Below, piece after piece: positions 1 through 40,694 of a stretch of 40,694 bases of DNA. The notes beneath the pieces are model-generated. The model was not told the origin of the DNA. It ran no database searches and worked only from the letters and a program-made list of their open reading frames with translations. The stretch covers positions 1 through 40,694 of IMG/VR virus record IMGVR_UViG_3300037587_001034; one strand, written 5' to 3'. Each line of letters opens with the position of its first letter. The stretch's first letter is position 1. Origin of the DNA: a virus. Position numbers and translations under genes: made by a program.

Positions 1-804
1 TTATAAAGCATTTGGTAGTTCAGGATTTTCACCCCAGGCAGCAGCTTCATACAAATCAATGTGTGACTTATGAAACAGCATTGATATAGGCAGATTATCG
101 AATAGCGCGTACTTTTCAGCAATTGGTTTAAATTTATCTACGCCATGACATGTCAAACAATTATAAAAAAGCAGCAACAGTTCTTGATCCGATAATTGAG
201 ACCTTACGATACTGGTATAAAGCTTCTTATTTTTGGCATCATTTCCATCCACAAACTTAAATATTCTGTATAAATACCGGAAGTAATGCCCTAGCTCATG
301 TTTATTGTCAGCCCAGAATTTTTCATATGACTCCCTCACAAGCTCTAACTCATCTATAGAAACAGCAGATTTTTTCTCACTATCATAAAGTCTATGGAGC
401 CTGTTCTTAAAAGTCACAAAACAATCTCTTCCTGTGGTAATAACAACCCCTCCCGAACCAGCACCACGCAAATCAATTGAATTGATAATATCATTATGAA
501 GCCGAAGCATTTGAAAGAAAGTGCTTTCGAAATTCTGAGCTTTAATTTCTTTTCGAGTAAGAGACAGCTCTTCTTTTTGAAGCTGTAAATCTTGACGCTG
601 AAGCAAAATTGCTAGAATCAACCCACCAAATGCCAACCCAGAAAAGAGAGAGGTAATCACACCAAAACTGTCACCAAATGCACCAGATTTACTGACGCTA
701 TATTCAGATATAGGCCATGTCAAAAATAAGACAAGTCCACCATAGAAAGTCACGACCAACACAACAAAGGCCATTACCCCAATAGTCCATTTTTTCAAAT
801 CCAT
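1..804 (-). CDS. putAbiC-type abortive infection membrane protein
   Basis: This is a 267-residue protein with two N-terminal membrane segments (about residues 7-30 and 46-68), a charged coiled-coil stretch (70-90) and a soluble C-terminal domain. The segment around residues 91-110 (FESTFFQMLRLHNDI) and the later YFRYLYRIFKF motif match what I recall of the putative phage abortive infection family (putAbiC, Pfam PF16872), named after lactococcal AbiC. Family members are thought to stop phage growth by killing or arresting the infected cell; the mechanism is not known. The start ATG is preceded by AGGGAAAGAG. The gene lies beyond the last tail-operon gene and beyond the repeat block at 1291-1362, so it may be a phage moron, cargo of another element, or host DNA. 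The family assignment is from memory of motifs, without a search. Confidence 0.72.
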   Translation of the reverse strand: MDLKKWTIGVMAFVVLVVTFYGGLVLFLTWPISEYSVSKSGAFGDSFGVITSLFSGLAFGGLILAILLQRQDLQLQKEELSLTRKEIKAQNFESTFFQMLRLHNDIINSIDLRGAGSGGVVITTGRDCFVTFKNRLHRLYDSEKKSAVSIDELELVRESYEKFWADNKHELGHYFRYLYRIFKFVDGNDAKNKKLYTSIVRSQLSDQELLLLFYNCLTCHGVDKFKPIAEKYALFDNLPISMLFHKSHIDLYEAAAWGENPELPNAL

Positions 805-1290
805 ACTCTTTCCCTGACTACCACGAAAAATATATTAAGTTAGATTGTACGTGTTTCCGTAGCCTATTGGTGCAGAAGTTTTTTCTCTTCTCTGCGGAAG
901 GCTACGTGTCCCTTTTCTTTGCTTGTCCAAAGAAAAGAGACGAAAAGAAAGGACACCCTTGTATCTCTCTCGATATGCTGCGCTTCTCACCTTCATTGGC
1001 GCTCGCCTAAACTCGCTCACTTTGTTCGCTCAAACACCGGCGAGCTTGCCCCAATGAAGACTGCGATGCTCGGCTGCATCGAAGGGAGGGTAAGTCAAAA
1101 CCCCAAATCGCAGCCCGTTGGTTTTGACTTACCTTCCCGTCATCCCTAGCTGAGCACCGCAGGAATTTTGCGATTAAGCGAGCGGTGTTTGAGTGAACGC
1201 AGTGAGCGAGTTTAGCTCGCGCGCAAAATACCGAGGAGCGCAAGGGACCGCACGAAGTGCGGCGAGGGATTCGGGCGGCTGTAGCGCGAC
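805..1290. repeat. Non-coding stretch with a long inverted repeat and a strong hairpin
   Basis: No convincing gene is present; the short open frames look like translated repeat DNA. A 33-bp inverted repeat pairs 1007-1039 with 1183-1215 with three mismatches. Inside it, 1084-1102 and 1120-1138 form a 19-bp hairpin with one mismatch and a 17-nt loop. The block resembles dispersed intergenic repeats of gammaproteobacterial chromosomes more than phage DNA, which would fit host or foreign DNA lying left of the phage. The hairpin could act as a bidirectional terminator between the abortive-infection gene and the tail operon, although no good T-tract follows it. Confidence 0.6.
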
Positions 1291-1362
1291 GCTCATTTTG
1301 CGACAGAGTTACAGTCATTTTGCGACACTAATTAAACCCCGATTAACAGTCATTTTGCGACA
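1291..1362. repeat. Three direct repeats resembling a transposable-element end
   Basis: Three copies of a short motif occur at 1291-1305 (partial), 1311-1327 and 1346-1362. The two complete copies are identical: ACAGTCATTTTGCGACA, which reads TGTCGCAAAATGACTGT on the minus strand. Multiple spaced recognition sites with a terminal TG/CA are typical of the ends of Mu-, Tn7- and IS21-type DDE elements. As oriented, the outermost copy would be the right end of an element whose body lies to the left. No matching opposite end was found in the window. The repeats are seen directly; the interpretation as an element end is inference. Confidence 0.5.
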
Positions 1363-1479
1363 CGGGTCGAAGCCTACCATATCGCCTGCCTCTGCATTGC
1401 CGTTGATCAGGGCAACCCAGCCACTATTAAAGCGGTCTAATTCTGCTTTTAAAGCCCTTTTAAGGCGATAAGAAGGCAT
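1315..1479 (-). CDS. Possible small protein running into the repeat block
   Basis: This is a 54-residue frame starting at an ATG that overlaps the end of the upstream small membrane-protein gene. The first 39 residues have ordinary amphipathic composition, while the last 15 are encoded by the direct repeats. The native C-terminus may therefore have been replaced by an insertion whose edge is at about 1362. The ribosome binding site is weak and I do not recognise the protein. It could be a truncated last gene of the tail operon or a chance frame. Confidence 0.25.
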   Translation of the reverse strand: MPSYRLKRALKAELDRFNSGWVALINGNAEAGDMVGFDPCRKMTVNRGLISVAK

Positions 1480-1592
1480 GCGATTGCAACCATCAACAGC
1501 CAGGCTGGGTCGCGCACAGCCATCGCCCACTGTCGCCGTAGCGGCATTCTGGGGTCCACGACAAATGATGATCCTGGTTTCGCGAATCGCAT
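1449..1592 (-). CDS. Small single-pass membrane protein at the end of the tail operon
   Basis: This is a 47-residue protein too short for routine ORF calling. It starts at ATG 1592, eleven bases after the stop of the upstream gene, with a good AAGGGGAA ribosome binding site. Residues 1-28 are polar and basic and contain two Pro/Arg-rich turns. Residues 29-47 form one hydrophobic helix (WLLMVAIACLLIALKGL). Its place as a small membrane gene at the end of a tail operon would suit a role at the cell envelope, but no family is recognised. Confidence 0.5.
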   Translation of the reverse strand: MRFAKPGSSFVVDPRMPLRRQWAMAVRDPAWLLMVAIACLLIALKGL

Positions 1593-1602
1593 ATATTTCC
1601 CC

Positions 1603-1860
1603 TTACTCTTCTGCACCAGGTTTGCCACCCGTTGGCTTGTTATTATTTTCCCCTTTCTCCTTCTCTTTAGGGTCCAGTTGCAAGGCTGTGCCGAGGATGA
1701 CCACCAGCTCATCCAGACGGGTTTTCACATGATCACGTCGCTTATTCAGGCGGAACATCTCAACAGCAAGCTGAGCCTCTTCTTGTTGGTGCTGGCGGAC
1801 AAGGGCGTCATGATGGGCATTTAGTGTTTCCTGGTGGGTGGGTTCAGGTGTATCAGACAT
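1603..1860 (-). CDS. Small charged coiled-coil protein after the tail-tip gene
   Basis: This is an 85-residue protein with a strong AGGAGC ribosome binding site five bases before the ATG. It is rich in His, Gln and Glu in its first half (residues 5-35), predicts as one long helix to about residue 65, and ends in a Lys/Glu/Asn-rich disordered tail. It follows the large tip gene by 37 bases in the same direction. It could be an assembly chaperone or attachment factor for the tip, by position only. The family is unknown. Confidence 0.6.
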   Translation of the reverse strand: MSDTPEPTHQETLNAHHDALVRQHQQEEAQLAVEMFRLNKRRDHVKTRLDELVVILGTALQLDPKEKEKGENNNKPTGGKPGAEE

Positions 1861-1897
1861 TATCGTAGCTCCTGTTTCAGATTGGCGTGGGCGGTTT

Positions 1898-4800
1898 TTA
1901 TGGCTTTTTGTAATGCGCGTGGAAATAAAAGAACTGGTCTGCCGCCGCAGTAGAATTAAAAGTTTTCACAGTGAAATCATTTGCACTGGTGGTAAAAACT
2001 CCCACAGTAATGTTCCCAAAATGTTTATAAATCGATAGCGTTATGTGTAATTCATCGAAGGGGTTGGTCAGCCCTAAATTGTGCGTCACTCTGTAGTAGC
2101 CTGTGGAAATCTTTGTGCTGGTCCATCCGGAGGGAAGCCCTAATCCTGCTCCTGTATTATTTATTGCACCAGAATATAGAACCTTCCCCCCGATTAATGT
2201 TTCTTCACCGAGCAGCAAGTCAGTTCCATCAAACCAAATAAATTTCTCAGTGCTATGATTCCCAACATCCAGCACATAGTTGGAACCACTGCGGCCAAAC
2301 AACACACCAAGGCCAGCTCCCTCGATTTTACCAACGCTTTTGATGCTGCCACCTGCCGACAAGATAATGCCACCACCCGTGATCGTAGTACCCGCTATCA
2401 ATGCATTTTGAGTTACATCAGCACCATCATCCGGTATGCCTGATCCCGTGATCTCAGTTTGCCAGTCCACAGTGTTTTCGAGAGCTAACGCACCTTGGCC
2501 TAGTATGGATGCCGCTACATTGTCGCCAGTAACATCAGCACCGATAGCAACATTAGAGCCTGCCTGCACCTGAATTATTCCAGTGATGCTTGCACCAAGC
2601 GCTGTTAAATAACCCTCTGTTGTCAGATTAAATTTAGGCGCTGCGTCATTCGCGGCCCATCCACGAATACCCAAATCATTAATCCGTATGCCCTGGCCAG
2701 CTGCGCTGCCATCACCGGCGGTGGCGCTGGTTTCCAAAATGCCTGCGCTGGTGATGTTAAACACGGTGCTGTTGATGATACCGCTGGCGAAGGTGGGCGC
2801 ACTGCCGTCGGTAGGTATATTGAGTGTTGTGCCCAGCACCGAATCAGTAGCAACAATTCCCGCTGGAGATATATCAATAGTATTTGCGCCGTTCTGCAAA
2901 CGGAGCCGGGTGTTGGCAGAATCCAGTGCAAAATTGCCAGACGCATCCCTGATTAAAGTGGACGTGATATTCCAGCCACCGATTTGGCCCGCCAACGCCG
3001 TGATCATGCCGGTAAGGTTTACATCAACAGCAGTGATCTTACCCGTCGATCCATCGATTTTTGTCTTCTCTTCACCGATGGCGTTGTAACCAATAATCGC
3101 ATTTGCGTTTATTACAATGCCTTCACCATTGCTGGCTTCGCCCACAGTCTCACTGGTCATGATTTGATTACCGGCACCAATAACTACCTGGCCAGCAGTA
3201 ACAGGCACCGTGTAAGGATCGCTTAGCACGTAATCTTTGGAAACAACATCATTCAGCGCAATAGGATGGGCGCGAATCAAGTAAGTGGAGCCATCGGCCA
3301 CCACCCAATGCACCACCTCTTCATTGCCAAAGACACGCCCCACTTCTATCCATGTGTTAGTGCCCTGGGCAGCAACGGTAATTAGCGAGCCTTTATAGTT
3401 AGAATCACTCGGCGGGTTAACCCCGATCTCCAAGCCAGCAAGATTCAGGCTATTGGCTGTAGCCAACACCTGCTGCACGTTAATGGATAATGCACGACTG
3501 GTCTCGGTAGGCGGGTCGGGTTCTGCAGCCAGGTTGTCACGCAGGTGCTGAATACGCAGGTTAGCGTCGGCGTGGGATTCCACCTGCATGCCCAGGTGAT
3601 ATGAATATATGCGACCATACTTTGCATAGGCAACATAGTGCGGATCAGTCAACCGACGCGTGAAGGTTTGGCAGTTGCCCTGGTTGGCCACCAGCGTAGC
3701 AAAGGCAAACCCCGGCCCATCGATGACAATCAGCAGGCCACTCGGGGAACCCCCAGCGCCAGAACCCGCCTGCGCATTGCGGCCACTGTTAAGCACGTAA
3801 TTTCCGCCCACCAGGCCATCGCCACCGCTGAGGTTGTAGCTACCGCCAGCACCCTCATAAACATTTTGCGCGATGATGATCAGCGCGGCAGCCCCATCCC
3901 CGCCACCACCGCCATCCGCACCGGCCACACCGTAACCCACCCAGCCACCCGTAGACCCGGAGCTGCCTCGCATATCATTGGGAAGGCCCACAATATTGTT
4001 GCCGTCCCAGCGAATATCGAACACCGGCAGCGAAGTCCATGCACCTTCGACAAAACCACCACGGCGAATATCTGCCCGAAAGCCACCGCCAGAACGGGAC
4101 CGGTAACGCAGACTGCCAGCGCTTTCGGTGGAGCCAATAGCCCCCGGTGTGCCCAGCGCATAGCGATTATCCCAGCTTGACGTGATCGGTACCGCACCGG
4201 GTATGCCCCGGCCCACACCGTTAACTGTGCCATTGCGTGTCCAGGTCTTGGCACGAATTTGCACGTTGTCATCAATAAACAGATTCACGTCTGCATCGAG
4301 AACCACATCGCCATTGAAAGAATAAATAGCAGAAACATTATTGGCATTGGCGTGGCCGGTGAGTGTGCTGTCGCCGGTAATATGCCAGACGCCACTCACC
4401 AGGGTACCCGTGGTGACCGTCGTGATATCGGTGCCGACTTGATAGGCGCTATCTGGCAGCACGGTACTTTCTGCATCGGCAATCGGGCTGGCGGCCTGGC
4501 TGGAGCCAAACAGAATAAGCACCACCTCACCCGTCATCCAGTTCTTACGGGTGCCGAGGATCATGAACGAGCGATCAAGGTCTCCACCGGTGATCGGGTC
4601 ACGAATTTTGTCCGTCTGGTAGCGCACAATGTCGCCGCACTCCAAAATATTCAGGTGCGGCATTGCCTTCACCGTAATCAGCAACGGCGGCCCGGCATGC
4701 ATGTCCCGCGCCGAGTCACGCAGGCCCGCCAAGGTGGTCTGGGTGTGCGTATAGCCGGTCAAACCTTCAAAGTTAAATTCCATCGGCGGTGCCGCGCCGT

Positions 4801-6298
4801 GTACACCCAGCGAATCCGGGTCAAACAAGGTCTGGTGTCGATTGAGTTTTCCGGTGTTGATATCCCGGTTCCAATTGATGGTAAAGACGTTGTGAACCTG
4901 CTTAAAATCCTGCTTAAGGCGACCCAGTTTCTCCACGTTGTTATCGCTCAACACCACCACATAGGCAGAGTCCGGTGCAATGCGGGCGAAGCGGCGCAGT
5001 TCTAATTGGCCATCATTGCGCACCCGCTGGAAACACCCGGCCAAGCGCAGCAGTTGCCCCTCAATAAACTTCTTACCGTCGCGTTTTTTCAGCTTCTCAA
5101 AACGTACCATGAAACCCAGCGCATCGTCGCTGGTATCCCACAGGTCATTACCGACGCCTACAAAGGAGCTGGTCGACACCCATTGGGTATCGATACCCAA
5201 GTGCCAGTTAGACGGAAAGGGATCGGCCTGGCCATACACGTTGCCGGTAAGCAGGGCCAACAGCATCTTCACCAGGGGCAACTCGATATAGATGTTCTCG
5301 GTAACTGCAGTGCGCCTGTCCGGTGCGTCGCTAACATCAACCTCATGCGCCACGGCGCGGGTATTTAATGCTCCGCGTGTACAGTTGTAAAACTGCACAT
5401 CGGCCAGCACGTTAACAGCCGCACCCGCCGCCTCAGTGGTCAGCGATTCCAACACCAGTATCTTGTTGGCTGTGGGTGCAGTGGCCGCAATGGTCAACAC
5501 CACATCATTGGATGCCGAGCCGGTAATAACCAGTTGCTGGCCGGAAGAAAGCCCCGACAAATCAGTGGTGACCGAATTAATGGAATCGTCCGCACTGCTA
5601 AAACTGATGTCGCTGCCGATAATGCTAATGGCAGAGTCCAGTTTGTTTTTGGCGCGAACAGTCTCCTTATCCACATCCACATAGATCACCTTTTCATTCG
5701 GCGCATCCGTATAGCTGCTGCCATGCTGATTAAATTCAAACTCACTGGCGTCATAAACAGGCAACACCGTATCGGCATCGGTGATGGACGCCCGCAAAGT
5801 GGTCTTACGTTTATCAAACACATCCTTGCGGGTGAGGCGTTGCACATCCGAACAATTGAGATCACGCACACCCCCTTCAAAGGACTCTTCATCGGCGATT
5901 TGCGTGTCAGTCTGGATGTATTCATCCCAGACCAGGCCCAGCCCACCCATCCATGCCCGCACCACCTTATGGCGCAGGCCCAGGCCAGCGGCTAACTGAG
6001 TGCTGATAAGATTGGTAACCTCACTGTTAGCGTCCACCAGGCTGATCTTGATGGAACCGATACTCGACCACCCTTTGATAGGCGTCAGCTTCTGAGAGGA
6101 ACTGCTGATGCCCTTGGCGCGAATGACACTCCACAGCACGTTGCCACCCGCAGTAGGTGGAACCGCGCAATCATCGTGAGAGGTGAGGTACCAAGTTTGC
6201 GCCGTGTTGTCAGGATCAAACTCGATCTCGATGACGTAGCGTGGGTCTTTGTCTTCGGAACGGTTGAAGTCGGCAAAAGCGAGATTGTCGACCCTCAT
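1898..6298 (-). CDS. Tail tip / receptor-binding protein (J-like hub with fibre C-terminus)
   Basis: At 1466 residues this is the largest protein in the window, and the last large gene of the tail operon. Residues 1 to about 640 look like a tail hub, with the motif FYNCTRGALNT and a segment ending in a CGDIVRY/RKNWMTGE block, as in central tail proteins of siphoviruses. A small beta-rich domain (about residues 215-300) appears inserted in this part. A Gly-rich stretch around 790-850 resembles collagen-like or sheet-forming fibre linkers. The C-terminal half has repeated beta motifs such as GQIGGWNI and ends in an aromatic, compact domain that probably contacts the host receptor. Its start overlaps the upstream stop in ATGA. 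The hub-plus-fibre reading is by order and composition; I know of no exact match. Confidence 0.75.
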   Translation of the reverse strand: MRVDNLAFADFNRSEDKDPRYVIEIEFDPDNTAQTWYLTSHDDCAVPPTAGGNVLWSVIRAKGISSSSQKLTPIKGWSSIGSIKISLVDANSEVTNLISTQLAAGLGLRHKVVRAWMGGLGLVWDEYIQTDTQIADEESFEGGVRDLNCSDVQRLTRKDVFDKRKTTLRASITDADTVLPVYDASEFEFNQHGSSYTDAPNEKVIYVDVDKETVRAKNKLDSAISIIGSDISFSSADDSINSVTTDLSGLSSGQQLVITGSASNDVVLTIAATAPTANKILVLESLTTEAAGAAVNVLADVQFYNCTRGALNTRAVAHEVDVSDAPDRRTAVTENIYIELPLVKMLLALLTGNVYGQADPFPSNWHLGIDTQWVSTSSFVGVGNDLWDTSDDALGFMVRFEKLKKRDGKKFIEGQLLRLAGCFQRVRNDGQLELRRFARIAPDSAYVVVLSDNNVEKLGRLKQDFKQVHNVFTINWNRDINTGKLNRHQTLFDPDSLGVHGAAPPMEFNFEGLTGYTHTQTTLAGLRDSARDMHAGPPLLITVKAMPHLNILECGDIVRYQTDKIRDPITGGDLDRSFMILGTRKNWMTGEVVLILFGSSQAASPIADAESTVLPDSAYQVGTDITTVTTGTLVSGVWHITGDSTLTGHANANNVSAIYSFNGDVVLDADVNLFIDDNVQIRAKTWTRNGTVNGVGRGIPGAVPITSSWDNRYALGTPGAIGSTESAGSLRYRSRSGGGFRADIRRGGFVEGAWTSLPVFDIRWDGNNIVGLPNDMRGSSGSTGGWVGYGVAGADGGGGGDGAAALIIIAQNVYEGAGGSYNLSGGDGLVGGNYVLNSGRNAQAGSGAGGSPSGLLIVIDGPGFAFATLVANQGNCQTFTRRLTDPHYVAYAKYGRIYSYHLGMQVESHADANLRIQHLRDNLAAEPDPPTETSRALSINVQQVLATANSLNLAGLEIGVNPPSDSNYKGSLITVAAQGTNTWIEVGRVFGNEEVVHWVVADGSTYLIRAHPIALNDVVSKDYVLSDPYTVPVTAGQVVIGAGNQIMTSETVGEASNGEGIVINANAIIGYNAIGEEKTKIDGSTGKITAVDVNLTGMITALAGQIGGWNITSTLIRDASGNFALDSANTRLRLQNGANTIDISPAGIVATDSVLGTTLNIPTDGSAPTFASGIINSTVFNITSAGILETSATAGDGSAAGQGIRINDLGIRGWAANDAAPKFNLTTEGYLTALGASITGIIQVQAGSNVAIGADVTGDNVAASILGQGALALENTVDWQTEITGSGIPDDGADVTQNALIAGTTITGGGIILSAGGSIKSVGKIEGAGLGVLFGRSGSNYVLDVGNHSTEKFIWFDGTDLLLGEETLIGGKVLYSGAINNTGAGLGLPSGWTSTKISTGYYRVTHNLGLTNPFDELHITLSIYKHFGNITVGVFTTSANDFTVKTFNSTAAADQFFYFHAHYKKP

Positions 6299-6690
6299 AT
6301 TACGCGCACCCGGAAGCTGATGCGGAAGGTGGTAGTGGTGCCGTGGCGGCGCTCTTTATAGTCGCCCACACGCTTCACAGAAACAGGATCAACCGGCACA
6401 GCAACGGTACCGTAACGGTCAAAGGTGAATGTCTCACCACCGTCTGTCGAGTCGAGGAACTCATACCACGTTGGCAGGTCGGCCTCCTGGATACGAATGG
6501 TGGTCAGATCAAATTCAATCGTCTGCCGGTAACGCATAACTTCCATCCGGCCACTCACGGCCTCATGCACTTTCTTTTTTGTTTTTGGATTACGGTTGTT
6601 CTTACCGCACATCATGTCCAGGTCGTAGTCGGTGTCCAGCACATGGCCACTGAGAATGGAACGCTTGGCCGCGTAGTTAACCGTGGTCAT
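6295..6690 (-). CDS. Minor tail protein, probable distal-tail component
   Basis: This 131-residue protein sits between the tape measure and the tip protein and is translationally coupled to both by 4-bp overlaps. In siphovirus tail operons this position is held by the distal tail (Dit/gpM-like) protein that joins tube and hub. The sequence is beta-rich, with an aromatic core (TWYEFLDS, ETFTFDRYG) and a C-terminal TTFRISFRVRV strand typical of tail-fold proteins. The assignment rests on synteny and fold impression; residues diagnostic of a named family were not found. Confidence 0.6.
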   Translation of the reverse strand: MTTVNYAAKRSILSGHVLDTDYDLDMMCGKNNRNPKTKKKVHEAVSGRMEVMRYRQTIEFDLTTIRIQEADLPTWYEFLDSTDGGETFTFDRYGTVAVPVDPVSVKRVGDYKERRHGTTTTFRISFRVRVI

Positions 6691-9164
6691 GCCGCCTCCT
6701 CACGCAGCTCCAAACCCTGGTGGCTGTTGCGGGTGAAGAAAATTCGATCACCACGCTCAGTGGCTTCTTCGATACCCTCGAAGATTTGCTCCAACTGCTC
6801 CACAGTCACCGTGTCGTTACTGTTACCGGCGATATTGAAATAGCTCACGCCACCGCCTGTTGAACCTTGTGCATTCTGCGCACTGGAGGATCGTGCATAG
6901 GGGTCGGCACTGGCGGTAGGCAGGCCGGTGGACGGGCTGGCGGAATAGGTGCCCACGGCACCACCGCCACCGAAGGATGCGTTTTTAATGGCGCTTATAT
7001 TAACCAAACCGGCCGCCGCTACAATAGGCGCCAGTATTGGCCCAAGGATTGGCCCCATCGCCCACGCCTTCATCACACCTTCGTACATTGAGATCGTCGC
7101 ATTGGCGATGCCGACCATCTGATTAACTTTGAATAGTTTTTTGTTGTGCTGTGCCGCAGAACCCAGTACACCCGCCATAAAACCAAGAACAGTTTTTGCC
7201 TGCTTGCCTGCCGACAACTGTTGGAATTTTTCACGATCAGAAAGACCTTGCTGGGTAATATTTGTCAGGCGTTGCTCATGCTCTATTTTCAAGCGCTCGC
7301 GTTGCTCATCATAGCCGCCGATAATTTCCAGTTCAGCATCCTCGGCGGTCTGCAATTGTTCCAACGCCAGTTGATAACGCTGGTTCTCACTCTCGGCTTC
7401 GGTCGCCGTCATCAGCTCAACGGCTTCAAGGCCAGCCTGCGCCGCCTCACGCTTGGCTTCCGCCAGCTCCCGATCTGATTCAATCCACTCATTCTGGGTG
7501 GCAATAGCCTCGCGCACGGCTTCATCGTTGGCCTTCATAAACTCATCATTGGCCTTCATGGAATCCAGTTCCTCGGCCAGACCAAGCAAATGTTTTTTCG
7601 CTACTGGGTCTAATTTTGTGAGGCTGCCATGCTCAGTTTCGTAACGAACCTTGGCGGCTTTGCTGACCTGGCCATAGAGGGCGATCTGACGTTCGAGGGT
7701 TTGTTGCAGGCTGTCACCGGTTTTGGTGGTACTGGCACCATCATCGCCGCCAGCACCACCAGTGCCGCCAGTACCTCCAGCACCACCAGCACCACCAGAG
7801 CCGTCACCACGACCACTGCCACCACCAGTACCGCCAGCGTCCTCCAGGCTCTGGAGTTTCTGGGCTACAAGTAGCTCTTCTTTCAATTTCGCGAGTTTAA
7901 ATTTCAGGTTATCGCGAATGCCTTGTCGGCTTGTTGTGTGTGGTATGCGCGCTTCAAGGGCCGCGATCTCAGCCTCAATGGCGCTAATGCTGCGTGGTGT
8001 ATCAGAGAGGGCATTGATCATCCCCGTGGCCGCTTGCGTAACGGCCCGTAGCGCAGGTTCCAAATCATCAAACAACTGCAATGCCAATTCTTCCGCTGCA
8101 GACCCCAGCTTATCCCAATCACCAGACAGATTATCCATTTGCTCATCGGCCATCTCGATGGCCTTGTTAGTGTCGGTAATGGAGTCACGCAAGGTAACAA
8201 AATCATCCGCCCCCTGGCGCACCAGGGCCAGCATGGCGGGCGCGGCCTCGGTGCCGAATAATGTTGCGGCCTTATTCAAATCAAGTTGCGAATCGCCAAG
8301 TTGGCGAACCAGGCTTTCCATGCCCACGAACCGGCCTTGTGTATCAGTTACTCGCAGCCCCATATCCTTGATTAACCCAGCGGCTTCCGCCGAAGGTTTC
8401 GAGAGAGCGATCAACGAAGCACGTAATGCCGTACCCGCCTGCTCACCTCTAAAGCCTGCATTGAATAACAGCGACACAGCAGCCGTGGTGGATTCCAAAT
8501 CTTCATCCAGTGAGTTGGCCACCGGCCCAACATAGCGCATGGCATCGCCCAGCTTTTTCATATTCGCCTGACTGCCGGAAATGGCGGCGGCAAACACATT
8601 GGCAACACGCGTGGACTCATCAGCATCCAGACCAAATTGCGCCAGGGTCGCAGTGGTAATCTCAGAGGTGGTGCCTAGCTCTGACTGGGTGGCGGCGGCC
8701 AACGCCATCACACCCGCTTGTGAGGCGATGATCTCATTCACTTCCTGCCCGGCAGAGGCCAAAAAGTACTGCGCCTCGGCGGCTTGTGTAGCGGTGAAGA
8801 TGCTCGTGCGCGCATAGTTACGGGCAGCGAAGGAAAGCAGGTCCATCTGATCTCCCGTTGCTCCGGCCACGCTGGCCACGTTGGACATACTCTTTTGGAA
8901 AGTGGCCCCGGTAACAACAATGTCACGGATCAGGCCCGCCAGCTTAATGCCAACAAAGCCACCGGCCAGCAACTTCACAGCGCCAGTCATTTGATGGATG
9001 TCGGCAGACGCCCTGTTGACAGACTTGGCCATCCCAAGAATTTTCTTATCAGTTTTCTTGGCTGTGTTACCGAGCTTCTCGGTCTTATCATCGGCCTTGG
9101 CTAGCCCGGCCTCGTACTGCTTGCCGTCGATGGTAATAACAACCTTTACTTTTGGATTACTCAT
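6687..9164 (-). CDS. Tail tape measure protein
   Basis: This 825-residue protein fits the TP901 tape-measure family. It has a short beta-rich N-terminus, an Ala-rich helical core (about residues 40-380) with the family phrase TFQKSMSNVASVAGA, a Gly-rich linker near 450-475, long coiled coils (480-650), and a hydrophobic segment around 690-725 (GPILGPILAPIVAAAG). Such proteins fill the tail tube, set its length and help DNA enter the cell. By the usual rule of about 1.5 angstrom per residue, the tail would be near 120 nm. The start overlaps the end of the frameshifted chaperone frame, as is normal for this gene pair. Confidence 0.93.
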   Translation of the reverse strand: MSNPKVKVVITIDGKQYEAGLAKADDKTEKLGNTAKKTDKKILGMAKSVNRASADIHQMTGAVKLLAGGFVGIKLAGLIRDIVVTGATFQKSMSNVASVAGATGDQMDLLSFAARNYARTSIFTATQAAEAQYFLASAGQEVNEIIASQAGVMALAAATQSELGTTSEITTATLAQFGLDADESTRVANVFAAAISGSQANMKKLGDAMRYVGPVANSLDEDLESTTAAVSLLFNAGFRGEQAGTALRASLIALSKPSAEAAGLIKDMGLRVTDTQGRFVGMESLVRQLGDSQLDLNKAATLFGTEAAPAMLALVRQGADDFVTLRDSITDTNKAIEMADEQMDNLSGDWDKLGSAAEELALQLFDDLEPALRAVTQAATGMINALSDTPRSISAIEAEIAALEARIPHTTSRQGIRDNLKFKLAKLKEELLVAQKLQSLEDAGGTGGGSGRGDGSGGAGGAGGTGGTGGAGGDDGASTTKTGDSLQQTLERQIALYGQVSKAAKVRYETEHGSLTKLDPVAKKHLLGLAEELDSMKANDEFMKANDEAVREAIATQNEWIESDRELAEAKREAAQAGLEAVELMTATEAESENQRYQLALEQLQTAEDAELEIIGGYDEQRERLKIEHEQRLTNITQQGLSDREKFQQLSAGKQAKTVLGFMAGVLGSAAQHNKKLFKVNQMVGIANATISMYEGVMKAWAMGPILGPILAPIVAAAGLVNISAIKNASFGGGGAVGTYSASPSTGLPTASADPYARSSSAQNAQGSTGGGVSYFNIAGNSNDTVTVEQLEQIFEGIEEATERGDRIFFTRNSHQGLELREEAA

Positions 9165-9453
9165 CTTTTTTCAGAAACTCACTCTCGATGATGCTCAACA
9201 AATCCAGGGCCAAATCCACATCCCAGCCCTTGGCCTCGATGCGTGATAAAAAAATATTCATATCAAGCCCAACCGGAATGCCGTCGTTGTATCGCCATTG
9301 TTTTTTTAACTGGAGATACAAATTCCATAACGGCGCCTCCCACAACAGTCGCGGAGGCAGGTCTTCTGCATCCGGTTTTTCGCCCAGGTCTTGCAGCGCC
9401 TTGATCGCAGTAGGTCCGCCTTCGCGAATCCATACGACCAGGGCGCTTAGTCG
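9157..9453 (-). CDS. Tail assembly chaperone, -1 frame extension (T part)
   Basis: This 98-codon frame has no good start of its own; the first usable internal codon is a TTG at 9345. It is open in the -1 frame from the slippery site at 9453-9459 down to the tape-measure start. Read through, it gives a 219-residue fusion with the upstream chaperone frame, matching the G/GT organisation of lambda-like tails, where the longer product recruits the tape measure during tube assembly. The sequence LLWEAPLWNLYLQLKKQW and the acidic C-terminus are consistent with such extensions. The frame continuity was checked base by base. Confidence 0.8.
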   Translation of the reverse strand, partial: RLSALVVWIREGGPTAIKALQDLGEKPDAEDLPPRLLWEAPLWNLYLQLKKQWRYNDGIPVGLDMNIFLSRIEAKGWDVDLALDLLSIIESEFLKKDE

Positions 9454-9815
9454 TTTTTTGCTTCTTCAGTCTCTTTTATTACGCGCAGCGCCAGCCCTTT
9501 CACTTTGCTGAACACAAACGCCTGCGCCACATCAATCAACATGAAGTCATTGATGTTTTTTTCGGTGCATTTAAGAGGTTTTTTCTTGGCGTCCACCACA
9601 CCGCGCCAACCCTTAATGCAATAGTTACCGACCAACTGCGCATACCTGGGGGTGTCGCGCTTAATGTTAATCAGCTTGTCGTTGTCATCACGTACTTCTG
9701 TAATCGTTGCAGCGACAAACTCCTGGTCCTTGTCTTCAGGTAACGGAATCAAGTCCAGGGCAATACCTGCCTCTGGCCACTTTGCCTCTTGTGGTGGCGC
9801 ACCTAACATCAACAT
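9447..9815 (-). CDS. Tail assembly chaperone (G part)
   Basis: This 122-residue protein lies between the tube gene and the tape measure, the standard position of the tail assembly chaperone. It is acidic and mixed alpha/beta with no membrane segment. Its last codons carry the slippery heptamer A AAA AAC in the proper phase, three codons before the TAA stop, so most ribosomes should make this short form and a minority the 219-residue form. Its start overlaps the preceding small gene by one base. Function is inferred from position and the frameshift arrangement. Confidence 0.8.
   Translation of the reverse strand: MLMLGAPPQEAKWPEAGIALDLIPLPEDKDQEFVAATITEVRDDNDKLINIKRDTPRYAQLVGNYCIKGWRGVVDAKKKPLKCTEKNINDFMLIDVAQAFVFSKVKGLALRVIKETEEAKND
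9453..9459 (-). other. Programmed -1 ribosomal frameshift site A AAA AAC
   Basis: On the minus strand the codons GCA AAA AAC contain the heptamer A AAA AAC in the X XXY YYZ phase. Zero-frame TAA follows after one further codon (GAC). Slipping back one base enters a frame that stays open for 98 codons. The site and both frames are visible in the sequence; a downstream stimulatory structure was not established. Confidence 0.82.
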
Positions 9816-10015
9816 CAGCTTTTCTCCCTTTTCATGCCGTACATTTTGTCCAGCGCCTTAATGTGCGCCGGGCGCGTTGCTGTTACCCGACCATTCTCGA
9901 CGTGCAATTTATCTTTGCCGACGGGAATAACGCGCGTTTTAAATCCGAGGTCGATAAAGACCACCGACTCAACAACAGGCGCTTCCTGTGGTTCAGTGTT
10001 GTTAACATTTGACAT
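9815..10015 (-). CDS. Small tail-operon protein of unknown function
   Basis: This 66-residue protein has an AGGAG ribosome binding site and sits between the tube gene and the tail chaperone, overlapping the latter by one base. The N-terminal 20 residues are acidic and probably disordered; the remainder contains short beta strands and a basic C-terminal helix (HIKALDKMYGMKREK). Small genes at this spot occur in B3-like transposable phages. No function is assigned. Confidence 0.7.
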   Translation of the reverse strand: MSNVNNTEPQEAPVVESVVFIDLGFKTRVIPVGKDKLHVENGRVTATRPAHIKALDKMYGMKREKS

Positions 10016-10054
10016 TGCTGAATCTCCTGAAAATTAATGGATAACAATCAATAG

Positions 10055-11008
10055 TTAGTAACTGGCAATATCGTTCACCAGCACCAGGGTGGGGGCTGCG
10101 CCACCGGCATGGGCGCGCCAACCGGCTTCCACCACCAGACCCTTGCTGGTATTTATCTTGTGCTTGGGTTCATCAAATTCCGCATTGGGCACATTAAGCG
10201 TCAGTGAGTTATCACCCGCCTTGTTCTGGCTAATCAGCGTTATGGGTTTTGAGGTGTGGGCTTGGCCGTGATCGAAGATCGTGGTGCCGGAATCAAACAA
10301 CGCGGTGAGGCTGCCGCCAATGGTGCGCTGGCCCAGCAGCACAGCGCCGTAACCTTCCAGACCATCGGCCACAAGCTGGCCTTCCACGTCATTACCAATA
10401 TCGACACTGGCCGTGGTGATCTGGCCCAGCGTGGAAGCACCATCCACGTCATACACTTTGCCACCTTTCGCGCAGGCGCGGTTCTTGGCATAGGCAGTGG
10501 GCGCGGCATCGAATGCCGCAACGGGTGCGGGCGAGGTTTGCACAGCACCAATCAGATCAAGTGAAATCGATTGATTACCCTCTATCACGTTCCATGAGAT
10601 TTTATTGAGTATCACCCCCAGCCATTGCTCAAACTTGGCGGCGTTGGTGTAACCCAATTCCAACAATGCATCCGGTGGCGTGGTGAGGTCCATCGTCCAG
10701 GTGTGGGTGTACGGTCCTAAACCAGTAGTCACTGGCGCGCCCCATAACAGGCTCAACCATTGGCCGATGTCGTTGAGGCAGAGAATGGCGCTGCCGGAAC
10801 CGGCGACGATGGCATTGCCTTCATCCATCTTTTCGGCCAAGGGGTCTGCGGTGGCTACCGTGGGGTCTTCCTCGCGCTGTGGATCGCGCCCAAAGTCCAG
10901 TTCGCTGATCTTCATCTTGAATGCGCCAACCGGGGTGGGCACGGCGCGGTATGCCCCGGTGTTACGCTGCAGCAGTACTTGGGTTTCACGGCCATTGATA
11001 ATAGGCAT
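10055..11008 (-). CDS. Major tail tube protein
   Basis: This 317-residue, beta-rich protein has a strong GGAGG ribosome binding site. It lies directly upstream of the chaperone pair, where the tube protein of non-contractile tails is found. The N-terminus (residues 1-35, GRETQVLLQRNTGAYRAVPTP) and the regular alternation of strands fit tail tube proteins of Mu-like siphoviruses. There is no sheath gene next to it, so the tail should be flexible and non-contractile. The identification is from context and fold pattern. Confidence 0.8.
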   Translation of the reverse strand: MPIINGRETQVLLQRNTGAYRAVPTPVGAFKMKISELDFGRDPQREEDPTVATADPLAEKMDEGNAIVAGSGSAILCLNDIGQWLSLLWGAPVTTGLGPYTHTWTMDLTTPPDALLELGYTNAAKFEQWLGVILNKISWNVIEGNQSISLDLIGAVQTSPAPVAAFDAAPTAYAKNRACAKGGKVYDVDGASTLGQITTASVDIGNDVEGQLVADGLEGYGAVLLGQRTIGGSLTALFDSGTTIFDHGQAHTSKPITLISQNKAGDNSLTLNVPNAEFDEPKHKINTSKGLVVEAGWRAHAGGAAPTLVLVNDIASY

Positions 11009-11009
11009 T

Positions 11010-11444
11010 TTAAAAATCCTCCGAGGTGGGTGCGGTAAAGCTCACCGCAAATATGGCTTCTGTTTTCGTTACTCTTACCGCTTCAATACTGGCTAACTGA
11101 AGTGGCGCACAGGCTGTTGGTGAATACCCGAGCAAGGCATCGGCAGTCTTGGTGGTCATGGCATACGCGCCGTTGTCGGCCTTACGCGCAGCGCCTTTGC
11201 CACGCAGGTTTTTTGTTTTAATAAAAATGGTGATAGCAACATCACCTTCCTGGTAGCCGGTGTTACCTTGTTCAGATTCATACGCTGCGCCATTGACGAA
11301 CGTATAACAGGCAGGCAACGGTTTGCTGCCCGGTTCCAGGATTTGTTCTTCATAGTCCAGTGACTCGAGGGTGCGAAACCCGTTGACCTGGTCTTTAATG
11401 CGGGCCAGCAAAGAGTCATCGATTGCGGCTAAATCTAAATTCAT
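11010..11444 (-). CDS. Mu Gp37-like tail terminator/completion protein (DUF1834)
   Basis: This 144-residue protein begins with an acidic helix (LDLAAIDDSLLARIKDQVNGFRT) followed by a mixed sheet, the pattern of the Gp37/DUF1834 family of Mu-like phages. Proteins at this position close the tail tube at the head-proximal end. The gene is coupled to its upstream neighbour through an ATGA overlap and ends two bases before the tube gene. The family call is from memory of sequence and order. Confidence 0.7.
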   Translation of the reverse strand: MNLDLAAIDDSLLARIKDQVNGFRTLESLDYEEQILEPGSKPLPACYTFVNGAAYESEQGNTGYQEGDVAITIFIKTKNLRGKGAARKADNGAYAMTTKTADALLGYSPTACAPLQLASIEAVRVTKTEAIFAVSFTAPTSEDF

Positions 11445-11959
11445 CCCGCACCTCCCGCAGCAACGCGCGCTAGAAAATCACTGGCCATCAATCGAATGTC
11501 GCGACGGTTCTTGGCGCTAAAACCCAAATAAGGCCGCGCCGGAATTTTTACTTTACGGCCACGACCGGCCATGCCGCCGAACTGGTGAATTGCGCCCTGG
11601 ATTTTATTGGTACCGATGGCAACATGGTCTTTAGTAGCGCGATAGATTACCGAGTCACGCAAGTGGCCACGATCAACCAGAGGCTTCATGTCGCCGATCA
11701 AACGAATGGCGCGTAGTCGTGTACCGCCACGCTTCTTGCGGCTCTTTGTTAAGCCTCCGATGCGGCTGATCATGGTGCTCTCTGCCAGCGGTTCCCACGG
11801 CTTGCCGTCCGGCCCCTTTGAATCTCGGAATCGTTGCTGCGTTTCAGATACGGTGTACTCGCCAATCTCACTGAGCAGCGCCTTGCGATCGACCCGCCGC
11901 ATTTGCGTGAGGCGTTTGCGTACCTCGCTGTCATCAATAATGAAATTAGCGCCAGCCAT
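11441..11959 (-). CDS. Virion morphogenesis protein, Mu gpG-like
   Basis: This is a 172-residue basic protein. The C-terminal motif AIHQFGG followed by KIPARPYLGFS is characteristic of the phage virion morphogenesis family (Mu gpG, P2 gpS), which helps complete tails or join tail to head. I chose the ATG at 11959, which overlaps the previous stop as TAATG, over a TTG five codons upstream. In Mu, G follows F; here F is about 27 kb away in the other late operon, so this gene has stayed with the connector and tail genes. Confidence 0.82.
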   Translation of the reverse strand: MAGANFIIDDSEVRKRLTQMRRVDRKALLSEIGEYTVSETQQRFRDSKGPDGKPWEPLAESTMISRIGGLTKSRKKRGGTRLRAIRLIGDMKPLVDRGHLRDSVIYRATKDHVAIGTNKIQGAIHQFGGMAGRGRKVKIPARPYLGFSAKNRRDIRLMASDFLARVAAGGAG

Positions 11960-12366
11960 TAGTAGGTATTCCAATCAGTGTTTGAATTACCGCTGGCGGT
12001 ATGCACCTGGTTGCCACTGGAATCTTCACTGGCTTCCTGTTCGCCCAGCGTTGCCTTACCTTCCTGAATGCGTTCCAGGAATCGCATAGCAGCCTTGTTG
12101 CGATTAATCACTTCGTCAGGCGCGCCATCCTTATGCAGGCGATAGCGCACCATGTCGCAGGCGTTGATCATCAGAACATTGGGAGTGGTAGCCAGCGGCA
12201 ATGTGTAGCGGCTACCAATATGGCCATCGATAACCGCATCCACATCACCAATCACCTGTGCCAGTTTTGCCGAATTGATAACACCAAGCACATCAAAATC
12301 CGTCAGCTCTGTCAGCTCGGTTTCGTTAAAGCGATCGATAAGGTTCTGTTCTGTGCAGTAGGGCAT
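11959..12366 (-). CDS. Mu Gp36-like head-tail connector protein (DUF1320)
   Basis: This is a 135-residue protein. Its N-terminus (YCTEQNLIDRFNETELTELTD) and the segment around residues 48-85 (IDGHIGSRYTLPL, then a helix with ACDMVRYRLH) match the DUF1320/Gp36 family of Mu-like phages, thought to be a head-completion or adaptor protein. The last 25 residues are polar and likely disordered. It is coupled on both sides by TAATG overlaps. Confidence 0.83.
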   Translation of the reverse strand: MPYCTEQNLIDRFNETELTELTDFDVLGVINSAKLAQVIGDVDAVIDGHIGSRYTLPLATTPNVLMINACDMVRYRLHKDGAPDEVINRNKAAMRFLERIQEGKATLGEQEASEDSSGNQVHTASGNSNTDWNTY

Positions 12367-12680
12367 TATGCAACTCCGGAAAGATTGTCGACCGTGAAGT
12401 CGTAGTCATCATTCACACCATCACCGGCACCGTAGCTTGCAACCACCGTCACACGTTTGCGCTCTGACTTATTGCCCGTAGCAAGAATGGCCGTGTCTGC
12501 CGGAGTGAGCGTGATCTCGATTTGCGCTGCCGGTGCAAGCACTGTGACCGCCCGTACTTCCTGCTTGGTGGTCAAACAGTAAACGCTGTAGCTCACCGCA
12601 CTGGGCGCTGCCAGCACACCGTCCTTGTCCTTACAAGAAATGGTGAGGTATGACGTAGTGCCTTCGTTGACGTGTTTCAT
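12366..12680 (-). CDS. Small beta-rich structural protein
   Basis: This 104-residue protein is predicted almost entirely as beta strand, with an immunoglobulin-like alternation (SYLTISCKDKDG, SYSVYCLTTK, IEITLTPAD, KRVTVVASYG). It lies between the connector gene and a larger structural gene and is coupled to the connector by a one-base overlap. It may be a decoration or connector-associated domain. No family is recognised. Confidence 0.65.
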   Translation of the reverse strand: MKHVNEGTTSYLTISCKDKDGVLAAPSAVSYSVYCLTTKQEVRAVTVLAPAAQIEITLTPADTAILATGNKSERKRVTVVASYGAGDGVNDDYDFTVDNLSGVA

Positions 12681-12702
12681 GGCGTACTCGATTCAACAGC
12701 CG

Positions 12703-13404
12703 TTATGAATAGGTGATCTGCAAGTCCAACGTCCAGACCTGGCCACTGGCTTTCACACCTTGCTCCTGAATCTTGCGATTAAGATTGTCAGCCGCATTGC
12801 TGTTGCCGTTGGCCACGGTGCCTTCACGCCAGTGGAAGTTGGCTGTTACGCCATCAAACACTGCGCGCCAGGTAATGGTTTGCCCGGCGATCTGTGGATA
12901 GGTGGCCTCCATCGCCACGTAGGCCGTGGTTGCGCCGACCAGGCCGGTATCGCCAGCCGCCACACCCGCCATCACCGAGGCTGCAGCCGCTGCGCCACCC
13001 GCGCCTGAATAAACGGCGGTGAGAGTAAGTTGGAGATCCGAATCCACGCTTAACACTTCGGCAATAATGTCGTCGGCGTCATTGCGCACAAAGTCACCCA
13101 CCGAAACCTCGGTGGTATACAGGGTGGTGGTGCCGGCAACAATGGCCGAGCCATTGGTAAAGGCCGAGGTGCCGGTAAGCGCCGAGAGACTGCCATCGCC
13201 CACGCCCAGGAAGGCATTGGCATTACCGAAGTTGGCCTCGGCATTGCCTGCCAGCAGGTTCATTAGCGCGGTGATGCCCTCGTTGAGCTGCAGGTTGCCG
13301 TCGATCACCAACTTGTCGAACGGTAGATCGTTTTTGAATGCCTGCTCATCCGCATACTTGGTGAGTATCCAACGGGGATGAGCATGAATTTTGTCGCGTA
13401 ACAT
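12703..13404 (-). CDS. Putative virion structural protein
   Basis: This 233-residue protein has an AAGGAG ribosome binding site. Residues 1-65 form a helical region (WILTKYADEQAFKNDLPFDKLVIDGN). Residues 70-145 look like a compact beta domain with an Ala/Gly-rich tail, possibly inserted. Residues 160-233 form another sheet ending in QVWTLDLQITYS. Proteins of this type are found between the head genes and connectors of Mu-like siphoviruses, but the function is unknown. No signal peptide or membrane segment is present. Confidence 0.65.
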   Translation of the reverse strand: MLRDKIHAHPRWILTKYADEQAFKNDLPFDKLVIDGNLQLNEGITALMNLLAGNAEANFGNANAFLGVGDGSLSALTGTSAFTNGSAIVAGTTTLYTTEVSVGDFVRNDADDIIAEVLSVDSDLQLTLTAVYSGAGGAAAAASVMAGVAAGDTGLVGATTAYVAMEATYPQIAGQTITWRAVFDGVTANFHWREGTVANGNSNAADNLNRKIQEQGVKASGQVWTLDLQITYS

Positions 13405-13416
13405 GGTGTGTGCTCC

Positions 13417-14244
13417 TTATTGCAATTTAAAATCAATGGTTCTTGATTTGAGGTCAAACCCGATGGATCGGGAAGCCAGGGAAAAGGTGATGGTGGCAAT
13501 GCGTGAACCCGTGTTGTACTGCACGAGGGCATCCACGCCATTGAGGGAATCAACTATTTGCAGTAGAGCAGCAATGGTCAGTGCGTCGCTGCCCGTGGCC
13601 GAGTCGGACATAGGTATTGACACGGATACCGATAACGCATCAGCACCCGTGGCGGTGTCCACAAATGTTTTGAACGCCTCTTTTAATAGCGCAATGGTAT
13701 CGGCGGCGCTGGCAGAGTCCGTTAGCGTGCAAACAATCGACGCGGCCAGTTGGTCCACGCCAGTGCCGACATCCGCCATTGCCAGTGATGCGCTGACATT
13801 TAAAAGCGCATCACTGGAATAAGCTGTATCCGCAAAGGTCTTGATAATGTCGGTAAGCAGCGCCAGGGAATCCACCGCGCTGGAGGAATCCAGCAATGCA
13901 ACACTCACCGCCAGTTGTTGCGCATCGTTACCGGTGGAGGTGTCGAGCAATGAAAGCAATGCAGACTGACTCAATGTATCGAGACTAATCGCCGTATCCG
14001 CAAAGCCAAGTGCAGCGCCCAGGGCAGGATCAGCATCGCTGCCCTGGGCGGAATCCGTGAGTGTTGCTTGGGAACTTATTGAACCAAAGGCATCAGCAGA
14101 AAGGCCGGTGTCGGTGAAGGTTTTGAAAACACCACCCCCCGCCGCTTCCTCTTGAAAGTCCCCACCGCCCGGCAAATGATAAAAGTCGCCATTCTCAGGG
14201 TCATAGAAATCACCGAGACCCGGGATGTGGTAAAACTTCCCCAT
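13417..14244 (-). CDS. Repeat protein with about eleven ~19-residue D-x5-D units
   Basis: This 275-residue protein starts with three GDFY-type Gly/Tyr repeats (residues 1-32). It then runs through about eleven units, each with a hydrophobic residue, any residue, Asp-Ser/Thr, a short turn and a second Asp about six residues later, for example DTATGADAL, DSATGSDAL and DSASAADTI. The regular spacing suggests a beta-solenoid or fibrous rod, with the paired Asp residues possibly binding metal. It ends in a different basic domain (about 240-275). It lies in the structural operon, coupled by ATGA to the gene before it, and is probably a head or neck appendage. I do not recognise the family. Confidence 0.65.
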   Translation of the reverse strand: MGKFYHIPGLGDFYDPENGDFYHLPGGGDFQEEAAGGGVFKTFTDTGLSADAFGSISSQATLTDSAQGSDADPALGAALGFADTAISLDTLSQSALLSLLDTSTGNDAQQLAVSVALLDSSSAVDSLALLTDIIKTFADTAYSSDALLNVSASLAMADVGTGVDQLAASIVCTLTDSASAADTIALLKEAFKTFVDTATGADALSVSVSIPMSDSATGSDALTIAALLQIVDSLNGVDALVQYNTGSRIATITFSLASRSIGFDLKSRTIDFKLQ

Positions 14245-15581
14245 CAGCTAACCGTCACTACAGGGTTATAGAAAAACTCCTTGCCGGATTCGTATTTGCC
14301 AAGATGCAGCCGCACAAGGAACATGCCCGCCTTGTTGATCGTTACATTCGCCTGAACCACTTCGCTCCGCGAACCAACAGGCTCTCCCTCCCAGCTCGCA
14401 AGGCCAGCCCCCGCATCCAAATTGGTGTAACTCACCTCGACAAATTCACGCTCGTCGTAACTCAGTGACCACAAAGTTGAGGCCACCCCGTTAAGGGACA
14501 ACACCTCAATCCAACACTCCTGGCGAGTCAATGCGGCGGTGAAGTTCTCTGCAATCTCAACAGAGAGCGTTTTGCTGCCAGTAGTATCAACTCGTGCGAT
14601 CATATCAATAGATTGCATCGGATCATGTACAGAGCAATTAGCAGTCGGCACCATTTCTCTTGAAACCGGCGTATCGCCATCAGCATCCTGCGCTGCACCA
14701 GTGCCGATGAAATACACGCTCGTATCGGTGTAAACAGACCCACGGAAAGCATACAACTCTGCAATGTAGGTGCTGCCGTCATCATTAGAATTATGGACCC
14801 GAATAAACTGAAAATCTGAATCCAATGCGGCCAAATCAACGATTGCCTGACTTGTGCGCCAATTACAAGCTATGAAATCAAAATCAATAACATCTAGTCC
14901 CGCACGATCTGCATCTATCAATTCATATTCTACTAAACTTGTTAATCCAGTAAAATTACCGCCGAGCATTTTGCCAATCAATGGACCGTCAGTTCCTCCT
15001 GGGCGAATCAATCCAAGGCTGTTACTAGCCCCAACAACCGCTAATCCTTCATGGCGCATATCAATATCGTTGTACCAATATGCTATAGAATTAAATTCTA
15101 TTGTGGTGTTTTTTGATTTTACATAACTACATATACCTGTAATTGCTGTATCCCAAAAACCTCCTGGCTCTATGTAGCTATCTATAAAGAGCGAATGTTT
15201 ATAACTTACCGTGTTGTGCTTAATCCTATCTGTGGCTCGCAAATGACACCCATGCCACACAAAAGGAAATTCCGTCAATAAATCATTATCAACACCGGTC
15301 ACATCAATGGCAATTACATCACTACCTGTTGTCGGATCATAAGCTCCTGTTATGCGGTTCACGCGATGAATAGGAACCCGATCATCTGTAGTTGCTGCGG
15401 CACAAATTAAAGTCAACGTTACCGCTGAAGTTTCTGCATGATCATGTGCCTGATAAATGCTATCTCCAATCACCCAAGCTGTAAGAGCCGCTTGATACGT
15501 CAAATAGGAAATCGTAGAGCTATTCCACTCGGCATCCGAGTCATCTTGTGCAGAGGCATGATAAACGTAACGAATAGTCAT
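14244..15581 (-). CDS. Large beta-rich virion appendage protein
   Basis: This 445-residue protein has no signal peptide. Its N-terminal ~110 residues are mixed, residues 110-330 are rich in short strands and Asn/Asp turns as in beta-helical fibres, and residues 330-445 form an immunoglobulin-like end domain (NVTINKAGMFLVRLHLGKY). The DNA between about 14880 and 15430 is clearly more AT-rich than the rest of the operon, which suggests the middle was acquired separately. It is coupled on both sides by 4-bp overlaps. Its position between capsid and connector genes favours a head fibre or decoration. Family unknown. Confidence 0.6.
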   Translation of the reverse strand: MTIRYVYHASAQDDSDAEWNSSTISYLTYQAALTAWVIGDSIYQAHDHAETSAVTLTLICAAATTDDRVPIHRVNRITGAYDPTTGSDVIAIDVTGVDNDLLTEFPFVWHGCHLRATDRIKHNTVSYKHSLFIDSYIEPGGFWDTAITGICSYVKSKNTTIEFNSIAYWYNDIDMRHEGLAVVGASNSLGLIRPGGTDGPLIGKMLGGNFTGLTSLVEYELIDADRAGLDVIDFDFIACNWRTSQAIVDLAALDSDFQFIRVHNSNDDGSTYIAELYAFRGSVYTDTSVYFIGTGAAQDADGDTPVSREMVPTANCSVHDPMQSIDMIARVDTTGSKTLSVEIAENFTAALTRQECWIEVLSLNGVASTLWSLSYDEREFVEVSYTNLDAGAGLASWEGEPVGSRSEVVQANVTINKAGMFLVRLHLGKYESGKEFFYNPVVTVS

Positions 15582-16078
15582 TCGCCGAAATCCTCGGTCA
15601 AATCATCAGCCGCTTGCATATTCGCTTTACTGGCAAGGACTGCATCAATCTTTTGATTCATGTGTATCAACTGCCCCGCCGTGATGCCCAGAAACGTTTG
15701 CAACTGTGTCGCGGTATAATTAACTCGCAAATAATCAACAAGCGGCTCTAATTTAAAGACTGTTTCTGGTCGCTTGTCTTGCATCATTTCACGAATCAAA
15801 CGCTTGACTATTTTCTTCGTTGTGGAGTGTTTGGGGTTTAATACATAGTTGACAATATCATCAGATCGCAACCCTTTTAACTCTTCCCTATAGCCCATTT
15901 TAAATTCACAATGGGCTGCCGCCTCATCCATCGCCGCAGTCAAATCAGCATCACCAGGAAAGCGTCGAACAGCAGGCTCATATACTTGGTCAAGATGATC
16001 AGTGAATCGAAAAGCCACACGCCGAAGGCCGTCTGCCTGTAGTCGATTTTTAATGATTTCTTTTTTGGCGATGGGCAT
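15578..16078 (-). CDS. Unknown helical protein of the head operon
   Basis: This 166-residue protein is mostly alpha-helical and basic in its middle (TTKKIVKRLIREMMQDKR). It has no membrane segment or recognised motif. It directly precedes the appendage gene and overlaps it by 4 bp, so the two products may act together, for example as an attachment or chaperone factor. No family is recognised. Confidence 0.6.
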   Translation of the reverse strand: MPIAKKEIIKNRLQADGLRRVAFRFTDHLDQVYEPAVRRFPGDADLTAAMDEAAAHCEFKMGYREELKGLRSDDIVNYVLNPKHSTTKKIVKRLIREMMQDKRPETVFKLEPLVDYLRVNYTATQLQTFLGITAGQLIHMNQKIDAVLASKANMQAADDLTEDFGE

Positions 16079-16109
16079 TATTGCGCCTTAATCTTTGTGT
16101 ATTTGTTCG

Positions 16110-16604
16110 TCACGAAATCACACACGGATTACCAGACCCATCCAAACGCGGGGCAGTGCAATATGTTTGTCGACGAATCTCATCAGCTAGTCGGGCCTCG
16201 GCCACAGTTAAAGCCCGTGACGGCCCCATAGCTAAGAACGCATACCAGGCTATAGAGCCAACATCAGTACAATTGGGGTGGCCGCTTAATTCATTAACCG
16301 AACATGTAGCAGGCCATTGGCCGTTATCAGCGATATTGAGGCAACCAGCATAGGCGTGAGTGGCTGTGTACCACAGGATGGTACACATCGCCTCTTTGGT
16401 CGCGGCTACCTGGCCTAACGCAAGGAAGTCCTCAAGGCTCGCCGATGGCTGCGAGTATTCATATGTGTTAGCCACCGCCACCAGATTGCCCCACTCAACA
16501 TCTGGGGCCGGTGTTGCTGTGATTGATGTGGTTGAGCCATTGCCCCCAATCTCACAAGCAGAAAGCAACGCTACCGCTAATAAAATTAATGGAATTATTT
16601 TCAC
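16110..16604 (-). CDS. Phage-encoded lipoprotein
   Basis: I place the start at GTG 16604, which has an ideal AGGAG ribosome binding site, rather than at the longest frame. The 164-residue product then begins with a clean lipoprotein signal: basic start, hydrophobic core LILLAVALL, and lipobox LSAC with the lipid Cys at residue 17. The mature part has five or six further Cys and is otherwise unfamiliar. A lipoprotein in a capsid/tail operon is unexpected; known phage lipoproteins act in superinfection exclusion or as outer spanins. Which applies here cannot be told from the sequence. Confidence 0.65.
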   Translation of the reverse strand: MKIIPLILLAVALLSACEIGGNGSTTSITATPAPDVEWGNLVAVANTYEYSQPSASLEDFLALGQVAATKEAMCTILWYTATHAYAGCLNIADNGQWPATCSVNELSGHPNCTDVGSIAWYAFLAMGPSRALTVAEARLADEIRRQTYCTAPRLDGSGNPCVIS

Positions 16605-16678
16605 GGTTTTTCTCCTGTTGCACTTAACGATACATCCCAACCCGACGCCGCTCTTAGGCAACGCCAGGCACAGGATTG

Positions 16679-17122
16679 TTAACCGGCGTTATCGTTCAGG
16701 CTGTCCCACACCGCATCACGCTCTGCGGCAGACACACGCCAGCCCAGTCGCTCAGAAAGCACATTGGCATCGGGTTTGTCGCTGTTGGTGAAGTGGTCCT
16801 TGTTGTTTTTATCCAGACCAATGATGACGACCTTGATAAACTCTGCGCGCGCAGAAGGATCGGTCGGCTCTTCTTTGGGCAGCCCGCCTTCATCGTCATC
16901 AGATTTTATTTTCTCGCCAATCTTCACAACATTGTCAGGCGCTGGCGTTTCATCAGACTCACTCTCAGCAGGTTCTGCATCCGGATCAGAAAGCCGACCC
17001 TTTTTCAAAAGTGATTCGGCCTGACCAGGCGTCATTTCAATCGGCTTACCAACACCGTACAAAACGTTGTCATGGTTGACCTGGCTTTCACAGTTATAGG
17101 TTTTTGTTTTTTGTTCGGTCAT
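16679..17122 (-). CDS. Mu Gp35-like head protein
   Basis: This 147-residue acidic protein has two ordered ends and a disordered middle. Residues 1-48 (NVLYGVGKPIEMTPGQAESLLKKG) resemble the N-terminal domain of the Mu-like FluMu/Gp35 family. Residues 50-100 are Asp/Glu/Pro-rich, and the C-terminal 25 residues (NVLSERLGWRVSAAERDAVWDSL) form a second small helical domain. It follows the capsid gene beyond a terminator, as in other transposable phages. Its role in the head or neck is not defined. Confidence 0.65.
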   Translation of the reverse strand: MTEQKTKTYNCESQVNHDNVLYGVGKPIEMTPGQAESLLKKGRLSDPDAEPAESESDETPAPDNVVKIGEKIKSDDDEGGLPKEEPTDPSARAEFIKVVIIGLDKNNKDHFTNSDKPDANVLSERLGWRVSAAERDAVWDSLNDNAG

Positions 17123-17133
17123 GATTTCTCTCC

Positions 17134-17163
17134 AAAAAAAGAAGGGGCTATACCGGCCCCTTC
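17134..17163 (-). terminator. Intrinsic terminator after the major capsid gene
   Basis: An 8-bp perfect stem (GAAGGGGC/GCCCCTTC, 17141-17163) with a 7-nt loop is followed on the minus strand by seven T residues (17140-17134). It lies between the capsid stop and the next gene, so it should reduce transcription into the rest of the operon and keep capsid mRNA in excess. A short TTTTAT on the other side could let it work weakly in the opposite direction. Confidence 0.75.
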
Positions 17164-17218
17164 TTTTATCTTGCCGCCCGATTAAAGAGCGACGTTCGCG
17201 GGACGTGCGTTCTTTAAG

Positions 17219-18148
17219 TTAAGCAACCGCATCTTCGATGAAGTAGCCGAGGTCGTTGGCGGTGATCACTTCCTTCACCGACTCACCGGCGCGCACCATC
17301 TCGCCACCGCGAAGACCGATGTTCTTGTCTTCCCAGGAGCCAGCGATACGAGTGCCATGCTGCGCAGTAAAACCAAAGGTCGTGCCGTTGCGGTTGTCGG
17401 CTTGCTTGTCGCGATGAATCAGGGAAAGGTGCTTACCCCACGTACGCAAGATGCTGGCAGGCTGACCCTTGCGGGCATTGTTAACCCAGGCTTCACCGAC
17501 ATGGATATCTTCCAGCTCAAACAACTCGGCAATAGCGCGACGTGTCGCCACGCCCTTGTCGCCCGAGTTGCCGTGCATGGACTTGACAATATCCGGATGC
17601 CGAGAAAGTTTTGAAAACACTGAGCGACCGATAGCCATGATGTTGGCGCGCATCACCATGCTGTCGAGCGCATCCATAATCACACCGATAGGATCAGAGT
17701 TAACGAAGTCACTGAACTGGCTGGCACCGGAAAGCGTTTGCTGGTTGGCCGCCGCGTAGTTGGCGGCATTGAACACCATGCCAGCCACGCGAATCTCACG
17801 ATCCAGTTCGATGATGTTGGTGATCTGTTCAACCGAACGTGCGCGCGGGTCATGCTGCTCCGGCGCGTTATCGATATCACTTTGGGGGATAGGATCATCC
17901 AGCCCGAAGTCATCAGTAGAACCCGTTGCCTCGGTGCCACCAAACTCAACCTGGTTGGGGCGTGACTTACGACCGACCTTGGTGTCTGGTACCGTGAAGC
18001 CATCGACCAGCGCGTACTTGATGTATTTAAATTCCGCTTTGCCAACGGTAACGCGCGGCATCACTTCATCAGCAATCATGCGCGCATTGCGGTAGGCAAT
18101 AGCAATGCCGGTGTAAACCGGGCTTATGGGAAAGGGTGCTTTTGGCAT
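17219..18148 (-). CDS. Major capsid protein
   Basis: This is a 309-residue protein with an AGAGGAA ribosome binding site and a strong terminator behind it. It follows protease and decorator genes in the usual order. Recognisable features are the N-terminal arm (residues 1-60), the acidic segment with STDDFGLDDPIPQSDI (about 76-92) and the spine-helix region with NIIELDREIRVAGMVFNAANY (about 110-132). These are typical of HK97-fold capsid proteins of B3-like transposable phages. No separate maturation site is obvious. Confidence 0.85.
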   Translation of the reverse strand: MPKAPFPISPVYTGIAIAYRNARMIADEVMPRVTVGKAEFKYIKYALVDGFTVPDTKVGRKSRPNQVEFGGTEATGSTDDFGLDDPIPQSDIDNAPEQHDPRARSVEQITNIIELDREIRVAGMVFNAANYAAANQQTLSGASQFSDFVNSDPIGVIMDALDSMVMRANIMAIGRSVFSKLSRHPDIVKSMHGNSGDKGVATRRAIAELFELEDIHVGEAWVNNARKGQPASILRTWGKHLSLIHRDKQADNRNGTTFGFTAQHGTRIAGSWEDKNIGLRGGEMVRAGESVKEVITANDLGYFIEDAVA

Positions 18149-18206
18149 GAGAATTCCTCTTGTTGTTCGCTATTGTTTGGATCGTGTTAGGTAGTGTTAA
18201 GCAACC

Positions 18207-18626
18207 CTAGGCGAGACCAGGGGCCAGCAAAACATCCGCAACGTCACCGGCTATCGCATCAACCATCGCGAAGCCAATAATCCGTTCCGCGCTGGCGACA
18301 GCCGTGGTCGCATTTTGCACATAGGCGGCGGCGGTGTTTTCAACATGGGTATGACGCGTGGCCGCGATAGCCATGCCCAGGGCATCCGTTGTAACGGGGT
18401 CACCACGATTAATGACGCCGCCCGCTTCAATTTCCGCAATGCCAACAACGGTCACATCAATGCGGTCATTGGCGGCATCCGCACCCAAGGTGCCGGTAAC
18501 GCCGAAAATAAAATCTGTAGCCGCAGCGCCAGACAGCACTTGCCCATCTACCGCGCCTTGCTTAACAATGCGAAACGCCGGGATTACCGCTTCGGCAACG
18601 AAATTTTTAGTCAGGATCGGGTTCAT
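18207..18626 (-). CDS. Capsid decoration protein (DUF2190-like)
   Basis: This is a 139-residue small-residue-rich beta protein. Segments such as AFRIVKQGAVDGQVLSGAAATDFIFGV and EAGGVINRGDPVTTDALGMAI follow the DUF2190 pattern of capsid cement or decoration proteins found between protease and capsid genes. It has a clear GGAG ribosome binding site. The protein likely forms spikes that stabilise the expanded head. Confidence 0.8.
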   Translation of the reverse strand: MNPILTKNFVAEAVIPAFRIVKQGAVDGQVLSGAAATDFIFGVTGTLGADAANDRIDVTVVGIAEIEAGGVINRGDPVTTDALGMAIAATRHTHVENTAAAYVQNATTAVASAERIIGFAMVDAIAGDVADVLLAPGLA

Positions 18627-18667
18627 GTTTTTCTCCGAATATGGATTCAGTTATTAATTGGTGGTGT

Positions 18668-19822
18668 TTACGACTGGCCTTGGGTGACGTGGTGCATTGC
18701 CGCAGTCAACGTGATGTCACGCCCCGCCTCTTTTTCGCTGGACTGAAAATCACCTGCCGCCTTGGCCAGCGCATTGGCATCCTGCATGTCCAGCCCACCA
18801 TCCGTACCACCGGCAGCGCTCTCGCTGAGATCAATCTGTTTACCGAGGCTGGTTGCAAAATCACGGAACCAATCCAGCGGGGTTTTCTTTTTGGTCTCAT
18901 CACCCTCGCTAAATTCAAACTGCGCATCTTCGCCATCGCCAAGTTGCGCCACGAAGTCCGCCATGCCCACCGTTTGCGCAGGCAACAGTTTGCCTTCATC
19001 GACCAGGCCGTCGATCTCGGACTGAAATTCGGTGGTTAACCGGGCGCGTTTTTCTTTGTCTAATTCCTGTTGGCGGTCTTTGTCTTTTTCGGCAAATTCC
19101 GCTTCGGCTTTCTTGCGCTCTTCATCGCGCGCGGCTTTCAAATCATCTTCGGTATAATCTTTTTTGGGAGGCATATCACCAGCTCCTACTTTGTTTTTAT
19201 GTGATGGTTCAGAAAATGCGGGGGAGTCTTCTTCACGGACCTTGTTGGCATAATCAGCCAAGCTGTCAATTTCATAACTAGGAATTAGATTGTTGGCAGT
19301 ATCGATATCAAACTTATCGATAAAATGTTCGCGCAAACGGCGCAGGATGCGAGACAACACGCCAGGCGTGTAGGCATCAGATTCAAAATCAAAGACTTCG
19401 CCTTCAGGCTCTTCGTAATTCATTGCCTGCAGAGTCAGCGCCGGGCGCTTGGCCCCCAACCAACCCACATGCGCCAGTTGCCAACCGTTATCACCATTAA
19501 TGAGGCGCACCGAACGCTTGCGGTAACGGCCCGCCTCCACGTTTTCGGCAAACTCCGGGTCTATATCCCGGAACCTGGCAAACAGGCTATCGCCGACGCG
19601 CTTGAGCTTGTCGGTCCAGCCATAGGCAGGGTCATCAGTTTTGGGATGGCCGATAACAGCGGGCGCTGCATCGTCGGCAGAATGATTGGCCACAACCTCA
19701 TCAAGATCGGCATTGGTGTAAGTCGCCGTCCGCCCCTGGCTGTCGGTATGGGTACCGGAACGGAAAATCTCTATGTAGTCGTCAAAGCCTTTGAAGTTTC
19801 GAGTGTCCATGCCGCACAGCAT
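18668..19822 (-). CDS. Prohead protease with scaffold domain (Mu I-like)
   Basis: This is a 384-residue protein and the first gene of the leftward late operon. Residues 1-140 form the probable protease domain (AVIGHPKTDDPAYGWTDKLKRVG, then RSVRLINGDNGWQLAHVGWLGAKRPAL), as in protease proteins of Mu-like phages. Residues 190-280 are highly charged and helical, as in a scaffold (DDLKAARDEERKKAEAEFAEKDK), and the C-terminus is acidic. The catalytic residues could not be identified. The start at 19822 is 21 bases after the shared late control element, and a second ATG at 19810 is possible. Confidence 0.82.
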   Translation of the reverse strand: MLCGMDTRNFKGFDDYIEIFRSGTHTDSQGRTATYTNADLDEVVANHSADDAAPAVIGHPKTDDPAYGWTDKLKRVGDSLFARFRDIDPEFAENVEAGRYRKRSVRLINGDNGWQLAHVGWLGAKRPALTLQAMNYEEPEGEVFDFESDAYTPGVLSRILRRLREHFIDKFDIDTANNLIPSYEIDSLADYANKVREEDSPAFSEPSHKNKVGAGDMPPKKDYTEDDLKAARDEERKKAEAEFAEKDKDRQQELDKEKRARLTTEFQSEIDGLVDEGKLLPAQTVGMADFVAQLGDGEDAQFEFSEGDETKKKTPLDWFRDFATSLGKQIDLSESAAGGTDGGLDMQDANALAKAAGDFQSSEKEAGRDITLTAAMHHVTQGQS

Positions 19823-19842
19823 GGTCGAAGAAGAGGGGCGCT

Positions 19843-19895
19843 GGGAGGAGTGAAATGTTTCACCACCCCCAAGGGCTGGGGGTGGTTATAGGTTG
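19843..19895 (-). promoter_or_regulatory. Late control element, leftward copy (two dyads)
   Basis: On the minus strand this element has a 9-bp perfect stem ACCACCCCC/GGGGGTGGT (19862-19886) with a 7-nt loop, directly joined to a 14-bp perfect palindrome GTGAAACATTTCAC (19850-19863). Almost the same sequence in the same orientation precedes the rightward late operon. The stem is kept while its loop differs. The palindrome is of the kind bound by a dimeric activator, and Mor/C proteins of Mu bind dyads upstream of middle and late promoters. It ends about 20 bases before the protease start. The promoter role is inference. Confidence 0.6.
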
Positions 19896-19967
19896 CGATG
19901 TTACATCGCCGGTGTCAATACATTGCAGCAGGCGGCATGCTTGTTCTGTTATTTGGTGCACTCACCG

Positions 19968-20423
19968 CTAATTTAGTTCAGCAGGGAAAATCATGTATGA
20001 GCGCCCCTTTTTCTCACGGCGGAGGTCTCTTAGTTCATGCCCGAAATACAAAGCGGATTGGATTTCTTCTCGATCATGAGGGAGTCGTTTGTATAATTCT
20101 GTTTGCAGGATACCAGGCTCACCAGTAACAATTCCTTTTGCCTGGGATATGATTTCCCGGTATAGCGGATCGGCTTTTGCAAATTGCGTTTGCTCTTCCT
20201 TTAACAACCGCTTTTCCTTGTCACTGCCACGCATGGTTACACCATAGGCGCATTTCTGGTACATCAACCTTGCGGTATTGTAATCATCTGCCGCCCGCGC
20301 TTCTCGCGCTACCTGCAAATGGTAGCCATCATCACCATCAAGCTGGAACTGGACCTTCGCCTGCGGCTGGTTATTCCCAGGCTCTTTTGGCCTGCCACTT
20401 CGAAACCAGTTGAATAATCCCAT
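19968..20423 (-). CDS. Unknown protein between late element and repressor
   Basis: This 151-residue protein starts at ATG 20423, which has AGGGAG at ideal distance; a GTG two codons earlier overlaps that site and was not chosen. Residues 25-100 are helical and charged, including a TPR-like stretch (LQVAREARAADDYNTARLMYQKCAYG). Residues 108-150 could form a winged helix (ILQTELYKRLPHDREEIQSALYFGHELRDLRREKKGR, then a YMIFP strand). It lies beside the repressor and may be a lysogenic gene. No family is recognised. Confidence 0.6.
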   Translation of the reverse strand: MGLFNWFRSGRPKEPGNNQPQAKVQFQLDGDDGYHLQVAREARAADDYNTARLMYQKCAYGVTMRGSDKEKRLLKEEQTQFAKADPLYREIISQAKGIVTGEPGILQTELYKRLPHDREEIQSALYFGHELRDLRREKKGRSYMIFPAELN

Positions 20424-20569
20424 ATCCACTCCCTGTGGTCTTGGTTGGGCGTAACGATGCCCGTGTAACCCGATTTAATCCGATTTAAAAACGACGATCT
20501 CTATAAAGCCACCCATGTGGTGCGGGTCTGTCGCCAAAAGGCCGCAAAGGCCGCCTGCTTAGATCGTGG

Positions 20570-21037
20570 TTATTTGCCTGATTTGGCTGTCTCTGCGTGA
20601 ATCCGCGCCAATAGCCGTGCTATTTTTTCCATCAGTTCTTCACCGTCCTTAAGGACAGATACCCCCTCCTTGGCGGCGGCATGCTCCATACCCATTGCGA
20701 TCATGCGGCGTTCTGCCGCCGTGAACTTGTTAACTCCAGTCTGGCGAAACCTATCTTCCAGCACTTGTAAACAGATCATTGCACTCATAAGCCGGTCATC
20801 AGAGGCCGCGCTACAACGGTGCCCAGTTAAAATGTAATTTACGTCACCACCAACCTCAGAAAATGAGGACAATACTTCTCCACCCGGGATTGACTTACTT
20901 CGCTCGTAACGTCCAACTATCTCACGGGACACACCACATGCCGTTGCCACCTCCGACTGGGTTAGGCCGAGCCTTTGCCGCTCCCCAGAAAAGCGAGCGC
21001 AAAGCGCATTATTGTTCTCTTTCAATCTGCTTGACAT
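20570..21037 (-). CDS. XRE-family lysogeny repressor
   Basis: This is a 155-residue protein with a helix-turn-helix at about residues 24-46 (GLTQSEVATACGVSREIVGRYERSKSIPG). A helical C-terminal region may serve for oligomerisation; no LexA-type self-cleavage motif is visible. It is transcribed away from the ner-like gene, as is the c repressor of Mu-like phages. A perfect 16-bp palindrome lies directly upstream of its start codon and a half copy within its first codons, which suits autoregulation. It probably shuts off the early operon in lysogens. Confidence 0.82.
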   Translation of the reverse strand: MSSRLKENNNALCARFSGERQRLGLTQSEVATACGVSREIVGRYERSKSIPGGEVLSSFSEVGGDVNYILTGHRCSAASDDRLMSAMICLQVLEDRFRQTGVNKFTAAERRMIAMGMEHAAAKEGVSVLKDGEELMEKIARLLARIHAETAKSGK

Positions 21038-21054
21038 AGAGAACTATTGTTCTC
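21010..21054. promoter_or_regulatory. Probable repressor operators
   Basis: A perfect palindrome GAGAACTATTGTTCTC lies at 21039-21054, just upstream of the repressor start. Its right half plus spacer, TATTGTTCTC, is repeated at 21010-21019 inside the first codons of the repressor. A possible rightward promoter (TTGTTC at 21048, CTTAAT at 21072, 18-bp spacer) would overlap the palindrome, so repressor bound here could block early transcription. The repeats are directly visible; the promoter boxes are a weak guess. Confidence 0.6.
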
Positions 21055-21095
21055 ATACTCCCTGTGCGCTTCTTAATGGAAGCCTGCTTGACCAA

Positions 21096-21121
21096 TAAAA
21101 GGCGGTTCTGCAAAAACCGCC
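21096..21121 (-). terminator. Leftward intrinsic terminator upstream of the repressor
   Basis: A 7-bp perfect stem GGCGGTT/AACCGCC (21101-21121) is followed on the minus strand by TTTTA (21100-21096). It would stop transcripts entering the repressor region from the early genes' antisense side, or act as a leader structure for the early mRNA. The T-tract is short, so strength is uncertain. Confidence 0.45.
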
Positions 21122-21149
21122 GCCCAACAACCCAAAGGAGTCCGCCATC

Positions 21150-21398
21150 ATGCACTGGGCAGACATTAACGCCGCTATGATCAAGGCCGGTTGGCCGCCG
21201 CTCAAGACCGCTAAACACCTAGGGGTTGCCTCCCCTGCCGTCAGCCAGATCACCCGCGGCACCGCCACATCATACAACATCGCCACATTCATATCCGTAA
21301 AAACCAGCATCCCGCTAAACACCCTTTGGCCTGATGGCCGGTACGCCAAACCCTCCATCCGGCCCTTGACTCGTAAACAACAGAGGAAGGCCGCATGA
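21150..21398 (+). CDS. ner: Ner-like DNA-binding regulator
   Basis: This is an 82-residue protein with an AAAGGAG ribosome binding site and the first gene of the early operon. The N-terminus (HWADINAAMIKAGWPPLKTAKHLGVASPAVSQITRG) follows the Ner/Nlp pattern: a start like DWH-ADI, then a helix-turn-helix at about residues 18-40, then a WP motif near 59-61 (TLWPDGRY). In Mu, Ner turns down early and repressor transcription during lytic growth. Its divergent position relative to the repressor supports this. Confidence 0.8.
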   Translation: MHWADINAAMIKAGWPPLKTAKHLGVASPAVSQITRGTATSYNIATFISVKTSIPLNTLWPDGRYAKPSIRPLTRKQQRKAA

Positions 21399-21889
21399 TT
21401 ATTTCTCTAAGCAACACCTTTCGCATTTTTAGCAGCCGCCAGCAGTGGGTTGTTCAAAAACTTAGCGCCACCAGCTGGGAAGGTAAGGCCTACTACACCG
21501 GCCTGCCTGCCCTGCAACGCGCTTTGCAAAAAACCGGGCCGGACGGTATTCGCCCTGCCGGGTTCAAGCTGCCTGCGGTGTTGGCCTCTATTGCCGAAGC
21601 CTTTGCTTGGATGGAAGCCACCGCGAAGGAATCCCCGGCCATCAAGTACAGCCCGGCCTTTAGCGTCACCGTGGGTGAGTGCTGGCGAGTGATCGCGGAT
21701 CAGCGCCAGTTCATCACCACCGATGGCAAACAGCAGCGGGGCTATTACCGCACCTTGTGCGACGCGCTCATTGGCCTCGCCTCGCAACGGGTACGGATCA
21801 TAGAAGGTGTGGCGGATGAGGCCACCCTGGATGAGCTGGAGATTATTCATCGGGACATCCAGTCGGCTGTGTTGCAGGCATCCGCATGA
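21395..21889 (+). CDS. Early protein of unknown function
   Basis: This 164-residue protein is coupled to ner by an ATGA overlap, so it is co-expressed early. It has a mixed alpha/beta fold, with a hydrophobic segment in the middle (FKLPAVLASIAEAFAWMEATAKE) that is amphipathic rather than membrane-spanning, and an acidic C-terminal helix. It is not recognised; similar uncharacterised genes occur here in transposable phages. Confidence 0.65.
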   Translation: MIISLSNTFRIFSSRQQWVVQKLSATSWEGKAYYTGLPALQRALQKTGPDGIRPAGFKLPAVLASIAEAFAWMEATAKESPAIKYSPAFSVTVGECWRVIADQRQFITTDGKQQRGYYRTLCDALIGLASQRVRIIEGVADEATLDELEIIHRDIQSAVLQASA

Positions 21890-21892
21890 CTA

Positions 21893-22315
21893 CTACTCAT
21901 CAAAAGGGCTCTCGCCATCCAGCGGCCAACACGGAACGTCTTCACACAGCAGTTCCCAATACGCTTCCCCCGCATCTGCCGCCGTGTCGCGATAACTGCC
22001 GCCGGGCTGAAGAGACGGGTGGCTCACCAGGCGCAGCATCAGCCGGGCATAAAGCACATGACGAATCGACGCCAACACCAGACGACCTTTCATATCTGGG
22101 GGCTGCCAGGCCCGGCGCTTCGCTCGCTGAGCGACGCTTGCACGCACGAATGCGGCAACTTCAGCGGTGTGCGCTGCTTCCCAAACGAACCAAGCCTTCT
22201 TACCTAACTGCGCCATGTCCGCGTGAAGGTTTTTTAACGCGCCACTGGACAGCGTGGCTTTTAGCTCATCCTCGAACGCATGTGTTTTTGCTGCGTATTT
22301 ATGCATCTCTGCCAC
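21893..22315 (-). CDS. Antisense unknown gene inside the early operon
   Basis: This is a 140-residue protein on the strand opposite to its neighbours. I chose GTG 22315 because a perfect AGGAGG lies six bases before it. The sequence has normal helical protein character with many Ala, Trp and Arg residues, and a possible amphipathic segment around residues 70-105. The opposing open frame on the plus strand is Pro/Arg-rich and looks like a shadow. It fills the gap between two early genes exactly, as an inserted moron would, and could be expressed from its own promoter in the lysogen. No family is recognised. Confidence 0.55.
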   Translation of the reverse strand: MAEMHKYAAKTHAFEDELKATLSSGALKNLHADMAQLGKKAWFVWEAAHTAEVAAFVRASVAQRAKRRAWQPPDMKGRLVLASIRHVLYARLMLRLVSHPSLQPGGSYRDTAADAGEAYWELLCEDVPCWPLDGESPFDE

Positions 22316-22427
22316 CGGAGTCCTCCTATAAGCGTGCGATACGTGAACGGCCTCAACGCCTAAAGGCATGGCGCGAAAGCCTGTCCCAACGTTGATTAAA
22401 TCTTATCCCACACTGGAGGACACGTCA

Positions 22428-22904
22428 TTGGCAAATAACTCGGAAATTTCTACCAGCAATCAAGGAGATTTTTTCCAGCGACTGTCAGACCACGAACCTG
22501 CCTATCTGGCAGACAACGCACCTGACCTGAACATTAAAGACGAACTGCGTGTGGCGATGAAGTACTGCCTTCGCCAGTCCAGGAAACACGGCCTCTCTCG
22601 GGATCACATCGTCGAACGCATGAACCTCTGCCTACCCGGTCTCAACAAACCCATCACCCTGCGCATGCTGGACGGATGGATGGCCACCAGCGCAGAAGAC
22701 CGCCCCATGCCCGCCGAGTACTTGCCCGCCTTTATATGGGCAACGCGCGGCATCGTCTCGCCCATTGAAGTGCTCACCGAAGTGCTAGGGCTGCACCTGA
22801 TTGATGAGGCTGAGCAGATCGCCGCCGAACTCGGCAAAACCCTGGTGGATGAACGTCGCGCCAAGAACCGACGCCGCCTGTTACAGATCAAGTTGGGGGG
22901 ATGA
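22428..22904 (+). CDS. Early protein of unknown function
   Basis: This 158-residue protein is placed at TTG 22428, which has GGAGGA about eight bases upstream; the frame stays open to an ATG at 22368 that lacks such a site. The first 30 residues are polar. Residues 35-85 contain helices that could form a DNA-binding domain (CLRQSRKHGLSRDHIVERMNLCLPG), and the C-terminus is helical and basic (VDERRAKNRRRLLQIKLGG). It is probably a regulator or accessory of transposition, by position. The family is not named with certainty. Confidence 0.6.
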   Translation: MANNSEISTSNQGDFFQRLSDHEPAYLADNAPDLNIKDELRVAMKYCLRQSRKHGLSRDHIVERMNLCLPGLNKPITLRMLDGWMATSAEDRPMPAEYLPAFIWATRGIVSPIEVLTEVLGLHLIDEAEQIAAELGKTLVDERRAKNRRRLLQIKLGG

Positions 22905-23216
22905 ATGAAAAAAGAAGACCTGAACAGCCCGCAAGGCATCGCTGAATTTGCCCTGATCGAGCGACAAGCCTTTAGCAAGTTTAAATCGCAGATGAACATT
23001 CTGCGTAACTTGACCTTGTCGGCACAAACAACAGAAGAAGCCGCCGCCGTAATTCGTCGCACATTCCAAGGCGTCACAACTGAATTAGATACTTTCGAAA
23101 TAATGGAACGCTCCATCCAAACCATCACCGAAGGGCTGGAGCACTTGATGGCCACCCTGGCCGTCGAACTCCATCAGCACAGAACAACAACCAACCCCAC
23201 GCCAAAGGAACAATGA
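22905..23216 (+). CDS. Small helical early protein
   Basis: This 103-residue protein begins right after the previous stop and ends one base before the next gene, so translation is coupled. It is helical throughout, with an even mix of charged residues and no motif I recognise. The last 15 residues are polar and probably flexible. Its function is unknown. Confidence 0.6.
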   Translation: MKKEDLNSPQGIAEFALIERQAFSKFKSQMNILRNLTLSAQTTEEAAAVIRRTFQGVTTELDTFEIMERSIQTITEGLEHLMATLAVELHQHRTTTNPTPKEQ

Positions 23217-23217
23217 T

Positions 23218-24189
23218 ATGCCACGCAAAAAGAAAGAGGTTAAAGGTCAAATGTCGTCCGGGGCTACATTTGAGATCGACAAACGAGACGAGGTTCTGGC
23301 CGTAGAGTTAGGGGTTGATCTTGACCACGACATAGAAACCCTGCTGGACAGTATTGCGGACAAAACAAACCGGTCCGCCAGGTTGATTGTTGAGGTAGGG
23401 CTGGAATTGCTGGCAGTTAAACGCGCCTGTAATCACGGCGAGTTCCTGCCGCTGCTGGAGTCACGCGGACTTGCGCGCGATCGTGCCGCTGACTTCATGC
23501 GCTACGCCAAGTTCTCTGCCGGCCTCAGTAAAGCGGAGAGGACAAAGGTCTTGGGGCAACCTAAGAAAAAAGTATTAGCCCTGGCATCTGCGGATGCCGG
23601 CGTGGTTAAAGAGCTGTTAGCCGACGGGGAAACATTCGATGCCGTCACGGCCCTCAGCCCCACCGAAATGCGTCGCAAGCTCAAAGCTATGGAGGGTGAC
23701 AAGCAGAACGCTAAGGCGCGCATCAAACTGTTGGAACGTGATAACCGCCAACTGCGCAACCGCCAGGTCGAAGGCCCTACCCAGCCATACCCGGAGTACG
23801 TGACCGTGGCGCGCCGGGAGGCCAACGCCCTGGCGGAGAAAGCGCGGCTATGCCTGGACGATCTGACGCAAATCCACGCCGACCACAAAATCCACTTCGC
23901 GACCCAGCAGGGCGATGAGCGACTGGAGGAATACTGGGAGGCTGGGGCAGCAGCTATTTACCACAACACCAAAGCCATCGTGGCCCAAGCGGTAGCGCTG
24001 ATCGCGAAGCTGGAAGCAGACCTGCCGCGCAGAGTCACTGGCAAGATTACCGGGGCATACCTTTATACCGATGAGGATGTCGCCCGCGCCATCAAGGATC
24101 GCGACCTGCTGGTGCAGGTACATACACACGAACAAGTCTCCCGCGAGATCAAACAAAAGGGGCCGAAGCGGCCGCGTAAGAAGGCCTGA
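23218..24189 (+). CDS. DUF3102-like early protein
   Basis: This is a 323-residue protein. Residues 45-105 (SARLIVEVGLELLAVKRACNHGEFLPLLESRGLARDRAADFMRYAKF) resemble the DUF3102 domain found in phage and plasmid proteins. A charged coiled coil follows (150-195), then a helical C-terminal region and a very basic end (KQKGPKRPRKK). It lies immediately upstream of the transposase gene with two bases between them. The basic tail suggests nucleic-acid binding; a direct role in transposition is not shown. Confidence 0.65.
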   Translation: MPRKKKEVKGQMSSGATFEIDKRDEVLAVELGVDLDHDIETLLDSIADKTNRSARLIVEVGLELLAVKRACNHGEFLPLLESRGLARDRAADFMRYAKFSAGLSKAERTKVLGQPKKKVLALASADAGVVKELLADGETFDAVTALSPTEMRRKLKAMEGDKQNAKARIKLLERDNRQLRNRQVEGPTQPYPEYVTVARREANALAEKARLCLDDLTQIHADHKIHFATQQGDERLEEYWEAGAAAIYHNTKAIVAQAVALIAKLEADLPRRVTGKITGAYLYTDEDVARAIKDRDLLVQVHTHEQVSREIKQKGPKRPRKKA

Positions 24190-24191
24190 TC

Positions 24192-25850
24192 GTGAACGCT
24201 GTCATTCTCCCCATCACACCCAATTTACCGGTGCCTGTGCAAACCCAGGAAACAACCGCCTGGGATCGGGCCACCGCAAAGCAACGCACTAAGGCGCTGG
24301 CTCGCGAACAGTTGGTACAGCAGGTGCTAATCATGCGGACCGACGGCGTAGCCATTGTGCTGGGCTGCAAACTCCTAGCGGTGGAATTGATTGATGGCGC
24401 CACATCCGCTCTGTTGCTGGAAGCCGCCCGCGAAGCTGGTGGCAAGAAGAAGACGCCTAGTGCGGGTAGCATCAAACGCTGGGTTTATGACTATCAACGT
24501 GACGGACTCAATGAGCTACTACCACAGAGCAAAGGCAGCACCCGAAAGGAATTGGGCTGTGAGGTCCGCGCGATGCAATTGTTCTCTCAAGGATCGCGAC
24601 CCAATGCCGGGGATGTTACTCGCCGCCTACAACAAGAAGGGCACGATGTTGAGTACCACCAGATACTCCGTTTCTGGAAGTCGCTACCCGCCAATCAACA
24701 GGAAAATAGTCGGGCGCGTATCGGGCCAATTCAATATTTAAACACGCAGGGTTACTACACTCGCCGCAATACGGATGGAGTGCCGGTTGGAAGCTGCTAT
24801 CAGTCAGACGGCAACATGCTGCCGATTTACTTACAACACCCAACGGGCGACAGGCCATCACGCTGGGAGCTTACCCCCGTTATCGATGTCACCAGCCGCT
24901 ACATCCCCGGTTACTGGCTGGAGGAAAACGAATCCGCCAACGGCACCATACATGCGCTCACCGACGCAATGCTCAAAGAGGGACATGCGCCGACAGATTT
25001 CCAGGCGGATAACGGTCCCGGCTTTAAGAACAAACGCGTCAAACGATTCTTTATAAAGTTAGGCATCACGGAATCTCACCCGCGCGCACAGAACCCCAAA
25101 GCGAATGGCTACATTGAGCGCTGGCACAAAATTATGTGCGATGAGCTGCTCAAGTTTTTACCTGGGTACTGCGGTAAGGATGCATCACCAGAATTAAAAA
25201 AAGCCTTTCTGAAAAAAGTAGACGAAGGTGAAGTAAAGCTTCTGACCGTAGAGCAGTTCAAAGATGAGCTGGATAAATATATTCACTGGTACAACCACGG
25301 GCGCGAACACGGCTCACTCGGCAAGTGTACGCCAGCATCCCTTTGGAAAAACATTGATCGATGCCCACCCCATGATTTGGGTGACCTGGTGTATTGGGAA
25401 GTTGCAACCAGAACCGTAAGACGTGGCAGCGTTAGCCTTCCGGGGCGTGAGTATCTGAATGCAGAGTTGTTTCAATACAACGGTCGCAAGGTGTTGGTTG
25501 AATACAACCTGCGTAACGATAGCGCTGTAAAAATTCTGGATATGGATGAGCGCTGGATATGTGATGCGCCAATTATCAACCGCAGCCCATACCGTTCTAA
25601 ATCACACCTTCAAGATGCCGAAAAGAAAAAGCTGGTGCAAAAACTCAAACGCATCGACCTGAAACGCGAAGAAACCGAACGCCGCGCCGGGCTGGCCATT
25701 ACCCACGACACCGTACTGGACGACATCGAAACCATGACCAGTGATGGGCGCACTGGTGTGGAAGTTAAAACCGGGATGGAGCTTGTTGACGTTGTCAACA
25801 CGCCATCACCACAACCAACTGGGCTGGATATTTTGGATACGGATTATTAA
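24192..25850 (+). CDS. A: Transposase A (Mu-type DDE integrase)
   Basis: This is a 552-residue protein starting with GTG. It has N-terminal DNA-binding helices (residues 25-110 and 120-170), then an RNase H-like catalytic core with D206 (YQSDGNML), D273 (QADNGPGF) and E309 (NGYIERWHK). The last two are 36 residues apart, as in rve-type integrases. A C-terminal beta-barrel (about 390-470) of the Mu-transpos_C kind and a basic coiled tail (475-510) that may bind the B ATPase complete it. It cuts and joins phage ends for integration and replicative transposition. It is shorter than Mu A (663 residues), as in D3112/B3-type phages. Confidence 0.93.
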   Translation: MNAVILPITPNLPVPVQTQETTAWDRATAKQRTKALAREQLVQQVLIMRTDGVAIVLGCKLLAVELIDGATSALLLEAAREAGGKKKTPSAGSIKRWVYDYQRDGLNELLPQSKGSTRKELGCEVRAMQLFSQGSRPNAGDVTRRLQQEGHDVEYHQILRFWKSLPANQQENSRARIGPIQYLNTQGYYTRRNTDGVPVGSCYQSDGNMLPIYLQHPTGDRPSRWELTPVIDVTSRYIPGYWLEENESANGTIHALTDAMLKEGHAPTDFQADNGPGFKNKRVKRFFIKLGITESHPRAQNPKANGYIERWHKIMCDELLKFLPGYCGKDASPELKKAFLKKVDEGEVKLLTVEQFKDELDKYIHWYNHGREHGSLGKCTPASLWKNIDRCPPHDLGDLVYWEVATRTVRRGSVSLPGREYLNAELFQYNGRKVLVEYNLRNDSAVKILDMDERWICDAPIINRSPYRSKSHLQDAEKKKLVQKLKRIDLKREETERRAGLAITHDTVLDDIETMTSDGRTGVEVKTGMELVDVVNTPSPQPTGLDILDTDY

Positions 25851-25868
25851 TTACACCAAGGGGGGTTT

Positions 25869-26915
25869 ATGAACGTTGAACACACAGCAAGCCTGATAGA
25901 AGTACCCGTAGAGTGGACCGAGAAATATTCGGATGAGGACAAAGCTAAAGTTAAAAAAATTATTGACTGGATTAATGCGGGCCAAACCCATGAGCCGGGT
26001 TTCGAGAACCGCCGCAATCAAAAAAAGTTATCAGTCGCAGCGCGCATATCACAATCCACAATTAATAATGTGTTGCTGGGCAAGTACCCATCACCACCAA
26101 CAAAACACCTGGATACGGTGTTGGAAGTAATCACGCGACAGGAAGAAAGAGACCGAGAAGGCATGGTGCCTAACCCCTTTGTACAAACCACCATTTATCG
26201 CACCGTCGTCGCCGCCTGCAGGCGCGCTCACATGTACCGCAATTTCAGCGTGGTATCCGCCTTTGTCGGCACCGGCAAAACATTGAGTGTGCGCAAGTAC
26301 GCAGAGCAGCACAGCAACGTGTACCTGGTGGAAGCCACCTGTGACATGAATGCCAGCGTGTTGATGACAGAGCTGGTGCATCTGACCAGCGCGGTTGTTC
26401 ACAAGGCCAACCGCTACAGCGCTGGCACCAAAGCAGAAAAGCTGGCCGCTGTTATTCGCGCCCTAAAAGATACCGACAGCCTGCTGATTGTTGATGAGGC
26501 AGAAACCGTATCCACGCAAACGCTGGAATACATCCGCCGCATATCCGACAAGGCCGGGGTCGGCGTGGTGTTGTCCGGCACGGAAAAACTGCGACCACTG
26601 ATCAAAGACCCGCAAGGCCGCTTCGGCCAGATCAGTTCACGTGTGGGTTTTTGGCCCAAGGTCATGAAAGGTATCACCGAGAAAGACGCCCACACCATTT
26701 GCAAAGCGGCATTGGCCGAGCATGAACTGGAAGACAATGTGTTGAACGCCTTCTGGCAAATGTGTGACGGCTCTGCGCGAGTGTTGGGCAATGCATTGAT
26801 ACCTGGTGTGCGCGACTACGGATTAAAGAAGGGGAAGACATTAAGTCCCGAGTTGATCTTTCAAGTAGGCAACGAGCTGCTTGGCTTCAAGCTGCCGACA
26901 ACCAGGAGGATATAA
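25869..26915 (+). CDS. B: Transposition target-selection ATPase B
   Basis: This is a 348-residue AAA+ protein. An N-terminal helix-turn-helix (residues 53-78, KLSVAARISQSTINNVLLGK) is followed by Walker A (GTGKT at 134-138) and Walker B (LLIVDE at 205-210). The sensor region VVLSGTEKL is seen downstream, with a C-terminal helical part. In Mu, B binds target DNA, gives target immunity and activates the transposase. It follows A by 18 bases in the same operon. Its architecture is like that of Mu B. Confidence 0.93.
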   Translation: MNVEHTASLIEVPVEWTEKYSDEDKAKVKKIIDWINAGQTHEPGFENRRNQKKLSVAARISQSTINNVLLGKYPSPPTKHLDTVLEVITRQEERDREGMVPNPFVQTTIYRTVVAACRRAHMYRNFSVVSAFVGTGKTLSVRKYAEQHSNVYLVEATCDMNASVLMTELVHLTSAVVHKANRYSAGTKAEKLAAVIRALKDTDSLLIVDEAETVSTQTLEYIRRISDKAGVGVVLSGTEKLRPLIKDPQGRFGQISSRVGFWPKVMKGITEKDAHTICKAALAEHELEDNVLNAFWQMCDGSARVLGNALIPGVRDYGLKKGKTLSPELIFQVGNELLGFKLPTTRRI

Positions 26916-26917
26916 CC

Positions 26918-27295
26918 ATGTGCAATTCTTTTGAGTCATGCAACCGTGGGTTATGCAACAGCGACCACCTGCCATTGCTGCCCGCGCAACGCGAAGTACA
27001 GGCGCGCATTGATGCCGAGGGCGCAGGGTTTTGGCAACACACCTACCACATGAATATGAACTACCCGTTAATGGTCGGCATTGGTGAGCCGTGTAGCTGG
27101 TGTGGCGCTACACAGGATATCGCTCCCGACGTGGGCTATTGCGAATGGTGTGGCTTGCTGTCCCACCACCTGAAGGAAGGTGAATGCCCAGACTGTTATC
27201 CGAAAGTCCCTACGCGTGGCTGCTCCTCTGCAGATGAAGCGCTCGGCGCAGAGGCAGACGTCAGCCACGTATTTCCAGCAGTGGCAAACGGCTAA
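26918..27295 (+). CDS. Cys-rich zinc-ribbon early protein
   Basis: This 125-residue protein begins right behind B. It contains three CxxC pairs, CSWC, CEWC and CPDC (about residues 53-92), plus extra Cys and His at the N-terminus. This is enough for two zinc ribbons. The C-terminal 25 residues have no special features. It could bind nucleic acid or act as an adapter in phage transcription; no named family is claimed. Confidence 0.6.
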   Translation: MCNSFESCNRGLCNSDHLPLLPAQREVQARIDAEGAGFWQHTYHMNMNYPLMVGIGEPCSWCGATQDIAPDVGYCEWCGLLSHHLKEGECPDCYPKVPTRGCSSADEALGAEADVSHVFPAVANG

Positions 27296-27299
27296 CGCC

Positions 27300-27845
27300 A
27301 TGCATGTGTATTGCCCTGAATGCGGAGCGCTCATCGACATCTTTCTCGCAATGGATGATGCCGATGGTCGACGCTGGGTGGATGTATTGAAAGGCCTGCC
27401 CCCGGTAACGATAAAACCGTTGGTGCTTTACCTGCGGTTGTTCAAGCCAGCAAAACGCAAACTGACCTGGTCGCGCATGTTAAAGCTAACGCGCGAACTG
27501 GAACCGATGATCAAGGCCGCCCAGGTAACGCGCAATCGCAACACCTATGTGGCTACCACGCAGCAATGGGCAAACGCCATGACCAAGCTTGTGGAAGAAC
27601 CCTCGCCCGATCTTCACCTGCCGCTGAAAGGCAACGGCTACCTGTTGGGCATGTTGGCCAACATGGGTGAGCAACAGGCCGCCCAGCAGGAGCAGCGCAG
27701 CATTGAGTCCACACGACACCGCGCCCGCGAGGGAAGCAGTGAAGGCCCGGTACAGGTTGGGAAAGTCCTCGACAAAGCAGCAAGAAAAAAGAAGCTGCCG
27801 CCTAAAGATTGGAACCCACTAAAAAGGAGTGCGCCTGATGCATGA
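27300..27845 (+). CDS. Early protein of unknown function with N-terminal CxxC
   Basis: This is a 181-residue protein. The start is taken at ATG 27300, after the stop of the previous gene, not at the longer frame that would overlap it by 115 bases. A CPEC motif near the N-terminus (residues 5-8) could be half of a zinc site. The rest is helical and basic (FKPAKRKLTWSRMLKLTREL), and the C-terminus is Arg/Lys-rich. Similar genes lie between transposition and gam functions in transposable phages, but the role is not known. Confidence 0.6.
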   Translation: MHVYCPECGALIDIFLAMDDADGRRWVDVLKGLPPVTIKPLVLYLRLFKPAKRKLTWSRMLKLTRELEPMIKAAQVTRNRNTYVATTQQWANAMTKLVEEPSPDLHLPLKGNGYLLGMLANMGEQQAAQQEQRSIESTRHRAREGSSEGPVQVGKVLDKAARKKKLPPKDWNPLKRSAPDA

Positions 27846-28227
27846 CCTCGACCGTAATGAACTCATAGAGCGCGTACGGAAAATAATCAAACAATACCAG
27901 GGGCCAGATTTATGCATCACCAAGGAGAAAGTTTTTGTAGAGGCCACCGGGGAAAACATCATCCCCTGGCGGCGTGTGGACCAGACGCGAATCATCCGCT
28001 CGATGGTGAAGCAGCTTCGGCGTGAAGGTTGCCCGATTGCCTTTAAAAGTGGCAAGCGTGGCGGCTATTTTTGGGCGCGTACAGATCAAGAGTTGGAAAC
28101 CACGATCAACGTATTCCATTCGCGCGCGATGAGCAGTTTAAAACAGGAAGCCACGCTCAAGCGTATTCCGGTGGGTGATGTTGTTGACCAATACAAACTT
28201 GAAATTGAAGAAGGAGAAAACCAGTGA
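27838..28227 (+). CDS. Small winged-helix-like early protein
   Basis: This is a 129-residue protein with start ATG 27838, preceded by AAGGAG; a GTG nine bases upstream is also open. Residues 40-80 (WRRVDQTRIIRSMVKQLRREGCPIAFKSGKRGGYFWARTD) look like a recognition helix followed by a beta wing, a common DNA-binding form. The C-terminus is helical. It overlaps its neighbours on both sides and lies directly before gam. Function is unknown; a regulator role is suggested by fold only. Confidence 0.55.
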   Translation: MHDLDRNELIERVRKIIKQYQGPDLCITKEKVFVEATGENIIPWRRVDQTRIIRSMVKQLRREGCPIAFKSGKRGGYFWARTDQELETTINVFHSRAMSSLKQEATLKRIPVGDVVDQYKLEIEEGENQ

Positions 28228-28766
28228 GCAATAAAAAAAGCAGAATCAAAACCAACGCCATTGAGGCCCCTGCCAGCCAGGAAGAAGCCGAGCAGCTGCT
28301 GTCTGAGATTGGCAAGCTGCAGCGGCGAGTCACTAAGGTTGAGGCCAACATGAATGACAAGCTGGCCGTCATTAAGGATGAGTTCGAAAAGCGGGCACAG
28401 CCGCTTAACGATGAAATCACCGGCAAGTTTCAGGCGCTGCATGCCTGGGCGGAAGCCAACAAGGGCAGCCTGTTAAAAGGCAAACTCAAGACCGTCAAGC
28501 TGTCATCGGGTGAATTGTCATGGCGCACCTCGCCGCCTTCTGTGCGCATTACGGGTGTGGCCACCGTTATCAAAAACCTCAAGGCATTGGGGCTAACTGA
28601 GTTTGTACGCACCAAGGATGAGGTGAACAAGGAAGCCATCCTGAATGACCAGGAACGTGTTGAAGGTGTGAAGGGTATTTCAATCACCCAAAAAGAAGAG
28701 TTTGTCGCCAAGCCGTTTGAGTCCGAGATTGAACGTGCCGAGCCGGTGAAGAAGAAGGCAGCATAA
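28224..28766 (+). CDS. gam: Host-nuclease inhibitor Gam
   Basis: This is a 180-residue protein starting with GTG behind AAGGAG. It has the Mu Gam pattern: long N-terminal coiled coil (residues 15-75, with EEAEQLLSEIGKLQRRVTKVEANMNDKLAVIKDEFEKRAQPL) followed by the conserved beta part KTVKLSSGELSWRTSPPSV and a C-terminal segment with IKNLKALGLTEFVRTKDEVNKEAI. Mu Gam is a Ku-like protein that binds DNA ends and protects them from RecBCD-type exonucleases. It is the last gene of the early operon, before a strong terminator. Confidence 0.93.
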   Translation: MSNKKSRIKTNAIEAPASQEEAEQLLSEIGKLQRRVTKVEANMNDKLAVIKDEFEKRAQPLNDEITGKFQALHAWAEANKGSLLKGKLKTVKLSSGELSWRTSPPSVRITGVATVIKNLKALGLTEFVRTKDEVNKEAILNDQERVEGVKGISITQKEEFVAKPFESEIERAEPVKKKAA

Positions 28767-28777
28767 CCGACAAGCCA

Positions 28778-28899
28778 CCTCCCGCCCGTGGGAGGCGTCC
28801 AGCCAGCGGTGACGCATAACACTGGCAGCAGAGGTTCGGGCCTCCTAGAGAACCCCCTTCCTGGATGACTCTGCCGACTGGCCCACGCTAAGGGCTATT
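28778..28899 (+). ncRNA. Candidate structured RNA after gam
   Basis: No gene fits the 193 bases between gam and the next start. Three hairpin elements occur before the terminator: CCTCCC/GGGAGG at 28778-28795, an outer stem GCAGAG/CTCTGC at 28828-28833 and 28869-28874, and nested inside it GGTTC/GAACC at 28833-28837 and 28850-28854. With the terminator, this would make a processed 3' UTR or small RNA of about 160 nt. No known RNA family is recognised and pairing was judged by eye. Confidence 0.35.
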
Positions 28900-28940
28900 T
28901 TCCCCGGCACCACACTCCCGGTGCCGGGGAACCTTTTTTT
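28900..28940 (+). terminator. Strong intrinsic terminator of the early operon
   Basis: A perfect 12-bp GC-rich stem, TTCCCCGGCACC paired with GGTGCCGGGGAA (28900-28911 and 28920-28931), has an 8-nt loop and is followed by CC and seven T residues (28934-28940). It should end early transcription after gam and separate the early operon from the gemA/mor middle genes. Confidence 0.88.
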
Positions 28941-28959
28941 ACGATTGTGGAGAGCAGCA

Positions 28960-29106
28960 ATGAATGTATGGCTAACCCAGGCACGATCCATTGTAAGGCA
29001 GCCTCAAGCCCTGTGGCCCGAGTTGCTTTCCGCGCTACCAGAGCACCAGCAACAAAACGTGCGCAGCTACCTGCGCGGCTGGGGCCAACCAGGGCGAGGA
29101 AAATAA
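28960..29106 (+). CDS. Small protein upstream of gemA
   Basis: This is a 48-residue protein with start ATG 28960 and a GGAGAG ribosome binding site. It is helical, with Trp at positions 4 and 19 (NVWLTQARSIVRQPQALWPELL) and a Gly-rich end (RGWGQPGRGK). Its stop lies two bases before the gemA-like start. It is probably the first gene of the middle operon. No known family. Confidence 0.5.
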   Translation: MNVWLTQARSIVRQPQALWPELLSALPEHQQQNVRSYLRGWGQPGRGK

Positions 29107-29108
29107 CA

Positions 29109-29570
29109 ATGGAAACACCACGGCAAAAACACCACCGCTACCGGTATTACAAATTGATTCATACCGGCATGAAGGCATTGGGGTGGGAAGAGGACGGCTC
29201 CAGTTATCGGGAATGCCTGAGACGCAATGGTGCAAAACAAGTCAAGGGTCGTCTTTCAAAAACCACCATGAGTATTCCTGGATTATCCGCCATTGTCGAA
29301 GACATGAAGAAGTGCGGCTTCACACCACGCAGCAAGGTGAGCACGTTTTCAGAGTGGCGTAAGCCGCGCATTAAAAAGATCACCGCGCTGTGGTGCGCGT
29401 TGGCGGATGCCGGTGTGGTGCATAACCGGGGTGAGGTGGCAATGGCAAAGTGGTGCGCAACCGTGTCCGGCATTTCCCGTCTGAACTGGGCCACATCAGC
29501 AGATTTAAATAATTGCATCGAGGCGCTTAAGTCCTGGGCGGCTCGTGAGCGTGTAAAAATTCAGAGCTAA
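29109..29570 (+). CDS. gemA: GemA/Gp16-like protein (DUF1018)
   Basis: This is a 153-residue protein; start ATG 29109 is favoured because the longer frame overlaps the small gene before it. The N-terminal part has aromatic and basic residues (YRYYKLIHTGMKALGWEED). The C-terminal part (KKITALWCALADAGVV, then SGISRLNWATSADLNNCIEALKSWAAR) fits the GemA/DUF1018 family of Mu-like phages. In Mu, GemA is reported to change host gyrase-dependent gene expression. It directly precedes the mor-like gene, as in other transposable phages. Confidence 0.83.
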   Translation: METPRQKHHRYRYYKLIHTGMKALGWEEDGSSYRECLRRNGAKQVKGRLSKTTMSIPGLSAIVEDMKKCGFTPRSKVSTFSEWRKPRIKKITALWCALADAGVVHNRGEVAMAKWCATVSGISRLNWATSADLNNCIEALKSWAARERVKIQS

Positions 29571-29571
29571 C

Positions 29572-29982
29572 ATGGGCAACGTCGCACTCAAAGACCTGGA
29601 CCTGGTCAACCCTGATCTGCTGCCGCCGATCATCAGGCGGTGTGTGCGACGTATCGGTTTACCTGAAACCATCAAGCTGTTGGAGGCGCGCGGCGGCTTG
29701 CCAACCAGAATGCCATATGACTACCGGCAGTGCATTGTACTCAAAGGTGTGTTGACGGTTGAATCTCTGATTGCGCTGGCCAAAGAATTTAAAGGCCAAC
29801 GTATTGACCTTCCCAAGCCGGACAAGATTCTCACCCAACTTCGCAACATTGGAATATTCGCAGCAAGGCAACACATGTCAGCCGCACAAGTGGCGCGGGA
29901 GTTTGGGCTGACCCGGCGTCACGTATTCAATCTGCCTTCACCGAAAAAAAGTGACCCTACCGGAGATTTGTTTGATGAGTAA
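29572..29982 (+). CDS. mor: Mor/C-family transcription activator
   Basis: This is a 136-residue protein. It shows the two parts of Mor: an N-terminal dimerisation region (residues 10-85) ending in the strand FKGQRIDLPKPDK, and a C-terminal helix-turn-helix (about 103-121, SAAQVAREFGLTRRHVFNL). In Mu, Mor activates the middle promoter and the related C protein the late ones, both by binding dyads. Only one Mor/C-type gene is visible, so it may serve both stages and act at the shared elements 19843-19895 and 31150-31203. Confidence 0.85.
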   Translation: MGNVALKDLDLVNPDLLPPIIRRCVRRIGLPETIKLLEARGGLPTRMPYDYRQCIVLKGVLTVESLIALAKEFKGQRIDLPKPDKILTQLRNIGIFAARQHMSAAQVAREFGLTRRHVFNLPSPKKSDPTGDLFDE

Positions 29983-30163
29983 TGAAGTAAATAAAGACCG
30001 TCCATGCCCTTTCTGTGGAGGCAACGAATTATCACCAGGCTATTGGAGCCTCGATGATGAGGAGGTGGACTCAATTGAGTGTGACAACTGCTATGCCGGT
30101 GCGCCTAAGCGGGTATGGAATCAGCGCGATGGCTTTTTCAATCACAAACAATTGGAGAAATGA
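29975..30163 (+). CDS. Lar-like restriction-alleviation zinc-ribbon protein
   Basis: This is a 62-residue protein. Its ATG lies inside the last codons of mor (8-bp overlap), with GGAG upstream. The motif RPCPFCGG near the start and CDNCYAGAP about 30 residues later form a CPFC/CxxC zinc ribbon of the Lar type, and the end RVWNQR resembles the family's W-N motif. Lar of the Rac prophage relieves type I restriction. The family is broad and includes proteins of unknown role, so the function is only likely. Confidence 0.65.
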   Translation: MSNEVNKDRPCPFCGGNELSPGYWSLDDEEVDSIECDNCYAGAPKRVWNQRDGFFNHKQLEK

Positions 30164-30483
30164 TGAATCGTCAATTTATTAAAATAGAAGCCCTTTCAAT
30201 GGCTCTGGCGCAATTCGATAGCGATGAGCTGGCGGAGATAAAAACATTTGCCATAGAGGTAATGGCGGTTAGGAAGGGTAGGCGCGACAGCGTGCGGCGG
30301 GCTTTGGACGTGGCTTTCTATCTTGTGCTGAAAAACCTTGAGCCAAAAAACCTCAACGTAGTGCATGGACGGCAAAACCCGGGGGCTGAAAACGCAGAAT
30401 CAAAAAACCAATTGTCTGCCAGCCCGTATGCGAGTGAGGCCGACCACATAGAACACATGATAGGTCAGGGTAACGAACGATGA
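30163..30483 (+). CDS. Small middle-region protein
   Basis: This is a 106-residue protein with an ATG at 30163 five bases after GGAG; it overlaps the stop of the Lar-like gene. The N-terminal 65 residues are helical and amphipathic (ALSMALAQFDSDELAEIKTFAIEVMAV), while the rest is polar and probably disordered. No motif is recognised. Conserved start signals and coupling indicate a real gene. Confidence 0.55.
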   Translation: MNRQFIKIEALSMALAQFDSDELAEIKTFAIEVMAVRKGRRDSVRRALDVAFYLVLKNLEPKNLNVVHGRQNPGAENAESKNQLSASPYASEADHIEHMIGQGNER

Positions 30484-30505
30484 TCTGCCATCATCAGAGA
30501 AGGGT

Positions 30506-30536
30506 TGATCCTACCGGAGATCTGTTTGATGAGTAA
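30506..30536 (+). repeat. Duplicate of the mor 3' end with start signals
   Basis: This 31-bp segment repeats 29952-29982 with two mismatches. Both encode DPTGDLFDE followed by stop in one frame, and both contain CCGGAG plus an ATG that opens the next gene in another frame. It looks like the scar of a recombination that inserted or duplicated a gene cassette after mor. Confidence 0.8.
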
Positions 30537-30819
30537 AATGCGAGCGGAATACCTGCTGGATTTGACTAACGCCAAATTGCCGAGTTGGTGGCCGAAAAAT
30601 GCGCCGTTGGTAATACCGCTAATCGACGGGAGGTGGTTTATGCGCTATGACGTTATGGAAGAGAGACTGCCGGGTTTTCGCGGGCCGATGATGTTGGCGC
30701 AAAGACGAAAATGGCCGCACATCCATGATAATAAAAACTGCATCCTGCCATTTGGTTTTGATGAACTTCAATTGCCACCGGGGGCGGTGTTGCTTGGTTC
30801 CCCGGATGCGCATGGTTAG
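30529..30819 (+). CDS. Small middle-region protein after the duplication
   Basis: This is a 96-residue protein whose ribosome binding site and ATG come from the duplicated mor end. It is rich in Trp, Pro and Arg (LPSWWPKNAPLVIPLIDGRWFMRYDV) and has no membrane segment. It has no family that I recognise. The same start signals serve the Lar-like gene 554 bp upstream, so the two genes are alternative occupants of the same type of site. Confidence 0.55.
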   Translation: MSKMRAEYLLDLTNAKLPSWWPKNAPLVIPLIDGRWFMRYDVMEERLPGFRGPMMLAQRRKWPHIHDNKNCILPFGFDELQLPPGAVLLGSPDAHG

Positions 30820-30836
30820 GCGGACGGATAACAAAG

Positions 30837-31118
30837 ATGGGAATTAAACGCAGATCATTGACAGGCGGTGAGAAGTTCGGGTTACTAACTGTGATTAACT
30901 ACAGTTATAGCTCGAAACGAAAGAACGGAGCAGCAGGGGAAAGGGTAATGAATTGCAAATGCGAGTGCGGGAATACCACTGAGGTTCGCACCTCCAATTT
31001 ATATTCTGGCAACACCAATTCATGCGGTTGTTTGCAGGCGGCGAGAGCCTCAATTTCAAATACAAAGAGAGCGGAATCTGCTGCCAACAGTGCAGCAGAC
31101 AGAATCAGGCAAATATAG
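30837..31118 (+). CDS. Stand-alone zinc-finger protein of the HNH/AP2 endonuclease N-domain type
   Basis: This is a 93-residue protein. The core GEKFGLLTVI, CKCECGNTTEVRTSNLYSG and NTNSCGCLQ (residues 11-65) matches the Cys-rich module usually found at the N-terminus of phage homing endonucleases and AP2 proteins. Here no nuclease domain follows; the C-terminus is a short polar helix. It may be a truncated homing gene or a small DNA-binding protein. It is the last gene before the rightward late element. Confidence 0.65.
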   Translation: MGIKRRSLTGGEKFGLLTVINYSYSSKRKNGAAGERVMNCKCECGNTTEVRTSNLYSGNTNSCGCLQAARASISNTKRAESAANSAADRIRQI

Positions 31119-31149
31119 CCGCACATCTTGACAACCCCTCCCAACAAGT

Positions 31150-31203
31150 CAATCCTATAACCACCCCCCTACCCAAGGGGTGGTGAAACATTTCACTCCT
31201 CCC
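31150..31203 (+). promoter_or_regulatory. Late control element, rightward copy (two dyads)
   Basis: This element matches 19843-19895 in inverted orientation over about 53 bp. It contains an 8-bp stem ACCACCCC/GGGGTGGT (31160-31184, 9-nt loop) and the same 14-bp palindrome GTGAAACATTTCAC (31183-31196). The loop differs between copies while stems and palindrome are kept. It ends 20 bases before the amidase start, the first gene of the rightward late operon. It is likely a binding site for the phage's late activator or a conserved leader. Confidence 0.6.
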
Positions 31204-31223
31204 CCATCTCTGTTTGTTAGGCC

Positions 31224-31718
31224 ATGCTGCAATTTATGGCTGAGCAAACCCCCAAGAACATCAATCGCCTGGTCATCCATTGTGCGGCTACGCCTAATGG
31301 TCGCTGGCATACGGTGGAAGACGTTGACCTCTGGCATGGCCAGCGCGGTTTCAAGCGTGATGAAAACCTGATTGGTTACAACCAGCCACGCCTGAAGCAC
31401 ATCGGCTATCACTTCGTGATCTATACATCCGGCGCTGTTGTTATCGGGCGCGGCCTCAAAGAGGTCGGCGCGCATGCGCGTGGTTACAACACCAACTGCA
31501 TTGGTGTTTGCCTGATCGGCACCGACAAGTTCACGCCGCAACAGTGGGACAGCCTGGAGCGCATGGTTCGCGGGTTGCGTGAAAAGTTTCCCGCCATGAA
31601 TGTGATAGGCCACCGTGAAATCAACAACAGAAAAAAATGCCCCGGCTTTGATGTTCAACAATGGCTTACCAGCCAATACCAACCGATACCTGAAAACATC
31701 CTGGAGGATGAATCATGA
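31224..31718 (+). CDS. Endolysin, N-acetylmuramoyl-L-alanine amidase
   Basis: This is a 164-residue Amidase_2/PGRP-type enzyme. Zinc ligands fit H19 (LVIHCAA), H130 (VIGHREI) and C139 (KKCPGFD), and the GYHFVIYTSG segment (61-70) supplies the catalytic-site strand, as in T7 lysozyme. It cuts the bond between muramic acid and the peptide stem at lysis. No signal sequence is present, so a holin should release it. It is the first gene after the late control element. Confidence 0.92.
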   Translation: MLQFMAEQTPKNINRLVIHCAATPNGRWHTVEDVDLWHGQRGFKRDENLIGYNQPRLKHIGYHFVIYTSGAVVIGRGLKEVGAHARGYNTNCIGVCLIGTDKFTPQQWDSLERMVRGLREKFPAMNVIGHREINNRKKCPGFDVQQWLTSQYQPIPENILEDES

Positions 31719-32317
31719 AACCATTTAAACGACTTGCACTAACGTTCACGCTACTCATTACCACAGCACTGGCCATCGTCGGTTGTGAAGACACAGTGGC
31801 CTACGCGATCAACGTGCCCGTAGTGGCGTCCAACCTTGTGCTGCTGGATAAAGACGTGGACCAGGCCAAGGCGATTGTCAGATCGCGCATGGATTCATTC
31901 ACATTAAAGCAGCAGGATCAGTTGCGAAACGCAGGCCGAGAAATTCAATCACTTCAGAGCGCCGTGCATAACCTGGTGGAGCAAAAGGGCGGGGTTGCAC
32001 GGGCGCTGATTCAGGCCGACCAGGTGCGACTGCTGGCCCAAACAGCACGAAGCGCCTACCGCATGGCGCGCAATGTTATTTGTCCCGACACATCCGCCGA
32101 TTTACCGGTAACCGTTGAAAATTGCCCCGGTCTTTCTGCGATGAATGATGTGGATAAAACACGCCTGATCATGTTCGACCAGCGAGTCCAACGTACCCGA
32201 ACAGCACTGGATGCCCTGCTAACCGTCAAGGAGGGAACCGACATTACGCAAACGGTCAGTGACGTCCTTTCCATCGGCTCTGCAGCGGCGCGAGTGCTGG
32301 CGATCACCTCGCTGTAG
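31715..32317 (+). CDS. Lipoprotein of the lysis cassette
   Basis: This is a 200-residue protein overlapping the amidase by ATGA. It begins with a lipoprotein signal: KPFKR, hydrophobic core, and lipobox IVGC with Cys at residue 24. The mature part is helical (residues 45-130) with two Cys in a loop (ICPDTS, VENCPG). Its position behind an endolysin suggests an outer-membrane spanin-like role, but it is longer than usual o-spanins and no partner i-spanin is evident. The role remains open. Confidence 0.65.
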   Translation: MKPFKRLALTFTLLITTALAIVGCEDTVAYAINVPVVASNLVLLDKDVDQAKAIVRSRMDSFTLKQQDQLRNAGREIQSLQSAVHNLVEQKGGVARALIQADQVRLLAQTARSAYRMARNVICPDTSADLPVTVENCPGLSAMNDVDKTRLIMFDQRVQRTRTALDALLTVKEGTDITQTVSDVLSIGSAAARVLAITSL

Positions 32318-32346
32318 TTTTCCAGACCATCAAGGCCAGGCTACAG

Positions 32347-32859
32347 ATGCTGACATATAAATCACTACGCAATAACGCCAAATCTGGCGACGTGCTGATG
32401 ATCGAAGGGCGCGGATGGGTTAGCCGACTCATTCGCGCTTTTACCGGTCAGAGCGTCAGCCATGTGGCGCTGTTGTTGTGGATTGGTGACAGCCTCTTTG
32501 TAGCCGAGATGAAAGAGTTCCACGGCTACCGTTTTCGCCCGGCATCCTGCTGGGTGGAAGACGCGCTGCGTAGCGGTTTTGTTTTTTATGGCATGGCTCC
32601 CGGTCACATCCGCATGCAATGCCCCGGCATTTCTGATACCGCACTGCGCTATCGCAACAAACCTTATTCCTATACCGCACTCTTTCGTGTCTGGTGGGCG
32701 CAGATCACCCGCAGCAAGGTGCCGGGTGGTTTGGTGTGCTCCACATTTGTACAGCGTGTGTGGGAGGAATGCGGATACCAGTTTACCCAAACGGCGGACC
32801 CTGGCGATTATCTCAGGCTGTGCGATTCCGTCACTTCTATAACAACACCAACAAAGTGA
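32347..32859 (+). CDS. YebB/YiiX-like permuted papain-fold hydrolase
   Basis: This is a 170-residue protein. Residues 14-45 (GDVLMIEGRGWVSRLIRAFTGQSVSHVALLLW) hold the catalytic-type H39, and C131 lies in GGLVCSTFVQRVW. The order His before Cys is that of circularly permuted NlpC/P60 enzymes such as YebB and YiiX. Members may cleave peptidoglycan peptides or lipid amide bonds. Its location between lysis and packaging genes suggests cell-wall or envelope processing during late growth. Confidence 0.75.
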   Translation: MLTYKSLRNNAKSGDVLMIEGRGWVSRLIRAFTGQSVSHVALLLWIGDSLFVAEMKEFHGYRFRPASCWVEDALRSGFVFYGMAPGHIRMQCPGISDTALRYRNKPYSYTALFRVWWAQITRSKVPGGLVCSTFVQRVWEECGYQFTQTADPGDYLRLCDSVTSITTPTK

Positions 32860-32866
32860 CGGTCAA

Positions 32867-33085
32867 ATGAAATCCGATGAAAAAATACTCATTATGCTGG
32901 GTGAAATCAAAGGAGAATTGACCGGCGTAAATAAGCGCCTGGGCAAGCTCGACAAGATGGATGATCGCTTGCGCAAGGTCGAAATTGACGCGGCAAAAAC
33001 CGGCGCGGTTAGCGGCGGCTTTGTCGCGGTGGGTGTCACACTGTTAGTGGAAGCCATAAGACAATCATTCAAGCAAGGCGGGTAA
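32867..33085 (+). CDS. XhlA-like coiled-coil membrane protein
   Basis: This is a 72-residue protein with an N-terminal coiled coil (residues 5-43) and one C-terminal membrane helix (about 46-64, AVSGGFVAVGVTLLVEAI). This architecture is that of haemolysin XhlA-type phage proteins that help holins. It lies in the lysis cluster just before the terminase small subunit. It may be the holin or its accessory. Confidence 0.6.
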   Translation: MKSDEKILIMLGEIKGELTGVNKRLGKLDKMDDRLRKVEIDAAKTGAVSGGFVAVGVTLLVEAIRQSFKQGG

Positions 33086-33089
33086 ATGC

Positions 33090-33590
33090 ATGGCCCATAA
33101 ACCGGAGACTCGCACCGCCGTTCGCCGCTCCTATGTATATGAACGCCTGCCACTGGAAACGGCGGCAGCAAAACATAGCGTACCCTACAGCACTACACGC
33201 ATCTGGAAGCGCAAGGACAAGGCCAAGGGCGACGATTGGGACAAGGCGCGGGCCGCCTCTCGTATGGCCTCTGGCGGCCTGGGCGATATCACCGCCGAGC
33301 TGCTGGAAGATTTTGCCCTACTGTTTCAAAGCACCATTGCGGAAATTAAAGAAGGTGATTATGACGGCCTGAAAAAGGCCGAAGCGCTTTCCCGCCTGAG
33401 TGACGCCTACACCAAAACCATGAAGGCCGCAGCCGGTGGTGATCCGAAGATCGCCAAGTTGGCTATCGCGCTGGAAGTGCTTGAAGAGTTGGCGGCATTT
33501 ATTAAAGCCCATTATCCCGCCCAGCTTGAAACCTTTGCGGTGATCCTGGAGCCGTTTGGTAAGCGCGTCAGTGAGGTGTTTGGGAAGTGA
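33090..33590 (+). CDS. Small terminase-type protein (DUF1804)
   Basis: This is a 166-residue protein. The start (HKPETRTAVRRSYVYERLPLETAAAKHSVPYSTTRIWKRKDKAKGDDWDKARAA) fits the DUF1804 family of Mu-like phages, with a helix-turn-helix near residues 22-42. The rest is helical. It directly precedes and overlaps the large terminase, so it is probably the DNA-recognition subunit of packaging. Confidence 0.83.
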   Translation: MAHKPETRTAVRRSYVYERLPLETAAAKHSVPYSTTRIWKRKDKAKGDDWDKARAASRMASGGLGDITAELLEDFALLFQSTIAEIKEGDYDGLKKAEALSRLSDAYTKTMKAAAGGDPKIAKLAIALEVLEELAAFIKAHYPAQLETFAVILEPFGKRVSEVFGK

Positions 33591-35326
33591 TTGACCTTTC
33601 CGAAAAGCAGTTCCTCGATGAGATTGCTGCGCAGGCAATCTCGCTGCGCAAGGAGATCGAGGCCAAGCGCCTGGGTCTGGACACTTCGCCAAAGGCGATC
33701 GCAAAGCGCCGACGTCGTGTGTTGGTCGGTAAGGACTTTGAATTCTTTGCCTACACCTATTTTCCGCATCATGTTTGGGGCAAGCCTTCAAAATTTCAGA
33801 AGCATTTTTGTAACCGTTTTCCGCAACTGCTGGAACAAAATACAGGCTGCCGTGAATGGTGGAAGGCTCCGCGTGGTGAAGCGAAGTCGTCGCTGGCCAC
33901 CAAGATCGGGCCTTGCTGGGTTGCGGCACAAGCATTGTTGCAACGTCAAGATGTTCGCGTGGAGCTGGGGCTTGATGCCAACTTGCCTGCATTCATGGAT
34001 TACCTGGTGGTGTTGGGTGCGGAAACAAAATTCCCGGCCAAGCTGCTGGAGGTGGCAAAAACCGAGCTGACCCTTAACGCCAACCTTGAAATGGATTTTC
34101 CCGAGGTCTGCGGTAAAACATCCAACTGGAAGATCGGCGAATGCACCACGCGCACCGGCGTTAAGTTTGAATCCTTCGGTGCGGAGCAAGCCATTCGTGG
34201 GACTTTCCACGGTGCGTCACGCCCCAAGGTGTTGCTAGGTGATGACCTGATTACCGACAAGGAAGCCAAGAGTCCCACCGAGCGTGATAACCGTTGGAAC
34301 TGGCTGGAAAAGGCGGTGGATTATCTCGGCCCGCCCGATGGCTCGGTAAAATTTATCGGTGTGGGTACGGCATTAAATACCGATGACCCCATCTCTCGCG
34401 CGGCACATACCGTTGGCCATGTGGTCCATCACTTTAAGGCGCTTGAATGTTTGCCGACTCACATGGACCTGTGGGAACAGTGTGAAGAGTTAATGCGCAA
34501 CGAAGACAGTCGCGCCATCGAGAAGACCACCCTCAAGGGCAAGGTGATCAGCGATAAAGAACTGCCGTCGTATAAATTTTACCTGAAGAATAAAAAGAAG
34601 ATGGATATTGGTGCGGTGACTTCGTGGCCCAGCGTAAGGTCACTTTACTGGCTAATGCGCCAGCGCGCCAAAAATCCACGTGCCTTCGGAACAGAAATGC
34701 AAGGCGAGGCCCGCAATGATGAAGATGCGGTGTTTACCAATCTCAGTTATTGGGTAAGCCGCCTGCATCACTGGATTATGTTCGGTGCTTGTGACCCTTC
34801 AATGGGCAAGGGTGAAACCTCTGACCCCAGCGCTATTTTAGTCGGCGGGTTCGATACCCGCGTGAATAAGCTGCACGTTATCGAGGCAGCCATAAAACGG
34901 AGGGTGCCAAGCAAATTGTGTGCTGATCTTATTAGCATGCAACGTGAATACAATTGTCAGGCATGGGGGTTTGAAAACAACAATGCCTACGAACACATGC
35001 GCACATCGTTTATCGATGTGGCGATTGACCAAAAGGTGTCTTTGCCGTTGGTGGGTGTAACCACAACGGTCGCGCCCGAAGTGCGTATTGATTCACTGGA
35101 ACCGTTCATTACCGATCTTGATCCAAAAATATTGTTCCACGCGAAACTTTCTCTCCTGTTGGCGGAACTCAATGACTGGCCGGAGCCACAATCCCATCAC
35201 CACTATGACGGACTCACCGCATTGCAAATCCTGTGGATGATCGCGGTCAGCCGCGCCGGTGGTATTCCCAAAATTGCAACACCAGGTGGAAAGAAATCTC
35301 ACGGTGTGGATACATCCCGCTACTGA
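33587..35326 (+). CDS. Terminase large subunit (Mu Gp28-like)
   Basis: This is a 579-residue protein starting with GTG in the stop of the gene before. The ATPase part shows a deviant Walker A (APRGEAKSS, 94-102) and a Walker B (KVLLGDD, 214-220). The nuclease part has an acidic residue in FGACDPSMGKG, another in WGFENNNAYEHM, and the late Asp in HHHYDGLTAL, consistent with an RNase H-like nuclease. It cuts phage DNA during headful packaging and pumps it into heads. Confidence 0.92.
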   Translation: MIDLSEKQFLDEIAAQAISLRKEIEAKRLGLDTSPKAIAKRRRRVLVGKDFEFFAYTYFPHHVWGKPSKFQKHFCNRFPQLLEQNTGCREWWKAPRGEAKSSLATKIGPCWVAAQALLQRQDVRVELGLDANLPAFMDYLVVLGAETKFPAKLLEVAKTELTLNANLEMDFPEVCGKTSNWKIGECTTRTGVKFESFGAEQAIRGTFHGASRPKVLLGDDLITDKEAKSPTERDNRWNWLEKAVDYLGPPDGSVKFIGVGTALNTDDPISRAAHTVGHVVHHFKALECLPTHMDLWEQCEELMRNEDSRAIEKTTLKGKVISDKELPSYKFYLKNKKKMDIGAVTSWPSVRSLYWLMRQRAKNPRAFGTEMQGEARNDEDAVFTNLSYWVSRLHHWIMFGACDPSMGKGETSDPSAILVGGFDTRVNKLHVIEAAIKRRVPSKLCADLISMQREYNCQAWGFENNNAYEHMRTSFIDVAIDQKVSLPLVGVTTTVAPEVRIDSLEPFITDLDPKILFHAKLSLLLAELNDWPEPQSHHHYDGLTALQILWMIAVSRAGGIPKIATPGGKKSHGVDTSRY

Positions 35327-35341
35327 GGCTGAAGATAAAAA

Positions 35342-36844
35342 ATGGAAAATAGCGATATTAAAAAAACCTCTAAGGGTCACCGTAACCTGGCCAAGGAAAT
35401 TGCCACCCGCGAGACGGACCCTAACTTTTATGGTGCGCTGGCCGTGCTGCCCAATCCAGACCCGATACTTCGCAAGCTGGGTAAAACGCAGGAAGTGTTT
35501 GATGCCATCGCCGCCGATGCCCATGTGATGGGTGAGCGAAGATCTATTCGCTCTGCATTGTTGGGTTTTGAGCATCGGTTACAGGTGGGTGGTGACGATA
35601 CCGCCAGCATAACGGCGTTGGAATTGTGTCAGCAGGTAATGGCTAACCGTCCCGCGCCTGGTCTGCGTTGGCCGGATGTTATCTGGAATAAAGCGCAGGC
35701 CATATTCAAGGGCCACGCCGTGCATGAAGTGGTGTGGAAGCGATTCGGTAATTATCTATTACCCGATAAAGTGGTAGACCGCCCAACGCAACGATTTGTT
35801 TTCGGCACCGACAATCAACTGCGCATCAAGACCCGCAGCAACCGGATTAATGGTGAAGAGTTGGGTGACTACAAGTGGCTGGTGACCCGCCACATGCCCA
35901 GCCATGACAACCCCTATGGCGAGGCGCTGTTCTCCAGTTGTTTCTGGCCATACACCTTTAAGCATTCAGGCTTTAAATTCTTCACCAAGTTTTGTGAAAA
36001 ATACGGAATGCCCTGGGCGATTGGTAAGTACCCGATGGGCACACCGGAGAAAGACCAGAAAGAGCTGGTCGAAGCGCTACAAAACATGGTGGAAGACGCA
36101 GTAGCTGCTGTGCCGGATAACGGTTCGGTCGAATTACTATCGACCAAGTCCAGCGGCATCCTGCCACAAGAACGCCTGATCATGATGTGCAACAGTGAGA
36201 TGAGCAAGGCGCTGACCTCGCAAACCCTGGCCACGGAAATTCAGGGTGAGGGTTCGCGCGCGGCATCGGAAACCCATCGCGAACGCGAGAAGGGGGTGAA
36301 TGAATCTGATCGAGAGATTATTTGTGATTCATTTAATCAACTGTTCCAGTGGATCACCGAGATCAATGTACCCGGTGCCACGCCGCCTACGTTTGATTTC
36401 TACCAGGAAGAAGAGGCCCGCAAGGAATGGGTGGAGGTGTTCGAGGGCGCTCGGAAGTACATTGATATCCCCGCGCAGTTTGCACATAACCGATTGCAGA
36501 TTCCAGTTGCGAAAGATGGCGAGGATGTATTGCCGCGTGGCGAAGCCAAGATCGCAACCAATCCACCTGAATTTAGCGCCTGCCCTGGTTGTGGTCATCA
36601 GCATGAATTTGCGGAAGGTGATGACATTGTTACCCGTCTGGCTAACCAGGCGTCAGCCGGTGCCGATGAAATTATTGAATCAATGGCCGAGCCGGTGCGC
36701 GAGCTGCTCGACCACTCGGAATCGCTGGAAGCCTTTCGTGACGGCCTGATAGAGCTGTACCCAAAAATGGATACACAACGCCTGGGCGAATACACCTCGC
36801 TGGCCATAATGACGGGCCTGCTGCAGGGGATGGATGATGCCTAA
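35342..36844 (+). CDS. Portal protein (Mu Gp29-like, DUF935)
   Basis: This is a 500-residue protein. The N-terminal block (LAKEIATRETDPNFYGALAVLPNPDPIL) and the ERRSIRSALLGFEHRL segment near residue 62 are typical of DUF935, the portal family of Mu-like phages. A Cys-x2-Cys-x-His region near residue 415 (FSACPGCGHQHEF) may bind zinc. The portal forms the ring through which DNA enters the head. Confidence 0.92.
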   Translation: MENSDIKKTSKGHRNLAKEIATRETDPNFYGALAVLPNPDPILRKLGKTQEVFDAIAADAHVMGERRSIRSALLGFEHRLQVGGDDTASITALELCQQVMANRPAPGLRWPDVIWNKAQAIFKGHAVHEVVWKRFGNYLLPDKVVDRPTQRFVFGTDNQLRIKTRSNRINGEELGDYKWLVTRHMPSHDNPYGEALFSSCFWPYTFKHSGFKFFTKFCEKYGMPWAIGKYPMGTPEKDQKELVEALQNMVEDAVAAVPDNGSVELLSTKSSGILPQERLIMMCNSEMSKALTSQTLATEIQGEGSRAASETHREREKGVNESDREIICDSFNQLFQWITEINVPGATPPTFDFYQEEEARKEWVEVFEGARKYIDIPAQFAHNRLQIPVAKDGEDVLPRGEAKIATNPPEFSACPGCGHQHEFAEGDDIVTRLANQASAGADEIIESMAEPVRELLDHSESLEAFRDGLIELYPKMDTQRLGEYTSLAIMTGLLQGMDDA

Positions 36845-37433
36845 GTCACGAATTCAATGTTTTTTTCTGGTACCAACCGGCGTTGATAGACTGTTTCTTC
36901 GACGTTATAAATCAACATCAAGTGATGATGATAAATGCTCGGTGCATGGATATCACAATGTAAATAAATTTATTGCCACTGAAGAACGAACCGAAGAGAG
37001 CTGCTCGGGTGATATTCATCCGCATAACGATGAGCGCTGGCCAACCCATTGTGGCTGTGGTTATGAGTTTACCGATGATGACAAGTGGCAGTTATTCCGT
37101 GAAGAAATTTATCGACGTCAGGACACCGGCGAAGAGATGATCCGGAGTGATGCGCCGGTAGGCGCGATGTGGGATGCAATTTGGTATGGCAGAAAAGGCC
37201 CGGATGGTAGGTCGCTCATGGTGCGCACACCGGGTGGTGACTGGTTTATCGATGACCGGGCATCCAATTGCACCATGCGTGATGATAACGAGCACCGGTG
37301 CTGGGTACGCCACGGCGAGGTGCCTAATATTACCGTCGGCAAAAACGGCCATACCTGCCGGGCCGGTGCCGGTTCCATTGCGCAGAAAACCTACCACGGC
37401 TTTTTGCGTAATGGGTATTTGGAAGAGTGTTAA
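36837..37433 (+). CDS. Cys-rich conserved phage protein
   Basis: This is a 198-residue protein overlapping the portal by 8 bp. It carries a start MPKSRIQCFFL, a Cys-His segment CSVHGYH, a CGCGYEF motif, and a conserved C-terminal block (ASNCTMRDD, CWVRHGEVP, AGAGSI, YHGFLRNG). Similar proteins, from memory, are common next to cytosine methyltransferase genes in Gram-negative phages. Function unknown; the Cys/His pattern suggests metal binding. It lies between portal and F, where inserted genes are unusual in Mu-like phages. Confidence 0.7.
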   Translation: MPKSRIQCFFLVPTGVDRLFLRRYKSTSSDDDKCSVHGYHNVNKFIATEERTEESCSGDIHPHNDERWPTHCGCGYEFTDDDKWQLFREEIYRRQDTGEEMIRSDAPVGAMWDAIWYGRKGPDGRSLMVRTPGGDWFIDDRASNCTMRDDNEHRCWVRHGEVPNITVGKNGHTCRAGAGSIAQKTYHGFLRNGYLEEC

Positions 37434-38429
37434 GTGAATGAGCTGGCTTTATGTGCCGGTGCACATGGTATTGGTCTTGGACTCAAACTCCTCTTCGATA
37501 AATTACGAACCGTTTGTTACGTTGAGCGGGAAGCCAGCGCGGCGGCCTCTCTCGTGGCGAGGATGGAAGACAAGGCCCTGGATAACGCGCCTGTCTGGGA
37601 TGATATTAAAACCTTCGACGGCAAACCGTGGCGTGGATCGGTGGATATCATCACTGCGGGATACCCGTGCCAACCATTCAGCACCGCAGGCAAACTGCTT
37701 GGTGAAAAGGATCCAAGACACCTTTAGCCTGACGTCAGACGAATTATTAGTGAGGTGGGCCCAGGTTGGGTATTCCTCGAAAACGTACAAAACCACCTTA
37801 ACCTTGGATTCCGAACCGTCAGAGAAGAATTACAAGAGATGGGCTACACGGCTGAGGCGGGATTGTTTACGGCGTCAGAGGTTGGTGCAACCCATGAACG
37901 GAAAAGATTATTCGTTTTGGCCCACGCCAACCGTCGCAGCAGCAAAGCAGGGGCAAACAGAACCAGACGGAAAAAGAGGGCAGACGCTGGTGGGTGCGGC
38001 AAGGGGCCAGTTGTGGCCGACGCCAATGTCGCAGGATGCGGAACAGTCAGGCTCAGCAAAAGCCAATATGACAACACTAAATCGAGCATCAAAGATGTGG
38101 CCGACACCTACAGCCAGGGATTATCGGAGCCCAAACAGTCGAGCCAGCCAGGAACGAAGAAATTTGAACAACAGGCGGGGCCAACAACTACAAAATTTTA
38201 CGGAACACAACTTCCTACCTCACCACCTGGGCCCAACCAGCACGAAGAGTGGGAACGCATCCTCTCCATCGACCCGACGCTTGAACCCGCGCTTTGTGGA
38301 ATGGATGATGTTATGGCCCATCGGGTGGACAGAATACGGATCGCCGGTAATGGGGTTGTCCCATTGGAAGCAGCAAATGCGTTCATCACTTTATTGGGTG
38401 CTATGGAATCGCAGTCATGCCTGAAGTAG
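37434..38429 (+). pseudogene. C5-cytosine DNA methyltransferase interrupted by one amber codon
   Basis: The frame starts with GTG and has the usual motifs: CAGAHGIGLGL (motif I), YPCQPFS with the catalytic Cys (motif IV), ENV (motif VI), RKRLFVLAHA (motif VIII) and GNGVVP (motif X). A TAG codon at 37725-37727 stands in the phrase HL-stop-P, where I expect Trp (HLWP in relatives as recalled). Before and after it the frame is the same, so one base (TGG to TAG) accounts for the break. Without it the enzyme would have 331 residues. It may be dead, a sequencing error, or read in a host that suppresses amber. It would modify phage DNA against restriction. Confidence 0.82.
37438..38424 (+). CDS. Second long frame over the methyltransferase gene (WPTPT-type)
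   Basis: The +1 frame is open for 328 codons and has no stop in the whole methyltransferase region. Its first ~130 residues look like shadow sequence. From about 37830 it shows YKRWATRLRRDCLRRQ, two WPTPT motifs and one WPTPM, and finally RLNPRFVEWMMLWPIGWTEY. From memory these are the marks of a separate group of phage proteins often labelled DNA methyltransferase. The same bases also encode motif VIII and motif X in frame 0. Either both frames are coded or one has been copied in annotation elsewhere. The start codon, if used, is unknown. Confidence 0.45.
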   Translation: MSWLYVPVHMVLVLDSNSSSINYEPFVTLSGKPARRPLSWRGWKTRPWITRLSGMILKPSTANRGVDRWISSLRDTRANHSAPQANCLVKRIQDTFSLTSDELLVRWAQVGYSSKTYKTTLTLDSEPSEKNYKRWATRLRRDCLRRQRLVQPMNGKDYSFWPTPTVAAAKQGQTEPDGKRGQTLVGAARGQLWPTPMSQDAEQSGSAKANMTTLNRASKMWPTPTARDYRSPNSRASQERRNLNNRRGQQLQNFTEHNFLPHHLGPTSTKSGNASSPSTRRLNPRFVEWMMLWPIGWTEYGSPVMGLSHWKQQMRSSLYWVLWNRSHA

Positions 38430-39661
38430 AACTCGGCAACCTGCCCTTTGATGAAGCGATTGACCACTTCCGCTCGAAGCTGAACATTCCCACGGAGCAC
38501 TTCGATAGCCTGCTTAGCGAGGCTCACGCCAAGGCGTTTACTGTGGCTGGCGCTACTAAGGCTGACTTGCTGGGTGATATTCGGTCGGCAGTGGATGAGG
38601 CGATCGCGAATGGCACATCCATCACCGAGTTTCGCAAACAGTTTGATACGGCGGTGCAAAAACATGGTTGGTCATACAAAGGTAAACGCGGTTGGCGCAC
38701 TCGAGTGATCTATGACAACAACCTGCGATCGGCTCACATGGCGGGGCGTTGGAAACAATTGCAGCGCACCAAGGACGGTCGACCTTATTTGACATATGTC
38801 ACCGTGGGTGATGGCCGGGTTCGGCCTCAACATAAATCATGGGAAGGCACGACTCTGCCCATTGATGATTCGTGGTGGCAGACACACTACCCGCCGAATG
38901 GTTGGGGTTGCCGTTGTACGATTCGCTCGCTTTCTCAACGGCAACTTGAGGCGATGGGTCGCGGTGTTTCAAAACGCCCGAACCTGAATCTGACCGAACG
39001 CATCAATGTGGCCAGCGGTGAGATTTACGGTGATGTGCCAGCAGGTATTGATGTCGGTTGGGATTACAATGTGGGCAAGGCATGGCTTGGGCCGGATATC
39101 GCCTTCGGTGAAAAGATCATGTCATTACCTACCACCATGCGTAACGCGGCGCTGACCAGCGCCCGTGATTTAGCGCCGCACCTTTCCACACAGTTCAACC
39201 CCTGGGCTACATCGCTTATGAATCGGCAAAGGCCGCTGAATGAAATTCGCACGGTGGGCTATTTATCGCCTGCTGTGGTTGATGATCTGGTTGCCCGCAA
39301 GCAGGCGCCGACCACGGCGGTGGTCACGGTCACCGATCGGGATGTCATGCACATGCTGCGTGATAGCAAGGATGGCAAACATATTCCCGCCGATATTATC
39401 CGCGCGCTGCCTGATGAGATATCCAACCCAAGTGCTGTGTTGTGGGACAAACGCGACCCGGCATTGCTGTATGTGGTCGATGTGCCTGGCGATATTCGCG
39501 ATGCCAAATTGGTGGTGCGGGTGAACTTCAAAACCAAGGCCCGTGGCCGGGATCAAAAGCGTCACTCGATGGTAACGAATGCGGTGCGAACCGGTGGCCT
39601 GGTTGAGTTACACAACCTGCGGGATAGCAGTATCTATGAAGTTATCGAGGGGAAAATTTAA
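38417..39661 (+). CDS. Mu F-like head morphogenesis protein with PBECR-type nuclease domain
   Basis: This is a 414-residue protein. Residues 1-185 form the Mu F domain, with RTRVIYDNNLRSAHMAGR (95-111), RPQHKSWEG (136-144) and NGWGCRC (161-167). From about 275 a second domain begins (RTVGYLSPAVVDDL, ALLYVVDVPGD, LVVRVNFKTK, with a final TGGLVELHNLR) that fits the phage Barnase-EndoU-colicin-RelE-like nuclease group (PBECR). F goes into the head as a minor protein, so the nuclease-like part could be injected with the DNA. It overlaps the methyltransferase by 13 bp and is the last gene of this operon. Confidence 0.85.
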   Translation: MPEVELGNLPFDEAIDHFRSKLNIPTEHFDSLLSEAHAKAFTVAGATKADLLGDIRSAVDEAIANGTSITEFRKQFDTAVQKHGWSYKGKRGWRTRVIYDNNLRSAHMAGRWKQLQRTKDGRPYLTYVTVGDGRVRPQHKSWEGTTLPIDDSWWQTHYPPNGWGCRCTIRSLSQRQLEAMGRGVSKRPNLNLTERINVASGEIYGDVPAGIDVGWDYNVGKAWLGPDIAFGEKIMSLPTTMRNAALTSARDLAPHLSTQFNPWATSLMNRQRPLNEIRTVGYLSPAVVDDLVARKQAPTTAVVTVTDRDVMHMLRDSKDGKHIPADIIRALPDEISNPSAVLWDKRDPALLYVVDVPGDIRDAKLVVRVNFKTKARGRDQKRHSMVTNAVRTGGLVELHNLRDSSIYEVIEGKI

Positions 39662-39932
39662 CCACCGTGGAGGGGCGCTATTCCAGGGCTTGCACCCGGC
39701 ATCCCTCATGTATGAACCCGAAGATTCAAGCGATCAGCCCAGCGGTTTTCTGTCGTCACGATGGAGTTAAAAGTATAGATCAAAAAAAGAGAGGAAGCGA
39801 CCGGCCTGGTGCGACAACACCTGGCCAGCCGCCAGCAAACGGTAGTAACACCGTAAGCCAGCCAAGGCTCCCCGCTGTGTACACAGCACGGGAAGCCTAT
39901 CACGAAAAACAATAAGAAACGTGGAGCTTACT
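39662..39932 (+). promoter_or_regulatory. Non-coding leader of the adenine methyltransferase with nested dyads
   Basis: No convincing gene is present. A nested dyad lies at 39865-39898: AGGCT-CCCG pairs with CGGG-AGCCT, with one mismatch (C opposite A) inside each arm, around a perfect 12-bp palindrome CTGTGTACACAG (39875-39886). A weaker imperfect dyad lies near 39803-39827. The final part carries the ribosome binding site GTGGAG. In Mu the methylation-related mom gene is tightly regulated at its leader; a similar control here is possible but not shown. Confidence 0.45.
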
Positions 39933-40694
39933 ATGTCAAAACCTATCGTGCCGTGGATCGGCGGCAAGCGTCGCCTGGCCAAATACATCCTGCCCAAGTT
40001 CCCTGAGCATAAGTGTTATGTGGAGCCATTTTGTGGCGCTGCGGCATTGTTCTTTATGAAGGTGCCAAGCAAAACTGAAGTCATTAATGACATCAATGGT
40101 GAACTGGTTAATTTGTACCGGGTGGTGAAACATCATCTGGAGGAGCTTTGCAAAGAGTACAAGCGGTCTTTGATCAGCCGGGAAATGTTCGACTGGGCCA
40201 AGATCACACCACCGGAGACGCTGACCGATATTCAACGAGCGGCCCGGTTTTTCTACCTGCAAAAACTGAGTTTTGGCGGCAAGGTTCAGGGGCAGACTTT
40301 CGGTACCGCACCCAGCGCACCGCCCAAGCTGAATTTCACCAGGATAGAGGAGGATTTATCGCTGGCGCATTGGCGGCTGTCACGGGTCTACGTCGAGCAC
40401 CTGGACTGGCAGAAATGCATCAAGAAATACGACCGGGAATACACCCTGTTTTACTGCGATCCACCCTATTGGGAGACGGAAGGATACGGCGTTGACTTCG
40501 AGCTGGACCAGTACCAGGTGATGGCCGACCTGGCCAAGCGCATCAAGGGCAAGATAATCATCAGCGTCAACGATCACCCGGCCATGCGGGAGGCGTTTGC
40601 TGGCCTAACCATCGATACGGTCGATATCACCTATACCGTAGGTGGTGCCAAAGGAGCTAAGAAACGGCAGGAGCTGATCATATCAAGCTGGTAA
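39933..40694 (+). CDS. DNA adenine N6-methyltransferase (Dam/D12 class)
   Basis: This is a 253-residue protein; start ATG 39933 is preferred because GTGGAG lies seven bases upstream. It shows the D12-class signature: WIGGKRRLAKYI (8-19), EPFCGAAALFF (motif I, 31-41) and YCDPPY (motif IV, 174-179), with a final TRD-type region. It transfers a methyl group to adenine, probably in GATC-like sites. In a phage it protects progeny DNA or alters regulation. It lies 271 bp after F and is the last gene in the window; its stop is the window end. Confidence 0.92.
   Translation: MSKPIVPWIGGKRRLAKYILPKFPEHKCYVEPFCGAAALFFMKVPSKTEVINDINGELVNLYRVVKHHLEELCKEYKRSLISREMFDWAKITPPETLTDIQRAARFFYLQKLSFGGKVQGQTFGTAPSAPPKLNFTRIEEDLSLAHWRLSRVYVEHLDWQKCIKKYDREYTLFYCDPPYWETEGYGVDFELDQYQVMADLAKRIKGKIIISVNDHPAMREAFAGLTIDTVDITYTVGGAKGAKKRQELIISSW

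Follow-up and report, generated by a model that had tools for sequence, protein, structure and literature searches.

The window, that is, the whole stretch of DNA analysed here, comprises 40,694 nucleotides and corresponds to positions 1 to 40,694 of the IMG/VR virus record IMGVR_UViG_3300037587_001034. Near its end lies a cytosine-C5 methyltransferase gene over which two reading frames overlap on the same strand, namely frame A (frame 0, the catalytic frame) and frame B (the +1 frame). As the neighbours are a Mu-type portal and a Mu F-like head protein, the window is assigned to a Mu-like phage. A search of viral contigs for near-identical DNA returned none, and a search of E. coli genomes gave no match. 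The features of the region are the following:

35342-36844: Mu-type portal, neighbour of the methyltransferase
36834-37433: ORF of 199 aa between the portal gene and the methyltransferase, without significant family match, ending directly before the GTG of frame A
37434-38429, + strand: frame A, cytosine-C5 methyltransferase catalytic subunit with motifs I-VIII and X (PF00145), 331 codons, interrupted by a TAG
37434-37440, + strand: overlapping starts GTGAATG read from the sequence, with A's GTG at 37434 and B's ATG at 37438; GGAAGAG upstream is the likely ribosome site
37438-38424, + strand: frame B (+1), PHROG 1008 protein (phrog_1008), proposed recognition and motif IX subunit, 987 bases, 328 aa
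37665-37673, + strand: frame A motif IV, PCQ with the catalytic cysteine, from the translation; invariant in the frame A alignment
37725-37727, + strand: in-frame TAG in frame A, where relatives read W (DDRHLW or DPRHLW); frame B is unaffected
37779-37787, + strand: frame A motif VI, ENV, from the translation; EN is invariant in the frame A alignment
37893-37931, + strand: frame A motif VIII, HERKRLF, together with LAHAN, whose codons give WPTPT in B
37918-38112, + strand: recognition-region repeats of frame B, WPTPT (37918-37932), WPTPM (38014-38028) and WPTPT (38098-38112)
38275-38337, + strand: frame B motif IX, RRLNPRFVEWMMLWPIGWTEY, from hhalign to single-chain enzymes and conservation in B
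38325-38390, + strand: frame A motif X region (RVDRIRIAGNGVVPLEAANAF), from the translation; GNG and VVP are conserved in the frame A alignment
38417-39661: Mu F-like head protein, neighbour
39921-40694: Dam-like adenine methyltransferase, downstream of the head gene

Besides the cytosine-C5 pair of frames A and B, this phage thus carries a gene for a second kind of DNA methylation, the Dam-like adenine methyltransferase.

Frame A presents motifs I, IV, VI, VIII and X in order, meeting the criterion for a C5-cytosine DNA methyltransferase. Its start is the GTG at 37434, immediately 3' of the TAA of the upstream ORF. A preliminary description of the window had noticed two real-looking frames over one methyltransferase, the +1 frame being open for 987 bases, and this was confirmed; the extent it gave to frame 0, from 37790 onwards with motifs VIII and X, had to be corrected, as the frame begins earlier, includes motifs I and IV, and is split by the TAG at 37725-37727 into two ORFs. 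Both pieces match PF00145 (8.6e-13 for the first and 1.2e-11 for the second), and over the bases of the +1 frame, frame 0 carries motifs VI, VIII and X and matches the same family. Motif IX and a recognition domain are absent from the frame A chain, whose alignment with single-chain enzymes is confined to motifs I-VIII.

Regarding frame B, it matches phrog_1008 (E 3e-25, profile positions 40-281 of 329) and phrog_27243 (5e-12). It contains YKRWATRL at 37831-37854 and LNPRFVEWMMLWPIGWTE from 38281. Read one base apart, the same codons give WPTPT in B and LAHAN or VADAN in A, and B's LNPRFVEWMMLWPIGWTE overlies A's LEPALCGMDDVMAHRVDRI; it is because their motifs share the same DNA that both frames had looked familiar. 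No Pfam or NCBIfam family matches the window's B, no meaningful Pfam match was obtained among 116 B members, and neither PADLOC nor PDB sequence searches returned anything for B. All 116 B proteins match PHROG 1008, a family labelled DNA methyltransferase.

The B signature in the +1 frame of A was found in 263 fetched loci including the window (80+11+80+79+12+1), or 262 without it. A profile search of viral contigs yielded 484 B relatives among 600 stretches, and a search of bacterial genomes another 147, from Alphaproteobacteria, Acidovorax, Myxococcus, Pseudomonas, Chloroflexi and other hosts or bins. By sampling, the signature was present in 80/80 loci chosen by A, 80/80 bacterial-genome loci and 79/80 viral loci chosen by B, the sole exception (L064) having a broken A; across the split set, the B motif was never found in frame 0. 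Both frames are open for more than 300 codons in the first four relatives, which are Acidovorax phages Alfacinha1 and 3, Synechococcus phage Ssp-JY39 and an IMG/VR contig. In the three named phages (L001, L002, L003) the deposited gene is the B frame, entered as "cytosine-specific methyltransferase" in Alfacinha1/3 and as "hypothetical protein" in Ssp-JY39, and the catalytic frame is not annotated. The arrangement hence recurs in hundreds of phages and prophages, and annotation usually records one of the two frames. The open-access literature that we searched, which leaves out most subscription papers, contained no description of the general overlap pattern in phages.

We then evaluated whether the two frames are protected from stop codons. 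As a search based on B favours open B frames, 80 loci were sampled by A alone, ignoring B, and the synonymous codons of A were shuffled within each gene over the trimmed A span, with codon usage kept. Frame B had 1 stop in these loci against 341 expected, while the +2 frame of the same genes had 8-26 stops per gene; in the window itself, the second stretch of A had 0 B stops against 3.8 expected (p<0.01). The reciprocal analysis, on loci sampled by B and with B residues fixed, gave 14 A stops against 266 expected and 15 against 247 in the recognition region (29 against 512 when pooled), whereas the third frame was not depleted in the same test (342 against 318 and 371 against 341). Frame A is therefore kept readable through a stretch of barely conserved residues, as expected if A must reach motif X. 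Control genes behaved differently: E. coli dcm had 14 +1 stops against 19.3 expected, and the single-chain enzymes of Rita (7 against 6.2) and prophiGD91-2 (8 against 9.2) lacked +1 protection, although one of eight viral single-chain genes, L259, was depleted (6 against 12.6).

The location of constraint along the gene was analyzed by counting substitutions in 13 close pairs that were disjoint and had homologous recognition regions; position 1 of A is the wobble position of B. Pooling close pairs without checking for homology of the recognition region blurred the signal, as this region has been swapped in many of them, and restricting the analysis to homologous pairs cleared it. Changes at A codon positions 1/2/3 were 58/25/114, 21/13/74 and 32/8/63 over motifs I-VIII, 263/47/38 in the recognition region, 30/5/7 in motif IX, and 22/18/55 from motif X to the end. 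Within the recognition region and motif IX, changes synonymous in B and nonsynonymous in A outnumbered the opposite by 288 to 41, and the contrast between these segments and motifs I-VIII was strong (Fisher p 4e-65, with the reservation that the counts are sites and not independent events). These results show that the constrained frame switches, being A over motifs I-VIII and X, and B over the recognition region and motif IX. In agreement, identity over motif IX among 47 divergent sequences was 0.81 in B, 0.58 in A and 0.29 with shuffled codons; the z-scores of this shuffle are inflated by shared ancestry and the third frame also rises, so that absolute values should not be over-read. It was also observed that many pairs near-identical over motifs I-VIII have unrelated recognition regions, which suggests that these regions are often exchanged, altering both frames at once.

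We then focused on what each frame contributes. The segment RLNPxFVEWLMGWPxGWT of B is the motif IX that A lacks, and in single-chain mycobacteriophage enzymes the same signature lies in frame: Rita gp76 and prophiGD91-2 gp27 carry in one chain motifs I-VIII, LPTPxxxD repeats, RLAPAFSEWMMGWPAGWVT and then GNGVVPQQA. When the B profile was compared with the single-chain enzymes by hhalign, motif IX was matched with a probability of 96.4% and an E of 1.3e-9, over only 35 columns. The single-chain profile extends in turn into M.HhaI 271-307 (TRKLHPRECARVMGYPDSY...GNSVV), the known motifs IX and X; this alignment scores 4 bits, weak alone but in the right place. Moreover, the AlphaFold model of frame A from one relative (L005) is confident over residues 1-170 and 290-325 and disordered over 171-287, its best PDB match is M.HhaI, and the disordered part coincides exactly with the stretch where B is constrained. 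The model of B was of low confidence (pLDDT 61), poor except around motif IX, and a Foldseek search of it against the PDB found no match, leaving the fold of B unproved; such a poor model might be anticipated if the chain needs its partner in order to fold.

The start of B is conserved. Its ATG lies 4 nt past the start of A (GTGAATGAG in the window), and B begins with M(S/A)WL or similar in 176 of the 263 loci. The A-frame Asn codon that makes this ATG is AAT rather than AAC in a ratio of 126:10, compared with 876:1545 elsewhere in the same genes (Fisher p 2e-41). Since B's start codon is conserved, independent initiation is favoured and a frameshift product disfavoured. In L171 and 15 other loci, the A-frame codon preceding B's ATG is TTA, which is not a start; there, B retains its ATG, preceded in L171 by GGTGG, whereas A may begin at a later codon, and it is conceivable that B is the better-initiated frame in these sixteen loci.

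As TAG 37725 interrupts A, the activity of the window's own copy is doubtful, and the enzyme is probably off in this phage unless the stop is suppressed or the two pieces complement each other. Amber recoding was considered; TAG also terminates six other picked ORFs, which does not suggest recoding. Among 161 loci, of which 160 were sampled by B and one is the window, A occupies more than one ORF in 13, and in six of these, the window included, the cause is a single in-frame stop at differing places, which agrees with scattered decay or with errors in the sequences. In four related loci (L015, L174, L179 and L188) the organization is different: A stops just after motif VIII and is followed by several in-frame stops, a separate short ORF whose ATG is conserved encodes motif X, and B remains uninterrupted over 430-509 aa. 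One may ask whether these encode a methyltransferase of three polypeptides, a possibility we raise only tentatively.

Altogether, dual coding at the level of the family is as good as shown, and the explanation we regard as very likely, in the absence of protein, ribosome-profiling or methylation data, is a naturally split C5 methyltransferase, its two subunits being read from one stretch of DNA in overlapping frames. Frame A would provide the large catalytic domain, with the SAM-binding and catalytic motifs I-VIII, a linker under low constraint and motif X, and frame B would provide the small domain, with the WPTP-repeat recognition region and motif IX. Ribosomes would start A and B independently at the two start codons, one message giving both proteins; translation in vivo is inferred. 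The two chains would then assemble into one enzyme, and this heterodimer, its activity, the need for both chains and the target site are likewise inferences. The middle of A and the first half of B would be mainly passengers that need only stay open.

Three other explanations were considered. Programmed ribosomal frameshifting could join motifs I-VIII of A to the recognition region and motif IX of B in a single chain; constraint does run from A to B and back to A along the gene, and some relatives have other frame orders (L265) or adjacent ORFs (Upyo genes 54/53). However, a second shift back would be needed to reach motif X, and a frameshift product would require neither A to be open through the recognition region, nor B to be open in its first half, nor a conserved B start, so that, even without data on slippery sites, we find this very unlikely. 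It is equally improbable that B serves a different function as a protein of its own, e.g., as an inhibitor or an anti-restriction factor, and merely overprints the methyltransferase. B is long, resembles no solved fold and could bind other partners, but its most conserved part is motif IX, found in frame with the same PTP repeats in single-chain methyltransferases, A has no motif IX, and in the fetched loci B was found only over a methyltransferase. Lastly, mis-annotation, in which only A codes and the open B frame merely reflects codon bias and the conserved motifs of A, could draw on the missing Pfam match for B and on deposited annotations that choose either frame, but is refuted at the family level and all but excluded by the single B stop against 341 expected with each gene's codon usage kept, by the better conservation of motif IX in B than in A, and by recognition-region changes that are mostly synonymous in B.

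As for the remaining proposals of the preliminary description, overprinting is strongly supported by stop depletion in both frames and by the B-synonymous changes, and the outcome that would have refuted it, purifying selection only in frame 0 with stops in the +1 frame, did not occur when tested. We do not favour a frameshifted alternative C-terminus, since B has a conserved start codon of its own. Mis-annotation is also real, in the sense that Alfacinha1/3 and Ssp-JY39 were deposited as B only. The preliminary description saw in the +1 frame the marks of another phage family, but overlooked that the hallmark of B is a methyltransferase motif IX, which makes B the part that A lacks of the same enzyme rather than an unrelated family.

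The split-enzyme reading would explain PHROG 1008, misleadingly labelled and without a Pfam model, as the half of a methyltransferase that carries recognition and motif IX. It would also mean that, with annotation of one frame only, databases lack or misname many catalytic or recognition subunits. In addition, the family represents a large and strongly supported natural case of full-length, same-strand overlapping genes with switching constraint, suited to testing models of overlapping-gene evolution, and offers numerous candidates for naturally split methyltransferases, an architecture that targeted methylation tools already exploit. A bolder reading, which we consider rather less likely than not, is that a large family of phage and prophage methyltransferases has relocated its DNA-recognition half to the alternative frame of the gene for its catalytic half, some lineages (the four loci with a separate motif X) now being in three pieces; if so, the overlap would fix the linkage between catalysis and recognition while recognition regions are still exchanged.

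Several known systems share parts of this organization. Rita gp76, prophiGD91-2 gp27 and the Propionibacterium PFR1/PFR2 enzymes, all single-chain, have the same catalytic domain and motif IX signature, with PTP repeats in Rita, prophiGD91-2 and PFR2; unlike A/B, single-chain phage C5 methyltransferases are encoded in one frame, with the +1 frame unprotected from stops. In PHROG 1008, the label DNA methyltransferase hides the absence of catalytic motifs, which are encoded in the other frame. For Paenibacillus phage Diva, the depositors annotated both frames (gp49, with gp50 as "g49 internal gene") and gave no function; B is shorter there and starts about 184 nt into A. In L265, motifs I-VI run on in frame into B-type sequence (SATWPTVGTMRNG...LLPTPTASD) and the motif IX match lies in another frame, a further permutation of the same methyltransferase parts. 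Regarding characterized split enzymes, the smaller subunit of M.AquI (CYCGRG) carries motifs IX and X (PMC3404938). As in M.AquI, catalytic motifs and recognition parts are on separate chains in A/B, but motif X is in A, so that the criterion of a small chain with IX and X is not met; genes 54/53 of Gordonia phage Upyo (L284) are more M.AquI-like, being adjacent, partly overlapping methylase ORFs of which the second has PTP repeats, IX and X.

The closest precedent is M.EcoHK31I (YGGCCR), whose larger subunit has motifs I-VIII and X with the predicted recognition domain, and whose smaller subunit has motif IX (PMC3404938, citing Lee, Kam and Shaw 1995). In M.EcoHK31I, the coding sequence of the small subunit lies within that of the large subunit, in a different frame. 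Both systems thus have a catalytic chain with motifs I-VIII and X and place motif IX on the other chain, in overlapping frames. They differ in that the recognition constraint lies in the small-subunit frame B, with A unconstrained and modelled as disordered there, and in the extent of the overlap, as the window's B covers nearly the whole of A. In its proposed mode of action the A/B family resembles M.EcoHK31I, and the two may be homologous. Overall, the split type was already known, with M.EcoHK31I as its characterized precedent, and what is new in the A/B family is its spread, the full-length overlap and the switching of constraint between frames.
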